Of a stretch of DNA of 64,000 bases, positions 1-64,000 are shown one piece after another. Both the position numbers and the translations under genes were made by a program. Under the pieces are notes generated by a model, which saw only the letters and a list, made by a program, of their open reading frames with translations, was not told where the DNA came from and did no database searches. The DNA comes from Flavobacterium sp. SUN046 (lineage in GTDB: Bacteria; Bacteroidota; Bacteroidia; Flavobacteriales; Flavobacteriaceae): NCBI RefSeq assembly GCF_028867965.1, contig NZ_JAPQNT010000007.1:124001-188000 (forward strand), read 5' to 3'. How positions within the stretch are numbered: position 1 is the first letter of the stretch; every line of letters starts with the position of its first letter.

Positions 1-1
1 T

Positions 2-844
2 CAAAGTTTCGATTTATTTATTCCTACGTATTACAATCCTTATTTTCTAGAATTTTTAAAAGAAAAACCTTTTGTTTTAACTGTTTATGATATGATTCAT
101 GAACTTTTTCCTCATTATTTTGATGATGGAATTACTGCAATTCAGAATAAATTATTACTGCTAGAAAAAGCAACCAAAATAATAGCCGTTTCTCAAAATA
201 CCAAAAATGATATTATTAAAATTTATCCTCACATTGACGCTACCAAAATTGAAGTCATATATCACGGTAATTCAATAATTATTAACGATATTTTTGTAGA
301 TTTGCCAAAGAAATATATCCTTTTTGTTGGAGTTAGAAGGCATTATAAGAATTTTATTTTTTTAGTAAATTCAATTAAAGATTTACTAGTTTCTGATAGG
401 AATTTATATGTTGTTTGTGCTGGCGGAGGAAAATTTGAAGAAGAAGAGATAACGTTCATTAATGAGTTAGGATTACAAAATCAAATTATTCAAAAGCCAT
501 TTCAAGAAAATGAATTAGGTCAGTTTTACAAAAATGCTCAATGTTTTGTTTTTCCGTCTGCTTATGAAGGTTTTGGAATTCCAGTAGTAGAAGCAATGTC
601 ATGTGGTTGTCCTATTGTTTTAACTAATAACAGTTCGTTTCCCGAAGTTGCTGGTGATGCAGGCATATTTTTTGAATTAAATGATGCTACGGATTTGAAA
701 AATAAAGTCAGTATTATTTTAGAAAACGAAACTGTTAGAAACGAATATATAAATAAAGGATTAGAAAGAGCTAAAATTTTCAATTGGAAGTTAGCTGCCG
801 ATAAATGCTACACTCTTTATCAGAAAGCAATAAATAAGCCATGA
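2..844 (+). CDS. Glycosyltransferase family 4 (GT1-type), 5' truncated
   Basis: The reading frame is open to the left edge, so the gene begins upstream and the ATG at 92 is internal; the preceding codons read PTYYNPYF and then VLTVYDMIHE, a typical acceptor-domain stretch of this family. The C-terminal half shows the nucleotide-sugar-binding pattern FVFPSAYEGFGIPVVEAMSCG with the EGFG..E motif, followed by PEVAGDAG. It should transfer a sugar from a nucleotide donor to a growing surface glycan at the cytoplasmic face of the inner membrane. Its stop overlaps the next start (ATGA at 841-844), indicating translational coupling. Donor and acceptor cannot be read from sequence. Confidence 0.88.
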   Translation, partial: QSFDLFIPTYYNPYFLEFLKEKPFVLTVYDMIHELFPHYFDDGITAIQNKLLLLEKATKIIAVSQNTKNDIIKIYPHIDATKIEVIYHGNSIIINDIFVDLPKKYILFVGVRRHYKNFIFLVNSIKDLLVSDRNLYVVCAGGGKFEEEEITFINELGLQNQIIQKPFQENELGQFYKNAQCFVFPSAYEGFGIPVVEAMSCGCPIVLTNNSSFPEVAGDAGIFFELNDATDLKNKVSIILENETVRNEYINKGLERAKIFNWKLAADKCYTLYQKAINKP

Positions 845-1779
845 GTAATTTGCAATATGAAGTAAAATCGCCAGTACTTTTTTTGATTTTCAATAGACCT
901 GATGTTACTGCTTTGGTTTTTGAACAAATTAAAAAAGTAAAACCAGCAAAGTTATATGTAGCGGCAGATGGAGCAAGAAAGAATAAAGAAAATGAAGTCC
1001 AACTGTGCCAGGAAACAAGAGCTATTATCAATCAGATAGATTGGAATTGCGAAGTTAAAACCCTTTTTAGAGATGAAAACTTAGGATGTAAATATGCAGT
1101 TTCCTCAGCTATTTCATGGTTTTTTGAAAATGAAGTAGAAGGAATAATTTTAGAAGATGATTGTTTGCCACAAAATGATTTTTTTGTTTTTTGTGATACA
1201 CTTTTAGAGAAATATAGAAATGTAAACACCATAAAACACATTGGTGGTTGTAATTTTCAATTTGGTAAAAAATTCGGTAATGAGAGTTATTATTTTTCTA
1301 ATTTAACTCATGTTTGGGGTTGGGCATCTTGGAGAAGAGTTTGGAACGATTATGATGTTGAATTAAATCAATTCAAATCTCTTGAAGTGAAACCAGTTTT
1401 TAAGTCACTATTTGAAAATGAAATTATTGTAGATAGATGGTTTTCAATTTATAATGATTTATTAGACAAAAAAATAGATACTTGGGATTATCAGTTGGCA
1501 ATTAGTAACATGATTAATAAAGGATTGACAATTATTCCGAATGTTAATTTAATAAAAAATATTGGATTTGGTGCCGCTGCAACGCACACTTTCGATACAA
1601 ATGATTCTGTTACCAAATTAGAGTTTGGAACTCTAGAAAAAATCAGTCATCCTGACTTAATTGAAGTTCAAAAAGAAGCCGATTTTTTTACACTAAACAG
1701 AGAATTTCAGGTTGAATTAATTCAAAAAAAACGCAAGAAAAAACAACTTATTAATAAATTAAAATTTTGGAAAAAATAG
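841..1779 (+). CDS. Nucleotide-diphospho-sugar transferase (GT2-like)
   Basis: A 312-residue protein with an N-terminal Rossmann-like start (SPVLFLIFNRPD), a nucleotide-binding region with ADGARKNK, and the metal-binding acidic patch GIILEDDCLP, as in GT-A fold transferases. The central HVWGWASWRRVW is characteristic of a Bacteroidota sugar transferase family. The C-terminus is lysine-rich, perhaps for membrane association. It is coupled to the upstream transferase by a 4-base overlap and precedes gmd and fcl, so a role in assembling a fucose-containing surface glycan is likely. Linkage and substrate are unknown. Confidence 0.8.
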   Translation: MSNLQYEVKSPVLFLIFNRPDVTALVFEQIKKVKPAKLYVAADGARKNKENEVQLCQETRAIINQIDWNCEVKTLFRDENLGCKYAVSSAISWFFENEVEGIILEDDCLPQNDFFVFCDTLLEKYRNVNTIKHIGGCNFQFGKKFGNESYYFSNLTHVWGWASWRRVWNDYDVELNQFKSLEVKPVFKSLFENEIIVDRWFSIYNDLLDKKIDTWDYQLAISNMINKGLTIIPNVNLIKNIGFGAAATHTFDTNDSVTKLEFGTLEKISHPDLIEVQKEADFFTLNREFQVELIQKKRKKKQLINKLKFWKK

Positions 1780-1822
1780 TAATTATTAATAAAAGACTAA
1801 TATAATTTACTATAAAACTTAA

Positions 1823-2911
1823 ATGAAAGTAGCATTAATTACAGGAGTTACAGGACAAGACGGAGCCTATTTGTCGGAATTATTATTATCTAAAGGATAT
1901 ATGGTTCACGGTATTAAAAGAAGAAGTTCATTATTTAATACTCAACGAATTGATCACATATATGAAGATCCACATATTGACAACCAGCATTTTAGATTGC
2001 ATTACGGTGACCTGAACGATTCTACTAATTTGATTAGAATTGTTCAAGAAACACAACCCGATGAAATTTATAATTTAGGCGCAATGAGTCATGTAAAAGT
2101 GAGTTTTGACATGCCTGAATATACTGCAAATGCTGATGGAATTGGAACTCTTAGAATTTTAGAAGCTGTTAGATTATTAGGTTTGACTAAAAAAACTAAA
2201 ATTTATCAGGCTTCAACGTCAGAATTGTATGGATTGGTTCAAGAAGTGCCTCAAAAAGAAACAACACCATTTTATCCACGTTCGCCTTATGCTGTTGCAA
2301 AAATGTATGCGTACTGGATTACAGTGAATTACAGAGAAGCTTATGGTATGTTTGCTTGTAACGGAATTCTTTTCAATCACGAAAGTCCGTTACGAGGTGA
2401 AACGTTTGTAACCAGAAAAATCACACGTGGAATTGCTCAAATGGCAATGGGAATGCAAGAAACCCTTTTTATGGGAAATATTGATTCTAAGCGAGACTGG
2501 GGTCACGCTAAAGATTATGTAGAAGCAATGTGGCGAATTTTGCAACAAGAAACTCCAGAAGATTTTGTGATTTCTACTGGCGTAACTACAACCGTTAGAG
2601 ATTTTATCAAAATGGCTTTTGCAGAAGTAGGTGTTGAACTTGAATTTTCTGGTGAAGATGTTAATGAGATTGCAGTTGTTAAAACATCGTCAAATCCCGA
2701 ATACGCATTTGCAATTGGACAAGTAGTAATAAAAATTGATCCAGCTTATTTTAGACCAACCGAAGTTGATTTGCTTATTGGTGATAATACCAAAGCTACT
2801 ACAAAATTAGGTTGGAAACCACAATATACACTGGCAATGTTGGTTAAAGAAATGATGGAAGCTGATGTGAATTTATTCAAAAAAGAAAAGTTTTTTAAAG
2901 AAAATAAATAA
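1823..2911 (+). CDS. gmd: GDP-mannose 4,6-dehydratase
   Basis: Converts GDP-D-mannose to GDP-4-keto-6-deoxy-D-mannose, the first step to GDP-L-fucose. The 362-residue length fits the family. The N-terminus has the NADP-binding glycine motif G8-V-T-G11-Q-D-G14, then [13 protein letters not shown], nearly invariant in Gmd. Short-chain dehydrogenase catalytic residues are visible as T132 and E134 in STSELYG and Y156-xxx-K160 in YAVAK. Its TAA stop shares one base with the ATG of fcl (TAATG), so the two enzymes are translationally coupled. Cytoplasmic. Confidence 0.97.
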
Positions 2912-3834
2912 TGGATTTACATTCTAAAATATATGTAGCCGGTCATCGTGGCATGGTTGGAAGCGCAATTGTTAGCAATCTAAAAAGCAAAGGTTTTAAT
3001 AATATAATTGAACGAACTTCGTCTGAACTGAATTTGATAAACCAACAAGAAGTAGCCGATTTTTTTGAAAAGGAAAAACCTGAATATGTGTTTCTTGCTG
3101 CGGCAAAAGTGGGTGGAATTGTTGCTAATAATACCTATCGAGCCGATTTCATTTATGAAAACTTAATGATTCAAAATAATGTGATTCATAATAGTTATAA
3201 AAATGGCGTTAAGAAATTAATGTTTTTGGGCTCGTCTTGCATTTATCCAAAATTAGCGCCACAACCTCTGACAGAAAATTCACTTTTAACTGGTTTGTTA
3301 GAAGAAACTAATGAGCCCTATGCAATTGCAAAAATTGCTGGTATTAAAATGTGTGATTCCTACAGAGCCCAATACGGCTGTAATTTTGTCTCAGTTATGC
3401 CGACAAATTTATACGGTTTAAATGATAATTATGATTTGCAAAATTCTCATGTATTACCTGCTTTACTTAGAAAATTTCACGAAGCTAAAATTAATAATGA
3501 ACCATCAGTTACAGTTTGGGGAAGTGGCACACCGTTAAGAGAGTTTCTTCACGCTACCGATATGGCTGATGCATGTGTGTTTTTAATGCAAAATTACGAT
3601 GATGAAGGTTTTGTAAATATTGGTTCTGGTGTTGAAATTTCAATAAAAGATTTGGCTTATTTGGTTAAGAATATTGTTGGTTTTAATGGCGAAGTAGTAT
3701 TTGATACTTCGAAACCCGATGGAACTCCAAGAAAATTAATGGATGTAACCAAATTGTCAAAAATGGGTTGGCACTATAAAATTTCATTAGAAGAAGGAAT
3801 TAAAGCAGTTTATGCTCAAAAATTTAATCAATAA
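2911..3834 (+). CDS. fcl: GDP-L-fucose synthase
   Basis: Epimerase/reductase that turns GDP-4-keto-6-deoxymannose into GDP-L-fucose using NADPH. The 307-residue SDR protein begins with the cofactor motif G11-H-R-G14-M-V-G17. It carries the family stretch [10 protein letters not shown] with the catalytic serine and cysteine near 108-110, and Y137-xxx-K141 in YAIAK. It directly follows gmd with a one-base overlap, so the cell can make GDP-fucose for the glycosyltransferases on either side. Also known as wcaG. Confidence 0.96.
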
Positions 3835-3839
3835 ATTCA

Positions 3840-4661
3840 ATGAAAATATCGATTATTACAGTCAATTATAATGATAAAATTGGTTTAGAAAAAACTATTC
3901 AAAGTGTTCTAAATCAAGAAAATGTGCAATTTGAATATCTTGTAATTGATGGTAATAGTTCTGATGGAAGTAAAGACGTTATTGAAAAATATAAAGATAA
4001 AATCAATTATTGGGTAAGTGAACCAGATTCTGGAATTTACAACGCAATGAACAAAGGAATTCGCGCTGCAACTGGTGATTATTTATTGTTTTTGAACAGT
4101 GGTGATTGGTTGTTTGAAAATACTGCAATTGCTACTGTTGACAAACTTATTAATGGTACAAAAGATATTTATTACGGAAATGCTATTTTTAAATTTGATA
4201 AAAAAGACAAAATAGTAAAATATGACGAACGCATTTCTTTTCAGTTTTTTACACACAATAGTTTTTGTCACCAAGCTACTTTTATTAAAAAGCAATTGTT
4301 TCATGATATTTTTATGTACAATGAAAATCTAAAAATTGTCTCTGATTGGGAATTTTTTATTTATGCAATTTGTATAAAAAATGTTTCACACCAACATATT
4401 AATGTAATTGTTGCAAATTATGATTTACAAGGAATTTCGTCTAGACCTGAATTTGAAGAATTAAAACTTAAAGAAAGAGCTTTTGTTTTTAATAAATATT
4501 TTTCAATGTTTATAGGCGATTATGAAAACTTGAATGAACTAAATTCCAAGAGAATCGTAAGTGTTTTAAACATAAAAAAACACAAATATGCTTGGAAAAT
4601 TTTTAAAGCAATAATAAGTTTATTCGAATTATTTCTTCCAAAACAAAAAACTAAAAATTAA
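3840..4661 (+). CDS. Glycosyltransferase family 2 (WcaE-like)
   Basis: A 273-residue GT-A transferase: ISIITVNYND at the N-terminus, LVIDGNSSDGS, then EPDSGIYNAMNKGI and the acidic FLNSGDW patch where the usual DxD is relaxed, as is common in WcaE-type enzymes. It starts 5 bases after fcl, so it probably uses GDP-fucose or acts on the same glycan; that is inference from position only. Its stop overlaps the stop of the convergent downstream gene over the four bases TTAA (4658-4661), leaving no room for a terminator. Confidence 0.85.
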   Translation: MKISIITVNYNDKIGLEKTIQSVLNQENVQFEYLVIDGNSSDGSKDVIEKYKDKINYWVSEPDSGIYNAMNKGIRAATGDYLLFLNSGDWLFENTAIATVDKLINGTKDIYYGNAIFKFDKKDKIVKYDERISFQFFTHNSFCHQATFIKKQLFHDIFMYNENLKIVSDWEFFIYAICIKNVSHQHINVIVANYDLQGISSRPEFEELKLKERAFVFNKYFSMFIGDYENLNELNSKRIVSVLNIKKHKYAWKIFKAIISLFELFLPKQKTKN

Positions 4662-5848
4662 TTTATAAGTTTAATTGTTGACTTTAAGTTGGCAATTGAA
4701 AAAGGTTGTAAACTGTCTTCAGAATTACTCTGAAGTTCTAGCCACAACGTTTCATTTGAATATAAATTGACAATTGCATCTGCGAAACCATCGTTAGTAT
4801 CTTCAATTAACGCATTTTTACCATTAATAAGTTTCATTCCTTCGGCACCAATTGATGAAGTAACTACAGGCAAATAATATTCGAATGCTTGTCCGATTTT
4901 TCCTTTAACTCCAGCACCGTATCGAAGTGGTGCAACCATTATTTTATTAGATTTAAAAAAGTCAACAATATCGGGAACATAACCTTGAAAAATAAAATTT
5001 GGATGATTAATATCGTTAATTTTCTCATTTACATTTCCAATTATATTCACTTTAATTTCTGGTAATTTTAACCAAACCAATGGCATAATTTCATTGAAAA
5101 GATAATAAAGTGCATCAATATTTGGAGTGTGCGTTGAGCCAATGAAAATTATATCTTTTCGGTCTTCAAATGATTGTGTTAACTCTTTTTTAATTTTAGG
5201 ATAATGAATATTTGAAATTGTAATTAACTTTTCATCTGCTACGTATTTTTTCATTAGGTCTTTTTCAACATCAGAAATAGCGATAATATAATCCACTTTT
5301 TTTGCTAATTTGGTTTCGATTTCAAAATACTTTTTATATTTTTTTCGTAATGAAATTCGTGTTGGTTCTAATTCGATAGCGCGCTGATATCTCAAAAAAT
5401 GAATATCAACCATATCAAATATTGACTTTGCATTTGGAACAATTTTAGAAATTTTTTTAAAATTATCTTTTAATGTGTCAGGACTATAATACCAAATATA
5501 ATCTACTCTAGAAATGGATTTTATAAACTCAAAATAATTTTTATATTGGGATGTTTCAACATAAACTATAATTCCTAAATCAGCATAATACTGTATATAA
5601 GCATCTGTTCTATAAGCATTTTTAGTACAAATTATACAATTAAACCCCTCTTTTTTGTAGGCTAAAATTATTTCTTTCAATCGGTTGGAACCCGAATCTT
5701 TATCGTGTGTAGGCATGCCACCATTTACAAAAACAATGGTTTTTTTTTCAGAATTATATTGTAATAAATTCGGAATAGTTTGTTCGGATTGTTGTTTTAC
5801 AATCGTCTTTTTTTCAAAGTATAATTTTATTTGTTTGAATAGTCCCAT
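4658..5848 (-). CDS. Glycosyltransferase (GT4-type)
   Basis: A 396-residue transferase with a GT-B layout. The N-terminal half has a polybasic start followed by VFVNGGMPTHDKDSGSNRLKE, and the C-terminal half has IIFIGSTHTPNIDAL, then NFIFQGYVPDI and the donor-site stretch APLRYGAGVKGKIGQAFEYYLPVV. The HDKDSGSNR and GAGVKGKI elements are typical of large-glycan transferases that process rhamnan or O-antigen backbones. Transcribed with the two upstream family 2 enzymes (gaps of 2 and 11 bases), forming a three-gene minus-strand operon from the promoter near 7580. Confidence 0.82.
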   Translation of the reverse strand: MGLFKQIKLYFEKKTIVKQQSEQTIPNLLQYNSEKKTIVFVNGGMPTHDKDSGSNRLKEIILAYKKEGFNCIICTKNAYRTDAYIQYYADLGIIVYVETSQYKNYFEFIKSISRVDYIWYYSPDTLKDNFKKISKIVPNAKSIFDMVDIHFLRYQRAIELEPTRISLRKKYKKYFEIETKLAKKVDYIIAISDVEKDLMKKYVADEKLITISNIHYPKIKKELTQSFEDRKDIIFIGSTHTPNIDALYYLFNEIMPLVWLKLPEIKVNIIGNVNEKINDINHPNFIFQGYVPDIVDFFKSNKIMVAPLRYGAGVKGKIGQAFEYYLPVVTSSIGAEGMKLINGKNALIEDTNDGFADAIVNLYSNETLWLELQSNSEDSLQPFSIANLKSTIKLIN

Positions 5849-5850
5849 AA

Positions 5851-6771
5851 TTATTCTTTGATTTTCTGACGTACTTTCAACGATTTAGAAAGTGGTGCTC
5901 CGGCCAATAAAACTTTCAATAAATACCAATATTTAGGTTTGAAAATTGTACTAAAAATATAATTAATTCTTAAATAATTTAATAAAAAATAGTAACTAAA
6001 AAAACCATAATGTTTTCGGATAATATATAATAACGAAATTTTAAGTTCGGTTTTTATAAGAACATTTTGAGGCGTACTTGCACCATGATAATGTACATAT
6101 TTTGCATCAGGAATTAAGTAACTCGATTTACCTATTTTTTCCAAGCGTTTGCACAAATCAGTTTCTTCGTAATACAAGAAAATGTTCGTGTCAAAACCGC
6201 CAACTTGATTAAAATCGGTAGTTCTAATTAGCATAAAACTTCCTTGAACATAGTTTACTTTCAATGGATTAGTGTATTCTAGTTTGCGTTTCGGATACTT
6301 TTTTGGATTAAGTTTTTCTAGAAAATCTCTACCAAATAACTCTTTAGCAATTGAAGCAAAATGATCAAAAGCGACCATTAATTTTCCGGTTTCCGTGAAA
6401 GATTGTCCGCCAACAACTGCAATAGAATTGTCTTTTTCAATTGCTGCTTTTAGAATTGAAAAACAATCATTTAAAAATAAAGTATCGTTATTTACAAATG
6501 CAACATATTTGGCATTTGCAAAGTGAAATCCAGCCATATTTCCAGCTCCAAATCCGGTATTTATTTTACTTCGAACAAGCTGTAAATTTTTGAAATTATG
6601 ATTTTCACAAAATTGTTTCAATGATAAATAATCTTCTTGTTCTGAAGCATTATCAACAACAATTATTTGGAAATTGAGTAAAGAAGGCGTTTTTTCAATT
6701 ATGCTTTCAACACATTCTTGAGTGAGTTTACTTGAATTGTAATTTATAATTATAGCAGCTATATCAAACAT
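5851..6771 (-). CDS. Glycosyltransferase family 2 (rhamnosyltransferase-like)
   Basis: A 306-residue protein with AAIIINYNSSKLTQECVESI at the N-terminus, IVVDNASEQED, then TGFGAGNMAGF and the metal-binding FVNNDTLF, which match the WbbL/rhamnosyltransferase subgroup of GT2. Further on GSFMLIRTTDFNQVGGFD and FLYYEETDLCKRL supply the catalytic-base region (EETD). The C-terminal segment near 240-290 is hydrophobic and basic, perhaps membrane-associating. Second gene of the three-gene minus-strand operon; the sugar donor is not determined. Confidence 0.86.
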   Translation of the reverse strand: MFDIAAIIINYNSSKLTQECVESIIEKTPSLLNFQIIVVDNASEQEDYLSLKQFCENHNFKNLQLVRSKINTGFGAGNMAGFHFANAKYVAFVNNDTLFLNDCFSILKAAIEKDNSIAVVGGQSFTETGKLMVAFDHFASIAKELFGRDFLEKLNPKKYPKRKLEYTNPLKVNYVQGSFMLIRTTDFNQVGGFDTNIFLYYEETDLCKRLEKIGKSSYLIPDAKYVHYHGASTPQNVLIKTELKISLLYIIRKHYGFFSYYFLLNYLRINYIFSTIFKPKYWYLLKVLLAGAPLSKSLKVRQKIKE

Positions 6772-6782
6772 ATCTTGAAATT

Positions 6783-7553
6783 TTAATCAATTTTTCTGTA
6801 CATCATCCAAAGCTGTAAATATCTTTTAAAAACCGAAAAAGAATGTACATAAGCCAAAATAAATCCTTCTTTGCCGTCTAAAAATCCCAATCGGAATAAA
6901 TATTGCCAAATAAAACGATACAACGGACGTAAAATTAAATGATACGCGTTTGGTTTTTTATTTTGCTGGTATAAATTTTTAGCTTGTAGGTTACTATATA
7001 AATTAAGTTTGTCGTTATAATTATCAAAATTTTTATAGCTGTAATGGTTCAATCTGTTTTTCAAAATTCCAATTGAACCTGATGTTTTTATTTCTTCATG
7101 AACTAAATTTCCGTTGTATTGCCCTAAATTTTTATTAAAAAGTCGAATAGCTTTATCATTTTGCCAACCTCCAAATCGGATGCGTTTTCCCATGAAAAAG
7201 AAATTTCTTTTAACAAAAAAAGCTGCATTAGATTTAGAGTTTAAAACAGTATTTCTAATTTCTTGTTCTAATTCTTTTGTAATTATTTCATCTAAATCGA
7301 AAAAGACAATCCAATCATTTTTAGCTTGACTAATGGCATAATTTCTTTGGTCAGAAAAGTTTGTAAATTTTCGTGTAATCACTTTTACATTCATTTCTTT
7401 TGCTAATTCTAATGTTTTATCGGTACTAATAGAATCAACAAATATAATTTCATCGGCAAATGAAAGACTTTCTACATATCTTTTTACGTTTTCTTCTTCG
7501 TTAAAAGTAATAGCTAAGGCAGTTATTTTAGGGATTGCGTTATTTTCAGACAT
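6783..7553 (-). CDS. WaaE/KdtX-like family 2 glycosyltransferase
   Basis: Family 2 transferase resembling LPS-core glucosyltransferases of the WaaE/KdtX type: ALAITFNEEENVKRYVESL, EIIFVDSISTDKT, then FSDQRNYAISQAKNDWIVFFDLDE. The acidic motif reads DLDE where DADE is usual. I chose ATG at 7553; an upstream in-frame TTG at 7577 lies inside a clear -7 element (TATATTTG, 7575-7582), so it cannot be the start. The protein ends with PLYRFIWQYLFRLGFLDG, which is shared with the gene at 8337, so the two are paralogues. First gene of its operon. Confidence 0.86.
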   Translation of the reverse strand: MSENNAIPKITALAITFNEEENVKRYVESLSFADEIIFVDSISTDKTLELAKEMNVKVITRKFTNFSDQRNYAISQAKNDWIVFFDLDEIITKELEQEIRNTVLNSKSNAAFFVKRNFFFMGKRIRFGGWQNDKAIRLFNKNLGQYNGNLVHEEIKTSGSIGILKNRLNHYSYKNFDNYNDKLNLYSNLQAKNLYQQNKKPNAYHLILRPLYRFIWQYLFRLGFLDGKEGFILAYVHSFSVFKRYLQLWMMYRKID

Positions 7554-7574
7554 ATATATAGATGAAATATCAGA

Positions 7575-7582
7575 CAAATATA
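7575..7582 (-). promoter_or_regulatory. -7 promoter element for the 7553-4658 operon
   Basis: TATATTTG on the minus strand matches the Bacteroidota -7 consensus TAnnTTTG and ends 22 bases before the chosen ATG at 7553. It overlaps the alternative TTG start, which argues against that start. No clear -33 TTTG at the ideal spacing. Confidence 0.55.
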
Positions 7583-7619
7583 ATATTTTTACACCAATAC
7601 TATTTTCAAATTTTTAATT

Positions 7620-8345
7620 GTGTCAAGATTACCCATTTTAATGTACCATAATATCACTCCAAATGAAGATAAAAGTTTGGGATTGACACTTTCTATTTTA
7701 AAATTTGAAGAGCAATTGAAGTATTTACACAATAATAATTTTGTTACTTTATTTGTATCACAATTAGAAAACGTGAAATCGATTCAAAAGAAATCAGTTG
7801 TGCTAACATTTGATGATGTAACCGAAAATCAGTTGTTGTTTGCCTTGCCATTGTTGGAAAAATACAATATGAAAGCTACTTTTTTTGTTCCGTTTTTCTA
7901 TATAGGAAAATCAGATTTATGGAATAGCGGTGTTGATGCAACAGGAGAAAAAATCATGTCAATTGATCAATTAAAATCGCTTAATTCTAAAAGTATTGAA
8001 TTGGGTCATCATTCTTTTTTTCATCAAAAATATGCAATGTTAAATTTAGATGAAATTCAAGAAGATTTTGACAAAAGCCACGATTTGATAATAAAAAATA
8101 ATCTAAAAGTATATCCATCTTTGGCCTATCCGTATGGAAATTATCCAAAAAAAAGAATTGAAAAAGAACAATTCTTTAAATTATTAGAAAAAAATAATAT
8201 TAAAATGGCTTTTAGAATAGGAAATAGGGTGAATAAATTTCCATTCAAAAATAAATTTGAAATTCAGCGTATTGATGTTAAAGGACAAGATAGTTTAACA
8301 ACTTTTAAATGGAAATTACGCGTTGGAAAATTGCGTTTATTTTAA
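7620..8345 (+). CDS. Polysaccharide deacetylase family protein (NodB-like)
   Basis: A 241-residue carbohydrate esterase 4 type protein beginning at GTG (SRLPILMYHNI). The NodB landmarks are LTFDDVTEN (motif 1, where the usual DDG is DDV), ELGHHSFFHQKY (motif 2, with the metal-binding HxxxH) and LAYPYGNYPKKR (motif 3). There is no signal peptide, so a cytoplasmic or membrane-face substrate such as a lipid-linked sugar is more likely than cell wall. It lies inside the LOS-core-like gene run and its last bases overlap the convergent gene by 9. The changed DDG motif leaves catalytic competence slightly uncertain. Confidence 0.83.
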   Translation: MSRLPILMYHNITPNEDKSLGLTLSILKFEEQLKYLHNNNFVTLFVSQLENVKSIQKKSVVLTFDDVTENQLLFALPLLEKYNMKATFFVPFFYIGKSDLWNSGVDATGEKIMSIDQLKSLNSKSIELGHHSFFHQKYAMLNLDEIQEDFDKSHDLIIKNNLKVYPSLAYPYGNYPKKRIEKEQFFKLLEKNNIKMAFRIGNRVNKFPFKNKFEIQRIDVKGQDSLTTFKWKLRVGKLRLF

Positions 8346-9074
8346 TCCTTTTTCAATTAAAATCATCTTCACATATCGTGAAAAAACACCATAAGCATCA
8401 ATTGCAGCCACTGCTAAACCAGGAACTCCATCTAGAAATCCTCTGCGGATAATGTAAGTGTGAAAAAATCGATAAAATGGTTTGAATACTAAATGAAAAT
8501 AACTTGCTTTTTTATTTTTGTCTCTTCCCATTTTTGCTTGAAACCAAGCGTAAGAATCTTTTTTATTGATGTAATGAAACAGTCCTTTATAGGTGTAATG
8601 AATCATGAAGTTTTTAAGTAAACCAACAGTTCCTTTGTGCATTAATTTTTCGTGAACCGCACCTTCAAAATAAATAGAACTATTTTTTACAAGCCGTACC
8701 ACCTTATTTTCTGTGTGGTATAAAAAACGGTTCATGTAAAAATGCGGAAACCTAATTTTGTAAGCTTCATGCATAGGATTATTTATTGTTTCTAAAATTT
8801 CAAATTTAAGTTTTTCAGTCACTCTTTCGTCTGCATCGATGAATAAAATCCAATCAGATTTAGCTAATTTAATAGCTTCATTTTTTTGATTTGAAAAATT
8901 ATCAAACTTCCTTTGGATGATTTCACAATTGAATTTTTTAGCAATTTCAACAGTGTTATCTACACTAAATGAGTCAATTAAAATAATTTGACTAGCAAAT
9001 GAAACAGATTGCAAACAATCCTGAATGTAGTTCTCTTCGTTAAAAGTTGGAATGATAACAGTAATCGTTTGCAT
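8337..9074 (-). CDS. WaaE/KdtX-like family 2 glycosyltransferase (paralogue)
   Basis: Starts at ATG 9074 (MQTITVIIPTFNEENYIQ); the frame stays open upstream but without a better start, and that space holds the divergent promoter. Landmarks are QIILIDSFSVDNT, FSNQKNEAIKLAKSDWILFIDADE with a canonical DADE metal motif, VHEKL, and a conserved tail PFYRFFHTYIIRRGFLDG. It is clearly related along its length to the gene at 6783. It probably adds a hexose to the lipooligosaccharide core, from family resemblance. Convergent with and overlapping the deacetylase gene by 9 bases. Confidence 0.86.
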   Translation of the reverse strand: MQTITVIIPTFNEENYIQDCLQSVSFASQIILIDSFSVDNTVEIAKKFNCEIIQRKFDNFSNQKNEAIKLAKSDWILFIDADERVTEKLKFEILETINNPMHEAYKIRFPHFYMNRFLYHTENKVVRLVKNSSIYFEGAVHEKLMHKGTVGLLKNFMIHYTYKGLFHYINKKDSYAWFQAKMGRDKNKKASYFHLVFKPFYRFFHTYIIRRGFLDGVPGLAVAAIDAYGVFSRYVKMILIEKGLK

Positions 9075-9112
9075 GGTATAACTTGTAGAGTTCAAACATA
9101 GAAAAAATATTT

Positions 9113-9120
9113 TATCTTTG
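9113..9120 (+). promoter_or_regulatory. -7 promoter element, unusually close to the start codon
   Basis: TATCTTTG matches TAnnTTTG and its last base is only 8 bases before the ATG at 9128. Transcription would begin within a few bases of the start codon, giving a leaderless or nearly leaderless mRNA. Confidence 0.55.
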
Positions 9121-9127
9121 CAACGCA

Positions 9128-9946
9128 ATGCAAAAAGATATTTCAGTCATAATAAGTACTTATAATTCGCCAGATTGGTTGAAAAAAGTTCTTTATGGAT
9201 ACAACACACAAACGTACAGAAACTTTGAAGTTATCATTGCTGATGATGGCTCAGATGCAAGAACAAAAGACTTAATTGATTGTATTCAAAAGGAAGTTTT
9301 TTATACAATAAACCACGTTTGGCATGAAGATAATGGTTTTCAAAAAACAATTATTCTTAACAAGGCCATTACAATTGCTACTACAGATTATATTTTAATG
9401 ACTGATGGCGATTGTATTCCAAGAGAAGATTTTGTTGAGCAACATATTAAAAATAGAGAAGAAGGTTATTTTCTTTCCGGCGGATATTATAAATTACCAA
9501 TGGATATTTCTAATGATATTAGCAAAGAAGATATTTTTTCGGGTAAATGTTTTGATTTAGATTGGTTGAAAGAGCACGGAATTAAAGGCTCGTTTAAAAA
9601 TAATAAACTAATTACTAACGGAATAAAAAGTTGGTTTTTAAATTTAACGACACCAACAAGCGCTAGTTGGAACGGTCATAATGCATCGGGTTGGAAAAAA
9701 GATTTTTATGCTGTAAACGGATTTGATGAACGCATGCAATATGGCGGTGAAGACCGAGAATTTGGTGAACGTTTATTTAACATCGGAATCAAGTCTAAAC
9801 AAATTAGATATTCAAGCGTTTGCATTCACTTAGATCATGCTCGTGGTTATGTAAAACCTGAAATGATTCAAAAAAACTTACAAATTAGAAAACAAACTAA
9901 GACCAAGAAAAGCACTTGGACTGACTTTGGAATTGTAAAAAAATAA
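9128..9946 (+). CDS. Glycosyltransferase family 2 with galactosyltransferase-type C-terminal region
   Basis: A 272-residue two-part transferase. The N-terminal GT-A part shows SVIISTYNSPDWL, VIIADDGSD, and DYILMTDGDCIPR with the DGD metal site. The C-terminal part SWNGHNASGWKKDF, then VNGFDERMQYGGEDREFGERL resembles the Glyco_transf_7C region (WGxED-like, here GGEDREF) found in chondroitin-polymerase-like and LOS enzymes. Single gene between two minus-strand genes; its stop is immediately followed by the convergent stop of the heptosyltransferase-like gene. Confidence 0.87.
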   Translation: MQKDISVIISTYNSPDWLKKVLYGYNTQTYRNFEVIIADDGSDARTKDLIDCIQKEVFYTINHVWHEDNGFQKTIILNKAITIATTDYILMTDGDCIPREDFVEQHIKNREEGYFLSGGYYKLPMDISNDISKEDIFSGKCFDLDWLKEHGIKGSFKNNKLITNGIKSWFLNLTTPTSASWNGHNASGWKKDFYAVNGFDERMQYGGEDREFGERLFNIGIKSKQIRYSSVCIHLDHARGYVKPEMIQKNLQIRKQTKTKKSTWTDFGIVKK

Positions 9947-11011
9947 TTACTTCAAATTTTGTGTTAAGAAACTTTCTAACTCTGGAATAATCATTTTTGG
10001 CGTTAATTTCAAATACATTTCTCTAGGATTTTTTTCTATTTCTTTATTTTGTTCATACGATAATTCAGAAATTGCATTGGGTAAAAAATCCAATAAATGC
10101 ACTGATTTATGAAATTTTCCATCTTCAAAACTGCTCCAATCGTCTTTGTGAATATAAGGTGAAAAAATAGTAAATGTAGGTTTATTTAAAGCTTTTGCAA
10201 TATGAACAGTGCCACCTTCATTAGAAACCAAAACTGAACATTGATTCATCAAAACTGCAAAATCTCGAATACTTGGCGCATAAACGTCCAAAATAATATT
10301 CGATTTGTTTTTACATAAATCATAAATTTTATCGGCTTCAATTTTTTGATTTGGAGCATAATTGAACAACAAATAGCAGTCGAATTTTTCAGCTATATAA
10401 TCTACAATTTCGGCAACATATTCATAAGGCATTGATTTTTGTGGTGTGCTACCTAAAACACCAAGCATAATTATTTTCTTATTTTGATATTTTTCTGGAA
10501 CCTTAAAGTTTTGTTCTTCTTCGGTCAAAAATATTTTTGGTGCATAGTTAATATTTTCAATAGATTCCACTTGTTGCAACAAATGAATTCTATCTTCAAT
10601 TGCTTTTCCACAAATTTGTGTTTTGCTTTCTAAAATTCCAACCGGATGTGTGTAATAACCTAAATTTCCAATATTTTTACGGCTTTTATGACCAACAGTT
10701 TGTGTAGCACCACCAAATTTACAAATCAATCGGCTTTGTAATTTTGAGTAAGGGTCGAATATGATGTCATATTTTTCATTACGAACTTGATTAATTGTTT
10801 TCATCAAATTCTTGAATTTCTTTAACTCTTTTTCATTTATAGAAACAATTTTGTCAATATTAGGATTATTGATGATAACGCCGTGAGTAAAATCATAAGC
10901 CATTAAATGTACTTCACTATCCGGATATTTAGCTTTGTAATTATTAGCTATAACTGAGCTTATTAGTACATCACCAATTCGTTTGTTTTGTATAATTAAT
11001 ATTTTTTTCAT
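9947..11011 (-). CDS. Glycosyltransferase family 9 (heptosyltransferase-like)
   Basis: A 354-residue GT-B protein. The N-terminus KKILIIQNKRIGDVLISS is the family 9 signature, with the RxGDxL motif. The C-terminal half has IIMLGVLGSTPQKSMPYEYVAEI and the sugar-nucleotide site SNEGGTVHIAKALNKPTFTIF. It fits LPS heptosyltransferases, although many Bacteroidota members may use other sugars. The neighbourhood (two WaaE-like enzymes and a Kdo-kinase-like protein) supports a role in inner-core assembly on the cytoplasmic face of the inner membrane. Confidence 0.88.
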   Translation of the reverse strand: MKKILIIQNKRIGDVLISSVIANNYKAKYPDSEVHLMAYDFTHGVIINNPNIDKIVSINEKELKKFKNLMKTINQVRNEKYDIIFDPYSKLQSRLICKFGGATQTVGHKSRKNIGNLGYYTHPVGILESKTQICGKAIEDRIHLLQQVESIENINYAPKIFLTEEEQNFKVPEKYQNKKIIMLGVLGSTPQKSMPYEYVAEIVDYIAEKFDCYLLFNYAPNQKIEADKIYDLCKNKSNIILDVYAPSIRDFAVLMNQCSVLVSNEGGTVHIAKALNKPTFTIFSPYIHKDDWSSFEDGKFHKSVHLLDFLPNAISELSYEQNKEIEKNPREMYLKLTPKMIIPELESFLTQNLK

Positions 11012-11074
11012 AAAAGTAATTCTTGGTGCAAAGTACTATTTTTTATACTTTTAACGAAAATAATTCAACTTATT

Positions 11075-11830
11075 GTGAAAATCACCATTCATCCAAATTA
11101 TAAAAATCAAGAAAAAGCTATTATTCAATTAGTTATCGATTTTTTTGAATCTGGTGATTTAATTGTAAAAGGATCGCGCAACATCATTAAATCTAATTTT
11201 CTAGGTAATGAAAAGGTAAATATTAAATTTTTTCAAAAACCCGGAATTCTAAAATCAATAATTTACTCTTTTTTTAGAAGTACCAAAGCTAAACGTTCTT
11301 TTAATTATGCTAATTATTTAATCGAACACAAAATTCTAACGCCATTTCCAGTGGCTTATATTGAAAAACGAAACGCATTCGGATTGTTAGGAGAAAGTTT
11401 TTATATCTGTCAGCAAATTGATTACGACTTTACTATTCGCGAATTATTGCACAATCCGTTATTTCCTGAGCGAGAAATAATTTTGCAACAATTTACTGAG
11501 TTTACATTCAAAATGCACCAAGCTAAAATCAATTTTCTTGATCATTCACCCGGAAACACATTGATAGTAAAGAAAGGAACTAAAAAATATGATTTTTATT
11601 TAATCGATTTAAACCGAATGAAATTTCAAAATCTATCCGTCGAAAAACGTATGGATAATTTTAAAAAAATGTGGCTTTCTAAGCAAATGATTAAAGTTAT
11701 TGCAAAAAAATACGCCGAATTAAGCTACGAACCTGTAGACTATCTTTATTTTACTTTGTTAGATAAAACAGCCCAATTCAAGCGCAAAACAGCTAGAAAA
11801 AAATACTTAAAACGAAAAATTGGCAAATAA
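11075..11830 (+). CDS. Lipopolysaccharide kinase (Kdo/WaaP) family protein
   Basis: A 251-residue protein kinase-like protein with a GTG start. K51 in NIKFFQ sits where the ATP-binding lysine is expected; D156 in FLDHSPGN with N161 corresponds to the catalytic loop (D..N), and D178 in LIDLNRM to the metal-binding DFG-type aspartate. This is the arrangement of the KdkA/WaaP/InaA group, which phosphorylates Kdo or heptose of the LPS core. Position beside the heptosyltransferase-like gene agrees. The tail is very basic, which suits a membrane-surface enzyme. A strong terminator follows directly. Confidence 0.84.
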   Translation: MKITIHPNYKNQEKAIIQLVIDFFESGDLIVKGSRNIIKSNFLGNEKVNIKFFQKPGILKSIIYSFFRSTKAKRSFNYANYLIEHKILTPFPVAYIEKRNAFGLLGESFYICQQIDYDFTIRELLHNPLFPEREIILQQFTEFTFKMHQAKINFLDHSPGNTLIVKKGTKKYDFYLIDLNRMKFQNLSVEKRMDNFKKMWLSKQMIKVIAKKYAELSYEPVDYLYFTLLDKTAQFKRKTARKKYLKRKIGK

Positions 11831-11831
11831 A

Positions 11832-11859
11832 AAAATCCGAAAGTAATTTCGGATTTTTT
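11832..11859 (+). terminator. Rho-independent terminator
   Basis: Perfect hairpin AAAATCCGAAA-gtaa-TTTCGGATTTT followed by T residues, starting just after the stop of the Kdo-kinase-like gene. The A-rich 5' side makes it potentially bidirectional. Confidence 0.88.
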
Positions 11860-11911
11860 ATAGTCTTAAACATATTATGAATAATTATTATTCTAAAACG
11901 TATTATTAATA

Positions 11912-11938
11912 TGTCACATTGAGCTTGTCGAAGCGCTA
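11912..11938 (+). repeat. Dispersed 27-bp intergenic repeat, copy 1
   Basis: Copy of TGTCACACTGAGCTTGTCGA followed by AGTGCTT, with differences CACATTGAG and AAGCGCT. Three copies occur in the 249-base space between the Kdo-kinase-like gene and dapD. Confidence 0.75.
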
Positions 11939-11985
11939 CTATAATTATTCTAAATCTTTTATTTTTTTTAATCTTATTACTAATA

Positions 11986-12012
11986 TGTCACACTGAGCTT
12001 GTCGAAGTGCTT
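11986..12012 (+). repeat. Dispersed 27-bp intergenic repeat, copy 2
   Basis: Exact consensus copy (TGTCACACTGAGCTTGTCGA then AGTGCTT). The CACT and AGTG ends form a short imperfect palindrome. Confidence 0.8.
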
Positions 12013-12037
12013 CTATAAAATTTAATTCAAATCAAAC

Positions 12038-12064
12038 TGTCACACTGAGCTTGTCGGAGTGCTT
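12038..12064 (+). repeat. Dispersed 27-bp intergenic repeat, copy 3
   Basis: Same unit as copy 2 with one change (GTCGGAGTG for GTCGAAGTG); lies just downstream of the dapD stop. Confidence 0.78.
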
Positions 12065-12079
12065 CAATAATTAAATTAA

Positions 12080-12895
12080 TTAAACCGCTACATCATATTC
12101 TCTCAAAGCATCATTCAACGATGTCTTTAAATCAGTCGATGGTTTACGTTTTCCAATGATCAAGGCACAAGGCACTTGAAAATCTCCAGCAGCAAACGAT
12201 TTAGTATAACTACCCGGAATCACAACCGATCGTGCCGGAACAAATCCTTTATATTCAATTGGTTCGCTTCCAGTAACATCAATAATTTTTGTTGATGCAG
12301 TCAAGCAAACATTGGCTCCAAGAACTGCCTCTTTTTCAACACGAACGCCTTCAACAACAATACATCTCGAACCAATAAACGCACCATCTTCAATTATTAC
12401 TGGTGCAGCTTGTAATGGTTCTAAAACACCACCAATTCCAACACCACCCGATAAATGTACGTTTTTACCAATTTGAGCACAACTTCCAACCGTTGCCCAT
12501 GTATCAACCATTGTTCCTTCATCTACATACGCACCAATGTTTACATAACTCGGCATCAAAATCACACCTTTAGAAATATAAGCGCCATAACGAGCAACAG
12601 CTGGCGGAACAACACGAATACCTTTTTCAGCATAACCTGTTTTCAAAAGCATTTTATCGTGGTATTCAAAAATGCCAACTTCATGCGTTTCCATTTTCTG
12701 AATCGGAAAATACATTACTACAGCTTTCTTAACCCATTCGTTTACTTGCCACCCATTTTCGGTTGGTTCAGCAACGCGCAATGTTCCAGCATCCAATAAA
12801 GCGATAACTTCTCGAATTGATTTTAATGTAGTTTCTTCTTTTAGCAATTCTCGGTTTTCCCAAGCGGCTTCTATAATAGATTGTAAATTGGTCAT
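12080..12895 (-). CDS. dapD: 2,3,4,5-tetrahydropyridine-2,6-dicarboxylate N-succinyltransferase
   Basis: Enzyme of the succinylase branch of the diaminopimelate/lysine pathway. It acylates tetrahydrodipicolinate using succinyl-CoA. The 271-residue length is standard. A small helical N-terminal domain with ENGWQVNEWVKKAVVMYFP precedes the left-handed beta-helix made of hexapeptide turns (MPSYVNIGAYVDEGTMVDTWATVGSCAQIG), which is the DapD signature. It feeds both lysine and peptidoglycan synthesis. Monocistronic, with its own -7 element 16 bases upstream. Confidence 0.97.
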   Translation of the reverse strand: MTNLQSIIEAAWENRELLKEETTLKSIREVIALLDAGTLRVAEPTENGWQVNEWVKKAVVMYFPIQKMETHEVGIFEYHDKMLLKTGYAEKGIRVVPPAVARYGAYISKGVILMPSYVNIGAYVDEGTMVDTWATVGSCAQIGKNVHLSGGVGIGGVLEPLQAAPVIIEDGAFIGSRCIVVEGVRVEKEAVLGANVCLTASTKIIDVTGSEPIEYKGFVPARSVVIPGSYTKSFAAGDFQVPCALIIGKRKPSTDLKTSLNDALREYDVAV

Positions 12896-12910
12896 AATTT
12901 CAAATTTTTA

Positions 12911-12918
12911 CAAAGATA
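12911..12918 (-). promoter_or_regulatory. -7 promoter element for dapD
   Basis: TATCTTTG on the minus strand matches TAnnTTTG and ends 16 bases upstream of the dapD ATG. Confidence 0.6.
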
Positions 12919-12969
12919 AAATCTTTTTTTTGTAAGAAGCGAATGGTTTGCGAATTTTTGTAAACCTTA

Positions 12970-13032
12970 TTCCTGCTACCTTTCCAAAACTCGCTAAATA
13001 AGCGAGGTTTTTCCCTTGCATCAGGGCTAGAT
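12970..13032. repeat. Hairpin-bearing intergenic element between dapD and the 13101 gene
   Basis: Contains a perfect 6-bp hairpin CTCGCT-aaata-AGCGAG (12990-13006) followed by GTTTTT, flanked by CCTGCTACC on the left and ATCAGGGCTAG on the right. The outer parts are imperfectly complementary. From memory, similar CCTGCTA...CAGGGCTAG elements recur between genes in flavobacterial genomes, so this may be a dispersed element; the core could also act as a terminator. Confidence 0.4.
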
Positions 13033-13100
13033 TGGTTTTGTCTTTTTGAGAGTTTTGTTTTATTTTAGAAAAACTATATTGTTAATCGAATGTATATTTA

Positions 13101-13691
13101 TTAAATGTAGTTTTTAATATACATTTGCAATTCATCTTTTCCAGTATATAAAGTTTCATTTAAAAATGAATATAAACTTAATTGATTATCTTTTAATAAA
13201 AACCAAAATTGAGAGAAGTGTTCAACTTTGAAAATAAAGTCAAAATTACCATTAATAATAAATTTTTCTACAGCTTTATTGTATTTTTGATATCTTTCTG
13301 GAGAATCATCATATAAGTAAACATCACATTTACTTGATTCACAAAAACTACATCCTTCATAAGATTTAAAATTTTTATTTGGTTCTTGAATTATTAAAAT
13401 TTCATTCCATAAAATATTTTTATCAATTTCTATACTTGACAAGAAGCTGTCTAAATCTGTCATCAAGTAGTTTTCTTTTGCCCTAAAAGTAGGAATAATT
13501 TTAAAAGTATCAGAATCAATAAATAAACTTTTGTTATTTCTTTTTAAAATATCTTTAATGATTTTAGGTGATTTTCGGTTATATTTTTTTTCGTTTTTTA
13601 AGTAATCAATTGCATCTTTAGACAGAGCATATTGTCCAAAAATAGAATTTGAAAAAATGATTAAGAGGAACATGATTAAAATTTGTTTCAT
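13101..13691 (-). CDS. Secreted hypothetical protein
   Basis: Not recognised. I place the start at ATG 13691 (MKQILIMFLLIIFSNSIFGQ), because it opens with a classic signal peptide ending FG-Q; the frame extends 21 codons further upstream but that part is not signal-like. The mature part of about 177 residues is lysine-rich and has a cysteine cluster GCSFCESSKC (C-x2-C-x4-C), which could bind metal or form disulfides in the periplasm. The C-terminal half (FIFKVEHFSQFWFLL) is hydrophobic/aromatic. It stands alone between dapD and a divergent lipoprotein gene. Confidence 0.6.
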   Translation of the reverse strand: MKQILIMFLLIIFSNSIFGQYALSKDAIDYLKNEKKYNRKSPKIIKDILKRNNKSLFIDSDTFKIIPTFRAKENYLMTDLDSFLSSIEIDKNILWNEILIIQEPNKNFKSYEGCSFCESSKCDVYLYDDSPERYQKYNKAVEKFIINGNFDFIFKVEHFSQFWFLLKDNQLSLYSFLNETLYTGKDELQMYIKNYI

Positions 13692-13891
13692 TTTTTTATT
13701 GAATCTAAATATAATTATTTTTACAAGGCTTAAAAACATATCTTGATTCTGCATAAATATTAATTTTAAAATAAAAATTTTAACTTCATCAAATATATAA
13801 AAATAAAATATTCTATAAACAAATTAATAGTTGCCAATCATTATGTAATAAATACATTTTATTGTGTAAAATAAAATGATTTCATTGTTCT

Positions 13892-13899
13892 TAAATTTG
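13892..13899 (+). promoter_or_regulatory. -7 promoter element for the META-domain lipoprotein gene
   Basis: TAAATTTG matches TAnnTTTG and lies 35 bases upstream of the ATG at 13935. Confidence 0.5.
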
Positions 13900-13934
13900 T
13901 ACTGTGTAGTAAAAACCGCTATACCTTACTTATT

Positions 13935-14516
13935 ATGAAAAAATCATACCTTATTATTGCCGTTGCATTTCTTTCAATTGTTGGTTGTCAGAAAAAAGAA
14001 ACTGAAGTTACTAATACTTCTGCCGATTCAATTCAGCAAGCAGATACAACAAGTGTTGCCGATATGAAAAACGACACAACAACTACAACAACTAACGATT
14101 CATCTGATGTTGAGTTGCTAAACAAAATGAAAACTACGACCAAAACAATTGAAAACGATCCATCTAAAGGAAAATATGCTTTGGCAGAAACCAAATGGAA
14201 ATTAGTTGAATTAAATGGTAAAGCTGTAAAAAGCACTTCAGATAAAGATTATTTCATCAATCTTGATTCTAAATCAGGAAAATTTGCTGCCTTTGCAGGT
14301 TGTAATTCTATTATGGGAACTTTCGTAATGAAAGCAGCTACCAAATTAGCATTTTTAAAAATAGCTACTACCAAAATGGCGTGCCAAGATTCTAAAACTG
14401 AAATGGATTTTGTAAAAGCTCTAGAAAAAGTAGACAATTACATGATTGAAGGAACAATGTTGCATTTTCACAAAGGAAATTCTAATGCTGTTGCAAAATT
14501 TGAAGCAATAAAATAA
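13935..14516 (+). CDS. META-domain (HslJ-like) lipoprotein
   Basis: A 193-residue predicted lipoprotein. The signal peptide ends in a lipobox LSIVG-C18 (somewhat unusual I-V-G-C), so C18 is the lipidation site. A linker at about 25-60 is rich in Thr, Ser and Asp with a run of six Thr. The C-terminal domain from about 75 has KWKLVELNGK, FAAFAGCNSIMGTF and ATTKMACQDSKTEMDFVKAL, the META/HslJ pattern (GCN..G and TxMAC). Members are envelope proteins of poorly known role, some linked to stress. The two conserved cysteines may form a disulfide. Confidence 0.85.
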   Translation: MKKSYLIIAVAFLSIVGCQKKETEVTNTSADSIQQADTTSVADMKNDTTTTTTNDSSDVELLNKMKTTTKTIENDPSKGKYALAETKWKLVELNGKAVKSTSDKDYFINLDSKSGKFAAFAGCNSIMGTFVMKAATKLAFLKIATTKMACQDSKTEMDFVKALEKVDNYMIEGTMLHFHKGNSNAVAKFEAIK

Positions 14517-14570
14517 TTTTAAATTAATAGGTTGAACGCATTTGTTATTTAACAATCAATTAAATAGAAT

Positions 14571-14597
14571 TGTCACACTGAGCTTGTCGAAGTGCTT
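14571..14597 (+). repeat. Dispersed 27-bp intergenic repeat, copy 4
   Basis: Exact match to copy 2 of the repeat at 11986, here between the META lipoprotein gene and ruvX, in the same orientation. Confidence 0.8.
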
Positions 14598-14675
14598 AAA
14601 AAAGCATTAAAATTTCAAGGCTTTTACCAACACTGACATTTACGTTCTAAATCATATTATTTAGACTATAAAATC

Positions 14676-14700
14676 ATCCTCTTTATTGAGGATTTTTTTA
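14676..14700 (+). terminator. Rho-independent terminator
   Basis: Hairpin ATCCTC-tttatt-GAGGAT followed by a T run, 50 bases before ruvX and 160 bases after the lipoprotein stop. Likely ends the lipoprotein transcript. Confidence 0.72.
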
Positions 14701-14750
14701 TTAAAATCAATTTTGATTTTCAAACTTTCTAACTACTTTTACAAAAAAAA

Positions 14751-15167
14751 ATGCCAAGAATTCTCGCTATAGATTACGGACTTAAACGAACCGGAATAGC
14801 CGTTACCGATGAATTACAAATTATTGCTTCTGGTTTAACTACAATTCCTTCTGAAACGACAATCGATTTTTTAAAAGAGTATTTTATCAAAGAAAATGTT
14901 ACTAAAGTTTTAATTGGTGAACCCAAGCAAATGAATGGTCAACCATCTGAAAGTGCTGAAATTATCGAAAAATTTGTTTCAAAGTTTCAAATAGCTTTTC
15001 CAGCTATGGACTTAGTACGAGTTGATGAACGTTTTACTTCCAAAATGGCATTCCAAACCATGATAGATAGCGGATTAAACAAAAAACAACGTCAAAATAA
15101 AGGTTTGATTGATGAAATTGCGGCAACAATACTATTACAAGATTATTTAACTAGAAAAATGTTTTAA
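14751..15167 (+). CDS. ruvX: Holliday junction resolvase-like protein (RuvX/YqgF family)
   Basis: A 138-residue RNase H-fold protein. The N-terminal strand RILAIDYGLKRTGIAVTD supplies the first catalytic aspartate, TKVLIGEPKQMNG the second strand, and VRVDERFTSKMA the conserved DERxTS motif. The C-terminal LIDEIAATILLQDYL gives the last acidic residue. The family is implicated in pre-16S rRNA 5' maturation and possibly junction resolution. It begins an apparent operon with mqo (4-base gap) and a HAD phosphatase. Confidence 0.93.
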   Translation: MPRILAIDYGLKRTGIAVTDELQIIASGLTTIPSETTIDFLKEYFIKENVTKVLIGEPKQMNGQPSESAEIIEKFVSKFQIAFPAMDLVRVDERFTSKMAFQTMIDSGLNKKQRQNKGLIDEIAATILLQDYLTRKMF

Positions 15168-15171
15168 AAAA

Positions 15172-16653
15172 ATGGAAAATCCTGATGTAATATTAGTTGG
15201 CGCAGGAATAATGAGTGCTACACTTGGAGTTTTTCTTAAAGAATTACAGCCTGATATTAAAATTCATATTTACGAACGATTGAATCAACCAGCATTAGAA
15301 AGTTCTGATGCCTGGAATAATGCAGGAACGGGTCATTCGGCTTTTTGCGAATTGAACTACACACCACAAAATGAAGATGGTTCTGTCGATGCTAAAAAAG
15401 CCATAAAAATTGCTGAAAGTTTTGAATTATCCAAGCAACTTTGGAGCTATTTAGTGGCAAATGATAAACTGCCAAATCCGGATAGTTTCATACATTCAAT
15501 TCCGCATTTGAGTTTCGTTTGGGGAAAAGAAAATGTTGAATATCTCAAAAAACGATATGATGCTTTGGTTCAAAATCCATTATTTTCTAAAATGCAATTC
15601 AGTACCGATGCCACTCAACTAAATTCTTGGATGCCATTGGTTATGAATAATAGAGATGCCAATCAAGAAATTGCCGCGACGTACATGCCGTTAGGAACTG
15701 ATGTGAATTTCGGGAATTTAACACGAAGTTTATTCGATTATTTGTCGAAACAAGAAGGTGTTTCGGTATTTTACAATCATGAAATTAAGAAAATCAGACA
15801 AAATGATGACAAGCATTGGCGTTTAAAAATAACTAATTTAAGCGATGGTTCTAAACTTAAAGACTATTCAAAATTTGTTTTTATCGGTGCTGGTGGTGGT
15901 TCTTTATTGCTATTAGAAAAAGCCAATGTTAAAGAAGGCGAAGGTTTTGGCGGATTTCCTGTAAGTGGTCAATGGCTAAAATGTACCAACGAAGATATTA
16001 TAAAAAATCATCATGTTAAGGTTTACGGAAAAGCTTCTGTTGGTGCGCCACCAATGTCGGTTCCTCATTTAGATACGAGAATTATCAACGGTAAAAAGGA
16101 ATTACTTTTCGGACCTTATGCTGGATTTTCGACTAAATTTTTAAAAAATGGATCGTATTTAGATTTGATAAAATCATTAGAAATTGATAACATTATTCCG
16201 ATGATTTCAGCTGGTTTTCATAATATTGAATTGACTAAATATTTGATAGAACAAGTAATGCAATCGGATGAAAAACGAATCGAAGCATTACAAGAATATT
16301 TTCCAGATGCTAAAGCTGAAGATTGGGAATTATTACAAGCCGGTCAACGTGTTCAAGTAATTAAAAAAGACGAAAAAGAAGGCGGAATATTAGAGTTTGG
16401 TACTGAAGTTATCACTACTCAAGATGGAACTTTAGCTTGTTTACTTGGTGCTTCTCCTGGAGCTTCAACAGCTGTTTCTATAATGATTGATGTATTAAAT
16501 AAGTGTTTTAAAGATGAAATGAATTCTGAAAAATGGCATGAAAAATTAAAAGAAATGATTCCATCTTATGAAAGTTCTTTGAATGAAAATGAGCAACTTT
16601 TGAAAGAAATAAGAGCAAATAATTGTGCAATTCTGAAATTAAATAATGAATAA
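15172..16653 (+). CDS. mqo: Malate:quinone oxidoreductase
   Basis: FAD-dependent peripheral membrane enzyme that oxidises malate to oxaloacetate and passes electrons to quinone, in the TCA cycle. The 493-residue length is standard. The dinucleotide-binding motif DVILVGAGIMSATLG is near residue 4-18, and the family stretch DAWNNAGTGHSAFCELNYTP follows at about 47. C-terminal GAGQRVQVI-type sequence (here QAGQRVQVIKKD) and LACLLGASPGASTAV complete the Mqo signature. Overlaps the next gene by 8 bases. Confidence 0.96.
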   Translation: MENPDVILVGAGIMSATLGVFLKELQPDIKIHIYERLNQPALESSDAWNNAGTGHSAFCELNYTPQNEDGSVDAKKAIKIAESFELSKQLWSYLVANDKLPNPDSFIHSIPHLSFVWGKENVEYLKKRYDALVQNPLFSKMQFSTDATQLNSWMPLVMNNRDANQEIAATYMPLGTDVNFGNLTRSLFDYLSKQEGVSVFYNHEIKKIRQNDDKHWRLKITNLSDGSKLKDYSKFVFIGAGGGSLLLLEKANVKEGEGFGGFPVSGQWLKCTNEDIIKNHHVKVYGKASVGAPPMSVPHLDTRIINGKKELLFGPYAGFSTKFLKNGSYLDLIKSLEIDNIIPMISAGFHNIELTKYLIEQVMQSDEKRIEALQEYFPDAKAEDWELLQAGQRVQVIKKDEKEGGILEFGTEVITTQDGTLACLLGASPGASTAVSIMIDVLNKCFKDEMNSEKWHEKLKEMIPSYESSLNENEQLLKEIRANNCAILKLNNE

Positions 16654-17437
16654 TATCAAACTAATTGTATCCGATTTAGACGGAACTTTATTAGATTCTA
16701 ATCATCAATTACCACCTGATTTCTGGCAAGTCGAACAACAATTAAGAGATAAAAACATCATTTTTGCAATAGCAACCGGAAGACAATTTTATAATATCAT
16801 ACAAGTTTTTGATAAAATAAAAGACACTACTTTATTTTTAGCCGAAAATGGAACGTATGGTTTTTACAACGGAAAAGAAATTTTTGTAAATCCGTTGCCA
16901 ATGGAGAAAGCTATTGAATTTGTGAAAATTGGAAGAACAATTGAAAATGCTTATCCAATTATTTGTGGTAAAAATGCGGCTTATGTAGAAAATTCAGAAG
17001 AACGATTTCTGACTGAAGTGAGAAAGTATTATTCAAAATTAGAAATTGTATCCGATTTGACTCAAGTGAAAGACGACGTTTTAAAAGTAACTTTTTGTGA
17101 TTTTCAAGACGTTCCTACTAATAGTTATTTGTATTTTAAAGAATTTTCTAATGAATTTAAAATAGCTATTTCAGGAACAGTTTGGCTAGATATTACAGGA
17201 TTTTCAGCTAATAAAGGCGTTGCAATTGAAACCATTCAAAAACAATTGAATATTAGTTTTGACGAAACTATGGTTTTTGGCGATTTTCTAAACGATTATG
17301 AAATGATGCAAACAGCAAAATACAGTTTTGCTATGAAAAATGCGCATCCAGATATTGTTGCAATTTCTAATTATCAAACTAAATTAGACAACAATAACAA
17401 TGGTGTAACAGAAACGATAAAAGAATTTCTTTTATAA
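16646..17437 (+). CDS. HAD-superfamily Cof-type phosphatase
   Basis: A 263-residue HAD IIB hydrolase. Motif 1 is LIVSDLDGTLLDS with the nucleophile Asp; motif 2 threonine is in FAIATGR; motif 3 lysine is in SANKGVAIETI; motif 4 is VFGDFLNDYEM. A large cap domain lies between motifs 2 and 3, as in Cof/YbiV sugar-phosphate or phospholipid-headgroup phosphatases. Substrate cannot be assigned. Third gene of the ruvX-mqo unit, overlapping mqo by 8 bases. Confidence 0.9.
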   Translation: MNNIKLIVSDLDGTLLDSNHQLPPDFWQVEQQLRDKNIIFAIATGRQFYNIIQVFDKIKDTTLFLAENGTYGFYNGKEIFVNPLPMEKAIEFVKIGRTIENAYPIICGKNAAYVENSEERFLTEVRKYYSKLEIVSDLTQVKDDVLKVTFCDFQDVPTNSYLYFKEFSNEFKIAISGTVWLDITGFSANKGVAIETIQKQLNISFDETMVFGDFLNDYEMMQTAKYSFAMKNAHPDIVAISNYQTKLDNNNNGVTETIKEFLL

Positions 17438-17455
17438 AAATTTCTTAATATGGCG

Positions 17456-17484
17456 AAAAATCAGACGCTCAATCTGCTTTTTTT
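17456..17484 (+). terminator. Possible terminator after the HAD gene
   Basis: AAAAA-t-CAGA-cgctcaa-TCTG-c-TTTTTTT forms an interrupted hairpin with a T run, directly before the def promoter. Moderate stem only. Confidence 0.5.
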
Positions 17485-17487
17485 GAC

Positions 17488-17495
17488 TATTTTTG
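17488..17495 (+). promoter_or_regulatory. -7 promoter element for def
   Basis: TATTTTTG matches TAnnTTTG, 25 bases upstream of the def ATG. Confidence 0.5.
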
Positions 17496-17520
17496 CAAAA
17501 ATTAATTCTAAATTCTCACG

Positions 17521-18108
17521 ATGATTTTACCAATAGTTGGTTACGGCGACCCAGTTTTAAGAAAAGTAGGAGAAGAAATCACTCCTGAATATCCTAATTT
17601 AAAGGAAGTTATAGCTAATATGTACGACACTATGTACAATGCTTATGGCGTTGGTTTAGCTGCGCCTCAAATTGGATTAGCCATTCGTTTGTTTGTTATT
17701 GACACCGAACCATTTAGTGATAGTGAAGATTTGACCTCAGACGAGCAAGAACAATTGAAAGGCTTTAAACAAACATTCATTAATGCCAAAATGTTGAAAG
17801 AAGAAGGTGAAGAATGGTCTTTTAACGAAGGTTGCTTGAGTATTCCAGATGTTCGTGAAGATGTTTATCGCAATGAAAAAATTACGTTAGAATATTTAGA
17901 TGAAGATTTCAATAAAAAAACCGTTGAGTATGATGGCTTGATTGCCAGAGTTATACAGCATGAGTACGATCATATTGAAGGAATTTTATTTACAGATAAA
18001 ATAGCAACATTAAAACGTACGTTAATAAAGAAGAAATTACAAAACATCATGGATGGCAAGGCTAGACCAGATTATAGAATGCGATTTTTTAATAAAAAAG
18101 GAAGATAA
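17521..18108 (+). CDS. def: Peptide deformylase
   Basis: Metalloenzyme that removes the N-formyl group from new proteins. The three motifs are all present: GVGLAAPQIG (motif 1), EGCLSIP with metal-ligand C105 (motif 2) and QHEYDHIEG with H147, catalytic E148 and H151 (motif 3). At 195 residues it is a normal bacterial enzyme, with a Bacteroidota-type acidic insertion at about 69-85 (SDSEDLTSDEQEQ). Monocistronic between its own promoter and the promoter of the next gene. Confidence 0.97.
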   Translation: MILPIVGYGDPVLRKVGEEITPEYPNLKEVIANMYDTMYNAYGVGLAAPQIGLAIRLFVIDTEPFSDSEDLTSDEQEQLKGFKQTFINAKMLKEEGEEWSFNEGCLSIPDVREDVYRNEKITLEYLDEDFNKKTVEYDGLIARVIQHEYDHIEGILFTDKIATLKRTLIKKKLQNIMDGKARPDYRMRFFNKKGR

Positions 18109-18133
18109 TTAGATTCCTTTTCGGAATTTGAAA

Positions 18134-18166
18134 TTTGATTATTGGGATTTAATTTAGTTATATTTG
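18134..18166 (+). promoter_or_regulatory. -33/-7 promoter of the DUF5606 gene
   Basis: TTTG at 18134-18137 and TATATTTG at 18159-18166, separated by 21 bases, match the Bacteroidota sigma-ABfr promoter pattern. The start codon is 26 bases downstream. Confidence 0.65.
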
Positions 18167-18192
18167 CCACCGCTTAAAATAATTTTTAAAAA

Positions 18193-18684
18193 ATGAATGT
18201 AGAGAAAATATTAGCAATTTCAGGAAAACCTGGTTTATATGAATTAAAAGTTCAAACACGTTCTGGTTTCGTTGCCGAATCGTTGCTTGACGGAAAGAAA
18301 ATCACAGTTGGAATGCGAAGTAACGTGAGTTTACTTTCAGAAATTTCTATGTATACTTACAGTGAAGAAAAGCCACTTGCAGAGGTAATGCGTGCCATTG
18401 CAATTAAAGAAAATGAAGGACAAACAATTTCTCATAAAGAAGATAATGCTAAATTAATTGCTTATTTTAAAGAAGTTGTGCCAGATTATGATGAAGATAG
18501 AGTTTATGCTTCGGATATAAAAAAGGTTCTCAATTGGTACAATCTTTTACAAGCTAAAGGAATGGTTTCTAAAGAAGAACCTAAATTAGAAAATGCAGAA
18601 TCTGTTAAAGAACAAGTAGTTGAAGAAGTAAAAGCAGCGAAAGAACCTAAAGCAGAAAAACCTAAAGCGAAAACTAAAAAATAG
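18193..18684 (+). CDS. DUF5606 family protein
   Basis: A 163-residue protein conserved in Bacteroidota without assigned function. The first ~130 residues (EKILAISGKPGLYELKVQTR, SVLxx-like KKITVGMRSNVSLLSEISMY, DYDEDRVYASDIKKVLNWYN) form the conserved domain; the last 30 are a low-complexity Lys/Glu/Ala tail (KAAKEPKAEKPKAKTKK) like those of nucleic-acid-binding or ribosome-associated proteins. The fixed position between def and mazG hints at a link to translation or nucleotide housekeeping, which is only an inference. Confidence 0.85.
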   Translation: MNVEKILAISGKPGLYELKVQTRSGFVAESLLDGKKITVGMRSNVSLLSEISMYTYSEEKPLAEVMRAIAIKENEGQTISHKEDNAKLIAYFKEVVPDYDEDRVYASDIKKVLNWYNLLQAKGMVSKEEPKLENAESVKEQVVEEVKAAKEPKAEKPKAKTKK

Positions 18685-18707
18685 TTAATTACTTTTTTAT
18701 AAAATAC

Positions 18708-18747
18708 AATCCTATTATTCCATTTGAGTAATAGGATTTTTTATTTT
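18708..18747 (+). terminator. Rho-independent terminator
   Basis: Perfect 10-bp stem AATCCTATTA / TAATAGGATT with an 11-base loop followed by a T-rich tract. An in-frame extension of mazG upstream of 18766 would run through this hairpin, which supports the ATG at 18766. Confidence 0.9.
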
Positions 18748-18765
18748 TACATAAATATCAAAATA

Positions 18766-19542
18766 ATGAATACACGACAACAACAACTAGAAGCTTTCAA
18801 TAGATTACTCGACATAATGGACGATTTGCGCGAGAAATGTCCGTGGGATAAAAAGCAAACGCTTGAAAGTTTACGCCATTTAACGATTGAAGAAACTTAT
18901 GAACTAGGCGATGCAATATTAAATAATGATTTACAAGAAGTCAAAAAAGAATTGGGTGATTTATTATTGCATATAGTTTTTTATGCGAAAATTGGAAGTG
19001 AAACCAACGATTTTGATATAGCTGATGTTTCCAATGAAATTTGTGATAAATTAATCCATCGTCATCCGCATATTTATGGCGATGTAGTGGTTGCCGACGA
19101 AGAAGAAGTAAAGCAAAACTGGGAAAAACTAAAACTTAAAGAAGGAAAAAAATCAGTTTTAGAAGGCGTTCCCAAAAGTTTGCCAGCATTGGTAAAAGCT
19201 AGTAGAATTCAAGATAAAGTAAAAGGAGTCGGATTTGATTGGGAAGAACCACATCAAGTTTGGGATAAAGTTCAAGAAGAATTACAAGAACTTCAAGTAG
19301 AAGTTGCCGCAGGTGATCAAGATCAAATTGAAGCCGAATTTGGAGATGTCTTATTTTCAATGATTAATTATGCAAGATTTCTAAAAGTCAATCCCGAAGA
19401 TGCTTTGGAACGAACTAATAAAAAATTCATCAAGCGTTTTCAATATCTAGAAAGTAAAGCTGGCCAACTCGGAAAACCTTTAATGGATATGACTTTGGCA
19501 GAAATGGACGTTTTTTGGAATGAAGCCAAGAAAATGCAATAA
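18766..19542 (+). CDS. mazG: Nucleoside triphosphate pyrophosphohydrolase MazG
   Basis: House-cleaning enzyme that hydrolyses NTPs/dNTPs to monophosphates and pyrophosphate. It is about 258 residues with the two tandem MazG domains of the long form: the first contains CPWDKKQTLESLRHLTIEETYEL with the metal-binding EExxE and GDLLLHIVF, the second VQEELQELQ and EFGDVLFSMINYARF. The start at ATG 18766 (MNTRQQQLEAF) fits the family; the upstream frame lies in the terminator. Cytoplasmic. Confidence 0.94.
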   Translation: MNTRQQQLEAFNRLLDIMDDLREKCPWDKKQTLESLRHLTIEETYELGDAILNNDLQEVKKELGDLLLHIVFYAKIGSETNDFDIADVSNEICDKLIHRHPHIYGDVVVADEEEVKQNWEKLKLKEGKKSVLEGVPKSLPALVKASRIQDKVKGVGFDWEEPHQVWDKVQEELQELQVEVAAGDQDQIEAEFGDVLFSMINYARFLKVNPEDALERTNKKFIKRFQYLESKAGQLGKPLMDMTLAEMDVFWNEAKKMQ

Positions 19543-19553
19543 TTTATTTTTAC

Positions 19554-19561
19554 TATATTTG
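19554..19561 (+). promoter_or_regulatory. -7 promoter element for the permease gene
   Basis: TATATTTG matches TAnnTTTG, 23 bases upstream of the ATG at 19585. Confidence 0.5.
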
Positions 19562-19584
19562 AGAATTAACTAACTACTTTTTTT

Positions 19585-21036
19585 ATGTCTGAAACAAAAC
19601 ACGAATTAAAACGCTCTTTAGGTCTAATTGATGCCACCAGCTTAGTTGCTGGTTCCATGATTGGTTCAGGAATTTTTGTAGTAACCGTTTATATGGCGCG
19701 CGATTTAGGTTCGGCAGCTTGGATTTTAGTTACGTGGTTAATAACTGGTTTATTGACTATGTCAGCAGCATTAAGCTACGGCGAGTTGGCAGGAATGATG
19801 CCTAATGCAGGTGGACAATATGTTTACATTCAACGTGCGTACGGAAAGTTAGTGTCATTTCTTTATGGCTGGACGGTTTTTACTGTAATTCAAACAGGTG
19901 TTATTGCTGCAGTTGCTGTAACTTTTGCCAATTATGCAGCCGTTTTTTTTCCGGTTTTAGAAAATAAAATTTTCACAATTGGAGATAGTTTTAGCTTTAC
20001 AAACAGTCAAGTTCTGGCTATGTTTAGTATTGTTTTACTGACTTATATAAATACCAAAGGCGTTAAAAATGGAAAAATTATTCAATTGATTTTTACATCT
20101 GCAAAATTAATTGCGCTTTTTGCTTTAATTATTTTCGGATTGTATATAGGTTTTCATACCAACACATTTCATGATAATTTTACTAATATGTGGGATGCAA
20201 GTAAAACAGTTTTTGATGAAACTACTAAAACTGTAACCGTGACTAAAATATCTGGAGTTGCTCTGGTCGGAGCAATTGGAGCAACCATTATTAATTCATT
20301 ATTTTCAAGTGATGCATGGAATAACGTAACCTTTATTGCGGGTGAAATTAAAGATCCAAAAAAGAATATTCCGAGAAGTTTATTTCTAGGAACTTTGATA
20401 GTTACAATTATTTATATTTTGGCAAATGTTGCTTATTTAGCATTATTACCAATGAACGGAACTCCTGACGGTTCAGTTGTGCAACACGGAATCATGTTTG
20501 CCAGCCAAAATAGAGTAGGAGCAGCTGCGGCAAGTATGATTATGGGAAATATTGGTGTTTTTGTAATGGCTGGTTTAATTATGGTTTCAACTTTTGGATG
20601 TAATTCGGGATTAATTTTATCAGGCGGAAGATTATTTTATGCTATGGCTAAAGACGCATTGTTTTTTAAACAGGCTGGTGAATTGAACAGCCATGATGTT
20701 CCAGCAAAAGCATTATGGTTTCAGTGTCTTTGGGCTTGTGTATTATGTGTTTCTGGACGTTATGGTGATTTATTAACCTATGCTACTTTTGCCTCTTTAC
20801 TCTTTTATATTTTAACGATTTACGGAATTTTTATCTTAAGAAAAAAAGAACCAAATGCCGAGCGACCTTACAAAGCTTTTGGATATCCATTTGTCCCAAT
20901 ATTGTACATTATTATTACTACTTTAATCTGTGTAACTTTGTTGATTTATCAAACAACAAGTACAGGTTTGGGATTGGTTATTGTTGGATTAGGAGTTCCT
21001 GTTTATTATTTGTTTTTAAATAAGAAAGAAGAGTAA
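19585..21036 (+). CDS. APC-superfamily amino acid permease
   Basis: A 483-residue integral membrane transporter with about 12 hydrophobic segments. The first helix has the APC signature SMIGSGIFVVT, with the unwound G-S-G-I substrate site, and helix 6 has DAWNNVTFIAGEIKDPKKNIPRS, the typical cytoplasmic motif of LAT/cationic amino acid permeases. The last loop has RKKEPNAERPYKAFGYPFVP. Substrate is probably a neutral amino acid, but this cannot be read. Single gene ended by a bidirectional hairpin. Confidence 0.9.
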   Translation: MSETKHELKRSLGLIDATSLVAGSMIGSGIFVVTVYMARDLGSAAWILVTWLITGLLTMSAALSYGELAGMMPNAGGQYVYIQRAYGKLVSFLYGWTVFTVIQTGVIAAVAVTFANYAAVFFPVLENKIFTIGDSFSFTNSQVLAMFSIVLLTYINTKGVKNGKIIQLIFTSAKLIALFALIIFGLYIGFHTNTFHDNFTNMWDASKTVFDETTKTVTVTKISGVALVGAIGATIINSLFSSDAWNNVTFIAGEIKDPKKNIPRSLFLGTLIVTIIYILANVAYLALLPMNGTPDGSVVQHGIMFASQNRVGAAAASMIMGNIGVFVMAGLIMVSTFGCNSGLILSGGRLFYAMAKDALFFKQAGELNSHDVPAKALWFQCLWACVLCVSGRYGDLLTYATFASLLFYILTIYGIFILRKKEPNAERPYKAFGYPFVPILYIIITTLICVTLLIYQTTSTGLGLVIVGLGVPVYYLFLNKKEE

Positions 21037-21076
21037 AAAAAGAATGGCTGAATAATTTATTCAGCCATTCTTTTTA
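21036..21076. terminator. Bidirectional terminator overlapping the fnr-like stop codon
   Basis: AGAATGGCTGAATAA (21041-21055) is perfectly complementary to 21057-21071, flanked by A and T runs. It serves the permease on plus and the Crp/Fnr gene on minus. The minus-strand arm contains the last codons of the Crp/Fnr gene (R-M-A-E-stop). Confidence 0.88.
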
Positions 21077-21737
21077 ATTTATTTCGGTCAATGAGTGCTA
21101 TTTTTTTTCCAATCAAATCGATTAAACCGCTTTTTTTTAATTCGGATAATAATCTAATGCAACTTTCGGTAGCTGTTCCAATCATTCCAGCAAGTTCTTC
21201 ACGAGACAATTGAATGTGAAGTGTACCGTCATCATTTTTACCGAAAGTAGCTTCCAAATATAAAAGTGTTTCTGCTAATCGTTCTTTAACACTTTTTTGA
21301 GCCATCGAAACCATGTGATCGTCTGCATCTTTTAAATCTCCGCAAATGGTTTTCATGACGTTCATCGAAAACTGATTGTTCTCATTGAAGAATCCCATTA
21401 TTTCACTTTTCGGAATAAAACATACTTCCATGTCTTCAAGAGCTACAGCACTTAAATTCGTTAGTTCGTCACTTATCATGGAGCGTTGTCCCAGTAATTC
21501 GCCTGGTTTTAACAATTTCACAATTTGGTCTTTTCCGTTGGCACTCAATTTTGAAAGTTTGCATACTCCATCTTTTATACAAAAAATGCCATTAACGCTT
21601 TCTCCTTCTTCAAAGATAGGTTCGCCTTTTTTTATAGTGTAAGACGTTTTGCAATCTGCCATTCTCAAAAGTTCTTCTTTATTCAAGGCTTTCAAAGAAC
21701 TAAATTGTCTAACTATGCATTGTTCACATTTGCCCAT
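21057..21737 (-). CDS. Crp/Fnr-family transcriptional regulator of the cbb3 region
   Basis: A 226-residue Crp/Fnr protein: cyclic-nucleotide-type beta-roll at about 25-125, a long dimer helix at 120-150 and a winged helix-turn-helix at 165-225 (QLSREELAGMIGTATESCIRLLSELKKSG). Compared with E. coli FNR from memory, C4, C7 and C106 align with cluster ligands C20, C23 and C122, but the C29 position is S13. In the recognition helix E191 and R195 are kept while FNR S212 is I194. It lies divergent to ccoI next to a palindromic operator, so it probably controls the cbb3 genes and itself in response to oxygen. Confidence 0.88.
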   Translation of the reverse strand: MGKCEQCIVRQFSSLKALNKEELLRMADCKTSYTIKKGEPIFEEGESVNGIFCIKDGVCKLSKLSANGKDQIVKLLKPGELLGQRSMISDELTNLSAVALEDMEVCFIPKSEIMGFFNENNQFSMNVMKTICGDLKDADDHMVSMAQKSVKERLAETLLYLEATFGKNDDGTLHIQLSREELAGMIGTATESCIRLLSELKKSGLIDLIGKKIALIDRNKLKRMAE

Positions 21738-21761
21738 AATGCTTTTTGTTTAATGGTCTAA

Positions 21762-21769
21762 CAAAGGTA
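21762..21769 (-). promoter_or_regulatory. -7 promoter element of the Crp/Fnr gene
   Basis: TACCTTTG on the minus strand matches TAnnTTTG, 24 bases upstream of the ATG. The palindrome at 21779-21792 lies just upstream, within the -10 to -33 spacer zone of this promoter, a position suited to repression. Confidence 0.55.
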
Positions 21770-21778
21770 TCAAATAGT

Positions 21779-21822
21779 ATGACAATTATCATATTTTAAA
21801 TTTAAGATTTGTTCAACCTTTG
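21779..21822 (+). promoter_or_regulatory. FNR-like operator plus -7 element, ccoI promoter
   Basis: Palindrome ATGAC-AATT-ATCAT at 21779-21792 (one mismatch from ATGAT-N4-ATCAT), then 22 bases, then AACCTTTG at 21815-21822 (one mismatch from TAnnTTTG). Palindrome centre to the last G is 36.5 bases, identical to the ccoS and hemN promoters. This places the box near -40, the classical activator position. Confidence 0.75.
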
Positions 21823-21846
21823 TTGTAGGTATAATTGAGCAAATTT

Positions 21847-24222
21847 ATGGACACAACAAATTGTTTCCATTGTGGTAATGAAATCATAAAAAAAGAAGAA
21901 ATTCTATTTGAAGACAAAAGTTTCTGTTGTAACGGTTGCAAAACAGTTTACGAAATTTTCAGCGTCAATGATATGTCTTGTTATTATGATTTTCAGTCAT
22001 CTCCGGGTGCAACTCCACTGGATATTAAAGGAAAATATGACTTTTTAGTCAATGAAAACATTGTAACAAAACTTCTGGAATTCCAAGAGGATTCAACACA
22101 TATTGTTTCTCTTTACATTCCGCATATACACTGTAGTTCGTGTATTTGGATTTTGGAAAATTTACAAAAACTTCAAGCGGGAATAAACACTTCTCAAGTA
22201 AATTTTCCTGAAAAGAAAGTCAGAATTACATACAATCCCGAAAAAACTTCTCTTAAACAAATTGTGGAACTACTTTGTTCCATTGGTTACGAGCCCTACA
22301 TCAGTTTAGATAATTTTGATGAAGGCAAAAAACCAGTCGATAGAAGTTTGGTTTACAAATTAGGAGTAGCCTTTTTCTGTTTCGGAAATATCATGTTGCT
22401 TTCGTTTCCCGAATATTTTGAAGTCAACGAATTTTGGATCAACCAATACCGCGGATTTTTGCGTTGGTTGATTTTTGCCATTTCATTGCCTTCGTTTTTA
22501 TATTCAGCAAGTGGTTACTATGTTGCAGCATGGAGAAGTATTAAAGCTAAAATGTTGAATATTGAAATTCCGATTGCATTAGGAATTATCGTGATGTTTG
22601 TTAGAAGCACCGTCGATATCATTTTTGACTACGGACAAGGCTTTTTCGACAGCATGTGCGGCTTGATTTTCTTCATGTTATTAGGAAAATTATTTCAACA
22701 AAAGACTTACAGTTTCTTATCGTTTGAACGTGATTACAAATCCTATTTTCCTATTGCAATTACAAAGATTTTATCCGATGGAAGTGAAATTCCGATACAG
22801 GTTTATGACATTGTAAAAGGCGATCGATTGTTAATTAGAAACCAAGAATTAATTCCAGTTGATGGAATTTTAATTTCAAATAAAGCTTCAATAGATTACA
22901 GTTTTGTTACAGGAGAAGCCGTTCCAATTGAAAAAAAATCAGGTGATAAAATTTTTGCTGGCGGAAAACAACTCGGAAAAGTTATCGAAATGGAAGTCTT
23001 GTTTTCGGTTTCAAACAGCTATCTAACCCAACTTTGGAGCAATGATGTGTTTCAGAAAAAAGTTGATATCAAACACAAAACCATCACCGATAAAATCAGT
23101 CGTTATTTTACACCTGCTTTGTTAGGATTGGCTTTAGTTTCTTTTTTATACTGGATTTTCATAAGTGTTGATACTGCTTTTAATGTTTTTACTGCGATAC
23201 TTATTGTGGCTTGTCCGTGTGCTTTAGCATTGACCGCACCATTCACCCAAGGCAACATATTGCGCATCATGGGAAATCGGAAACTATATCTTAAAAATGC
23301 GACCGTAATTGAGCAAATGGCAAAAGTAGATACAATTGTTTTTGATAAAACAGGAACAATTACTACCAATAAAAAAACGGCTATAACTTATGAAGGTGAA
23401 CCATTAAACGATTCTGAATTACTATTATTATTTAATACTTTAAGAGGTTCAAACCATCCTTTAAGTAGAAGATTGTATGATTTTATTCCAAATCAAGAAA
23501 AAAAAGAGCCTTTAAATTTTGAAGAAATAATTGGTAAAGGAATTTATGCAAAATTTGAATTTGGAACAATAAAACTAGGTTCTTCACAATTTTTGCAACA
23601 CATGAGTGAAAATACGCATAAGAAAACCAAAGTTCATGTTGAGATAAATGGAATTTACAAAGGAAGCTATATTTTCAACAATCAGTATAGAGAAGGTTTG
23701 GAAGTACTGTTTGAAAAACTATCTAAAACCTATAATCTAGTGGTGCTTTCTGGTGATAATGATGGCGAGCGACCTATTCTTGAAAAAATGGTACCTCATG
23801 CAACCACTTTAGTATTCAATCAAACACCCGAACAGAAATTAGATTATATTGAAAACCTTCAAAAGCAAGGCAAAAACGTAATGATGGTAGGTGACGGACT
23901 GAATGATGCTGGTGCTTTAGCACAAAGCAACATCGGAATTTCAATTTCTGAAAACGTAAATGTCTTTTCACCAGCTTGTGACGGAATATTAGATGCGTCA
24001 CAATTTCAGAAGATTGCTTTTTTCATGCGCTATTCTAAAGATGCCATGAACACTATTTTCATGAGTTTTACACTTTCATTATTATATAATATAGTTGGTT
24101 TGAGCTTTGCCGTTTCTGGAAATTTGCTTCCAATTGTAGCGGCAATCATAATGCCTTTGAGCACCATAACTATTGTGAGTTTTGTGACTGTAATGAGCAC
24201 TATTTATGCAACAAAGAAATAG
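21847..24222 (+). CDS. ccoI: cbb3 oxidase maturation copper P-type ATPase CcoI
   Basis: Heavy-metal P1B ATPase of the CcoI/FixI group, which supplies copper for cbb3 oxidase assembly. Start at ATG 21847 (MDTTNCFHCGNEI). The N-terminus has a cysteine-rich metal-binding domain (CFHCG and FCCNGCK), then a heavy-metal-associated domain with H95-C96-S-S-C99. The membrane metal site C456-P-C458, phosphorylation D500-KTGT and hinge GD683GLNDA are intact; the TGE actuator motif is VTGEAVPIE. About eight membrane helices. First gene of the cbb3 block under the FNR-like operator at 21779. Confidence 0.95.
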   Translation: MDTTNCFHCGNEIIKKEEILFEDKSFCCNGCKTVYEIFSVNDMSCYYDFQSSPGATPLDIKGKYDFLVNENIVTKLLEFQEDSTHIVSLYIPHIHCSSCIWILENLQKLQAGINTSQVNFPEKKVRITYNPEKTSLKQIVELLCSIGYEPYISLDNFDEGKKPVDRSLVYKLGVAFFCFGNIMLLSFPEYFEVNEFWINQYRGFLRWLIFAISLPSFLYSASGYYVAAWRSIKAKMLNIEIPIALGIIVMFVRSTVDIIFDYGQGFFDSMCGLIFFMLLGKLFQQKTYSFLSFERDYKSYFPIAITKILSDGSEIPIQVYDIVKGDRLLIRNQELIPVDGILISNKASIDYSFVTGEAVPIEKKSGDKIFAGGKQLGKVIEMEVLFSVSNSYLTQLWSNDVFQKKVDIKHKTITDKISRYFTPALLGLALVSFLYWIFISVDTAFNVFTAILIVACPCALALTAPFTQGNILRIMGNRKLYLKNATVIEQMAKVDTIVFDKTGTITTNKKTAITYEGEPLNDSELLLLFNTLRGSNHPLSRRLYDFIPNQEKKEPLNFEEIIGKGIYAKFEFGTIKLGSSQFLQHMSENTHKKTKVHVEINGIYKGSYIFNNQYREGLEVLFEKLSKTYNLVVLSGDNDGERPILEKMVPHATTLVFNQTPEQKLDYIENLQKQGKNVMMVGDGLNDAGALAQSNIGISISENVNVFSPACDGILDASQFQKIAFFMRYSKDAMNTIFMSFTLSLLYNIVGLSFAVSGNLLPIVAAIIMPLSTITIVSFVTVMSTIYATKK

Positions 24223-24266
24223 AAATATGTAACTTTTAAAAAGATTTTTCAATTCAAAATTCAAGT

Positions 24267-24310
24267 ATGATAAATATCATATTTTATCAAAAGTAGCAGC
24301 AGTAACTTTG
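24267..24310 (+). promoter_or_regulatory. FNR-like operator plus -7 element, ccoS-ccoNOQP promoter
   Basis: Palindrome ATGAT-AAAT-ATCAT at 24267-24280, then 22 bases, then a perfect TAACTTTG at 24303-24310. The geometry is identical to the ccoI and hemN promoters. No separate -33 TTTG is seen, suggesting an activator-dependent promoter. Confidence 0.8.
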
Positions 24311-24327
24311 TTAACACAAATTAAGGT

Positions 24328-24522
24328 ATGAGTGTCATTTATTTATTAATCTCCATCAGTATAGTGGTTGCCGTTGCATTTTTATACGCTTTTATAAGAG
24401 CGGTTAAAAGCGGGCAGTACGACGACGATTATACTCCATCCGTCAGAATGCTTTTTGACGATGAATTAATAACAAAACCCAAAACAATTACAAACAAAAA
24501 AGAAGAACAAAAACCAATTTAA
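24328..24522 (+). CDS. ccoS: cbb3-type oxidase assembly protein CcoS
   Basis: A 64-residue protein with one N-terminal transmembrane helix (VIYLLISISIVVAVAFLYAFIRAV), followed by the conserved GQYDDDYTPSVRMLFDD, which matches the CcoS signature (GQFdDlE-type, then a D-rich motif). It is needed for insertion of heme b and CuB in the catalytic subunit. The ATG is 2 bases upstream-adjacent in the same transcript as ccoNO (gap of 2 bases between genes). Confidence 0.93.
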   Translation: MSVIYLLISISIVVAVAFLYAFIRAVKSGQYDDDYTPSVRMLFDDELITKPKTITNKKEEQKPI

Positions 24523-24524
24523 TT

Positions 24525-26705
24525 ATGGAAATGCAACAATTTTATTACGACAACAAAATTGTAAAGAAATTTCTCTACGCCAGTATCGTTTTCGGTGTAG
24601 TAGGGATGCTAGTTGGGCTTATTTTAGCCGTACTGTTTCTTTTCCCAAACTTAACTCACGGAGTATCGTTTTTAAGTTTCGGACGATTGAGACCTTTACA
24701 TACCAATGCAGTTATTTTTGCTTTTGTAGGTAACGCCATGTTTGCTGGAATTTACTATTCATTACAACGTTTATTGAAAGCAAGATTATTCAGTGATTTT
24801 TTAAGTAATCTTCACTTTTGGGGATGGCAATTAATCATTGTTGCTGCGGCTATTTCGTTGCCTTTAGGATATACAAGTTCTAAAGAATATGCCGAATTAG
24901 AATGGCCAATTGATATTGCTATTGCTTTAATTTGGGTAGTATTTGGTATCAACATGATTGGAACTATCTTAAAAAGAAGAGAACGCCATCTTTATGTAGC
25001 CATTTGGTTTTATATAGCCACATTCGTTACAGTTGCTGTGCTTCATATTTTTAATAGTTTGGAATTACCTGTATCAGCAATGAAATCATATTCTGTTTAT
25101 GCAGGAGTTCAAGATGCTCTAGTACAATGGTGGTACGGACACAATGCCGTTGCATTTTTCCTTACAACGCCTTTCCTCGGATTGATGTATTACTTCGTTC
25201 CAAAAGCAGCTAATCGTCCGGTATATTCTTATAGACTATCCATTATTCACTTTTGGTCGTTAATCTTCTTATACATTTGGGCTGGACCTCATCATTTGTT
25301 GTATTCTGCGCTTCCAGAATGGGCACAAAATCTTGGTGTTGTTTTCTCAATTATGTTGATTGCACCCTCTTGGGGTGGTATGATTAATGGATTGTTAACA
25401 CTTCGTGGTGTTTGGGATAAAGTAAGAGAAGAGCCTGTATTGAAATTCTTCGTTGTAGCTATTACAGGTTATGGAATGGCAACATTTGAAGGACCAATGT
25501 TATCTCTTAAAAATGTAAATGCTATTGCGCACTTTACCGATTGGATTATTGCTCACGTTCACGTTGGCGCTTTAGCTTGGAACGGATTTATGTGTTTTGG
25601 TATTATTTATTGGGTAATTCCTAGAATGACTAAAACGCAATTGTTCTCTAAAAAACTAGCCAATTTCCATTTCTGGATTGGTACTTTAGGGATTATTATG
25701 TACGCACTTCCAATGTATGTTGCTGGATTTACTCAAGCTTCTATGTGGAAACAATTCAAACCAGACGGAACATTACAATATGGTAACTTTCTTGAAACAG
25801 TAACTCAAATTATGCCAATGTATTGGATGAGAGCTATTGGCGGAACTTTATACTTAACAGGAATTCTTGTATTAGTTTACAATATTATTAAAACAGTAAA
25901 ACAAGGTTCACCTGTTGAAGATGAATTAGCAGAAGCACCAGCTTTGCAAAAAATAACAGCAGGTAGATTAAAAGGTGAAAAATGGCACGGTTGGTTAGAA
26001 AGAAGACCAATTCAATTGACATTATTGGCTACAGTTGCTATTTTAATTGGCGGTATTATTCAAATTGTACCAACCATTATGGTGAAATCCAATATTCCAA
26101 CTATTGCCTCAGTAAAACCTTATACACCACTTGAATTAGAAGGTCGTGATTTATACATTCGGGAAGGTTGTGTGGGATGTCACTCTCAAATGATTCGCCC
26201 GTTTCGTTCCGAAGTAGCTCGTTATGGAGATTATTCTAAAGCGGGTGAATTTGTTTATGACCATCCATTCTTATGGGGTTCTAAACGAACTGGTCCCGAT
26301 TTGCAACGAGAAGGTGGAAAATACAATGACAACTGGCATTTCAACCACATGTGGGATCCAAGAAGTACTTCGCCAGGTTCAATTATGCCAGCCTATACTT
26401 GGTTGTATGATAACAAAGCGATGGATTATTCTTTGACACAAACCAAAATGCAAGCAATGCGAACTTTAGGAGTTCCTTATACCGATGCTGACATTGCCAA
26501 TGCTAAAACCGCTGTTCAAACACAAGCTGCTTCTATTGAGAAAAACTTAACAAACGATCCAGATTTTGTAAAATCGTATGAAGACAGCAAGAAAAAAGCA
26601 GCAGCTAAAGGTGAAGCTTTCGTGCAAATGAAAGATAGAGAAATTGTAGCCATGATTGCTTATTTGCAAAGATTGGGAACCGATATTAAAGTAAAAAAAC
26701 ACTAG
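24525..26705 (+). CDS. ccoN: Fused cbb3 cytochrome c oxidase subunits I and II (CcoNO)
   Basis: A 726-residue fusion. Residues ~1-465 are CcoN: about 12 helices with HTNAVIFAFVGN, CuB-region WWYGHNAVAF and GPHHLLY, and AHVHVGALAWNG (heme ligands). After a basic linker (GRLKGEKWHGWLERRP) and a membrane anchor at about 500, residues ~530-726 are CcoO with one heme c site C549-V-G-C552-H553 followed by SQMIRPFRSE, the standard CcoO motif. It reduces oxygen to water with proton pumping at low oxygen. The N-O fusion is usual in Bacteroidota. Confidence 0.96.
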   Translation: MEMQQFYYDNKIVKKFLYASIVFGVVGMLVGLILAVLFLFPNLTHGVSFLSFGRLRPLHTNAVIFAFVGNAMFAGIYYSLQRLLKARLFSDFLSNLHFWGWQLIIVAAAISLPLGYTSSKEYAELEWPIDIAIALIWVVFGINMIGTILKRRERHLYVAIWFYIATFVTVAVLHIFNSLELPVSAMKSYSVYAGVQDALVQWWYGHNAVAFFLTTPFLGLMYYFVPKAANRPVYSYRLSIIHFWSLIFLYIWAGPHHLLYSALPEWAQNLGVVFSIMLIAPSWGGMINGLLTLRGVWDKVREEPVLKFFVVAITGYGMATFEGPMLSLKNVNAIAHFTDWIIAHVHVGALAWNGFMCFGIIYWVIPRMTKTQLFSKKLANFHFWIGTLGIIMYALPMYVAGFTQASMWKQFKPDGTLQYGNFLETVTQIMPMYWMRAIGGTLYLTGILVLVYNIIKTVKQGSPVEDELAEAPALQKITAGRLKGEKWHGWLERRPIQLTLLATVAILIGGIIQIVPTIMVKSNIPTIASVKPYTPLELEGRDLYIREGCVGCHSQMIRPFRSEVARYGDYSKAGEFVYDHPFLWGSKRTGPDLQREGGKYNDNWHFNHMWDPRSTSPGSIMPAYTWLYDNKAMDYSLTQTKMQAMRTLGVPYTDADIANAKTAVQTQAASIEKNLTNDPDFVKSYEDSKKKAAAKGEAFVQMKDREIVAMIAYLQRLGTDIKVKKH

Positions 26706-26707
26706 TT

Positions 26708-26872
26708 ATGTTAAAGTTTGTACAACAAAGTATGGAGACAATAGATGGTGTAGCTATTTATCCAATTATATCATTGCTAATCTGTTTCAGTTTTTTTGTA
26801 GGTCTTTTTGTTTGGGTTTTTTCCTATAACAAAGACAAAATCAAAGAATTAAGCGAGTTACCAATAAAATAA
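26708..26872 (+). CDS. ccoQ: Small cbb3 subunit CcoQ-like protein
   Basis: A 54-residue ORF (MLKFVQQSMETIDGVAIYP...) between ccoNO and ccoP, starting 2 bases after the ccoNO stop. It has one hydrophobic helix (IISLLICFSFFVGLFVWVF) and a basic C-terminal tail (SYNKDKIKELSELPIK), the exact layout of CcoQ/FixQ, which stabilises the oxidase complex. Size, position and topology support the call; sequence conservation in this family is weak. Confidence 0.82.
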   Translation: MLKFVQQSMETIDGVAIYPIISLLICFSFFVGLFVWVFSYNKDKIKELSELPIK

Positions 26873-26895
26873 TAATCATCATAAAGATTCATGAT

Positions 26896-27819
26896 ATGAA
26901 AAAATTAATTCCATCATACGTAAGAGTTCCATTGATATTTGCCATAGTATTTGGTGCAATGGAATATTTTATCGATTCAGGCAATCAACCTGTATTTATT
27001 AAGTATCCAATGGTATTGTTGTTTCTTGGAGTATTTTTATTCCTCTTAGTGGCAATAGAAATAGTTGTTAGCGCAGTAGACACAGTTACCTATCATTTGT
27101 TAACAGAAGAACAGAAAAAACAATTGGACGAAGCACAATCATTGCCGTTTACAGAAAGTGAATTCTATCAAAACATTATAAAAAAACTGACTCGTTCCAA
27201 TAAAATCGAACAAGAAGCAGATATAATGTTAGAACACAACTACGATGGCATTAGAGAATTGGATAATGTGTTGCCGCCATGGTGGGTGTATTTATTTTAT
27301 GGTTGCATCATTTTTGCAGGAATCTATTTGGTTCGCTATGAAATTTTAGGTGCTGATAATCAAGTTCAAGAATTTGATAAAGAAGTAGCGGAAGCTAAAA
27401 TTGCAGTTGACGAATACAACAAAACTGCTCCAGACATGATGAATAAAGAAAAAGTAACCTTGCTTACTGATGCTACGAATATTGCTGCTGGTAAAACAAT
27501 CTTTATGAAAAATTGTATTCCATGCCACAGACCTGATGCTGGTGGACAAATTGGACCCAACTTAACAGACGATATGTGGATTAATGGTGGTGGAATTAAA
27601 AATGTATTCAACACTATTATGGAAGGCGGTCGTGACGGAAAAGGAATGGTATCTTGGAAAGCTACTATCAAACCATCAGATATTCAAAAAGTGGCTAGTT
27701 ATGTTCTTTCTCTTCAAGGTTCTAAACCGGTTAATCCAAAACCAACCGAACCAGAAGCTAAACAATGGGTAGAGGAAGCTACTACAAAAGTTGCTTCTAA
27801 AGTAGTTGCAACAAAATAA
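26896..27819 (+). CDS. ccoP: cbb3 oxidase diheme-type subunit III CcoP, single-heme form
   Basis: A 307-residue protein with two N-terminal hydrophobic segments (about 10-25 and 38-60), the CcoP N-terminal stretch YDGIRELDNVLPPWWVYLFY at about 115-135, and a periplasmic cytochrome c domain. Only one heme site is visible, C207-I-P-C210-H211, with an axial Met probably in GKGMVSWKA near 250. Proteobacterial CcoP has two heme sites; a single site is usual in this phylum. It passes electrons from donor cytochromes to CcoO. Confidence 0.94.
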   Translation: MKKLIPSYVRVPLIFAIVFGAMEYFIDSGNQPVFIKYPMVLLFLGVFLFLLVAIEIVVSAVDTVTYHLLTEEQKKQLDEAQSLPFTESEFYQNIIKKLTRSNKIEQEADIMLEHNYDGIRELDNVLPPWWVYLFYGCIIFAGIYLVRYEILGADNQVQEFDKEVAEAKIAVDEYNKTAPDMMNKEKVTLLTDATNIAAGKTIFMKNCIPCHRPDAGGQIGPNLTDDMWINGGGIKNVFNTIMEGGRDGKGMVSWKATIKPSDIQKVASYVLSLQGSKPVNPKPTEPEAKQWVEEATTKVASKVVATK

Positions 27820-27828
27820 TAAATCTTT

Positions 27829-27861
27829 GCAAGTCTCGAATTAATTGGGACTTGCTGGTTT
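27829..27861 (+). terminator. Intercistronic hairpin between ccoP and ccoG
   Basis: GCAAGTCTC and GGGACTTGC pair over 9 positions (one T-G wobble) around a 9-base loop, followed by TGGTTTT. The T tract is short, so it may be a leaky terminator or an mRNA 3' end that lifts ccoNOQP over ccoGH. Confidence 0.55.
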
Positions 27862-27875
27862 TAAATTAAATTAAA

Positions 27876-29294
27876 ATGTCAAAATTACCCGATGAAGATT
27901 TTAGAGATAGTATAGGAACTATTGATAAACAAGGGAAAAGATCTTGGGTGTTTCCAAAAATGCCCAAAGGTAAATTGTATGAAAGAAGAAAATGGGTAAG
28001 TTATTTTCTATTGTTATTCTTATTATCTGCGCCATTCATTAAAATTAATGGAAATCAATTTTTACTTTTTAATGTTTTAGAACGTAAATTCAATATTTTT
28101 AGCTTTCCTTTTTGGCCACAAGATTTTCACATTTTTGTGATTATCATGATTATAGGTGTGGTTAGTTTGGCACTATTTACAGTAGCATTTGGTAGAATTT
28201 TTTGTGGTTGGTTTTGCCCTCAAACTATTTTTATGGAAATGGTTTTCCGTAGATTAGAATATTGGATTGAAGGCGATAGAGGTGCACAAATTCGTTTATC
28301 TAAACAAGAATGGGACGCAGAGAAAATCCGTAAACGAATTACCAAATGGTTTGTTTTTTATGTAGTTTCATTTCTAATTGCCAATGTTTTTTTAGCCTAT
28401 TTAATTGGAAGTGACGAATTAATAAAATTAATCACAGAAGGTCCAACACAAAATACAGGAACTTTAATTGCATTGATAATTTTTACTTATGTTTTCTATT
28501 TCATCTACATTTCGTTTAGAGAACAAGTTTGTATTATAGCTTGTCCTTATGGCAGAATGCAAGGTGTTTTACTAGATAATAAAACCATAAATGTTGCCTA
28601 CGATTATGTAAGAGGCGAAAAAGAAACGGGAAGAGCAAAATTCAATAAACAAGAAAATAGAGCCGCTTCTGGAAAAGGAGATTGTATTGATTGTAAACTT
28701 TGTGTGCATGTTTGTCCAACAGGTATTGACATCCGAAATGGAGTGCAACTGGAATGTGTAAACTGTACCGCTTGCATCGACGAATGTGATACTATAATGG
28801 AAAGTGTTGGTTTGCCTAAAGGATTAATCCGCTATGCAAGCGAAGACGAAATAGCCAAAAAAGAAAAATTTGTTTTCACAGCTAGAATGAAAGGTTACGC
28901 TTCGGTATTATTAATTTTAACTGGCGTTTTCATCGGAATGTTATTTTTAAGAAACGATGTTGAAGCAACAATTTTAAGATTACCAGGACAATTATTCCAA
29001 CACAAAGGTGATAATATCAGTAACATTTACACCTTTAAAGTGGTAAACAAAACCGAAGCAGATTTTAATAATGTTTACTTCAAATTAGTGTCACCCAAAG
29101 GAACTATTAAGCTAGTAAGTAACGATCATTTTGTAGTTAAAAAACAAGCTTTGACCGAAGGAACTTTATTTATTGAAATCAATCAAGCTTTGTTAGAAGG
29201 CGATAAAACCAACCTTCAAATTGAAGTATATAACGATAAATTGTTAATTGATACTGAAACAACAAATTTTTTAGGACCAAGAAGTTTTAACTAA
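27876..29294 (+). CDS. ccoG: cbb3 oxidase accessory iron-sulfur protein CcoG
   Basis: A 472-residue membrane protein of the CcoG/RdxA/FixG family, thought to act as a cupric reductase during copper delivery. After helices at about 35-55 and 75-100, FGRIFCGWFCPQTIFMEMVFRRLEYWIEG is a near-invariant family stretch. Two [4Fe-4S] ferredoxin motifs follow, CIDCKLCVHVCPTGIDIRNG and CVNCTACIDECD, then another helix and a periplasmic immunoglobulin-like C-terminal domain. Part of the cbb3 block. Confidence 0.95.
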   Translation: MSKLPDEDFRDSIGTIDKQGKRSWVFPKMPKGKLYERRKWVSYFLLLFLLSAPFIKINGNQFLLFNVLERKFNIFSFPFWPQDFHIFVIIMIIGVVSLALFTVAFGRIFCGWFCPQTIFMEMVFRRLEYWIEGDRGAQIRLSKQEWDAEKIRKRITKWFVFYVVSFLIANVFLAYLIGSDELIKLITEGPTQNTGTLIALIIFTYVFYFIYISFREQVCIIACPYGRMQGVLLDNKTINVAYDYVRGEKETGRAKFNKQENRAASGKGDCIDCKLCVHVCPTGIDIRNGVQLECVNCTACIDECDTIMESVGLPKGLIRYASEDEIAKKEKFVFTARMKGYASVLLILTGVFIGMLFLRNDVEATILRLPGQLFQHKGDNISNIYTFKVVNKTEADFNNVYFKLVSPKGTIKLVSNDHFVVKKQALTEGTLFIEINQALLEGDKTNLQIEVYNDKLLIDTETTNFLGPRSFN

Positions 29295-29306
29295 ATTACA
29301 GAAATT

Positions 29307-29759
29307 ATGAAAATTAATTGGGGAACAGGAATAGTAATCGCGTTTGCACTTTTTATGAGTTTTATTTTATTCTTTATAATTAAAGTTCAAACCAACAGCC
29401 AATACGACAACGAATTTGTTGTAACGGAATATTACAAAAAAGAATTGCTAGCACAACAAGATTTGAATAAAGAGCAAAATGCCTATGATTTAAGCAATAA
29501 AGTTGTTGTAAAAGCAGTAGCAGAAGGAATCACAGTTGATTTTCCATCCGATTTTGATTGCAAAAATATTAAAGGAATAGTGTCCCTTTATAGACCGTCC
29601 AACCAGAAATTAGATTTTGAAATTCCGATTTCATTATCTAATCCACATTTGCTCATACCTAAAAGTAACTTGGTTGGCGGTCGTTGGGGCATTAATATTG
29701 ATTGGAATTATCAAGGTAAAAAATACCTAAACAAAGAAGAAGTTTATTTTAAACAGTAA
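29307..29759 (+). CDS. ccoH: cbb3 oxidase assembly protein CcoH (FixH family)
   Basis: A 150-residue protein with a single N-terminal transmembrane helix (WGTGIVIAFALFMSFILFFI) and a periplasmic FixH domain. The conserved region TEYYKKELLAQQDLNKEQNAY, then the C-terminal GGRWGINIDWNYQGKKY, match the family. It lies 12 bases after ccoG and 8 before the TauE/SafE gene. CcoH is required for stable assembly of the cbb3 complex, possibly by holding CcoP and CcoN assembly intermediates. Confidence 0.92.
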   Translation: MKINWGTGIVIAFALFMSFILFFIIKVQTNSQYDNEFVVTEYYKKELLAQQDLNKEQNAYDLSNKVVVKAVAEGITVDFPSDFDCKNIKGIVSLYRPSNQKLDFEIPISLSNPHLLIPKSNLVGGRWGINIDWNYQGKKYLNKEEVYFKQ

Positions 29760-29767
29760 CTACTACC

Positions 29768-30469
29768 ATGCTTTATTCCGCTTTTATATTCGGGTTGATT
29801 AGTAGTTTGCACTGCATCGGAATGTGCGGACCTATTGCTATGATGTTGCCTGTAGATAGGAGCAATCCTGCCAAAAAAGTGATTCAGATTATGATCTATC
29901 ATTTTGGTAGATTGTCGGCTTATGCGTCACTTGGTTTGGTTTTTGGTATTTTAGGAAGAGGATTTTATATGGCAGGAATTCAACAACAACTTTCAATTGC
30001 GGTAGGCGTGATGATGATTGTTATTGCGGTCGTTCCTGAAAAAGTGTTTATGAAATACAACTTTTCTAAACCCGTTTATAAAGCCATTTCAAAAGTAAAA
30101 AGCAGTTTAGGAAGTCAGTTCAAACGAAAAACTCCTGATGCTTTTTTTACCATTGGATTGTTGAACGGATTGCTACCTTGCGGATTGGTGTATGCCGCTT
30201 TGTTTGGTGCTATTGCCATGCAAAATATGACATTAAGCATAACTTATATGTTGCTTTACGGATTAGGAACCATTCCGATGATGAGCGCTGTGGTTTATAT
30301 TTCCAATTTATTGTCGATACCAATCAGAAGTAAATTACAAAAAATTATACCTGTTGTAGCTGTTTTTATTGGCATTCTTTTTATAATTCGCGGGTTGGGA
30401 ATGGGCATTCCGTATCTATCTCCGGGTGCTATAAGTTTGTTTGTTAAAGCTAATGCGAGTTGTCATTAA
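29768..30469 (+). CDS. TauE/SafE-like (UreH/CcdA-type) membrane protein of the cbb3 block
   Basis: A 233-residue protein with about six transmembrane segments in two halves. Each half has a paired motif: SSLHCIGMCGPIAMMLPV near 11-28 (C-x3-C) and LLNGLLPCGLVYAAL near 134-148 (PCG). This is the UreH-like subgroup of TauE/SafE/DsbD-type proteins often placed at the end of cbb3 clusters, and suspected of roles in metal handling or cytochrome/copper redox chemistry. The cysteines could be redox or copper ligands. Its stop is 4 bases from the convergent hemN stop. Confidence 0.85.
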   Translation: MLYSAFIFGLISSLHCIGMCGPIAMMLPVDRSNPAKKVIQIMIYHFGRLSAYASLGLVFGILGRGFYMAGIQQQLSIAVGVMMIVIAVVPEKVFMKYNFSKPVYKAISKVKSSLGSQFKRKTPDAFFTIGLLNGLLPCGLVYAALFGAIAMQNMTLSITYMLLYGLGTIPMMSAVVYISNLLSIPIRSKLQKIIPVVAVFIGILFIIRGLGMGIPYLSPGAISLFVKANASCH

Positions 30470-30473
30470 TAAT

Positions 30474-31838
30474 TTAAACTGTCATAGAAAATAATTCTGT
30501 TTCTGGTGCATTACGTTTTAAACGCAAGTCAAAAGCCATACATAAATTGCGTACGAATGCCTTACCTTTTACAGTAACTTTTATTTTTTTACTTGAAATT
30601 TCTATAATACCATCAATTTCCATTTCATGTAGTTGGTTTATAATACCTGGTAATTCTTTAAAAAATTGATTGTCATTTTCCCAAGAAGTTTCAAATTTAC
30701 ACATCAAATTCAGAATGTGTTTTCGGATAATTAAATCCTCATCGGTTAATACATGCCCGCGAAAAATTGGTATTTCGTTATTATCCAAGCGTGAATAATA
30801 CGCTTCAATAGTTTTTTCATTTTGAGCAAAACTATACCAACTATCACTTATTGAAGAAACTCCTAATCCAATCATTAATTGCGTTTTAGATGAAGTATAT
30901 CCCATAAAATTACGGTGTAACTTTCCGTCTTTAAAGGATTCATACATACTATCACTTTCTAATGCAAAATGATCCATTCCAATTTCGTGATAATTATTAG
31001 CAGCTAAACGTTTTTTTCCTACTTCATAGAGCAGTCGTTTTTCATCATCTTTGGGTACATCTTCACCATTAAATCCACGTTGACCATTACCTTTAATCCA
31101 AGGAACATGTGCGTAACTATAAAATGCTAATCTATCCGGTTGCAATGAATTGGTTTTGTCTATAGTGTCAATAACATCATCAAGTGTTTGAAATGGTAAT
31201 CCGAAAATTAAATCATGCCCAACCGATGTGTAACCAATTTCTTTTGCCCAAAAAGTCACTTTTGCTACATTGTGAAAGGGTTGGATTCTATGAATTGCTA
31301 TTTGTACTTTTTCTGAATAATCTTGAACGCCAAAACTCACTCGCCTAAATCCTATATCATAAAGCGATTGTAAATGTTTTCGAGTGGTGTTATTCGGATG
31401 ACCTTCAAAACTGAATTCGTGTTCTTTTGCTTTGTCGGCTCGTTTAAAAATTCCATTAATTAAAGTTTCTAAATTTTCTATCGAAAAGAAAGTAGGAGTA
31501 CCGCCACCTAAATGAATTTCTTTTATTATTGGTTTTTGTGGAAATAAATCACAATATAAATTCCATTCTTTTAAAACTGCAAGAATATAAGGATTCTCAA
31601 CATCATGACGCTTTGTAATTCGTTTATTACAACCACAAAAAGTGCATAAACTTTCGCAAAATGGCAAATGTATGTACAAACTAATTCCTTCAGATTTATT
31701 ACTTTCAAAAAATGATTTTATAAATGTATCATTCCATTTTTTTGTTGTGAATAAATCTTCTTCCCAAAAAGGAACAGTAGGATAGCTGGTGTATCTCGGA
31801 CCAGGAACATTATATTTTTGTGTTAATGAAAGCGACAT
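30474..31838 (-). CDS. hemN: Oxygen-independent coproporphyrinogen III oxidase
   Basis: Radical SAM enzyme that decarboxylates coproporphyrinogen III without oxygen, for heme synthesis under low oxygen. The 454-residue length matches true HemN. The cluster motif is C61-x3-C65-x2-C68 in FCESLCTFCGC, followed by EIHLGGGTPTFF (SAM-binding GGGTP) and RVSFGVQDY. N-terminal NVPGPRYTSYPT and a C-terminal HemN domain are present. It converges on the cbb3 block and has the same operator-promoter layout, so co-regulation with the heme-rich oxidase is expected. Confidence 0.96.
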   Translation of the reverse strand: MSLSLTQKYNVPGPRYTSYPTVPFWEEDLFTTKKWNDTFIKSFFESNKSEGISLYIHLPFCESLCTFCGCNKRITKRHDVENPYILAVLKEWNLYCDLFPQKPIIKEIHLGGGTPTFFSIENLETLINGIFKRADKAKEHEFSFEGHPNNTTRKHLQSLYDIGFRRVSFGVQDYSEKVQIAIHRIQPFHNVAKVTFWAKEIGYTSVGHDLIFGLPFQTLDDVIDTIDKTNSLQPDRLAFYSYAHVPWIKGNGQRGFNGEDVPKDDEKRLLYEVGKKRLAANNYHEIGMDHFALESDSMYESFKDGKLHRNFMGYTSSKTQLMIGLGVSSISDSWYSFAQNEKTIEAYYSRLDNNEIPIFRGHVLTDEDLIIRKHILNLMCKFETSWENDNQFFKELPGIINQLHEMEIDGIIEISSKKIKVTVKGKAFVRNLCMAFDLRLKRNAPETELFSMTV

Positions 31839-31858
31839 GATAATAGTACTTTAAGTAC

Positions 31859-31902
31859 CAAAAGTAACTTACGATGTTTAAAAAAAAAATGATAATTATC
31901 AT
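31859..31902 (-). promoter_or_regulatory. FNR-like operator plus -7 element, hemN promoter
   Basis: Perfect palindrome ATGATAATTATCAT at 31889-31902, then 22 bases, then TACTTTTG (minus strand, 31859-31866), a perfect TAnnTTTG. Same 36.5-base centre-to-G distance as at ccoI and ccoS. The start codon lies 21 bases downstream. Confidence 0.82.
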
Positions 31903-31907
31903 ATAAG

Positions 31908-31938
31908 AAAAAAGCTCACCGTTAAAGTGAGCTTTTTT
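31908..31938 (-). terminator. Rho-independent terminator of the DUF349 gene
   Basis: AAAAAAGCTCAC-cgttaaa-GTGAGCTTTTTT, a perfect stem with T tract on either strand. On the minus strand it directly follows the DUF349 gene and insulates the hemN promoter. Confidence 0.88.
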
Positions 31939-31939
31939 G

Positions 31940-34069
31940 TTATTTATTTAAATTTCGTATTTGTTTTAACTTGTCTTTCCAAGTAACTAAATCTTCTTTA
32001 TGTCTTTCGATAGTTTTTCTAACTTCGGTTACAATTGAATTTTCTTTCTTAGCATTTTTAGTGTTTTGGAAAAATTGAATGTTGTTTTCTAACTGAAAAA
32101 TCTCATTCTGAACTTCATCAATTTTACGCATGATAAAGATTTTTTCGTTATCTAATTTTCTGCTGTCTTCTGAACCAGCCAAATTGTCTAACCTATTAGC
32201 GAAACGCATTTGTTCACCTTCTTTTTTGCTAGAACTTAGTTTTTCAAACAAGGCATCCAGAATTTTATTGAATTTTCCTTCAATATGCCTTCTATTAAAT
32301 GGAACTTTACCAATTGCTTTCCAAGCTTCAATGTGCACTTTTATTGCATCTAAATCGGTTTTATGATCACCAACTAACTCAAAAGAACGTAATCCTTCTA
32401 AATATTCTTTTTTCTTTTCAAATGCTTCTACTTCTTCGGCATTTTCTTCTTTTTTACTGTTTTTCAAACGCTCGAAATAATGATTGCAAGCAGCTTTGAA
32501 TTCTTTCCAAAGTTCGTCTGAAAATTTTCTAGGAACATGTCCGACTAATTTCCATTCTTCTTGAATTTGTTTCATTATTATAGTGGTAGCTGCAAAATCT
32601 TCGCTATCTTTTAATTCATTTGCTTTAGCTACAAGCGCTTGTTTTTTACTTAAATTATCGTTTTGATCTTTTTTAATTTCTTTATAGAATGAATTCTTTA
32701 AAATATTAAAATCTTTAACGGCATTTTTAAAAGTAGCCCAAGTTGCTTCGTTTACATCTCCAGGAACTTTACCTGTAGCAAAAAACTCATTGCGTAATGC
32801 TTCAACTTTAGTAATTTGATTTAACCAAGCTTGATGCGAATCAACTTTTTCTTGTGCTAATTCTTGTAATTTAGCGATGATACTATTTTTTTTCTCAAGA
32901 TTTTCAGTTTCTTTAGCTCTAAAACCTTCATAAAATGATTCACGTTTGTCGTGCATTTGTTTGGTTAATTCGCTAAATTGTTTCCAAAGTTCTTCACGAT
33001 GTTCTCTTGAAACCGGGCCAATATCTTCTTTCCAGATTTTGTGTAAATCTTGCAATTCACGAAATGATTTATTAATGTCTGATTCATTTACTAATTCAGC
33101 AACACGCGCAATTATTTTTTGCTTTAGTTCTAAATTATGTTTGAATTCAATATCTCTAGCTTCACGATCTAAATGTAAAAAGTCATAGAAGTTTTCAATG
33201 TGAAAATGATAATTATTCCAAACATGATTGTATTTGTCTTTTGGAATCGGACCAGCATTATTCCAACGGTCTCTAATATCGTTCAGTTGTTTAAGAGAAT
33301 TTGCTATGTTTCCGTTAGAATTACTTACCAAATTTTTTAATTCTTCAACAATCGCCATTCGGTTTTCTAAATTCGCTTTTAAGTTATTTTGAAGCGATTT
33401 AAAATGTATATTTTTCTTATCTCTATATTGATTGTATAAAGAATCGAATTTTGTTTTTAATGGAAAATGATAATGAAAATCTTCTAGTGTATCAGTATTT
33501 TCAGCATGAAATTCATCTTTTTTCTCATCCATAAAATGATGATATTTAGATAAAAATGCTTTTTTAACTTCTTCAACATGTTCTTTAACAGACATTAGTT
33601 GTTCTACTGCAACTAGTTTTTCTAGTTCGTCAACCAATTGATCCATTGGTAATGCTTCATAATCTTGCATCGGAATGTCATGACGGCCTTTTATAGTTTC
33701 GTCTTCACTTTCTTCTGCATTTGCATTTGCAATAGCATTCATAGCAAAATCACTTTCTTCTTCAATAACCATTGAATCATCTGCTACTTGAGCATCAGTA
33801 AGTGTTATTTCATTGCTATTTTCTTTAGTAACTGTAGTAACTTCTGAAACTTCTTCGCCTACTAAATCTTCAATTTCGGCACTTGCTTCAATTGGAGTTA
33901 TTGGAGCTTCTACTTCAGTATCAGGAACTAAATCATTTGAAGAATCAGTAGCAATATCTAACTCAACTTCTTGATTTTCAGTTTGATTTGCTTCTAGCGA
34001 TTCATTATTTACGTTTCCATCTGTCGCGTTTTCGTTAACTGACAGGTTATCATTCAATTCTTCTGACAT
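31940..34069 (-). CDS. DUF349-domain coiled-coil protein
   Basis: A 709-residue protein. Residues 1-~130 are an acidic, low-complexity, probably disordered region rich in Glu, Asp and Asn. From about 140 onward come several repeats of the DUF349 unit, each a helical hairpin with a W..IG.V/GP.P(K/R)....LW..F core (for example IWKEDIGPVSREHREELW and EWKLVGHVPRKFSDELW). Charged and Lys/Glu-rich throughout with coiled-coil potential. Function is not established; no signal peptide or membrane segment. Monocistronic with a strong terminator. Confidence 0.88.
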   Translation of the reverse strand: MSEELNDNLSVNENATDGNVNNESLEANQTENQEVELDIATDSSNDLVPDTEVEAPITPIEASAEIEDLVGEEVSEVTTVTKENSNEITLTDAQVADDSMVIEEESDFAMNAIANANAEESEDETIKGRHDIPMQDYEALPMDQLVDELEKLVAVEQLMSVKEHVEEVKKAFLSKYHHFMDEKKDEFHAENTDTLEDFHYHFPLKTKFDSLYNQYRDKKNIHFKSLQNNLKANLENRMAIVEELKNLVSNSNGNIANSLKQLNDIRDRWNNAGPIPKDKYNHVWNNYHFHIENFYDFLHLDREARDIEFKHNLELKQKIIARVAELVNESDINKSFRELQDLHKIWKEDIGPVSREHREELWKQFSELTKQMHDKRESFYEGFRAKETENLEKKNSIIAKLQELAQEKVDSHQAWLNQITKVEALRNEFFATGKVPGDVNEATWATFKNAVKDFNILKNSFYKEIKKDQNDNLSKKQALVAKANELKDSEDFAATTIIMKQIQEEWKLVGHVPRKFSDELWKEFKAACNHYFERLKNSKKEENAEEVEAFEKKKEYLEGLRSFELVGDHKTDLDAIKVHIEAWKAIGKVPFNRRHIEGKFNKILDALFEKLSSSKKEGEQMRFANRLDNLAGSEDSRKLDNEKIFIMRKIDEVQNEIFQLENNIQFFQNTKNAKKENSIVTEVRKTIERHKEDLVTWKDKLKQIRNLNK

Positions 34070-34208
34070 TTTTTTAAATGTGTAAGGTTATACAATTTTG
34101 AGGGCGAAAGATACTAAAATGACTTCAAAAACCAAAGAAAATCAATGGTTTTGAGCTTTTTATTTATTTGTTTAAACCTTTAAAAGAAAAAATGTTGTGA
34201 ATTGAAGT

Positions 34209-34952
34209 TTATTTATTCCAAATCTTCCATGCTTTTTCTGCTTGAAAAACTAGCATTTCGTATCCGTTTTTAGTAGTTGCACCTTTCTTTTTTGCTTTTT
34301 TCAAAAATTGAGTTTCTTCTGGATTGTAAATCAAATCGAAAGCAATGTGTTTGTCTGTGAAAAACTCATATGGAATAGGAGGAAATTCTTTGATGTTAGG
34401 ACTTGTGCCTAAAGGTGTGCAGTTAATTATTATTTGAAAATTATCAAAAGTTGTAGCGTTAATTCGATTATAATCAATGGCATTTTCTGTAGCTTCACGA
34501 GAAACATAAGTATAGAAAATTCCGAGTTCTTGTAATGCAAAGGCAACTGCTTTGGCAGCACCGCCAGTTCCTAAAATTAAAGCTTTTTTATGATGTGGTT
34601 GAAGTAGTGGTTCTAATGATTTTTTAAAACCATAACAATCGGAATTATAACCTTTTAAATTTCCTTTTTTGGTAAATCTGATTACATTTACAGCACCAAT
34701 TCGGAATGCTTTATCCGACATTGAATCCAAATAAGGAATGATTACTTCTTTGTAAGGAATAGTTACATTTAAGCCTTTTAAATCTTGATTGTTTTTTAAT
34801 ATTTCAGGAAATTCAGCAATGTCTTGAATATCAAAATTCTCATAAACACAATCGTCGAATAAATCTTGAGAAAATTTTTCTGAAAAGTATTTTTTAGAAA
34901 ACGAATAGGAAATGTTTTTGCCTAATAATCCGAATTTTTTGTTAGCCTGCAT
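34209..34952 (-). CDS. aroE: Shikimate dehydrogenase
   Basis: NADPH-dependent reduction of 3-dehydroshikimate to shikimate in aromatic amino acid synthesis. A 247-residue protein, slightly short for AroE but complete. Shikimate-binding SYSFSKKYF and catalytic K68 in NVTIPYKEVIIPYLD; the NSDCYGF stretch follows; the NADP site is ILGTGGAAKAVAFAL. C-terminal NGYEMLVFQAEKAWKIW is typical. Its start overlaps the preceding TonB-domain gene by 11 bases. Probably transcribed with it and the TPR gene. Confidence 0.95.
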   Translation of the reverse strand: MQANKKFGLLGKNISYSFSKKYFSEKFSQDLFDDCVYENFDIQDIAEFPEILKNNQDLKGLNVTIPYKEVIIPYLDSMSDKAFRIGAVNVIRFTKKGNLKGYNSDCYGFKKSLEPLLQPHHKKALILGTGGAAKAVAFALQELGIFYTYVSREATENAIDYNRINATTFDNFQIIINCTPLGTSPNIKEFPPIPYEFFTDKHIAFDLIYNPEETQFLKKAKKKGATTKNGYEMLVFQAEKAWKIWNK

Positions 34953-35358
34953 TTATTACTATTGGTATTTGGTAATTACATCTAACAATTATTCCGTTAA
35001 GTTTTCCAGGAATCCAATTAGGCATTGATTTGACAACTCTTATTGCTTCGGTATTCAAATTTTCATATTCACCTTTTAAAACCTTAATTTCAGAAATCGA
35101 GCCATCTTTTTCGACAACAAAGCTCACATAAATATTAGTTTTTACTTTACCAATATCTGGTGGTAAAGAAAAATTAGATGAAATATATTTATAAAATTTA
35201 ACTATTCCTCCAGGAAATTCTGGTTTTATATCGAGATCACTAGTTCTATAAATTGAGTTTTCGTTTGATTCTGTTATGACTTGTTTTGTGTCAGATATTG
35301 TTTGAGAATTACAATAAGCACTCAAAGATACAATAAAAAAAAGAATTGTTTTTCTCAT
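34942..35358 (-). CDS. Secreted TonB C-terminal-domain protein
   Basis: A 138-residue protein with a signal peptide (MRKTILFFIVSLSAYCNSQ) and a TonB-type C-terminal domain: KPEFPGGIVKFYKYI, then VYVSF-like NIYVSFVVEKDGSISEIKVLKG, then AIRVVKSMPNWIPGKLNGIIVRCNYQIPIVI. This pattern (PxFPGG ... VxKxMPxWxPGKxxG) is common in Bacteroidota. It lacks the transmembrane anchor and proline-rich spacer of true TonB, so it probably does not transduce energy alone. Lies between the TPR gene (immediately upstream) and aroE (11-base overlap). Confidence 0.82.
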   Translation of the reverse strand: MRKTILFFIVSLSAYCNSQTISDTKQVITESNENSIYRTSDLDIKPEFPGGIVKFYKYISSNFSLPPDIGKVKTNIYVSFVVEKDGSISEIKVLKGEYENLNTEAIRVVKSMPNWIPGKLNGIIVRCNYQIPIVINAG

Positions 35359-36753
35359 CTATTTCTTATGCTTTTTAATAAAACTTTGCACTTTTTTATT
35401 ACTCCAAACTGTTGGAAATAATTCTTCCAAAACGCTGACATTATTCAAGTTCAAACGCAATCCATTGCTTAAATGAAAAGTTCCTTTTTCTTCCTCATTC
35501 AAAATAAAATACAAACCAGCTAAACGGTATTCGATTTCAAAAGATTCTGGAAAAAATTCGGTTGCTTGTAAAAGAGACATTATTCCGTTATCGAATTCAC
35601 CTAAAAATTGCAATATATCAACCCAATATAACCAAGTATCTAAATTTGCATCACCAAATTCAACTGCTTTTCTGTACCCTAATTCTGCTTCTTCATAACA
35701 ATTCATCGTTTTATTGATAGTCGCGTAACGTTTCCAATAAGCACGATTTTGGTCGTCTATTGCTAAAGCTTTGTTGACATAATATAACGCTTTTGAAAAA
35801 TTCTTTTGACGTACATAAAAATCTGTAATTGCAATCCAACCCTTATCTAAAAGCGGATCTTCGTGTACCGTTTTATTGAAATATTTTAATGCTTCTGCTT
35901 TGTTACCTAATTTTTCATGACATTTTCCTATTCGCAATAAAGCATACGATGTTGGATCATCTAATTCTATTGTTCTTTCGTAACTTTCAATAGCATCTTC
36001 ATATCTTTTAAGACGTTCTAACGCTTTTCCTTGCTCCATAAAAGCGCCAATAAATTCGTCATCTATGTATGTTGAATATTCAAATGCGCGAACGGCTTCT
36101 TCATATTGTTTCAATCCATAATGCAGTCTACCTACTTGATGCCAAGCAATTTCACTGTAAGGATTTTTATCAATATATTTTATTAGGTATTCTATTGCTT
36201 GTGCGTTTTGATCTAAAAATTCAAAGCAATAAACTACATTATACAACGCTGATTGATCTTCAATATCTTGCTCTAAACATTTGATAAAATTCTCTTTGGC
36301 ATTTTCCAAACTGTCCATGAAAAGATATTCCATACCAATTAAATTATAAACATCAGCATAGTCTTCGGTATATTCTAAAGCTTGTTGCAATAATTCAACA
36401 GCTTTTTCGTGGTTGTCTCTTTTCGAGTATATATTGGCTTTTTGGATAAAAATCTCTTCATTAGTTGGCTCAATAGCATACAACTCGTTTAGCATTTTTT
36501 CAGCTATATCGAGTTTGTCATCATAAATGTACATTTCTACCTGAACTAACTTTAAACCAGTTGATTTTGGATGTTGATCCAATCCAAGTTTTAACGCTTT
36601 TTTCGCTAAATTGGATTTACCCATATCAAGATAGTGAAGAATAATTTCTTCAAATTCCTCTGAGTCGAAAAAGAAAACTTTATTGGTTTTCAACATCGAT
36701 TCAAACTTCGATAAAGATAAATTGTAGTCGTCTTCTTCTTCGCTTAATTGCAT
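35359..36753 (-). CDS. Tetratricopeptide repeat protein
   Basis: A 464-residue protein built almost wholly of TPR units, about 11-12, recognisable by repeated W/Y-x2-G/A-x2-Y....A...(Y/F) patterns such as YADVYNLIGMEYLFM and AWHQVGRLHYGLKQYEEAVRAFEYS. The N-terminus is acidic (QLSEEEDDYN). No signal peptide or membrane segment, so a cytoplasmic scaffolding protein. The partner is unknown. Its stop adjoins the start of the TonB-domain gene. Confidence 0.85.
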   Translation of the reverse strand: MQLSEEEDDYNLSLSKFESMLKTNKVFFFDSEEFEEIILHYLDMGKSNLAKKALKLGLDQHPKSTGLKLVQVEMYIYDDKLDIAEKMLNELYAIEPTNEEIFIQKANIYSKRDNHEKAVELLQQALEYTEDYADVYNLIGMEYLFMDSLENAKENFIKCLEQDIEDQSALYNVVYCFEFLDQNAQAIEYLIKYIDKNPYSEIAWHQVGRLHYGLKQYEEAVRAFEYSTYIDDEFIGAFMEQGKALERLKRYEDAIESYERTIELDDPTSYALLRIGKCHEKLGNKAEALKYFNKTVHEDPLLDKGWIAITDFYVRQKNFSKALYYVNKALAIDDQNRAYWKRYATINKTMNCYEEAELGYRKAVEFGDANLDTWLYWVDILQFLGEFDNGIMSLLQATEFFPESFEIEYRLAGLYFILNEEEKGTFHLSNGLRLNLNNVSVLEELFPTVWSNKKVQSFIKKHKK

Positions 36754-36835
36754 ACTGTTTTTGTATTGATTAGCTTAAATAAAAGTAAGCAAAATCTTGT
36801 TGATGTTAAAAAATCTTGTTTTTGTTTTGAACAAT

Positions 36836-38035
36836 TTAATTAACATTATTCAATGTCAATTGAACTTCATCCATAACTTCCAAAATAATTTTACAACCTT
36901 CTTTAATTTCTTCTTCAGTAATAGTTAATGGTGGCGTAATTCTAATTGCTTTTCCTTCAAATAACAACCAAAATAAAATCAAACCTTTGTCTTGACAACG
37001 CATAATAACTTGATTTGTTATTTCGACATCTGAAGTCATAGCTGCTAGCATCAATCCTTTTCCTCTAACTTCTTGTATCAAAGGATGTACCAAAAGTTCT
37101 CGAAACAATTTTTCTTTTACTAAAGATTGCGAAGCGTATTCTTTTTCTAACACTTCTTGTAATGTTGCCAAACAAGCTGCCGCAATGACAGGATGACCGC
37201 CAAAAGTTGTGATGTGTCCAAGCTTTGGATCGTGGCTTAATAAATCCATATATTTTTCGTTGGCAATAAAACCACCAACTGGCATTCCACCAGCCATTCC
37301 TTTACCAATAATAACTACATCTGGAACGACATTATAATTTTCAAATCCGAATAATTTTCCGGTTCTTCCAAATCCGGGTTGAATTTCATCGACAATCATT
37401 AGTGCACCAACTTCTTCACAACGCTTTTTTACTTTTGATAAAAAAAAATTTTCGGGTTGAATAAATCCAGCACCGCCTTGAATACTTTCTAAAATAATTC
37501 CAGCGGTTTTAGTGGTGATTTTTTGAATATCATCCTCATTATTAAACGTAATAAAATCTACATCAGGAATTAACGGACGAAAAACTTGTTTGCGTTCTTC
37601 AAACCCCATCACGCTCATTGAACCCATAGTGTTTCCGTGATACGCATTGTGACACGAAATTAATTGACTTCTTCCGGTTACACGTCGCACGAGTTTTAAT
37701 GCGCCTTCACAAGCTTCAGTTCCTGAATTTACCAAGTAAACTTTGTTCAATTCTTTAGGCAAATTTTCAACTAATAATTTGCAATATTGAACAGCTGGAC
37801 TTTGAGAATATTCGCCATAAACCATCACATGTGAATATTTATCCAATTGGTCTTTTATAGCTTGATTCACGCGCGGATGTTGGTGTCCGAGTGAGCAAGC
37901 AGAAACTCCAGCTACGAAATCTAAATAGCTTTTGTTATTGGTATCGTATATGTAAGAACCAATTGCATGTGAAACTTCCATTCCTAATGGATACGGCGAA
38001 GTTTGTGCTTGGTATTTTAAAAAATCATTCTTCAA
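36836..38035 (-). CDS. Class III (acetylornithine/ornithine-type) aminotransferase
   Basis: A 399-residue PLP enzyme starting at TTG 38035 (KNDFLKYQAQTSPYPLGMEV, the usual family N-terminus); no ATG fits. Landmarks: NSGTEACEGALKLVRR, HNAYHGNTMGSMSVMG, the cofactor aspartate in LMIVDEIQPGFGRTG, and the Schiff-base lysine in VIIGKGMAGGMPVGG. Automated annotation often calls it aspartate aminotransferase family; the true substrate is unknown. Start overlaps the zinc-ribbon gene stop by 11 bases, implying coupling. Confidence 0.87.
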   Translation of the reverse strand: MKNDFLKYQAQTSPYPLGMEVSHAIGSYIYDTNNKSYLDFVAGVSACSLGHQHPRVNQAIKDQLDKYSHVMVYGEYSQSPAVQYCKLLVENLPKELNKVYLVNSGTEACEGALKLVRRVTGRSQLISCHNAYHGNTMGSMSVMGFEERKQVFRPLIPDVDFITFNNEDDIQKITTKTAGIILESIQGGAGFIQPENFFLSKVKKRCEEVGALMIVDEIQPGFGRTGKLFGFENYNVVPDVVIIGKGMAGGMPVGGFIANEKYMDLLSHDPKLGHITTFGGHPVIAAACLATLQEVLEKEYASQSLVKEKLFRELLVHPLIQEVRGKGLMLAAMTSDVEITNQVIMRCQDKGLILFWLLFEGKAIRITPPLTITEEEIKEGCKIILEVMDEVQLTLNNVN

Positions 38036-38279
38036 TGTTGTATTTTTTTAGGTCAGAAATAGAATTACAAACGCAGCACCACCAAAATTCTTCATCTTCA
38101 TTTTTTAAAAATGTCTTGGTAATTTCTTGACAATTTGTGCATTTCACTTCATCGCGATCATCTTCATAGGTTTGGTATTCACAATTATCGCAGTTCCATA
38201 TTGTTATGCTTGACAATTCGTCATCAACATACCAGGTAAAAGAATGTTTTTTGCATTTTGGACAAGTTTGGGTAGCCAT
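38025..38279 (-). CDS. Zinc-ribbon protein
   Basis: An 84-residue protein with four CxxC pairs: CPKCKK (near 6), CDNCEY (near 30), CTNCQE (near 48) and WCCVCNS (near 69), consistent with two zinc sites. Rich in acidic and aromatic residues. No catalytic domain. First gene of the operon with the class III aminotransferase, overlapping it by 11 bases. Function unknown; may bind nucleic acid or a protein partner. Confidence 0.8.
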   Translation of the reverse strand: MATQTCPKCKKHSFTWYVDDELSSITIWNCDNCEYQTYEDDRDEVKCTNCQEITKTFLKNEDEEFWWCCVCNSISDLKKYNIEE

Positions 38280-38337
38280 TTATTTTTAATTTTAAAGGAG
38301 TATAAAGTATTATTTTTATAGGATTGTATTTCTGTTG

Positions 38338-38345
38338 CAAATTTA
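38338..38345 (-). promoter_or_regulatory. -7 promoter element for the zinc-ribbon/aminotransferase operon
   Basis: TAAATTTG on the minus strand matches TAnnTTTG; a TTTG lies 17 bases further upstream (38363-38366 complement). The start codon is about 58 bases downstream. Confidence 0.5.
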
Positions 38346-38415
38346 TGAAATTAGAGTCAACTCAAATCTTTATTAAGATTTTTTTATTAGATATTAAATA
38401 TGTGGTACAAATTTT

Positions 38416-38423
38416 TATATTTG
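38416..38423 (+). promoter_or_regulatory. -7 promoter element for the alpha-amylase-family gene
   Basis: TATATTTG matches TAnnTTTG, 28 bases before the ATG at 38452. Confidence 0.55.
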
Positions 38424-38451
38424 TTGAACCGTGTTATTAAACATTAGAATT

Positions 38452-40323
38452 ATGAAACGAATATTATTGTTAGGATTACTTGGATTGTCATTGAATGCAA
38501 ATGCGCAAACCAAAAAACATAAACCAAACGCCAAAAATAAAAAAGTTACTGTTGTGGAAAAGAAGAAAGTAGTTTATCAAGTTTTTACAAGATTATTTGG
38601 AAATAAAAACACTACCAACAAACCTTGGGGAACCATTGAAGAAAATGGAGTAGGAAAATTTAGTGATTTTACAGATAAAGCTTTACAAGAAATTAAAGAT
38701 TTAGGAGTTACTCACATTTGGTATACTGGTGTTCCGCATCATGCATTGGTTCGAGATTACACTAAATTCGGAATTTCAAATGATGATCCCGAAGTAGTAA
38801 AAGGTCGAGCTGGTTCTCCTTATGCAGTGAAAGATTATTACAATGTAAATCCCGATTTAGCGGTTAATCCTGCTAAACGATTAGAGGAATTTGAAGCTCT
38901 GATTGGTCGTTCACATAAACACAATTTGAAAGTAATTATCGACATTGTGCCTAATCATATTGCCCGAAAATATGTTAGCTTGTCTAATCCAAAAGGCGTT
39001 CGTGATTTTGGTGCCGATGATGATACAAATGTTGAATATGATCGAAATAATAACTTCTACTACATTCCTGGTCAACATTTTCAGGTTCCAACTTCGGATA
39101 CATACAAACCTTTAAACGGAGAGAAAAATCCATTAATTGATGGAACATTTGATGAAAATCCAGCAAAATGGACAGGAAACGGTTCGCGTTTAGCAAAACC
39201 AGATATAAACGATTGGTATGAAACTGTAAAAGTAAATTACGGAATTCGTCCAGATGGTTCTAAAGATTTTCCAGAATTGCCTGAAGGTTATGAGAATAAA
39301 TCTTATAAAGAGCATTTCGATTTTTGGAAAGATAAAAGTGTTCCAAGTTCTTGGATAAAATTTAGAGATATTGCTTTGTATTGGACTGCAAAAGGTGTTG
39401 ATGGTTTTCGTTATGACATGGCTGAAATGGTTCCGTATGAATTTTGGAGTTATATGAATTCGGCTATCAAAATGAAAAATCCAGATGCTTTTTTGATGGC
39501 AGAAGTATACAATCCGAATGAGTATAGAAATTATATTTATAAAGGAAAAATGGACTTTTTATATGATAAAGTAGCGACTTATGACAAGTTGAAAGAAGTA
39601 ATTCAAGGTAAATCATTGCCTGATGGACTTTCGGATATTCAAAAATCTATGGCAGATATTGAACATCACATGTTACACTTTTTGGATAATCATGACGAAC
39701 AACGATTGGCAAGTCCAGAATTTGCTGGAACTCCAAAAAAAGGAAAACCGCTTATGGTTGTTTCGGCAACTATAGGTTCGTCACCAACAATGATTTATTT
39801 CGGACAAGAAGTTGGCGAAGCTGGAAATGAAAATGCAGGTTTTGGAACACATTCTCGAACTTCAATTTTTGATTATGTTGGCGTTCCAAATCACCAACGT
39901 TGGATGAATGGTGGGAAATTTGACGGTGGACAATTATCAAAATCTGAAAAGGAATTACGAGATTTCTATAAACGCTTATTGAATTTTACTTTAAAAAGTG
40001 ATGCTTTGATGGGTAAATTTCAAGAAATTCAATCGGATAATCGTGATAAAACTCAAGGTTATGATGCAGGAATTTATTCATATGTTAGATATTCTAATTC
40101 TGAAAAACTTATTGTAGTAACTAATTTTTCTTGGGTTACAGCAAGTAAATTTGATTTAAAAATTCCAGCAAATTTAATATCAGAATGGAAATTAAAAGAC
40201 GGAGTTTACAAAGTTACTGATCAATTGTATGGAAAAACCAGCGAGCTGAAAGTTGTTGATGGCGTTGGTAGTTTGAAAGTTGAAATTGGAGTTAGTGAAT
40301 CATTTATTTTAAAATTTAAATAA
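38452..40323 (+). CDS. Secreted alpha-amylase-family glycoside hydrolase (GH13)
   Basis: About 623 residues. I take ATG 38452 as start because it opens a clean signal peptide (MKRILLLGLLGLSLNANAQ); an in-frame ATG 21 bases earlier spoils it. GH13 conserved regions: DIVPNH (region I), GFRYDMAE with nucleophile D322 (II), FLMAEVYN with acid/base E351 (III) and FLDNHDEQR with D415 (IV). It should hydrolyse alpha-1,4-glucans in the periplasm. No starch-utilisation (SusCD) genes are adjacent. Confidence 0.92.
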   Translation: MKRILLLGLLGLSLNANAQTKKHKPNAKNKKVTVVEKKKVVYQVFTRLFGNKNTTNKPWGTIEENGVGKFSDFTDKALQEIKDLGVTHIWYTGVPHHALVRDYTKFGISNDDPEVVKGRAGSPYAVKDYYNVNPDLAVNPAKRLEEFEALIGRSHKHNLKVIIDIVPNHIARKYVSLSNPKGVRDFGADDDTNVEYDRNNNFYYIPGQHFQVPTSDTYKPLNGEKNPLIDGTFDENPAKWTGNGSRLAKPDINDWYETVKVNYGIRPDGSKDFPELPEGYENKSYKEHFDFWKDKSVPSSWIKFRDIALYWTAKGVDGFRYDMAEMVPYEFWSYMNSAIKMKNPDAFLMAEVYNPNEYRNYIYKGKMDFLYDKVATYDKLKEVIQGKSLPDGLSDIQKSMADIEHHMLHFLDNHDEQRLASPEFAGTPKKGKPLMVVSATIGSSPTMIYFGQEVGEAGNENAGFGTHSRTSIFDYVGVPNHQRWMNGGKFDGGQLSKSEKELRDFYKRLLNFTLKSDALMGKFQEIQSDNRDKTQGYDAGIYSYVRYSNSEKLIVVTNFSWVTASKFDLKIPANLISEWKLKDGVYKVTDQLYGKTSELKVVDGVGSLKVEIGVSESFILKFK

Positions 40324-40331
40324 ACTATTAA

Positions 40332-41120
40332 ATGAAAAAATGTCTTTTTTTATTTTTTTTATTGGTTTTCAATAGTAGTTTTTCTCAAAATGATTACATG
40401 TCAGGGAAATTCAAATATTGTGAATTGCATCCAAGTTATAATGAAAAATTTAATTTAGGTTTAGAAGCTCTATCATACAAAAAGTATGTTGGTGCAGCAG
40501 CAAGTATATTTCTTGAAATAACTAAAAAAGAACCATCAAGTTGTGATGCTTTTTTTTGGGCGGGTTTTTCTTTTAGAATGTTAAATAAAAATAAAGAAGC
40601 ATTACTTTGTTATTATATTGCCGATAGTTTAGCGCAAAATAAATCAATAGAATTTAAACAAAATCTAGCATCAATATCTATAGTTGAAGGAAAAATTAAA
40701 TTATCTCGAAAAAAATATGAAGAGATTATTCAATTTTTTCCGTCAAGTCCTGAAGGCTATTATGGAGTTGCATTGACTTCAACAATGATTGGAGATTATG
40801 AGAATGGATTAAACAACATGTTAATTGCGGTTGATAAATACGGAGAAATAACTGGTGATGTTTATTATCAAAAAGAATTATTATTGGGAGTTTTATTGAC
40901 ACTTAATAAGCAATATGATACAGGATTAATTCATCTTGAAGAATGTGAAAGCAAATATCGAAATGATGTAAATTTCAAAAGTCACTATGCCTTATGCTTG
41001 CTAAAAACTTCTGAAATGAATAAAGATGAAAAAATGAAGGCCAAGGCTAAAAAAATATATGATAAAATTGAAAATAAAGATGAAATTTCAGATGATTTAA
41101 AAATCGAATTTAAATTTTAA
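40332..41120 (+). CDS. Secreted tetratricopeptide-repeat hypothetical protein
   Basis: A 262-residue protein with a signal peptide (MKKCLFLFFLLVFNSSFSQ) and several TPR-like helical pairs, for example DAFFWAGFSFRMLNKNKEALLCYYIADSLA and EGYYGVALTSTMIGDYENGLNNM. Lies 8 bases after the amylase gene and before a strong terminator, so the two may be co-transcribed. No catalytic motif is visible; a specific function cannot be given. Confidence 0.72.
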   Translation: MKKCLFLFFLLVFNSSFSQNDYMSGKFKYCELHPSYNEKFNLGLEALSYKKYVGAAASIFLEITKKEPSSCDAFFWAGFSFRMLNKNKEALLCYYIADSLAQNKSIEFKQNLASISIVEGKIKLSRKKYEEIIQFFPSSPEGYYGVALTSTMIGDYENGLNNMLIAVDKYGEITGDVYYQKELLLGVLLTLNKQYDTGLIHLEECESKYRNDVNFKSHYALCLLKTSEMNKDEKMKAKAKKIYDKIENKDEISDDLKIEFKF

Positions 41121-41157
41121 AAATAAACCCTTTCAATTAAGAAAGGGTTTGTTTATT
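41121..41157. terminator. Bidirectional terminator
   Basis: AAATAAACCCTTTC-aattaa-GAAAGGGTTT followed by GTTTATTTT; a strong stem between convergent genes (TPR protein and purA). Confidence 0.88.
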
Positions 41158-42429
41158 TTATCTTGTAATAGTTTGTTTTCTATCAGGACCAACCGAAACA
41201 ATTTTTATTGGAACTTCAACTTCTTTTTCTATAAATTCGATGTATTCTTTTAATTCAATTGGTAAACTTTCATAAGTTGTTAAGCCAGTCAAATCTGCTT
41301 TCCAACCTTTAAATTCCGTATAAATTGGTGTTACATTTTCTTCTTCAATGTTATAAGGTAAATGGTCTATAACTTCACCTTTATAATTGTAAGCCGTAGC
41401 TACTTTTAAAGTTTCAAAACCCGAAAGAACATCACCTTTCATCATCATTAATTGAGTAACTCCATTGACTTGAATTGCATATTTTAAAGCTACTAAATCC
41501 AACCAACCACAACGGCGTTTTCTGCCTGTAACCGAACCAAATTCGTTACCAACTTTTGCCATAACATCACCAGCATCACCAAAATCTTCTGTTGGAAATG
41601 GCCCAGAACCAACACGCGTTGTATAGGCTTTAAAAATTCCGAAAACTTCTTTAATTTTATTTGGTGCAATTCCTAATCCAGTACATGCTCCAGCAGCAGT
41701 AGTGTTAGAAGAAGTAACAAATGGATACGTTCCAAAATCAACATCTAATAATGAACCTTGTGCGCCTTCACAAAGAATCGATTTTCCTGCTTTTTGTGCT
41801 TGTGCTAAATATTCTTCGCTATCAATAAAATCTAATTTTTTTAAATCTTCGATTGCTTCAAAGAATTCTTTTTCTAATTCAGGTAAATTATATTGAATAT
41901 CAACATTATAAAATGCAATCATAGCTTCGTGCTTGTCTGCCAAAGCTCTGTAACGTTCTTTAAAATCAGCCAATTCAATATCGCCAACACGAATTCCGTT
42001 TCTACCGGTTTTATCCATATACGTTGGACCAATTCCTTTAAGTGTAGAACCAATTTTTGCTTTTCCTTTAGATGCTTCTGATGCTGCATCAAGTAATCTG
42101 TGTGTTGGTAAAATTAAATGTGCTTTTCTTGAAATGATTAACTTCGATTTAATATCTAAATTAAATTTTGCTAAACCATCGATTTCGCTTTTGAAAACTA
42201 CAGGGTCAATTACGACTCCATTTCCAATAATATTGATGTTGTTGTCATGAAAAATTCCAGATGGAATAGTTCTTAATACATGTTTGATTCCATCAAATTC
42301 TAAAGTATGTCCAGCATTTGGACCACCTTGAAAACGAGCAATAATATCATATTTGGATGTTAGAACGTCAACGATTTTTCCTTTTCCTTCGTCACCCCAT
42401 TGTAATCCGAGTAGTAAATCTACGGTCAT
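41158..42429 (-). CDS. purA: Adenylosuccinate synthetase
   Basis: First step from IMP to AMP: forms adenylosuccinate from IMP and aspartate with GTP. The 423-residue length is standard. The phosphate-binding stretch LQWGDEGKGKIVD (12-18) is at the N-terminus, NAGHTLEF, then IGSTLKGIGPTYMDK, CEGAQGSLLDVDFGTYPFVTSSNTTAAG and TRVGSGPFPTE follow in family order. Sits downstream of the fur-like gene on the same strand with a 54-base gap. Confidence 0.97.
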   Translation of the reverse strand: MTVDLLLGLQWGDEGKGKIVDVLTSKYDIIARFQGGPNAGHTLEFDGIKHVLRTIPSGIFHDNNINIIGNGVVIDPVVFKSEIDGLAKFNLDIKSKLIISRKAHLILPTHRLLDAASEASKGKAKIGSTLKGIGPTYMDKTGRNGIRVGDIELADFKERYRALADKHEAMIAFYNVDIQYNLPELEKEFFEAIEDLKKLDFIDSEEYLAQAQKAGKSILCEGAQGSLLDVDFGTYPFVTSSNTTAAGACTGLGIAPNKIKEVFGIFKAYTTRVGSGPFPTEDFGDAGDVMAKVGNEFGSVTGRKRRCGWLDLVALKYAIQVNGVTQLMMMKGDVLSGFETLKVATAYNYKGEVIDHLPYNIEEENVTPIYTEFKGWKADLTGLTTYESLPIELKEYIEFIEKEVEVPIKIVSVGPDRKQTITR

Positions 42430-42483
42430 TGTGTGTTGTTTTTAAACTGCTTTAACACAGTTTTTGTTTATAGTTAGTTGTGT

Positions 42484-42939
42484 TTATTCTTGTTTTTTGG
42501 TTCCGTAAAAATACAACGAATGGTTGTGAATTTCGATACCAAACATCTCTTCAATTGTTTGTTTTATTGTTTGAATTCTCGGGTCACAAAATTCAATCAC
42601 GTCACCAGAATCGGTCATAATAATATGATCATGTTGCTTGTCGAAATATGATTTTTCGTAATGGGCTTGATTTTGACCAAATTGATGTTTTCTTACTAAT
42701 CCGCAATCTAAAAGTAATTCTATAGTATTATACAACGTTGCACGAGAAACTCTATAGTTCTTATTTTTCATTTTGATGTATAAGTTTTCAATATCAAAAT
42801 GTTCCTGGCTATCATAAATTTCTTGAAGTATAGCATAACGTTCAGGAGTTTTGCGGTGTCCTTTATTTTCAAGATAAGCTGTAAAAACATTTTTTACAAT
42901 TTCTTGATTTTTACTATTATCGGTAGCAATTAGTGTCAT
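42484..42939 (-). CDS. Fur-family metalloregulator
   Basis: A roughly 151-residue Fur/PerR/Zur-type repressor. Start at ATG 42939 ([13 protein letters not shown]); the upstream TTG overlaps the -7 element. Winged-helix domain with [29 protein letters not shown] and [20 protein letters not shown] (recognition helix), then the metal-binding hinge/dimer region [25 protein letters not shown] with clustered His, Asp and Glu. It lacks the paired CxxC zinc sites of some members. Whether it senses iron, peroxide or zinc is undetermined. Confidence 0.88.
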
Positions 42940-42945
42940 ATCTGG

Positions 42946-42953
42946 CAAAGATA
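42946..42953 (-). promoter_or_regulatory. -7 promoter element, very close to the fur-family start codon
   Basis: TATCTTTG on the minus strand, its last base 7 bases upstream of ATG 42939; predicts a near-leaderless transcript. Confidence 0.55.
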
Positions 42954-43018
42954 ATTTTTTAGTTTATAAGTTTAAAAATTTATCTATTTAAGTTATAAAC
43001 TTGTTGTTAATAATAAGT

Positions 43019-45238
43019 TTAATTTTTATAAACTCGAGATACTTTTTCAATTCCGTCTATTTTTTTAATGTTGTCCATTAATTTTTTTAAAATGGTATTA
43101 TTCTGAACTACAACAGTAACTTGGCCGTTAAAAATTCCAGCATCACCACTCAATGAAATACTTTGTATATTGACATGCATTTGATTGGAAATAACTTTGG
43201 TAAGTTCGTTTGTTAATCCTAAAGTATCCATTCCAGTAATTTTTAAAATGGCTTTAAATTCTTGTTGCGATGAATCAATCCATTTGGCTTGCATTATTCT
43301 GTAGGCATAATTAGATTGTAGTGAAATGGCATTCGGACAGTCTTTTTTATGCACTTTTATGCCTTCACTTATTGTTACAAAACCAAAAACTTCGTCACCT
43401 GGAATTGGGTTACAACAAGTTGAAAGTTTGTAGTCTAATCTATCTTGTTCTTTTCCAAAAACTAATAAATCATAATTACTCGATAATTCTTGTTTATTAA
43501 TTTCATCTGGATGCGAACTTGGCGCACGCTTGATTTTATTTTTAAAAAAATTAATTAGCGTATTGCTTTTTTGAGCTGCATAATCTTTTAATTGCTGGTT
43601 TTCAATTGAACCAATTCCAACGCGGTAAAATAAATCTAAACTTGTTTTTAATTTGAAAAAATTCACCAGTTCGTTGACTACAGTTTCATTTATTGTAATT
43701 TTTAAATGTTTTAATTTGCGTGTCAACAATTCTTTTCCTTCTTCGGCAATTTTCTTAGTGTCTTCGTTTAGAACGTTTCTTATTTTATTTTTAGCTCTTG
43801 AAGTTGTAACATAATCTAACCAATGTGCAGTTGGCTTTTGATTCTGAGACGTAATAATTTCAATTTGATCACCACTTTTAAGTTCGTGATTGAGTTGAAC
43901 TAATTTTCCGTTTACACGAGTTCCACGAGTTTTAATTCCAATTTCAGAATGAATACTAAATGCAAAATCTAATGAAGTTGCACCTTTAGGTAACGACTTG
44001 ATTTCTCCTTTGGGTGTGAATACAAAAATCTCTTTGGCATACAAATTCATTTTGAAATCTTCCACAAAATCTACTGCATTAGATTCAGAGTTTTCTAATG
44101 CTTCTTTCAGTAAATTTAACCAAACATCCAATCCGTTTTCTTCCGTAGCGCCTTGTTTGTATTTGTAATGTGCTGCATATCCTTTTTCTGCAATTTCATC
44201 CATTCGTTCACTACGAACTTGAATTTCTACCCAACGGCCTTTCGGACCCATTACAGTAATATGCAAAGCTTCGTAACCAGTTGATTTTGGCGATGAAATC
44301 CAATCGCGCAAACGGCTCGGGCTCGGACGATAATGATCGGTTACAATGGAATATATTTTCCAAGCTAAGAATTTTTCATCATGTTGGTTGGATTTATAGA
44401 TAATTCGAAGTGCAAATTTGTCATAAACTTCATCAAAACTTACATTTTGTGCCAACATTTTTCTTCGAATCGAATAAATTGATTTAGGACGACCTTTAAT
44501 CACATAATCAACACTTTCTTCATTCAAGGATTTTTTTAAAACATCAGAAACCAATTTAATATATTCGTCTTGCTCTTCTTTAGTTTCTTTTATTTTACCA
44601 ACAATGTCATTGTAAACATTTGGTTCAGTATATTTTAATCCTAAATCTTCTAATTTAGTTTTGATGTTGTACAATCCCAATCTATGGGCGAGTGGTGCAT
44701 AAATGTATAAAGTTTCAGAAGCAATTTTTACTTGTTTATAATCGGGCATCGAATCCATAGTTTGCATATTGTGCAATCTATCGGCTATTTTTATTAAAAT
44801 TACACGAACGTCATCGTTTAAAGTCAATAGCATTTTACGGAAGTTTTCCGCTTGCATTGAAATGTTCATGTCTTTTTTAACTTGTGATATTTTGGTTAAA
44901 CCCTCAACAAGTTGCGCAATTTTAGGATTGAATTGTTTTTCTATATCTTCAATAGTAATTGGAGTATCTTCAACAACATCATGAAGTAATGCTGCTGCAA
45001 TTCCGGTTGCACCAAGTCCAATTTCAGATGCTACAATTTTAGCCACACCAATTGGGTGAAATATGTAAGCTTCACCTGATTTTCGTCTTTGATCTTTATG
45101 CGCATCAACAGCTACATCAAATGCTTTACGAATGAGTTTTTTATCTTCCGGCGTAAGTGTTTGATAACTAATGCGAAGCAATTCTTTGTATTCGCGTGCT
45201 AATGCTTTCTTTTCTTCTTCTAAATCAATCTCTGTCAT
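43019..45238 (-). CDS. relA: RelA/SpoT bifunctional (p)ppGpp synthetase/hydrolase
   Basis: A 739-residue long Rel protein. The HD hydrolase domain (about 45-195) has YIFHPIGVAKIV and H86-D87 in ALLHDVVEDT; the synthetase domain (about 230-345) has RPKSIYSIRRKM, DKFALRIIYK and STGYEALHITVMGP. A TGS domain follows (VFTPKGEIKSLPKGATSLDFAFSIH), then a helical region, a zinc-finger-like CCNPIPGDEV stretch and a C-terminal ACT domain. Both active sites look intact, so it probably makes and degrades the alarmone. Confidence 0.96.
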   Translation of the reverse strand: MTEIDLEEEKKALAREYKELLRISYQTLTPEDKKLIRKAFDVAVDAHKDQRRKSGEAYIFHPIGVAKIVASEIGLGATGIAAALLHDVVEDTPITIEDIEKQFNPKIAQLVEGLTKISQVKKDMNISMQAENFRKMLLTLNDDVRVILIKIADRLHNMQTMDSMPDYKQVKIASETLYIYAPLAHRLGLYNIKTKLEDLGLKYTEPNVYNDIVGKIKETKEEQDEYIKLVSDVLKKSLNEESVDYVIKGRPKSIYSIRRKMLAQNVSFDEVYDKFALRIIYKSNQHDEKFLAWKIYSIVTDHYRPSPSRLRDWISSPKSTGYEALHITVMGPKGRWVEIQVRSERMDEIAEKGYAAHYKYKQGATEENGLDVWLNLLKEALENSESNAVDFVEDFKMNLYAKEIFVFTPKGEIKSLPKGATSLDFAFSIHSEIGIKTRGTRVNGKLVQLNHELKSGDQIEIITSQNQKPTAHWLDYVTTSRAKNKIRNVLNEDTKKIAEEGKELLTRKLKHLKITINETVVNELVNFFKLKTSLDLFYRVGIGSIENQQLKDYAAQKSNTLINFFKNKIKRAPSSHPDEINKQELSSNYDLLVFGKEQDRLDYKLSTCCNPIPGDEVFGFVTISEGIKVHKKDCPNAISLQSNYAYRIMQAKWIDSSQQEFKAILKITGMDTLGLTNELTKVISNQMHVNIQSISLSGDAGIFNGQVTVVVQNNTILKKLMDNIKKIDGIEKVSRVYKN

Positions 45239-45286
45239 AGCAAATTCTTCAATTAGCTAAAAATAAGAATAATTATTGAAATCACA

Positions 45287-45333
45287 ATAAAAAAATCCAA
45301 ATTCCTTAAAATATTTTTATCAGAATTTGGATT
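45287..45333 (-). terminator. Terminator of the serine hydrolase gene
   Basis: AATCCAAATTC (45294-45304) and GAATTTGGATT (45323-45333) form a perfect 11-bp stem with an 18-base loop; on minus it runs into seven T residues. Confidence 0.82.
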
Positions 45334-45357
45334 GTTATTTAGTAGTGAAAAGGTTTT

Positions 45358-46911
45358 TTATTGTTCAAATTTAGTAAAATCTAAATCTTGAAAATCATAA
45401 CTAAAATCAGTTAATGGCGATATAGCTTTCATTTTAAAGTGATTGGCATTTCCGTTAGAATCTATTTCAAAAAAAACAAAAGCATCGGCATGGAAACTAC
45501 GGTTATCCCATTTCACGGCAAAAGTGTTGTCTTTGTAAAAGAAGAGCGAACCTGTAAGTCGAGGCGAACGCACTGAAGTAAAGCGTAAAGCGCCTTTTCT
45601 AAAATTGATAATCACATCACCAAACCATTTGTCTTTGTATACACCAGCATATTTATCAATGTCAATTTTTGTTCTTGTAACTATATTTTTATCTACGGTT
45701 GCCCAAACTTCATCAGTAATTTTATCGGCGTTTTCTTCTTTTTGCTTTCTTTCAGCACTTAAAGTTTCTACATGATCGGGAAAAGTCAAACCTAAATAAC
45801 TGTCTTTAATAGTATTTGAAATCGAATTAAATGCCGCACCAGATTGTTGATTAGTCAAAACAATAATCCCTAATTTTATATCTGGAAATAATATTGTTTG
45901 GGTTACAATTCCGTCTAAACCACCTGTGTGAGAAACTTGTAAATGTCCGCTTACATCGGCTAATTGCCATCCCAAACCATAAGTTTTAAAATTACAATTG
46001 TAAGGTTTCATTCCTGTAATTGGTAAGATTGTTTGTGGTGTCCACATGTCTTTTTGAACTTTTTCACTAAATAACTGAAATTGGTTAGTTTCGCCATATT
46101 TCCCTTTATTTAATTGTGCGATTACCCATTTACTCATATCATTTGTACTCGTGTATATTCCAGCTGCAGCATCAAAAATAGGATTGGTGTATCGTTTTAT
46201 AATTTCTAATTTTCCATTGGTTGGAACATGCGGAACAATTGTGTTTGTGGTATCTTTCAATCGATTCCAAGAAGCAGCGCTATTGTTCATTTGCAATGGC
46301 TTCATAATTCGAGTTTCAATAAATTCACACCATGAAATTCCAGAAACTCGTTCAATGACTTCACCTGCAATTACATACAGTAAATTGTCATAATCATATT
46401 GTGAACGAAAAGAGGAAACAGGTTTTAGATATTGTATGTTTTTTATGATGTCTTTTGGAGTAAAATTATGTCCGTCGGGCCAAATCATTAAATCGCCTGC
46501 GCCCAAACCTAATCCGCTTCGGTGTGTTAGTAAATCTCTAATTGTAAATTCATTGGTAACATAATCATTGTACATTTTAAATTCAGGAATGTATTTGGTG
46601 ACTTTATCATCCCAACTAATTTTCTTTTCATCCACCAGCATTCCTAAGGCTGCGCTAGTGAAAGCTTTACTATTAGAAGCAATTCCGAAAAGCGTATTAC
46701 CATCAACTTTTTGTTGCGTATTAATGTTTGAAACGCCGTAACCTTTAGAAATAACCACTTTTCCATCTTTAATGATTGCTACTGCAATTCCGGGAACATT
46801 AAAAGTTTTCATCGCTCGTGAAACAACATCATCGAGTTTGGTTTCAGAAATTTGAGCAATCGAAAAAACGGTTGAGAATAAAGTAAGTGCTGTAAAAAGT
46901 AATTTTTTCAT
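45358..46911 (-). CDS. Secreted serine hydrolase, class C beta-lactamase/AmpC fold
   Basis: A 517-residue protein with signal peptide (MKKLLFTALTLFSTVFSIAQ). Active-site motifs: S79-N-S-K82 in GIASNSKAF, Y174-D-N176 in YDYDNLLYV, and SHTGGLDG in place of KTG. This is the serine-hydrolase/D-alanyl-D-alanine carboxypeptidase-like group rather than a resistance enzyme; the last ~110 residues (DKYAGVYKDKWFGDV...) form a DUF3471-like beta domain. Probably acts on peptides or esters in the periplasm. Confidence 0.88.
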   Translation of the reverse strand: MKKLLFTALTLFSTVFSIAQISETKLDDVVSRAMKTFNVPGIAVAIIKDGKVVISKGYGVSNINTQQKVDGNTLFGIASNSKAFTSAALGMLVDEKKISWDDKVTKYIPEFKMYNDYVTNEFTIRDLLTHRSGLGLGAGDLMIWPDGHNFTPKDIIKNIQYLKPVSSFRSQYDYDNLLYVIAGEVIERVSGISWCEFIETRIMKPLQMNNSAASWNRLKDTTNTIVPHVPTNGKLEIIKRYTNPIFDAAAGIYTSTNDMSKWVIAQLNKGKYGETNQFQLFSEKVQKDMWTPQTILPITGMKPYNCNFKTYGLGWQLADVSGHLQVSHTGGLDGIVTQTILFPDIKLGIIVLTNQQSGAAFNSISNTIKDSYLGLTFPDHVETLSAERKQKEENADKITDEVWATVDKNIVTRTKIDIDKYAGVYKDKWFGDVIINFRKGALRFTSVRSPRLTGSLFFYKDNTFAVKWDNRSFHADAFVFFEIDSNGNANHFKMKAISPLTDFSYDFQDLDFTKFEQ

Positions 46912-46932
46912 TGTGTAGTATTAAATTGAAAA

Positions 46933-47721
46933 TTAAAATCCGCGTTGTCTTTTAGCTTCAAATAATAAAATTGCAGAAGCTACAGAAACGTTCATAGAAT
47001 CAATTTCGCCTTGCATTGGAATTATCACGTTTTGGGTAGCATTATCACGCCAAGCTTGAGTTAAGCCAGTCGCTTCAGTACCAACGACTAATGCAGTTGG
47101 AGTAGTATAATTTTGTAAGTGGTAGAAGTTGGAGTTCTGTAATGTAGCACCAAAGATAGCAATATTTTTGTTTTTCAAAAAACTAATTACTTCATCAGTT
47201 GTTCCTGTTGCAATTTGATTTGTAAATAAACAACCAACGCTTGAGCGAACGGTGTTTGGGTTGTATAAATCGGTTTTCGGATTAGCAATTATCACTGCAT
47301 CAATATTAGCGGCATCGCAAGTTCTTAAAATTGCACCAATATTTCCTGGTTTTTCTATTGATTCCATTACTAAAATTAATGGATTTTCAGGCAATTTTAA
47401 CTGAGATAATTCTAAAGATTTAGTTTTTGCAATAGCCAAAATTCCTTCGGTTGTATCTCGATAAGCTAATTTTTGATAGACTTCTTTGTTAATTTCAATT
47501 AGTTCTATCGTTTTTTTTGTTAGTGTATTTAGTTCAGATTCAGTAACTAATTCTGGCAAGAATAATATGCAGTCAACTTCATAATTTCCTTTTAATGCCA
47601 ATTCTAATTCACGTTTTCCTTCAATCAAGAAAGTTCCCGATTGTTTTCGTGCTTTGGCTTTTTCTTGCAATAACACAAGCGATTTTATAAACGGATTTTG
47701 AACAGAAGTTATTTGTTTCAA
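46933..47721 (-). CDS. TrmH/SpoU-family RNA 2'-O-methyltransferase
   Basis: A 262-residue SPOUT methyltransferase starting at TTG (KQITSVQNPFIKSL, the usual family N-terminus; no ATG available). An N-terminal L30-like RNA-binding domain with FLIEGKRELELAL precedes the knotted SAM domain: LILVMESIEKPGNIGAILRTCDAANIDAVI (motif 1 with N and R), ALVVGTEATGLT (motif 2) and IPMQGEIDSMNVSVASAILLFEA (motif 3). The target is probably 23S rRNA or tRNA ribose; the exact site is unknown. Confidence 0.92.
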   Translation of the reverse strand: MKQITSVQNPFIKSLVLLQEKAKARKQSGTFLIEGKRELELALKGNYEVDCILFLPELVTESELNTLTKKTIELIEINKEVYQKLAYRDTTEGILAIAKTKSLELSQLKLPENPLILVMESIEKPGNIGAILRTCDAANIDAVIIANPKTDLYNPNTVRSSVGCLFTNQIATGTTDEVISFLKNKNIAIFGATLQNSNFYHLQNYTTPTALVVGTEATGLTQAWRDNATQNVIIPMQGEIDSMNVSVASAILLFEAKRQRGF

Positions 47722-47840
47722 TTTAAAATGTTTTGTTTTAGAGTGCTAAAATACAGTGTTTTTTCAATTTACAATCTTAAAATTATCATATAATTTAGTT
47801 GTTGCTGGCAATTTTGGCATGAAAACTGATAAACAAAAAT

Positions 47841-48425
47841 ATGAAAAATAATCTTCGACTTAAAAGTTTAATAGCCTTTAGCCTTTTAATTTTTATGATG
47901 CCATTTTTACAGACTTGCTCTGATAAAGCAATACGGAAACACTTGTGTATTCAAGCTGATGAAGTAAATTCTGAGTTTGAAACTAAAATTTCTAAAATTG
48001 GCGAAATTGAAAAAAATAAAGCCATCGTTCAAAGTAAAAAAAGTAAAGAAGAATGTCAAAGCTGTTTAGACAAAACTAAAAAAGAAAATACTTTTAATCT
48101 TTATCAACTTGGTTTTGTACATTATGATGAATTTGAATCAAGATATTTAACTGATAAAACTTTTTATATCTTTTTAAATTTTACAATAATAATATTGTTG
48201 ACATTCTCAATGTTAATATTGTCTTTTAAAAGAAAATTTAAACGGATCATCATAATCAGTTTAATAAGTTTAATACTTCTTATTATTGCAACTATTTCAT
48301 TGTGCTTGATTGGTGTTATTGAAAATTTAAATCAAATAAAATATGGATATTACTTCTTCATTGTTAACTCAATATTGATAATAATACAATGTAGATTAGA
48401 AAAAACTGACTATAAAAAGTATTAG
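47841..48425 (+). CDS. Membrane hypothetical protein
   Basis: Not recognised. A 194-residue protein with an N-terminal hydrophobic segment ending FLQTC, which could be a lipobox-like signal or a membrane helix. A soluble region of about 80 residues follows (28-110), rich in Lys and Glu with two Cys (ECQSC), then three closely spaced transmembrane helices (about 112-130, 135-155 and 163-180). Single gene between a methyltransferase gene and the O-antigen cluster promoter. Base use looks like its neighbours. Confidence 0.6.
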   Translation: MKNNLRLKSLIAFSLLIFMMPFLQTCSDKAIRKHLCIQADEVNSEFETKISKIGEIEKNKAIVQSKKSKEECQSCLDKTKKENTFNLYQLGFVHYDEFESRYLTDKTFYIFLNFTIIILLTFSMLILSFKRKFKRIIIISLISLILLIIATISLCLIGVIENLNQIKYGYYFFIVNSILIIIQCRLEKTDYKKY

Positions 48426-48547
48426 CAAGAAAAGTACTAAATCAATATCTATTTCATAATAATTCTACTTTAGCTTAAGATTTACCTTTGCTAAGTTTGA
48501 CTGTTTATAAAGCCCACGAAAAATAAAAAATACTAATTAAAGAACTA

Positions 48548-48579
48548 TTTGAATAAAATTGTAATTATAACTATTTTTG
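48548..48579 (+). promoter_or_regulatory. -33/-7 promoter of the second glycan cluster
   Basis: TTTG at 48548-48551 and TATTTTTG at 48572-48579, separated by 20 bases, give a good Bacteroidota promoter 56 bases upstream of the GTG at 48636. A second TACCTTTG lies at 48483-48490. The remaining 48426-48547 holds nothing else I can name. Confidence 0.6.
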
Positions 48580-48635
48580 AAAACCAGTTTTATAGAAAAT
48601 AATTGTGTAATTTTCCAAAGTTTTAAATATTTAAA

Positions 48636-49613
48636 GTGAAACAATTTCAAGTACGACTTTACACTCCGCAAGATTTTGAGATTTGGAATGCTTTTGTAAG
48701 TGTTGCCAAAAATGCTACTTTTTTATTCCATCGTGATTTTATGAGTTATCATTCTGATCGATTTCAGGATTACTCTTTATTAGTTTTTGATGATGAAAAA
48801 TTGGTTGCCATTGTACCAGCAAATAAAGTTGAAAATGTTGTTTATTCACATCAAGGTTTAACTTATGGCGGATTGGTTTTAGAAGAAAAAGCCAAACTTA
48901 ACAATGTGATTTTAATGTTTAAAAGTATTTTAAATTTTTTGAATGAAAATGCTGTAAATCGTTTGATAATTAAAACAATTCCGAGTTTTTATTGTACCAA
49001 TTTTTCTGATGAATTAGAATATTGTATGTTTTTAACTCAAGCTAAATTGACTAGAAGCGATTCTTTATCTGTAATTGATTTAACCAAGCCTTATTTTGTA
49101 TTAAAAACTAGAAAAGAAAGCATCAATCGCGGAAAAAAGAATGGTTTAATCATTAAAGAAGAAACTAATTTTGACTTGTTTTGGAACGAAATATTGATTC
49201 CGAATTTAGATAATAAACACCAAGTTAGTCCGGTTCATTCGGCTGCAGAAATGACTTTATTGCAAAGTCGATTTCCGAAAAATATTCGTCATTTTAACGT
49301 ATACAATAATGATAAAATTGTTGCTGGAACAACTGTTTTTGTAAACAATCATGTGGCACATCCACAATATATTTCGGGTAATGCTCAAAAAAATGAATTG
49401 GGAAGTTTAGATTTTTTATACCATTATTTAATTACAGACATTTTCAAAGACAAAGCAATTTTCGATTTTAATAATTCCAATGAAGATTTCGGAACAAAAA
49501 TAAATCAAGGATTACTGTTTTGGAAAGAAAGTTTTGGAGCCAAAACAGTAGTTCAAAATTTTTATGAAGTTGAGACAAAAAATAGTAAACTTTTAGAATC
49601 GGTTTTGATATGA
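48636..49613 (+). CDS. GNAT/FemAB-like acyltransferase family protein
   Basis: A 325-residue protein with GTG start. It shows the two-lobed FemAB-like layout: N-terminal [31 protein letters not shown], and C-terminal half with [41 protein letters not shown] and [11 protein letters not shown], the acetyl-transfer fold. Members next to DegT aminotransferases in Flavobacteriaceae probably N-acylate an amino sugar. ATGA overlap with the DegT gene couples the two. The real acyl donor is not known. Confidence 0.75.
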
Positions 49614-50689
49614 TTAAATTCCTCGATTTACAAAAAATAAATAGTGCTTATCAGGAACAATTTCAAGAAAAAATGAAATTGATTTTAGATAAAGGATGGT
49701 TTATTTTGGGCGATGAAGTGAAAACATTTGAAGCCAATTTCGCCAATTTTTGTGGTGCAAAACATTGTATCGGAGTTGGAAATGGTTTAGATGCTTTAGT
49801 TTTAATTTTAAAAGGATATATTTTACAAGGAAATTTGCAAAAAGGAGATGAAGTTATTGTTCCTGCAAATACTTATATTGCTACAATTTTAGCAATTTTA
49901 CAAGCTGATTTGGTGCCAGTATTAGTGGAACCTTTGATAGAAACTTACAATATAAATCCAAATTTAATTGAATCGAAAATAACAACCAAAACCAAAGCAA
50001 TTTTATTAGTTCATTTGTACGGTCAATTAGCTGATATGGATGCTGTTATCGAAATTGGTTATAAACATAATTTACTAATTATTGAAGATGCAGCTCAAGC
50101 TCATGGCTTAAAATTTAAAGGAAGTCATACAAGAGCTTTTAGTTTTTATCCTGGGAAAAATTTGGGTGCACTTGGCGATGCAGGTGCAATTACTACTAAT
50201 GATGATGCGCTTGCTAAAACTCTTTTTTCGTTACGTAATTACGGTTCTGAGAAAAAATACTACAATGAATTTATCGGTTTTAATTCTCGTTTAGACGAAC
50301 TTCAAGCCGCTTTTTTAAATGTAAAATTACCTAATTTAGATTCTGATAATAATTCCAGAAGAGCTATTGCTAAACGTTATTTAGCAGAAACTAATAATTC
50401 TAAAATTGTACTTCCAACGGTTAAAATAATAGATAATCATGTGTTTCATTTGTTTGTGATACGAACTAAAAACCGAAATCAATTGCAAGATTATCTATTA
50501 CAAAACGGAATTGAAACTGTGATTCATTATCCAATTCCGCCGCACAAGCAAGAAGCATTATCTTCATGGAATTCGCTTTCATTTCCAATAACAGAAAAAA
50601 GCCATAAAGAAGTTTTAAGTTTGCCAATAAGCCCAATCATGACTGATGATGAAGTTAGTTTTGTGATCGAAATTTTAAACAAATATTAA
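49610..50689 (+). CDS. DegT/DnrJ/EryC1-type sugar aminotransferase
   Basis: A 359-residue PLP enzyme that aminates a keto nucleotide sugar. N-terminal [42 protein letters not shown], the cofactor Asp D160 in [10 protein letters not shown] and Schiff-base lysine K183 in [15 protein letters not shown] are canonical. With the FdtA-like ketoisomerase at 54193 it fits a FdtB/QdtB role: making a 3-amino-3,6-dideoxyhexose (Fuc3N or Qui3N) on dTDP. The start is coupled to the GNAT gene. Confidence 0.92.
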
Positions 50690-51985
50690 TTGAGTTTTAT
50701 CAAAGAAATACTATCCAAACCATTATTCAAAGCCACTTCTTTGAACGGAATTAGTATTTTACTCAAAATTTGTATCGGATTTATCACTTCTAAATTCATA
50801 GCTGTTTTTGTTGGACCAAGTGGAATGGCATTAGTCGGAAACTTGCGGAATTTTCTGAGTTCAACTGAAGCAATTTCAACTTTGGGATTTGAAAATGGAG
50901 TTGTAAAATATGTTGCGGAGAAAAAAGACAATAGCGAAGGACTTCAAAAAATTATTTCCACAGTTTTTGTAACGATTGCTTTATTGAGTTGCTTTTTAGG
51001 TGTTGTTTTATTCTTATTTTCTTATAATTTTAATTGTTCGGTTTTTGGAATTAATTATCACTATAATTTTGTTTTTAAAGCATTAGCATTAGCCTTGCCT
51101 TGGTACGTTGGAAATATTTTTTTGACAGCTATAATTAACGGCTTAGGAAATTATAAAAAAGTGATTTACATCAATGCAATTGGCAGTTGTATAGGTTTAT
51201 TTATTACCGTTTTTTTAATTTGGAAATTTCAAATTAACGGTGCTTTTTTAGCAGTAATTTTAACACCAACAGTACTGTTTGCTGTTTCTTTCGGAATGAT
51301 TAATAGTGAAATAAGAATTCTAAATCATATTTCATGGAATTCATTTGATTTTTCGATTCTAAAAAAATTATCTTCATTTTCTTTAATGGTATTGGTTTCA
51401 TCTGTTTTTGGACCAATGGTATTTTTAGCAATTAGAAACACTATAATCGAAGATATTGGAGTAGAACAAGCCGGTTTTTGGGAAGCAATTACAAGAATTT
51501 CATCGTATTATATGTTATTTGTTACAACTATTTTGATGATTTATTTTTTGCCAAAATTAGCGGCTTCTAAGGATAATTTAGAAACTAAAAGTATCTTTTT
51601 TAGTTATTATAAAGGTATAATTCCAGTTTTTTTATTGGGTTTGATTAGCATTTATTTTTTAAAGAAATTTATAATAAATATTTTATTCACAGCTGCTTTT
51701 CAGCCGCTTTCTCAATTGTTTTTATGGCAATTAATTGGTGATTTTCTAAAAGCACTAGCTCTTATTCTAGGAATAAACTTCTATGCTAAAAATTTGACCA
51801 AAGCTTTTATTGTTACCGAATTAGTCTCACTTATGATTTTGTATTTTTCAAGTTTATTTTTTCTTGCTAAATATGGAATTGAAGGTGTGGTAATTGCTCA
51901 TGCGTTTACTTATGCCGTTTATTTACTTGTTTTAAGTATTTATTTTAGAAAAAGTTTATTTGTTAAAACTAATGAAAAAGCTTAG
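50690..51985 (+). CDS. O-antigen translocase (Wzx-like flippase)
   Basis: A 431-residue polytopic membrane protein of the MATE/Wzx superfamily with about 12 helices, beginning FKATSLNGISILLKICIGFITSKFIAVFVGPSGMALVGN, typical of the O-antigen translocase family. It flips lipid-linked O-unit across the inner membrane. Start is TTG at 50690, the base right after the DegT stop. No Wzy polymerase is identified in the window. Confidence 0.88.
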   Translation: MSFIKEILSKPLFKATSLNGISILLKICIGFITSKFIAVFVGPSGMALVGNLRNFLSSTEAISTLGFENGVVKYVAEKKDNSEGLQKIISTVFVTIALLSCFLGVVLFLFSYNFNCSVFGINYHYNFVFKALALALPWYVGNIFLTAIINGLGNYKKVIYINAIGSCIGLFITVFLIWKFQINGAFLAVILTPTVLFAVSFGMINSEIRILNHISWNSFDFSILKKLSSFSLMVLVSSVFGPMVFLAIRNTIIEDIGVEQAGFWEAITRISSYYMLFVTTILMIYFLPKLAASKDNLETKSIFFSYYKGIIPVFLLGLISIYFLKKFIINILFTAAFQPLSQLFLWQLIGDFLKALALILGINFYAKNLTKAFIVTELVSLMILYFSSLFFLAKYGIEGVVIAHAFTYAVYLLVLSIYFRKSLFVKTNEKA

Positions 51986-52892
51986 CTATAAATTGATACT
52001 GTTTTTATTACCAATTATGATTTTTATTGGTTTTATAGAATACTTTTATCGAATTATGCCAAATAATTATTCTGTTAAAAATAGTAATATAATTCGGCAA
52101 CACTCTAAAATTGAAACGCTATTATTAGGTGATTCACATTGTTTTTATGGATTAAATCCTTACTATTTCAAGAAGAAAACATTTAATTTATCTAATGTAA
52201 GTCAAACACTTTATTTTGATCAGTTATTATTTGAAAAGTATTATAATGATTTACCAAATTTACATTATTTAGTTTTGTGTATCGAATATACTAACTTAAG
52301 TCAAAAAGACAATACACAAGAGGATATTTGGCGTAAATATTACTATCAAAACTATATGAATTTAAAGGTTTCATTAATTCATTGGTATGATTTTAGCCAA
52401 TATTTATTATGTACAACTCAAAGACCTGCACAAACATTTTACTTAATAAATACATACATCAAAAAAGGTTTTGTTAATGATTGTGATTCGAATGGTTGGG
52501 CTACTAATTACAAGAAGATTGATAGAATTGAACCAAAATTTGTAGCCAAAGCAAGAGCGTTGCAGCAGGAAGATGGTTCTATTGATTTTAAATTAAATTC
52601 AGAGAGAATTAATTATATAATAAATTCTTGTAAGTCTAAACGAATAAAAATAATTATCGTTTCAATGCCTCAAACACATTTATATACAAGTTATTTGAAC
52701 AAGAAAAAACTTAATTTAATTTTTAAAACATGTCAAAATTTTCAAAATCAAAATTTAAACGAAGTATATTATTTGAATTTATTTAATGATAATCGTTTTA
52801 AAGAAGAAGATTTTTATGATTCTGATCATTTAAATGAATTTGGAGCCAAAAAATGTTCTAAAATAGTGGATAGTTTCATTAATGAGTTATGA
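51972..52892 (+). CDS. SGNH-hydrolase-like protein of the glycan cluster
   Basis: About 306 residues, ATG at 51972 (14-base overlap with the flippase gene). An N-terminal membrane helix (YKLILFLLPIMIFIGFIEYFYRI) is followed by TLLLGDSHCFYGLNPYYF, where GDSH matches the SGNH block I, and near the end by DFYDSDHLNEFGAKKCSKIV, matching block V (DxxH). So the fold is a membrane-anchored SGNH type, possibly an O-acyl modification enzyme facing the periplasm. It lacks the large acyltransferase membrane domain. Confidence 0.7.
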   Translation: MKKLSYKLILFLLPIMIFIGFIEYFYRIMPNNYSVKNSNIIRQHSKIETLLLGDSHCFYGLNPYYFKKKTFNLSNVSQTLYFDQLLFEKYYNDLPNLHYLVLCIEYTNLSQKDNTQEDIWRKYYYQNYMNLKVSLIHWYDFSQYLLCTTQRPAQTFYLINTYIKKGFVNDCDSNGWATNYKKIDRIEPKFVAKARALQQEDGSIDFKLNSERINYIINSCKSKRIKIIIVSMPQTHLYTSYLNKKKLNLIFKTCQNFQNQNLNEVYYLNLFNDNRFKEEDFYDSDHLNEFGAKKCSKIVDSFINEL

Positions 52893-52940
52893 TTTTTATC
52901 AAAAAAACAACTAATAGTATTTCCTTTAAATAAAATACTT

Positions 52941-53144
52941 TAAACATCCAAAACAGAACTTTTCATACATTGATTGTAAACAGGATCATCATATTTATTA
53001 ATAGTATCATCGCTTCTTCTTAAAACACACTGAAATTAGCATTTAATAACCCAAATAAATTTGTAAAAATACCATTGTCAACACAACAAAAATTGATAAA
53101 TAATAAATCGAATTTTTATTCAAATTTTTAATTGATGCGATCAT
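52941..53144 (-). pseudogene. Apparent decayed gene remnant
   Basis: The minus strand from ATG 53144 encodes 33 residues with a membrane-like segment (IYYLSIFVVLTMVFLQIYL), stopping at 53043. In another frame the text continues to a stop at 52941 as FQCVLRRSDDTINKYDDPVY, then NQCMKSSVLDV, which looks like protein. Joining them takes one or two frameshifts. It lies just downstream of the family 2 transferase gene on the same strand. Could be a chance resemblance, but both pieces have coding-like composition. Confidence 0.4.
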
Positions 53145-53154
53145 TTTTTATTTG

Positions 53155-54054
53155 TCATGTTGTAAAAATCTTAAAACGAACATATAATTCTAAAAATATA
53201 TATTTGAAAACTAAACTGTAATGTGAATTTTTAAAATTTAAAATCATTTCAAAATGTATGCGTTTTAAAATAGCTTTATGTTCTTCTTTAAATCTATTTA
53301 AACGAACAGCTTTTTTTAAAATCACCAATGTTGATGCATTTATTTTCTTTGCTAAAAAATGCTTTTTTTTATGAAATTTGCTACCATGAGAATTTAAAAC
53401 TACTCTTTTTTGTACTAAAATTTCATCGATATAATCAAATTCAAAATGGCGTGAAGCTCTAATCCATAGATCTAAATCTTCATAATATAAGTTTTCATCA
53501 TAACCAGATAATGTTGTGTAAACTTCTTTTTTCATTAATGCTGAAACAGAGCACATGCAATTTCCGCCAGATAAAATTGAGGTATAAATGTTTCCTGTAA
53601 CTCTTTTTTCGATTGTTTTTTTATGAGAATCTACCTCAAAATAATAATTTAAAAATGCTCCTTTTTCGTTAATTAATTCGGCATTTCCATAAACAGCACC
53701 GAGATTTTTAAATTTACTATTTTGAAATGTTCTTAGTTGATTTTCAATACAATTCGGAAGCAAAATATCATCTGCAGCCAAATCAATAACGAAATCGCCT
53801 TTTGACAATTGTAGTGCAGCATTAAACGACTTGATATTACCTAAATTATAGGTATTTTCAATAAACACAATTTCAGGATGGTTTAAAAGCCAGTTTTTAA
53901 TTACTGCTACCGAATTGTCTGAGCTAAAATCATCAACTACAATCAATTCTACGTTTTGGTACGTCTGATTTTTCACAGAATTTAAACTCTCCAAAACAAA
54001 TTTAGAATGGTTGTAACACAAACAAATTACGCTAACAAGTGGCTTTTCTTGCAT
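53155..54054 (-). CDS. Glycosyltransferase family 2
   Basis: A 299-residue GT-A transferase: PLVSVICLCYNHSKFVLESLNSVKNQTY, LIVVDDFSSDNS, then DFVIDLAADDILLP where the metal motif is AADD, and LSGGNCMCSVSALM, LSGYDENLYYEDLDLWIR with the base-like EDLD. A basic C-terminal region of about 90 residues may associate with the membrane. It is oriented against the rest of the cluster. Donor and acceptor unknown. Confidence 0.87.
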   Translation of the reverse strand: MQEKPLVSVICLCYNHSKFVLESLNSVKNQTYQNVELIVVDDFSSDNSVAVIKNWLLNHPEIVFIENTYNLGNIKSFNAALQLSKGDFVIDLAADDILLPNCIENQLRTFQNSKFKNLGAVYGNAELINEKGAFLNYYFEVDSHKKTIEKRVTGNIYTSILSGGNCMCSVSALMKKEVYTTLSGYDENLYYEDLDLWIRASRHFEFDYIDEILVQKRVVLNSHGSKFHKKKHFLAKKINASTLVILKKAVRLNRFKEEHKAILKRIHFEMILNFKNSHYSLVFKYIFLELYVRFKIFTT

Positions 54055-54192
54055 TTATTTTTTAAAAGAGTTATATATTTGATACGAAAATAGGGATTAC
54101 TTAATGATTGAGCAAAATAAAAATATAAATTAGCTTTATCTAAGAGAACTTAGGTTCAGAATTTGAAAATGTATTTCAAAAATTAAAATAGT

Positions 54193-54579
54193 ATGAAAAT
54201 CGAATTAATTGATATTCCTAAAATTGAAAATAGTCTCGGAAATATTGCTGTTATTGAAAATGAAGTAATTCCTTTTGAAATAAAAAGAGTTTATTATTTG
54301 TATGATATTCCGAGTTCAGCTATTAGAGGCGGTCATTCGCATAAAAATTTACAACAAGTTTTAATTGCAATTTCGGGTAGTTTTGATGTTGTTTTAAAAG
54401 ACGGAATTTCAGAAAATACAATTACATTAAATAAACCCAACAAAGGATTATTGATTAAAAATAACATTTGGCGAGAATTAGAAAATTTTTCTTCAGGTGC
54501 CGTTTGTTTAGTTTTAGCCTCACAAGTTTTTGATGAAAGTGATTATATAAGAGATTTTAATATTTTTTTGAATAAATAA
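54193..54579 (+). CDS. fdtA: dTDP-4-oxo-6-deoxyglucose 3,4-ketoisomerase (FdtA/QdtA family)
   Basis: A 128-residue cupin. The signature RVYYLYDIPSSAIRGGHSHKNLQQVLI has the R45-G-G-H48-S-H50-K active-site motif (usually RG.HAHK) in a beta-barrel, followed by SGSFDVVLKDG and WRELENFSSGAVCLVLAS. It moves the keto group of dTDP-4-keto-6-deoxyglucose to C3, the step before amination by a DegT enzyme such as that at 49610. Stereochemistry at C4 (Fuc3N versus Qui3N type) cannot be told from sequence by eye. Confidence 0.88.
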   Translation: MKIELIDIPKIENSLGNIAVIENEVIPFEIKRVYYLYDIPSSAIRGGHSHKNLQQVLIAISGSFDVVLKDGISENTITLNKPNKGLLIKNNIWRELENFSSGAVCLVLASQVFDESDYIRDFNIFLNK

Positions 54580-54613
54580 TAGTTATCTCAAATCATTGGA
54601 ACAACCAAAATTA

Positions 54614-55711
54614 ATGAACAACAAAAAGAAACATAAAATTGCTTTAATTGGCTACAGATTAGGAATTGGTGGCGCTGAAAAAGTGATGGCACGACTTTCT
54701 ATTTTCTTTGAAAAGAATGGTGTTGAAGTTCATAATATTATAGTTTTAGATGTTGTAGAATATCAATTTTCGGGAGAATTACTTAATTTAGGAAAACTCA
54801 AAAATGAATCTAATGGTTTTTTAAATAAATTTAAACGATTGAAAGCTCTTAATGCTTATTTGAATCAAGAAAAATTTGATTTTATAATCGATTTTAGATT
54901 CCGAAATAAAATTATTCAAGAGTTAATTATTGCTAAATATATCTACAGAACTAAGTCGATTTTTACAATTCATAGCTACTTAATTGACTATTACATGCCT
55001 TCTATTTCTTGGTTAACTCGATTCATGTACAATAGTAGTTATGCCAATGTTTCTATAACCAATCAAATGCAAGTTTTGATAGAAAAAAAACACCAATTAC
55101 AAAATTTAATAACAATTCATAATCCTATTGATTTAGATGAAATTAACCTTAAATCTAGCCAGCAAATTGAAATTGATTATGAGTATATTATTGCAGTTGG
55201 ACAATATGAAACCAAAATTAAACAATTTGATAAATTAATACATTCTTATGCAAATTCGGTTTTGCCAAGTAAAGAGATTCATTTAATTATTTTAGGCGAT
55301 GGCTCTAAAGAATATTTAGAAATTGCTGCTCAACAAAGTAATGTTTCAGATAAAGTTCATTTATTGGGATTCAAAGAAAATCCGTTTAGCTACCTTAAAA
55401 ACGCTAAATTTTTAGTTTTATGTAGCCAAAATGAAGGAATGCCTAATGTAATTTTAGAATCTTTGGCTTGCAATACACCTGTAATTTCGTTTGATTGTGA
55501 ATCTGGACCACGCGAAATGATCGAAAATCATGTAAACGGAATTTTAGTTTCTAATCAAGATTTTGACCAATTAACGGTTGCAATTAATTACCTAACAGAA
55601 AATACCGAATTATATAAGTATTGTAAGTCAAATGCTTTGCAAAGTATTCAAAAATTTTCGATTGAAACTATCGGACGACAATGGTTGCAGCTGTTAAATA
55701 CAAGTAATTAA
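54614..55711 (+). CDS. Glycosyltransferase family 4
   Basis: About 365 residues, GT-B fold, start at ATG 54614 (an in-frame TTG 18 bases earlier is possible). N-terminal KIALIGYRLGIGGAEKVMARLS is the glycine-rich loop of GT4 enzymes; the C-terminal domain has YIIAVGQYETKIKQFDKLI, HLIILGDGSKEYL and the donor site VLCSQNEGMPNVILESLACNTPVI with the NEGMPN..E motif. Co-directional with fdtA and the next GT4 gene (2-base gap), so likely one operon. Confidence 0.89.
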   Translation: MNNKKKHKIALIGYRLGIGGAEKVMARLSIFFEKNGVEVHNIIVLDVVEYQFSGELLNLGKLKNESNGFLNKFKRLKALNAYLNQEKFDFIIDFRFRNKIIQELIIAKYIYRTKSIFTIHSYLIDYYMPSISWLTRFMYNSSYANVSITNQMQVLIEKKHQLQNLITIHNPIDLDEINLKSSQQIEIDYEYIIAVGQYETKIKQFDKLIHSYANSVLPSKEIHLIILGDGSKEYLEIAAQQSNVSDKVHLLGFKENPFSYLKNAKFLVLCSQNEGMPNVILESLACNTPVISFDCESGPREMIENHVNGILVSNQDFDQLTVAINYLTENTELYKYCKSNALQSIQKFSIETIGRQWLQLLNTSN

Positions 55712-55713
55712 AA

Positions 55714-56805
55714 ATGAAAATTTTATACATTGTTCCTAACATTAATAACGAAGGTGGCGTCGCTCGTGTGCTTGCTGTTAAGTCCAATTATTTAATAAAT
55801 AAATTGGGTTATCAAGTCACTATTTTAACTCAAAATAAAGGTAACTCTCCGTTGTTTTATGAGTTTCATAAAGACATTTCTTTGATAGACATTTCTCTAA
55901 ATGGTTCGGTTGTTAATTTCTTAAAATCATATAAATTACAACTTCAAAATTCTATTCAAACAATAAAACCAGATGTAATTATTATTTGTGACAATGGTTT
56001 AAAAGCCTTTTTATTGCCGTTTATTTTAAAAACTAAAATTCCAGTTATTTTAGAAATTCATAGTTCAAAATTTGTTAAAGAAGAAAATTCAAATGCTTTA
56101 TCATATAATTTAAAACAAAAAATAACTACTTTAGTTAAGACTTTTGGCATCAAAAAATATAAAAATGTTGTTGTAGAAACTTCTGGAAGTATTGACGAAT
56201 GGAAATTAAAAAACGGAATTGTAATTCCAAATCCGTTATGGTTTTCAACCGACAAAAAATCTGATTTAAGTTCTAAGAAAGTAATTGCTGTTGGAAGACA
56301 CGTTCATGAAAAAGGATTTGATAGATTATTGAAAATTTGGAAAAAAACTATTGAAAATCATCCCAATTGGATACTTGATATTTATGGAAGTAGCGATTCT
56401 GAAAATAGTTTAAGAAAATTAACTGCTGCACTTCAAATTTCTAAAAATGTCAATTTTTTTGAACCAACAATTTCAATTACAGACAAATACCTCGAAGCTT
56501 CAATTTATTTAATGACTTCTAGATTCGAAGGATTCGGAATGGTTTTAATTGAAGCAATGGCATGTGGACTTCCGGTTATAGCATTCGATTGTCCGGTTGG
56601 ACCTAAAGCAATAATATCAAACAACCGTAACGGATTTCTTATTGAAAACGGAAAAGAAGATGATTATATAAAGAAATTGAATTTATTAATAAATGACTCC
56701 AATTTAAGAGTTAAAATGGGATTAATTGCAAAAGAAAGTAGCTCAAAATATGATATTGATTTTGTAATGAACCAATGGCAAAATTTGTTTCAATCTTTAA
56801 AATAA
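55714..56805 (+). CDS. Glycosyltransferase family 4
   Basis: A 363-residue GT-B enzyme following the previous GT4 by two bases. N-terminal KILYIVPNINNEGGVARVLAVKSNYL, the C-terminal donor domain with KVIAVGRHVHEKGFDRLLKIW, and the site YLMTSRFEGFGMVLIEAMACGLPVI with EGFG..E. The GG-VARVL and EGFGMVLIEAMACGLPV motifs are typical of N-acetylhexosamine or fucosyl-type transferases, but the sugar is not determined. Ends 12 bases before a convergent gene. Confidence 0.9.
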   Translation: MKILYIVPNINNEGGVARVLAVKSNYLINKLGYQVTILTQNKGNSPLFYEFHKDISLIDISLNGSVVNFLKSYKLQLQNSIQTIKPDVIIICDNGLKAFLLPFILKTKIPVILEIHSSKFVKEENSNALSYNLKQKITTLVKTFGIKKYKNVVVETSGSIDEWKLKNGIVIPNPLWFSTDKKSDLSSKKVIAVGRHVHEKGFDRLLKIWKKTIENHPNWILDIYGSSDSENSLRKLTAALQISKNVNFFEPTISITDKYLEASIYLMTSRFEGFGMVLIEAMACGLPVIAFDCPVGPKAIISNNRNGFLIENGKEDDYIKKLNLLINDSNLRVKMGLIAKESSSKYDIDFVMNQWQNLFQSLK

Positions 56806-56817
56806 TTTGTTTTTATA

Positions 56818-57717
56818 TCAAATAGCCGATTTGTTTTCAGATTCAATTTTGCAAAAATAACCCAATCTAAAAAAGTTAAAAATTACTAATTTCGGATTTT
56901 CACCAATTAAGTTAGATTCAATTATTTTTTCAAAAAGCGAATAAAATCCAGCGGTTAATTTAATTAAATTATATTTTTTCAAACGATTTAGAAGTACAAT
57001 CATTCGGCTGTGTTCACTATTTATCATTGCATTAGAATGTAAATAGTGTAGGTTTTCAAGAGAATTTTTTGTTTTGGCATAAAATACCTCATTATCATCG
57101 ATATCATCATGTTGAACTGGGTTTTCAATGTGTTTTATTTTGGCTTTTATTTTGCTTAATTCAAATGAAAATAGCGTGTCGTCATGGCCGTATTTTTTAA
57201 AACTACTGTCAAATTTTATTTTGTTGAAGCAACTTTTAGTAATTAAAGTATTGTTGAATAATATGGAACGATACGGAAACTCTAATCTTTGATTTAAACT
57301 CTTGTCTTCCATAAATTTACCGTATTTCCATCTCAAAAGTTTTCTTTTACTTGGCGCAACTTTAGGATGAATTCGTCCGCCATAAACAACATCATTATTT
57401 ATATTGTCTAGATAATTCTGTATAAATTTTTCAGAAATAATTTTACAATCACCATCTAATATTAATAGATTTTCAAATTTTGATTTTGAAACTAAAATAT
57501 TCTTATTTTCTCGATAACCAACATTATCAGGTAAAACAACAAAACTACAATTGGGTAGCGAATTTATTTTTTCATTTTCAATATTCAATTTTGAATTTGA
57601 AGCATCGTCTTGAGTTAGAATTTCAAAATCAACCTTACAAGCAACACATTGTTTGTAAAGTTCTTCTACAAGCGGAAATAAATTGTAATTGTAAATTGTA
57701 ATTAAAATAGACAGCAT
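56818..57717 (-). CDS. Glycosyltransferase family 2
   Basis: A 299-residue GT-A transferase: MLSILITIYNYNLFPLVEEL, EILTQDDASNS, then VGYRENKNILVSKSKFENLLILDGDCKII with the DGD metal motif. Downstream KKYGHDDTLFSFELS (GHDDTLF) is the acceptor/base region of the subgroup. The C-terminal ~60 residues are helical and hydrophobic/basic. Last gene of the glycan block, opposite in strand to the GT4 pair. Sugar specificity unknown. Confidence 0.86.
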   Translation of the reverse strand: MLSILITIYNYNLFPLVEELYKQCVACKVDFEILTQDDASNSKLNIENEKINSLPNCSFVVLPDNVGYRENKNILVSKSKFENLLILDGDCKIISEKFIQNYLDNINNDVVYGGRIHPKVAPSKRKLLRWKYGKFMEDKSLNQRLEFPYRSILFNNTLITKSCFNKIKFDSSFKKYGHDDTLFSFELSKIKAKIKHIENPVQHDDIDDNEVFYAKTKNSLENLHYLHSNAMINSEHSRMIVLLNRLKKYNLIKLTAGFYSLFEKIIESNLIGENPKLVIFNFFRLGYFCKIESENKSAI

Positions 57718-57822
57718 GAAATAATTTTTTTAATCGGAACTTAAATTCAATGTTCTATTAGTTATAGAATTTAGTTAATTCTAAAAGAAATAAAATTCAA
57801 TTCACGTGTTTACATAAAATAT

Positions 57823-58506
57823 CTAAACTGTTTTTTGAACTACTTCAAAGATAGCTCCGTCTTCACACTTCAAAGTTTTAGATGGAAATTTCATTAGTAG
57901 AGCATAATCATGAGTTGCCATAATGATTGTTTTTCCTAAAGAATTGATGCTTTTTAATACTTCAAGAACTTCGGCGCTTGTTTGCGGATCAAGATTTCCG
58001 GTTGGTTCATCAGCAAGAATCAATTCGGGATCATTTAGCAACGCTCTGGCAATTGCAACACGTTGTTGTTCACCGCCCGAAAGTTGGTGTGGCATTTGAT
58101 TTGCAAAACCTTTCATACCAACTTTATCTAAAACTTCATCAATTTTATGTTGCATTTCTGCAGGATCAACCCAGCCTGTTGCTTTTAAAACAAATAGCAT
58201 ATTATCACTAACACTTCTGTCAGGTAGCAATTTAAAATCTTGAAAAACAATTCCAATTTTTCGTCTCAAGTACGGAATATCTTTTTCTTGTAAAGTGGCT
58301 AAATCATATTCAACAAAATGGGCTTCGCCTTCTGTTAATGGTAAATCGCCATACAATGTTTTCATAAAACTACTTTTTCCTGTACCAGTTTTTCCAATGA
58401 TATAAAGAAATTCACCGTGACATACTTCAAGATTTATTTGAGATAAAATCACTTTATTTTCTTGATAAATAGTAACGTCTTTTAATGATAGTACAACTTG
58501 CGACAT
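57823..58506 (-). CDS. ftsE: Cell division ABC transporter ATP-binding protein FtsE
   Basis: A 227-residue ABC ATPase. Walker A G38-K-T-G-T-G-K44-S45 in IIGKTGTGKSSFMKTLYG, Q-loop VFQDFKLLPDRSV (the FtsE-type DxxLLPDRSV), signature LSGGEQQRVAIARAL, Walker B LILADEPTGNLD and H-loop ATHD. Works with the membrane protein FtsX to activate peptidoglycan hydrolases at the septum. ftsX is not next to it in this window, so the pair is split here or ftsX is elsewhere. Confidence 0.92.
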   Translation of the reverse strand: MSQVVLSLKDVTIYQENKVILSQINLEVCHGEFLYIIGKTGTGKSSFMKTLYGDLPLTEGEAHFVEYDLATLQEKDIPYLRRKIGIVFQDFKLLPDRSVSDNMLFVLKATGWVDPAEMQHKIDEVLDKVGMKGFANQMPHQLSGGEQQRVAIARALLNDPELILADEPTGNLDPQTSAEVLEVLKSINSLGKTIIMATHDYALLMKFPSKTLKCEDGAIFEVVQKTV

Positions 58507-58554
58507 AAGAAATTTTGTTTAATGGGTAAAAGTAATAAATTTTAAATTTTAAAT

Positions 58555-58658
58555 ATTAGATTTTAGATATATAAATTTTTTACTAACTATAAATCAAACT
58601 TAACAAGTTGATTTTTATTGTTTAAAGACTTTTTAAAATTTGATATCTAAAATCTAAT
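58555..58658. repeat. AT-rich inverted-repeat element upstream of the 1004-residue TPR gene
   Basis: A perfect 16-bp inverted repeat: ATTAGATTTTAGATAT at 58555-58570 and its complement at 58643-58658, separated by 72 bases. The surroundings are runs of AT-rich near-palindromes. Could be a miniature mobile-type element or a regulatory hairpin. Confidence 0.55.
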
Positions 58659-58731
58659 CTCTAAAATAGAATTGTTAAGAAAAATGTTTATAATAAAACC
58701 AAACAATCTCTCGTTATACATAGTAGAATGA

Positions 58732-58739
58732 TAATTTTG
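58732..58739 (+). promoter_or_regulatory. -7 promoter element for the TPR/outer-membrane operon
   Basis: TAATTTTG matches TAnnTTTG, 23 bases upstream of the ATG at 58763. Confidence 0.5.
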
Positions 58740-58762
58740 AATGATTATAAAAAAACAATGCA

Positions 58763-61700
58763 ATGCGAAATATAACTGCTTTTTTGACTTTAAATATTCT
58801 TGTTGCGACAGCTACAGTCTCGGCGCAACAAACTGCAATTTACACCAATCAACGTTCCGAATTTGATAAAGCAACTTCATTGTACAATGACAAGCAGTAT
58901 TTGGCTGCTCAAATTTTATTCGATAAAGTGCAACAAACTAATAAAGAGCAAGATATCCAAGCGGATTGTGCTTATTATATTGCCAATTGTGCCATTCGGT
59001 TAAACCAATCTGGTGCTGATAAATTGATGGAAGATTTTGTAGCAAATTATCCAACAAGTACTAAACAAAACCAAGCTTTTATTGGAGTTGGAACGTATTA
59101 TTTCGAAAACGGAAATTTTCCAAAAGCGTTAGAATATTTCAATAAAGTAGATGAAAGTGCCTTGACGTATGACGAATTAGAAAAATACAATTTCCAAAAA
59201 GGATATTCCTATTTCTCTGCTAAAAATAAAAAAGAAGCGACAACTTACTTGAATAAAGTTGCTAATTCTAAAGAATTTGGTTCGCAAGCCAAATATTATT
59301 TAGGATTTATGGCTTATGAAGGCGATGATTATAAAGAAGCTACTAAGTATTTCGACCAAGTTTCAGGCGAAGAGAAATACAAAGAAAAGTTGTCATATTT
59401 TCAAGCGGATATGAATTTCAAATTAGGAAATTTCCAAAAAGCAATTGATTTAGGAAAAGCTGCAATGGCGAAATCAAGTGCTTTAGAAAAATCTGAATTA
59501 AGCAAGATTATTGGTGAAAGTTATTTCAATTTGAAAAAATACGATGAAGCGTTACCTTATTTAAAAGCCTATAATGGAAAAAAAGGAAAATGGAATAACA
59601 CCGATTTTTATCAATTGGGATATACTTATTATCAGCAAAAAGATTACGAAAATGCTATTTCACAATTCAATAAAATCATTGACGGAAAAGACTTTGTAGC
59701 ACAAAACGCTTATTATCATTTGGGTGAAAGCTACATGAAAACTGATAAAAAACAACAAGCATTAAATGCATTTAAAATTGCTTCGGAAATGGATTTCGAT
59801 AAGAAAATTCAAGAAGATGCCAATTTGAATTATGCAAAAATCAGTTACGAAATAGGAAATTCGTACCAAAGTGTTCCTGATGTTTTGTCTTCATTTTTAA
59901 ATAAATATCCGAATTCATCAAGCAAAAATGAAATTGAAAATTTGTTGATTAATTCCTATATTACATCAAAAAATTATAAAGAAGCGTTAACATTATTAGA
60001 GAAAAATAAAAATCCTGAAAACCGTTTGGCGTATCAAAAAGTAACATTTTACAGAGGTTTAGAATTGTATACCGATGGGAATTATCAAGAAGCTTTGAAG
60101 ATTTTTAAAACTTCAATTGGAGTTCAAAAAGACGCAAAGTTTTCAGCACGTGCTACTTTTTGGAAAGCTGAAACCGAATATACTTTAGACAGTTTTAATG
60201 ATGCTTTATTGAGTTTTAAGCAATTTGAAGGAATGACCGAAGCTAAAAACACACCTGAATTTAAAAACTTAAATTACAACATTGCGTATTGTTATTTTAA
60301 ACAAAAAGAATACGATCAAGCTGGAAATTATTTTCAGAATTATATTGATGTTTCTAAAGATGATAAAATCCGTTTGAATGATGCTTACTTAAGATTGGGC
60401 GACAGCCGATTCGTTTCATCTAAATATTATCCGGCAATGGAAGCTTACAATAAAGCAATCGAATTGAAAAGCGTTGATGCCGATTATGCTGCATTTCAAA
60501 AAGCAATAAGTTACGGATTTGTCAGTAAAAATGACAAAAAAATTGAAGATTTTAATAAATTCTTAACCACTTTCAAAACGTCTCAATATCGTGATGATGC
60601 TTTATTTGAATTAGGAAATACGTATGTTGCTGATAACAAAACCGATTTAGCAATCAAAACTTATGATCAATTATTAACTGAATTTAAAAATGGTTCGTAT
60701 GCTTCAAAAGCCGTTTTACGACAAGGTTTGATTTATTACAATGCTAATAAAGACGATCAAGCAATTGCTAAATTTAAAAAAGTAGCTTCCGATTATCCTA
60801 GAACTCCAGAAGCTTTGGAAGCCGTTTCAACAGCAAGATTAATTTATGTAGATAACGGAAAAGTAGATGAATATGCAACTTGGGTTCGAACATTAGATTT
60901 TGTAGAAGTTTCAGATGCTGAATTAGATAATGATACTTATGAAGCTGCCGAAAAGCAATATTTGCAAAATAATCGAAAACAAGCAATTACTACTTTAAGC
61001 GGTTATGTGGCAAAATTTCCAAAAGGAATTCATGCGTTGAAAGCCAATTTCTATTTGGCTCAATCTTATTATGCCGATGGTTTAGAAGCCAATTCGGTTT
61101 CGAATTATGAATACGTGATTGCACAATCAAAAAGTGAATATACGGAACAGTCGTTAGCGCGTTTGTGCGAGATTTATTTGAAAAAAGACGATTTTACCAA
61201 AGCAATTCCGGTTTTAAAACGATTAGAAACTGAAGCTGATTTTCCACAGAACGTAACATTTGCGCAAGCCAATTTAATGCGTGCCTATTATGGACAAAAA
61301 GATTATCCGAATTCAGTGGTTTATGCGGATAAAGTATTAGCCAATCCAAAAACGGATAACAAAGTAAAAAGTGATGCGCAAATTATTGTAGCGCGTTCTG
61401 CAATCAAAGCCAATGATGAGGCTAAAGCTAGAGTTGCTTATGCCAATTTATTAAAAATTGCGAAAGGCGAATTGGCTGCCGAAGCGTTGTATTATGATGC
61501 GTATTTCAAAAATAAAGATGCAAAATATGCCGATTCTAATAAGTCAGTTCAAAAATTAGCTAAAGATTATTCGGGTTATAAATATTTTGGTGCGAGAGGT
61601 TTGATTGTAATGGCAAAAAACTATTACGGATTGAAAGACAGTTTTCAAGCAACCGCCATTTTAGATAGTGTAATCGAAAACTTCGCTGATTTTCCGGATG

Positions 61701-61777
61701 TCGTTCAAGAAGCACAAACCGAATTAAATAACATTAAAACTGAAGAAAGTAAAACAAATTCATCAATTATAAAATAG
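58763..61777 (+). CDS. Large secreted tetratricopeptide-repeat protein
   Basis: A 1004-residue protein with signal peptide (MRNITAFLTLNILVATATVSAQ) and more than 20 TPR-like repeats of about 34-40 residues over its length; many units contain Y-x2-G..Y...K.Y..A...F patterns such as FIGVGTYYFENGNFPKALEYFNKV and LGNTYVADNKTDLAIKTYDQLLTEF. This is the type of periplasmic or outer-membrane-associated TPR/YbgF-like scaffold found in Bacteroidota. Precedes the outer-membrane barrel gene by 70 bases, so the two probably act together, though the partner is inferred from position. Confidence 0.85.
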   Translation: MRNITAFLTLNILVATATVSAQQTAIYTNQRSEFDKATSLYNDKQYLAAQILFDKVQQTNKEQDIQADCAYYIANCAIRLNQSGADKLMEDFVANYPTSTKQNQAFIGVGTYYFENGNFPKALEYFNKVDESALTYDELEKYNFQKGYSYFSAKNKKEATTYLNKVANSKEFGSQAKYYLGFMAYEGDDYKEATKYFDQVSGEEKYKEKLSYFQADMNFKLGNFQKAIDLGKAAMAKSSALEKSELSKIIGESYFNLKKYDEALPYLKAYNGKKGKWNNTDFYQLGYTYYQQKDYENAISQFNKIIDGKDFVAQNAYYHLGESYMKTDKKQQALNAFKIASEMDFDKKIQEDANLNYAKISYEIGNSYQSVPDVLSSFLNKYPNSSSKNEIENLLINSYITSKNYKEALTLLEKNKNPENRLAYQKVTFYRGLELYTDGNYQEALKIFKTSIGVQKDAKFSARATFWKAETEYTLDSFNDALLSFKQFEGMTEAKNTPEFKNLNYNIAYCYFKQKEYDQAGNYFQNYIDVSKDDKIRLNDAYLRLGDSRFVSSKYYPAMEAYNKAIELKSVDADYAAFQKAISYGFVSKNDKKIEDFNKFLTTFKTSQYRDDALFELGNTYVADNKTDLAIKTYDQLLTEFKNGSYASKAVLRQGLIYYNANKDDQAIAKFKKVASDYPRTPEALEAVSTARLIYVDNGKVDEYATWVRTLDFVEVSDAELDNDTYEAAEKQYLQNNRKQAITTLSGYVAKFPKGIHALKANFYLAQSYYADGLEANSVSNYEYVIAQSKSEYTEQSLARLCEIYLKKDDFTKAIPVLKRLETEADFPQNVTFAQANLMRAYYGQKDYPNSVVYADKVLANPKTDNKVKSDAQIIVARSAIKANDEAKARVAYANLLKIAKGELAAEALYYDAYFKNKDAKYADSNKSVQKLAKDYSGYKYFGARGLIVMAKNYYGLKDSFQATAILDSVIENFADFPDVVQEAQTELNNIKTEESKTNSSIIK

Positions 61778-61805
61778 TTTAGCGTTAAGTCAATTAGTAA
61801 GATAA

Positions 61806-61833
61806 TGTCACACTGAGCGCAATCGAAGTGCTT
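61806..61833 (+). repeat. Diverged copy of the dispersed intergenic repeat, copy 5
   Basis: TGTCACACTGAG, then GCGCAATCGAAGTGCTT; same ends as copies at 11912-12064 and 14571 but the centre reads GCGCAAT in place of GCTTG. Lies between the TPR and barrel genes. Confidence 0.7.
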
Positions 61834-61847
61834 TTAAAAAAATAAAT

Positions 61848-63626
61848 ATGAAAATCAATTTCCAATATAAAATCGCAATTGCAGTAGTGTTTTTAACTAC
61901 TCAAATTTCATTTGCCCAAAAACAAGATGGCGATATCGGTACGGAAGTCGTAAATGTTGTAAAACCCTACACGCCAACAATTTCGGATGCTTTTAAAGTT
62001 AAAGAAACACCTACTTTAGAAGATGATGAAACGTCTAAAAAAGAAACCATACAATATAATATTTTTTCTTTTCCAGTTGCATCAACATTCACTCCATCCA
62101 AAGGAAAAGCGGCTGGAGTAGAAAACGGTGCAAAAGAAAAATTATTCAGTAATTATGCCACATTAGCCGCAGGAAATTATGGAAATATCAATGCCGAATT
62201 ATTTGTAACACAAACTTTAGAAAATGGCAATTATGTTGGCGCAATGTTGCGTCATTTATCATCGCAAGGCGGCATCAAAAATGTAGTTTTAGATGATAAT
62301 TTTTCAAATACCGGTATCGATGTAACTTACGGTAGTAAATCTAAAAATTTATCTTGGAATGGCGATATTGGTTACCAGCGTCAAACTTACAACTGGTATG
62401 GTTTAGATCCGATTTTGTATGCAACTTTAACGCCAACTGCTTCTGATTTATACATTAATAGTATCAATCCAAAACAAACCTATCAAAATATTTATTTAGG
62501 CGGACGATTGACCTTAGGCGAAAGCGTTTTCAAGGAAGCTACTTTTAAATTCAGTCATTTTTCAGATGCTTTTTCTTCCAATGAAAATCGATTTATTGCA
62601 AAACCTTCATTAGAGTTTGATGTAATGGATGTTAAACTAAAAACCGATTTTATTTTAGATTACATCAACGGAAAATTTCAAAAAGATTATTATGATGTTG
62701 GCGGAATTAAATATGGTTATACCAATGTTGGTTTCAAACCAAGTTTTCAGATTAACAAAGATGATTTTTCGGTAAATGTAGGTGTTGGAATTTTCTATAG
62801 TATGGCAACAGAATCACAAACAATTAAAAAAAATAAATTATTTGTTTACCCAAATATCACCGTATCTTATAAAGTTGTTGGAGATTTAATGGTTGCTTAC
62901 GCTGGGGCAGAAGGAGCTTTGAAACAAAATTCATTTCAAGAATTTACGCAAGAAAATTTCTTCGTTTCACCAACTTTAGTTATTGCGCCAACCGATCAAC
63001 GCTATGATATTTATGTTGGACTAAAAGGAAAATTAGCAAATACAATAGGTTATAATATTAGAGGTTCATACATGAATGAAGGTTCAAAATCATTGTTTTT
63101 AAGAAACGGTTTTTCGTATTACAATACTAATAAAGAAGGTTATGCCAACGGAAATTCATTTGATGTAGTTTATGATGATGTAAAAACAATTAGTTTTTAT
63201 GGAGAATTGAAAGCCGATTTTTCTAAAAATGTATCATTCGGAATCAACGGAACTTTTAGCAGTTATTCTACCAATAATCAAGCTGAAGCGTGGAATTTAC
63301 CAGCATTAAAAATAAATTCAAATGTAGATTTTAATATAACTTCTAAATGGTATGCAGGATTAAACGTATTCTTTGTTGGTGAACGAAAAGACATAAAATT
63401 TGTTCAAACAGCATTAGCAATATTTCCACCAACTTTCACAACAGAAACAACTACATTAGATAGCTATTTTGATTTAAATTCTCATGTTGGTTACAAATAT
63501 AACGAACGATTAACATTCTTTTTGAAAGGAAATAATTTAGCAAATCAAAGTTACCAACGTTGGATAAGTTATCCTGTTCAAGGAATTCAAGGCTTGATTG
63601 GAGCTAATTATAAATTTGATTTTTAA
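61848..63626 (+). CDS. TonB-receptor-like outer membrane beta-barrel protein
   Basis: A 592-residue secreted protein with signal peptide (MKINFQYKIAIAVVFLTTQISFAQ). After a short N-terminal region (about 25-95, VVNVVKPYTPTISDAF), the rest is beta-barrel-like, with alternating polar/aromatic strands, ending in the outer-membrane signature LIGANYKFDF with terminal F and the receptor-type NLANQSYQRWISYPVQG just before. No full plug domain (about 100-150 residues, TonB box) is visible. Paired with the upstream TPR gene. Cargo unknown. Confidence 0.85.
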   Translation: MKINFQYKIAIAVVFLTTQISFAQKQDGDIGTEVVNVVKPYTPTISDAFKVKETPTLEDDETSKKETIQYNIFSFPVASTFTPSKGKAAGVENGAKEKLFSNYATLAAGNYGNINAELFVTQTLENGNYVGAMLRHLSSQGGIKNVVLDDNFSNTGIDVTYGSKSKNLSWNGDIGYQRQTYNWYGLDPILYATLTPTASDLYINSINPKQTYQNIYLGGRLTLGESVFKEATFKFSHFSDAFSSNENRFIAKPSLEFDVMDVKLKTDFILDYINGKFQKDYYDVGGIKYGYTNVGFKPSFQINKDDFSVNVGVGIFYSMATESQTIKKNKLFVYPNITVSYKVVGDLMVAYAGAEGALKQNSFQEFTQENFFVSPTLVIAPTDQRYDIYVGLKGKLANTIGYNIRGSYMNEGSKSLFLRNGFSYYNTNKEGYANGNSFDVVYDDVKTISFYGELKADFSKNVSFGINGTFSSYSTNNQAEAWNLPALKINSNVDFNITSKWYAGLNVFFVGERKDIKFVQTALAIFPPTFTTETTTLDSYFDLNSHVGYKYNERLTFFLKGNNLANQSYQRWISYPVQGIQGLIGANYKFDF

Positions 63627-63631
63627 TAAAT

Positions 63632-63730
63632 GCAACAAAGGCACTAAGACACAAAGTAAAAATTAAGGTTTTTCTTTGTGTCTTCTTATTTTGTTTTTAA
63701 AAAAACTTTGTGACTTAGCGCCTTCGTGGC
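63632..63730. repeat. Inverted-repeat intergenic element with competing hairpins
   Basis: Left arm GCAACAAAGGCACTAAGACA to 63657, right arm 63705-63730 (ACTTTGTGACTTAGCGCCTT, then CGTGGC) is nearly its reverse complement. A central CTTTGTGTCTT (63674-63684) also pairs perfectly with AAGACACAAAG (63646-63656), so two alternative stems share the left arm. Confidence 0.6.
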
Positions 63731-63738
63731 AAAAAAAT

Positions 63739-64000
63739 ATGAAACAAAAAATCCTCAACCACCACCATCAACTACTACAAGATAAAATCGACGTTTTCCG
63801 TGATATGATTTCTGGTTTAACCGAAGATTCTAAAAACGATGCTAAAGGTTCAGCAGGCGATAAGCACGAAACAGCTTTATCTATGATGCACATTGAGCAA
63901 GAAAAACTCAATCATAAACTCAAAGAAATTCTAGAGCAAAAAGCAGTTTTAGACAAAATTGATGCCACGCAAATTCACAATAAAATTGCTTTAGGAAGTC
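63739..64000 (+). CDS. GreA/GreB-like protein, 3' truncated by window end
   Basis: ATG at 63739, open to the window edge (87 codons seen). The text MKQKILNHHHQLLQDKIDVF, then KGSAGDKHETALSMMHIEQEKLNHKLKEIL has the AGDKHETA..MM..EQE coiled-coil pattern found in short GreA/GreB-like proteins of Flavobacteriaceae, which automated annotation often labels 3-oxoacyl-ACP synthase. It should be a transcription-elongation-factor relative binding RNA polymerase. No C-terminal domain can be checked here. Confidence 0.72.
   Translation, partial: MKQKILNHHHQLLQDKIDVFRDMISGLTEDSKNDAKGSAGDKHETALSMMHIEQEKLNHKLKEILEQKAVLDKIDATQIHNKIALGS

Follow-up and report, generated by a model that had tools for sequence, protein, structure and literature searches.

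FNR of Escherichia coli and Aliivibrio fischeri acts at class II promoters from −41.5, recognises the site TTGAT-N4-ATCAA and represses its own synthesis. Its cluster cysteines are C20-x2-C23-x5-C29 together with C122, and its recognition helix reads E209-x-x-S212-R213. In Proteobacteria, the cco (fix) operons are regulated by FixK, FnrL and ANR. Bacteroidota promoters are, to our knowledge, not recognised by the E. coli polymerase, and the upstream element expected at promoters of this type is TTTG at −33. Our search of the open-access literature, a scope that leaves most subscription journals and supplements outside, returned neither a defined activator register for Bacteroidota promoters nor a named oxygen regulator for the Bacteroidota cbb3 oxidase, and the titles and abstract openings in it did not name the operator described here. 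For Flavobacterium psychrophilum, the available excerpts of one study place the sigma-A box at −12 to −5, with its G at −5, and report that cbb3 and heme enzymes are induced under oxygen limitation (PMC9723704). MalR/BT4338 of Bacteroides thetaiotaomicron has, in the excerpted reports, the consensus wwwTATGTTnTAnAACATAwww (TATGTTnTAnAACATA) and carbon limitation as its signal (PMC6989115, PMC11501099).

Results

Within the 64,000 nucleotides of Flavobacterium sp. SUN046 DNA that were analysed (the window), a minus-strand gene (21057..21737) encodes a 226-aa Crp/Fnr-family regulator (PF00027, 72.1 bits; PF13545, 64.7 bits). The plus strand carries ccoI, for a copper-type P-ATPase (21847..24222; PF00122, PF12156, PF00403), ccoS (24328..24522; TIGR00847 above cut-off), a ccoNO fusion (24525..26705; NF011053, 1353 bits), a 54-aa ORF at the ccoQ position, named by position only (26708..26872), ccoP (26896..27819; PF14715, PF13442), ccoG (27876..29294; TIGR02745 above cut-off), ccoH (FixH; 29307..29759; PF05751) and a gene for a DsbD_2 family membrane protein (29768..30469; PF13386). 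The gene for oxygen-independent coproporphyrinogen III oxidase, hemN (TIGR00538 above cut-off), lies on the minus strand at 30474..31838. These Pfam and NCBIfam matches bear out the identities that an earlier note on this DNA had given to ccoI, ccoS, the fused ccoNO, ccoP, hemN and the Crp/Fnr regulator.

The earlier note had also described three palindromes, each 22 bases upstream of a TAnnTTTG-type box with 36.5 bases between operator centre and box G. Direct reading of the sequence agreed base for base with their coordinates and mismatches. The ccoI operator ATGACAATTATCAT (21779-21792, plus strand), between the regulator gene and ccoI, departs from ATGAT-N4-ATCAT at one base, and the operators of the ccoS operon (ATGATAAATATCAT; 24267-24280, plus strand) and of hemN (ATGATAATTATCAT; 31889-31902, minus strand) are perfect palindromes. 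The gap and the centre-to-G distance, remeasured, were the same at all three sites, the −7 boxes being AACCTTTG at ccoI (21815-21822, plus strand; one mismatch, with the first base off consensus), TAACTTTG at ccoS (24303-24310, plus strand) and TACTTTTG at hemN (31866-31859, minus strand), the last two of the form TAnnTTTG. A T tract stands where the −33 TTTG would be expected. Given the box position published for F. psychrophilum, as excerpted, the 36.5 bases put the operator centre at −41.5, which supports and refines the class II-type position near −40 proposed earlier (PMC9723704). By its geometry, the arrangement would be that of a class II activator, centred at −41.5 and overlapping the upstream element.

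Taken alone, the palindrome with at most one mismatch occurs 13 times in the window against a shuffle mean of 6.6 (sd 2.5; 1 of 100 shuffles reached 13), a mild enrichment, so the weight lies in palindrome, spacing and box combined. Sigma-70-type promoters were rejected as candidates (55 in the region scan, 48.7 in shuffles). Terminator-like hairpins in the region were not above shuffles (7 vs 6.2); a hairpin of this kind with 12 pairs (31908..31938), listed on the plus strand only, separates the hemN operator from a minus-strand gene at 31940-34069.

Among 80 relatives, ccoI was matched in 78 and ccoS in 71, with usable upstream DNA in 77 and 68; the window brought these to 78 and 69 loci, which, through shared descent, are not independent events. 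The operator search covered positions 40-150 bases ahead of each start. TAnnTTTG stood at N22 in all 69 ccoS loci, with no rival box at spacers 8-39, and in 27/27 hemN loci, where the operator was exact in 23 and had one deviation in four. True hemN was present in 27 of the 31 genomes examined, and the four lacking it were those lacking the regulator. The ccoI upstream regions carried an exact WTGAYN4RTCAW in 77 of 78 loci; their box at N22 was NAnnTTTG in 71/78 and a full TAnnTTTG in only two, and this off-consensus first base in almost all relatives is a point against the account proposed below. In F. psychrophilum, an N22 site was present at both the ccoI and the ccoS promoter. Nearly all ccoI, ccoS and hemN promoters of the relatives have the site form ATGAY-N4-RTCAT, with a half-site ATGAY in place of the ATGAT given earlier. 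In a search over 250 bases upstream, a better-scoring palindrome lay elsewhere at two ccoS loci (L064 and L070), and the ccoI operator of one relative (L088), unusually placed and with one deviation, is probably a chance match.

An exact ATGAT-type operator with its box, at spacers 18-26, occurs twice in the genome of 3,373,788 bases, both times in the window, and the reversed-pattern control gave none. With up to two mismatches, the N22 pattern had 18 matches in the whole genome against 4 in the control; this list is largely noise, and from it only the ccoI, ccoS, hemN and C5:251 sites were followed. Given these numbers, the ccoI site, which has two mismatches over operator and box, does not reach significance by itself in its own genome and gains it from the conservation of its operator. 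The ferredoxin-NADP reductase gene (fpr) is a fourth candidate target on poorer evidence than the other three, since ties among equal boxes were settled toward 22 and one-mismatch boxes are common. The earlier note would have been contradicted by a motif common upstream of unrelated genes; with two exact matches this is not so in the own genome, and for the genus there is a partial answer. Ten proteins downstream of N22 sites in the genus, hand-picked from a list most of which lay outside the family scans, comprised five redox or nitrogen-oxide proteins (nirK, RIC, a NarK-like protein and two cytochromes c), two outer-membrane barrels, one PAS protein and two family-less ones.

A scan of related genomes, as the earlier note had proposed, was run with the ATGAY half-site, and ATGAYN4RTCAT-N22-TAnnTTTG had 634 matches in 199 Flavobacterium genomes against 2 for the reversed-pattern control. 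Over spacers 12-32, spacer 22 accounted for 100 of 150 among the matches listed for the genus; outside the genus it also peaked, with 57 of 149 among the matches listed, which came from 29 of 119 genomes (30 from G273 alone; one Flavobacterium row dropped). In both scans the full number of matches exceeds the number listed. In the window's own genome, the variable-spacer class scan gave 7 matches and its reversed control 3; as this control is not zero, the class argument rests on the peak at 22. A recognisable site was found outside the genus at only 6 of the 27 ccoS promoters examined, drawn from the best 30 of 65 ccoNO-bearing genomes, which counts against the account proposed below. The recurrence of a fixed spacing across many relatives points to an FNR-like oxygen regulator that would act on unusual Bacteroidota promoters.

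The regulator matches PF00027 and PF13545 above cut-off and has the fold of CRP and FNR, as expected of the Crp/Fnr superfamily. Its best PDB match is 2gau, a Porphyromonas gingivalis Crp/Fnr protein whose entry title gives neither function nor DNA site; holo-FNR matches too. It carries a CxxC at residues 4-7, C53 and C106, and the set C4, C7, C53 and C106 is conserved, the cysteines having been compared in the best 30 class loci and 40 hand-chosen ones (20 whose alignment begins at residues 3-7 and 20 in which it mostly begins later). C4, C7 and C106 align with C20, C23 and C122 of FNR and S13 with C29, and C53 may replace this third N-terminal cysteine. From the recognition helix of FNR the protein keeps E-x3-R, as E191 and R195; I194, in place of S212, does not vary across the 40 rows of an alignment of the window, 11 close relatives and 28 of the best 30 class loci. 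The −7 box predicted for the promoter of the regulator gene, TACCTTTG (21762..21769, minus strand), has its G 23.5 bases from the centre of the ccoI operator (−28.5), and an exact regulator-side box lay 8 or 9 bases from that operator in 72/80 loci. This promoter, too, lies under the ccoI operator, an overlap that suggests autorepression.

Discussion

From the observed sites, their spacing and conservation, the co-occurrence of the regulator and its cysteine pattern, we infer binding, the direction of regulation, an oxygen signal and a cluster, and consider it probable that the neighbouring Crp/Fnr protein combines low-oxygen class II activation from −41.5 with repression of its own promoter and putative Fe-S sensing. 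The three palindromes (half-site ATGAY) would be bound by the product of the gene at 21057-21737. When oxygen is low, a dimer of this protein would bind at −41.5 and, as a class II activator, stimulate the housekeeping RNA polymerase at promoters of the TAnnTTTG type, so that ccoI, hemN and the ccoS-NO-(Q)-P-G-H operon would come on together. The ccoI operator also covers the core of the predicted divergent regulator promoter, and regulator bound there should hold back its own production. An Fe-S cluster on C4, C7, C53 and C106 would probably read the low-oxygen signal.

The regulator could instead bind and activate these sites in response to carbon, iron, NO or redox state, as in the MalR/BT4338 group. 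We regard this as unlikely given the conserved CxxC, C53 and C106 and the core targets, cbb3 oxidase and oxygen-independent heme synthesis, although the N22 targets of the genus include nirK and an NO-linked Fe-S repair gene. In excerpted sources, carbon sensing is predicted for some Crp/Fnr homologues of Flavobacteriales, which may be other paralogues (PMC8510549), and hypoxia genes of F. psychrophilum are induced by iron scarcity (PMC9723704), but the BT4338 consensus, as excerpted, is unlike ATGAYN4RTCAT (PMC11501099).

Scored at E <= 1e-60, the regulator is present in 177 Flavobacterium genomes, with a mean of 3.47 motif matches per genome (6 zeros), and absent from 22 (G191 and G194 by elimination), where the mean falls to 0.91 (9 zeros; Mann-Whitney p 6e-10). 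This drop makes it quite improbable that a different Crp/Fnr-type protein binds the operators and the adjoining regulator is incidental. The single other HTH_Crp_2 protein above cut-off in the genome was rejected as binder, having a different recognition helix without the E...R pattern and no CxxC. Yet the 22 regulator-free genomes together keep 20 matches, one to four in some of them, and a part of the sites is thus due to other regulators or to chance; in the genus, denitrification genes are also under N22 promoters, and genes of this kind often have regulators of their own. A reading of the palindromes as sites for a repressor, or as A+T-rich palindromes that arose by chance, with coincidental spacing, is hardly credible, for the palindrome alone is mildly enriched but the peaks at spacer 22 in genus and class argue against coincidence, and the reversed-pattern controls (own genome 0 vs 2, genus 2 vs 634) led us to reject chance palindromes.

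Our confidence falls slightly short of even that the locus represents a Bacteroidota FNR-like branch in which a ligand would have shifted from C29 to C53 (on a barrel strand), with ATGAY half-sites, a class-wide −41.5 register at TAnnTTTG and one operator that would activate ccoI and shut the regulator promoter. If the cluster is held, the cysteine swap would be a second way of building an FNR-type oxygen sensor. The regulator's own promoter under the ccoI operator, the ATGAY half-site and the class-wide register go beyond the earlier note. The operator, the rule for its spacing, a candidate protein and a set of putative targets make both the activator register and the oxygen regulator directly testable.

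Like MalR/BT4338, the regulator would be a Crp-family activator; in the excerpts, fusA2 has a putative site that precedes a putative −7 box. The signal there is carbon limitation, however, and the three window sites are, by eye, off its consensus (PMC11501099). The present system resembles FixK, FnrL and ANR in that a Crp/Fnr protein would drive ccoNOP-type operons and hemN, but differs in the fused ccoNO, the divergence of ccoI from the regulator gene and the Bacteroidota promoter; against the FixK and FnrL models the regulator scores 69.8 (NF050806) and 76.1 bits (NF045989), with a cut-off of 300. With FNR it shares the Crp fold, the N-terminal CxxC and the C122 equivalent, a palindromic operator that has a 4-base centre and is itself centred at −41.5, putative targets that include hemN and a low-oxygen oxidase, and probable autorepression. 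It differs from FNR in the half-site (ATGAY rather than that of TTGAT-N4-ATCAA), in I194 at the position of S212, in a conserved C53 with no cysteine at the C29 position, in promoters with a TAnnTTTG box and a T tract, and in a score of 84.7 bits, far under the NF008365 cut-off of 228. Taken together, these comparisons suggest a regulator that may work in an FNR-like way yet departs from the FNR family in its score and in one cysteine position.

RESULTS

Direct reading of the sequence returned the three palindromes and their TAnnTTTG-type boxes at the places claimed in the earlier note, i.e., operators at 21779–21792 (ccoI), 24267–24280 (ccoS) and 31889–31902 (hemN, minus strand), each with its box 22 bases downstream (N22). 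The fixed geometry claimed for them also holds, with 36.5 bases between operator centre and box G at 3/3 sites. The gene order is Crp/Fnr regulator (21057–21737, minus strand, divergent from ccoI), ccoI, ccoS, fused ccoNO, a 54-aa ORF, ccoP, ccoG, ccoH, a DsbD_2-type membrane protein and hemN (minus strand). The genome around the window is 3.37 Mb in size, and its closest named relatives, judged by the regulator, are for the most part Flavobacterium.

Without box or spacing, the palindrome is just mildly enriched in the window. The exact palindrome–spacer–box, with a spacer of 18–26 bases, occurs twice in the whole genome, both times inside the window, versus no match to the reversed-pattern control. 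WTGAYN4RTCAW-N22-TAnnTTTG gave 102 matches against 0 for the control in 31 genomes (19 from the genus and 12 from other families of the order), and the motif scan of related genomes that had been proposed gave, for ATGAYN4RTCAT-N22-TAnnTTTG in 199 Flavobacterium genomes, 634 matches against 2. The shared operator with fixed spacing is real.

For the exact palindrome with a spacer of 12–32 bases, the listed part of the genus matches (150) has 100 at N22, 23 at N23 and at most 7 at any other spacer. All 69 ccoS promoters carry an exact WTGAYN4RTCAW operator with TAnnTTTG at N22, and in these 69 sequences TAnnTTTG is absent at every other spacer from 8 to 39. The ccoI operator is exact in 77/78 promoters and NAnnTTTG stands at N22 in 71/78; full TAnnTTTG is found in just 2, which leaves the ccoI box with a consistently weak first position. 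True hemN is missing from four of the 31 genomes; the remaining 27 all have TAnnTTTG at N22 of the hemN promoter, with an exact operator in 23 and one deviation in 4. In most ccoI and ccoS promoters a T tract (ATTTT or GTTTT) lies directly 3′ of the operator, where a −33 TTTG is the expected element, a replacement that would fit activator-dependent promoters.

The ccoI operator probably serves two promoters. The box of the regulator's own promoter, TACCTTTG, lies on the opposite strand 9 bases past the operator (21762–21792 spans both), and an exact TAnnTTTG is found 8 or 9 bases away on the regulator side in 72 of 80 loci; in the others the box is 7, 10 or 13 bases away, and one locus (L088) has no matching site. 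Relative to this promoter the operator centre is at −27.5 or −28.5, within the polymerase footprint, so binding would be expected to repress the regulator gene while activating ccoI.

Outside the genus, 149 matches listed from 29 of 119 class genomes (30 from G273 alone; spacer 12–32) comprise 57 at 22, 17 at 23, 13 at 24, 12 at 21 and at most 7 at each remaining spacer; among these matches, 57/149 compares with an expected 1 in 21 (p 4e-36). The 27 ccoS loci taken from 62 non-genus genomes with ccoNO have a recognisable operator and box in only 6 (3 exact, 3 with one deviation), all with a spacer of 22 and none with another within 12–32. Together, the N22 peak and these six sites suggest that the register is general for this Crp/Fnr family across the class, with varying targets.

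Further candidate targets are indicated in the same genome and genus. A perfect operator with N22 and a one-mismatch box (G000:C5:251–294, L004) precedes a ferredoxin-NADP reductase-like gene at G000:C5:321, named from sequence and length. Of 30 such loci, 23 carry the operator with no more than one deviation, and the best box (at most one mismatch) is at 22 in 21 of those 23 (perfect in just 3), weaker evidence because ties among boxes were resolved towards 22. Other genus N22 sites lie upstream of nirK (TIGR02376), the Fe-S repair protein RIC (TIGR03652), OmpW, c-type cytochromes and a NarK-like transporter (match below cut-off). Ten of the proteins downstream of genus N22 sites were scanned for families, and 2 of the 10 had no family match. 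Small 95-aa membrane-like proteins follow the sites at L101 and L105, the former without a match in Pfam or NCBIfam.

In nirK-type promoters the 22-base spacer contains an imperfect inverted repeat, AAARGAY-N6-GTCYTTT (L106:1501–1544, G059); the matches listed show it also in G188, G164, G012, G032, G015, G042, G088, G051, G002, G004, G173, G017 and G052. Its exact arms are 9–11 bases in 4/14 sequences and 3–5 in the others, versus 2–6 in 69 ccoS spacers. It is probably the site of a second regulator. Downstream nirK was confirmed by family model at L106 alone; L115 and L121 are alike at the N terminus.

DISCUSSION

Several observations bear on the regulator as the binding protein. Its gene adjoins the ccoI operator. 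Where it is present (E ≤ 1e-60; 177/199 Flavobacterium genomes) the mean is 3.47 sites, with none in 6 genomes; where it is absent (22/199) the mean is 0.91, with none in 9, and it is 0.71 for the 14 of these 22 whose completeness is 90% or more. The four genomes without true hemN are the same four that lack the regulator among the 31. In its recognition helix the regulator retains the E and R of FNR as E191 and R195, and has I194 in place of FNR S212; given the residue–base contacts of FNR, this would be in line with the changed outer base (ATGAY for TTGAT). However, some regulator-free genomes still hold sites, which counts against binding by the regulator.

As to the signal, Flavobacteriales Crp/Fnr homologues may instead sense carbon, as predicted in an excerpt of PMC8510549. 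In F. psychrophilum, hypoxia genes are also induced by iron scarcity (excerpt of PMC9723704), which counts against a cluster-dependent activator unless another input acts. The only second HTH_Crp_2 protein above cut-off in the genome was rejected as binder, having no CxxC and another recognition helix.

For CRP and FNR of E. coli, −41.5 is the class II position. With the F. psychrophilum sigma-A box at −12 to −5 (excerpt of PMC9723704), a box G at −5 and the 36.5-base distance would place the operator centre at −41.5, in support of the class II-type position proposed in the earlier note. The same paper reports that cbb3 oxidase is strongly up under oxygen limitation and heme synthesis enzymes are up too; the F. 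psychrophilum locus L095 has ccoI and ccoS operators both at N22.

In several class paralogues (L258, L261, L264, L265, L287, L292 and L296) F or I replaces C53 and a third cysteine stands near the N terminus, as in FNR (C-x2-C-x4-C); they form another branch of probable Fe-S Crp/Fnr proteins. The paralogues L259 (G304), L260 (G225) and L262 (G268) have all four cysteines and a TNNYLYK/TKSYLYK helix instead of TESCIR, so they probably recognise other DNA sites.

Taken as a whole, the supported interpretation is a class II circuit that resembles the one of FNR and is fitted to the promoters of Bacteroidota, with a variant half-site, a probable overlap for autorepression and a variant cysteine set. 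The regulator would work like FNR, outside the FNR family by NCBIfam's definition.
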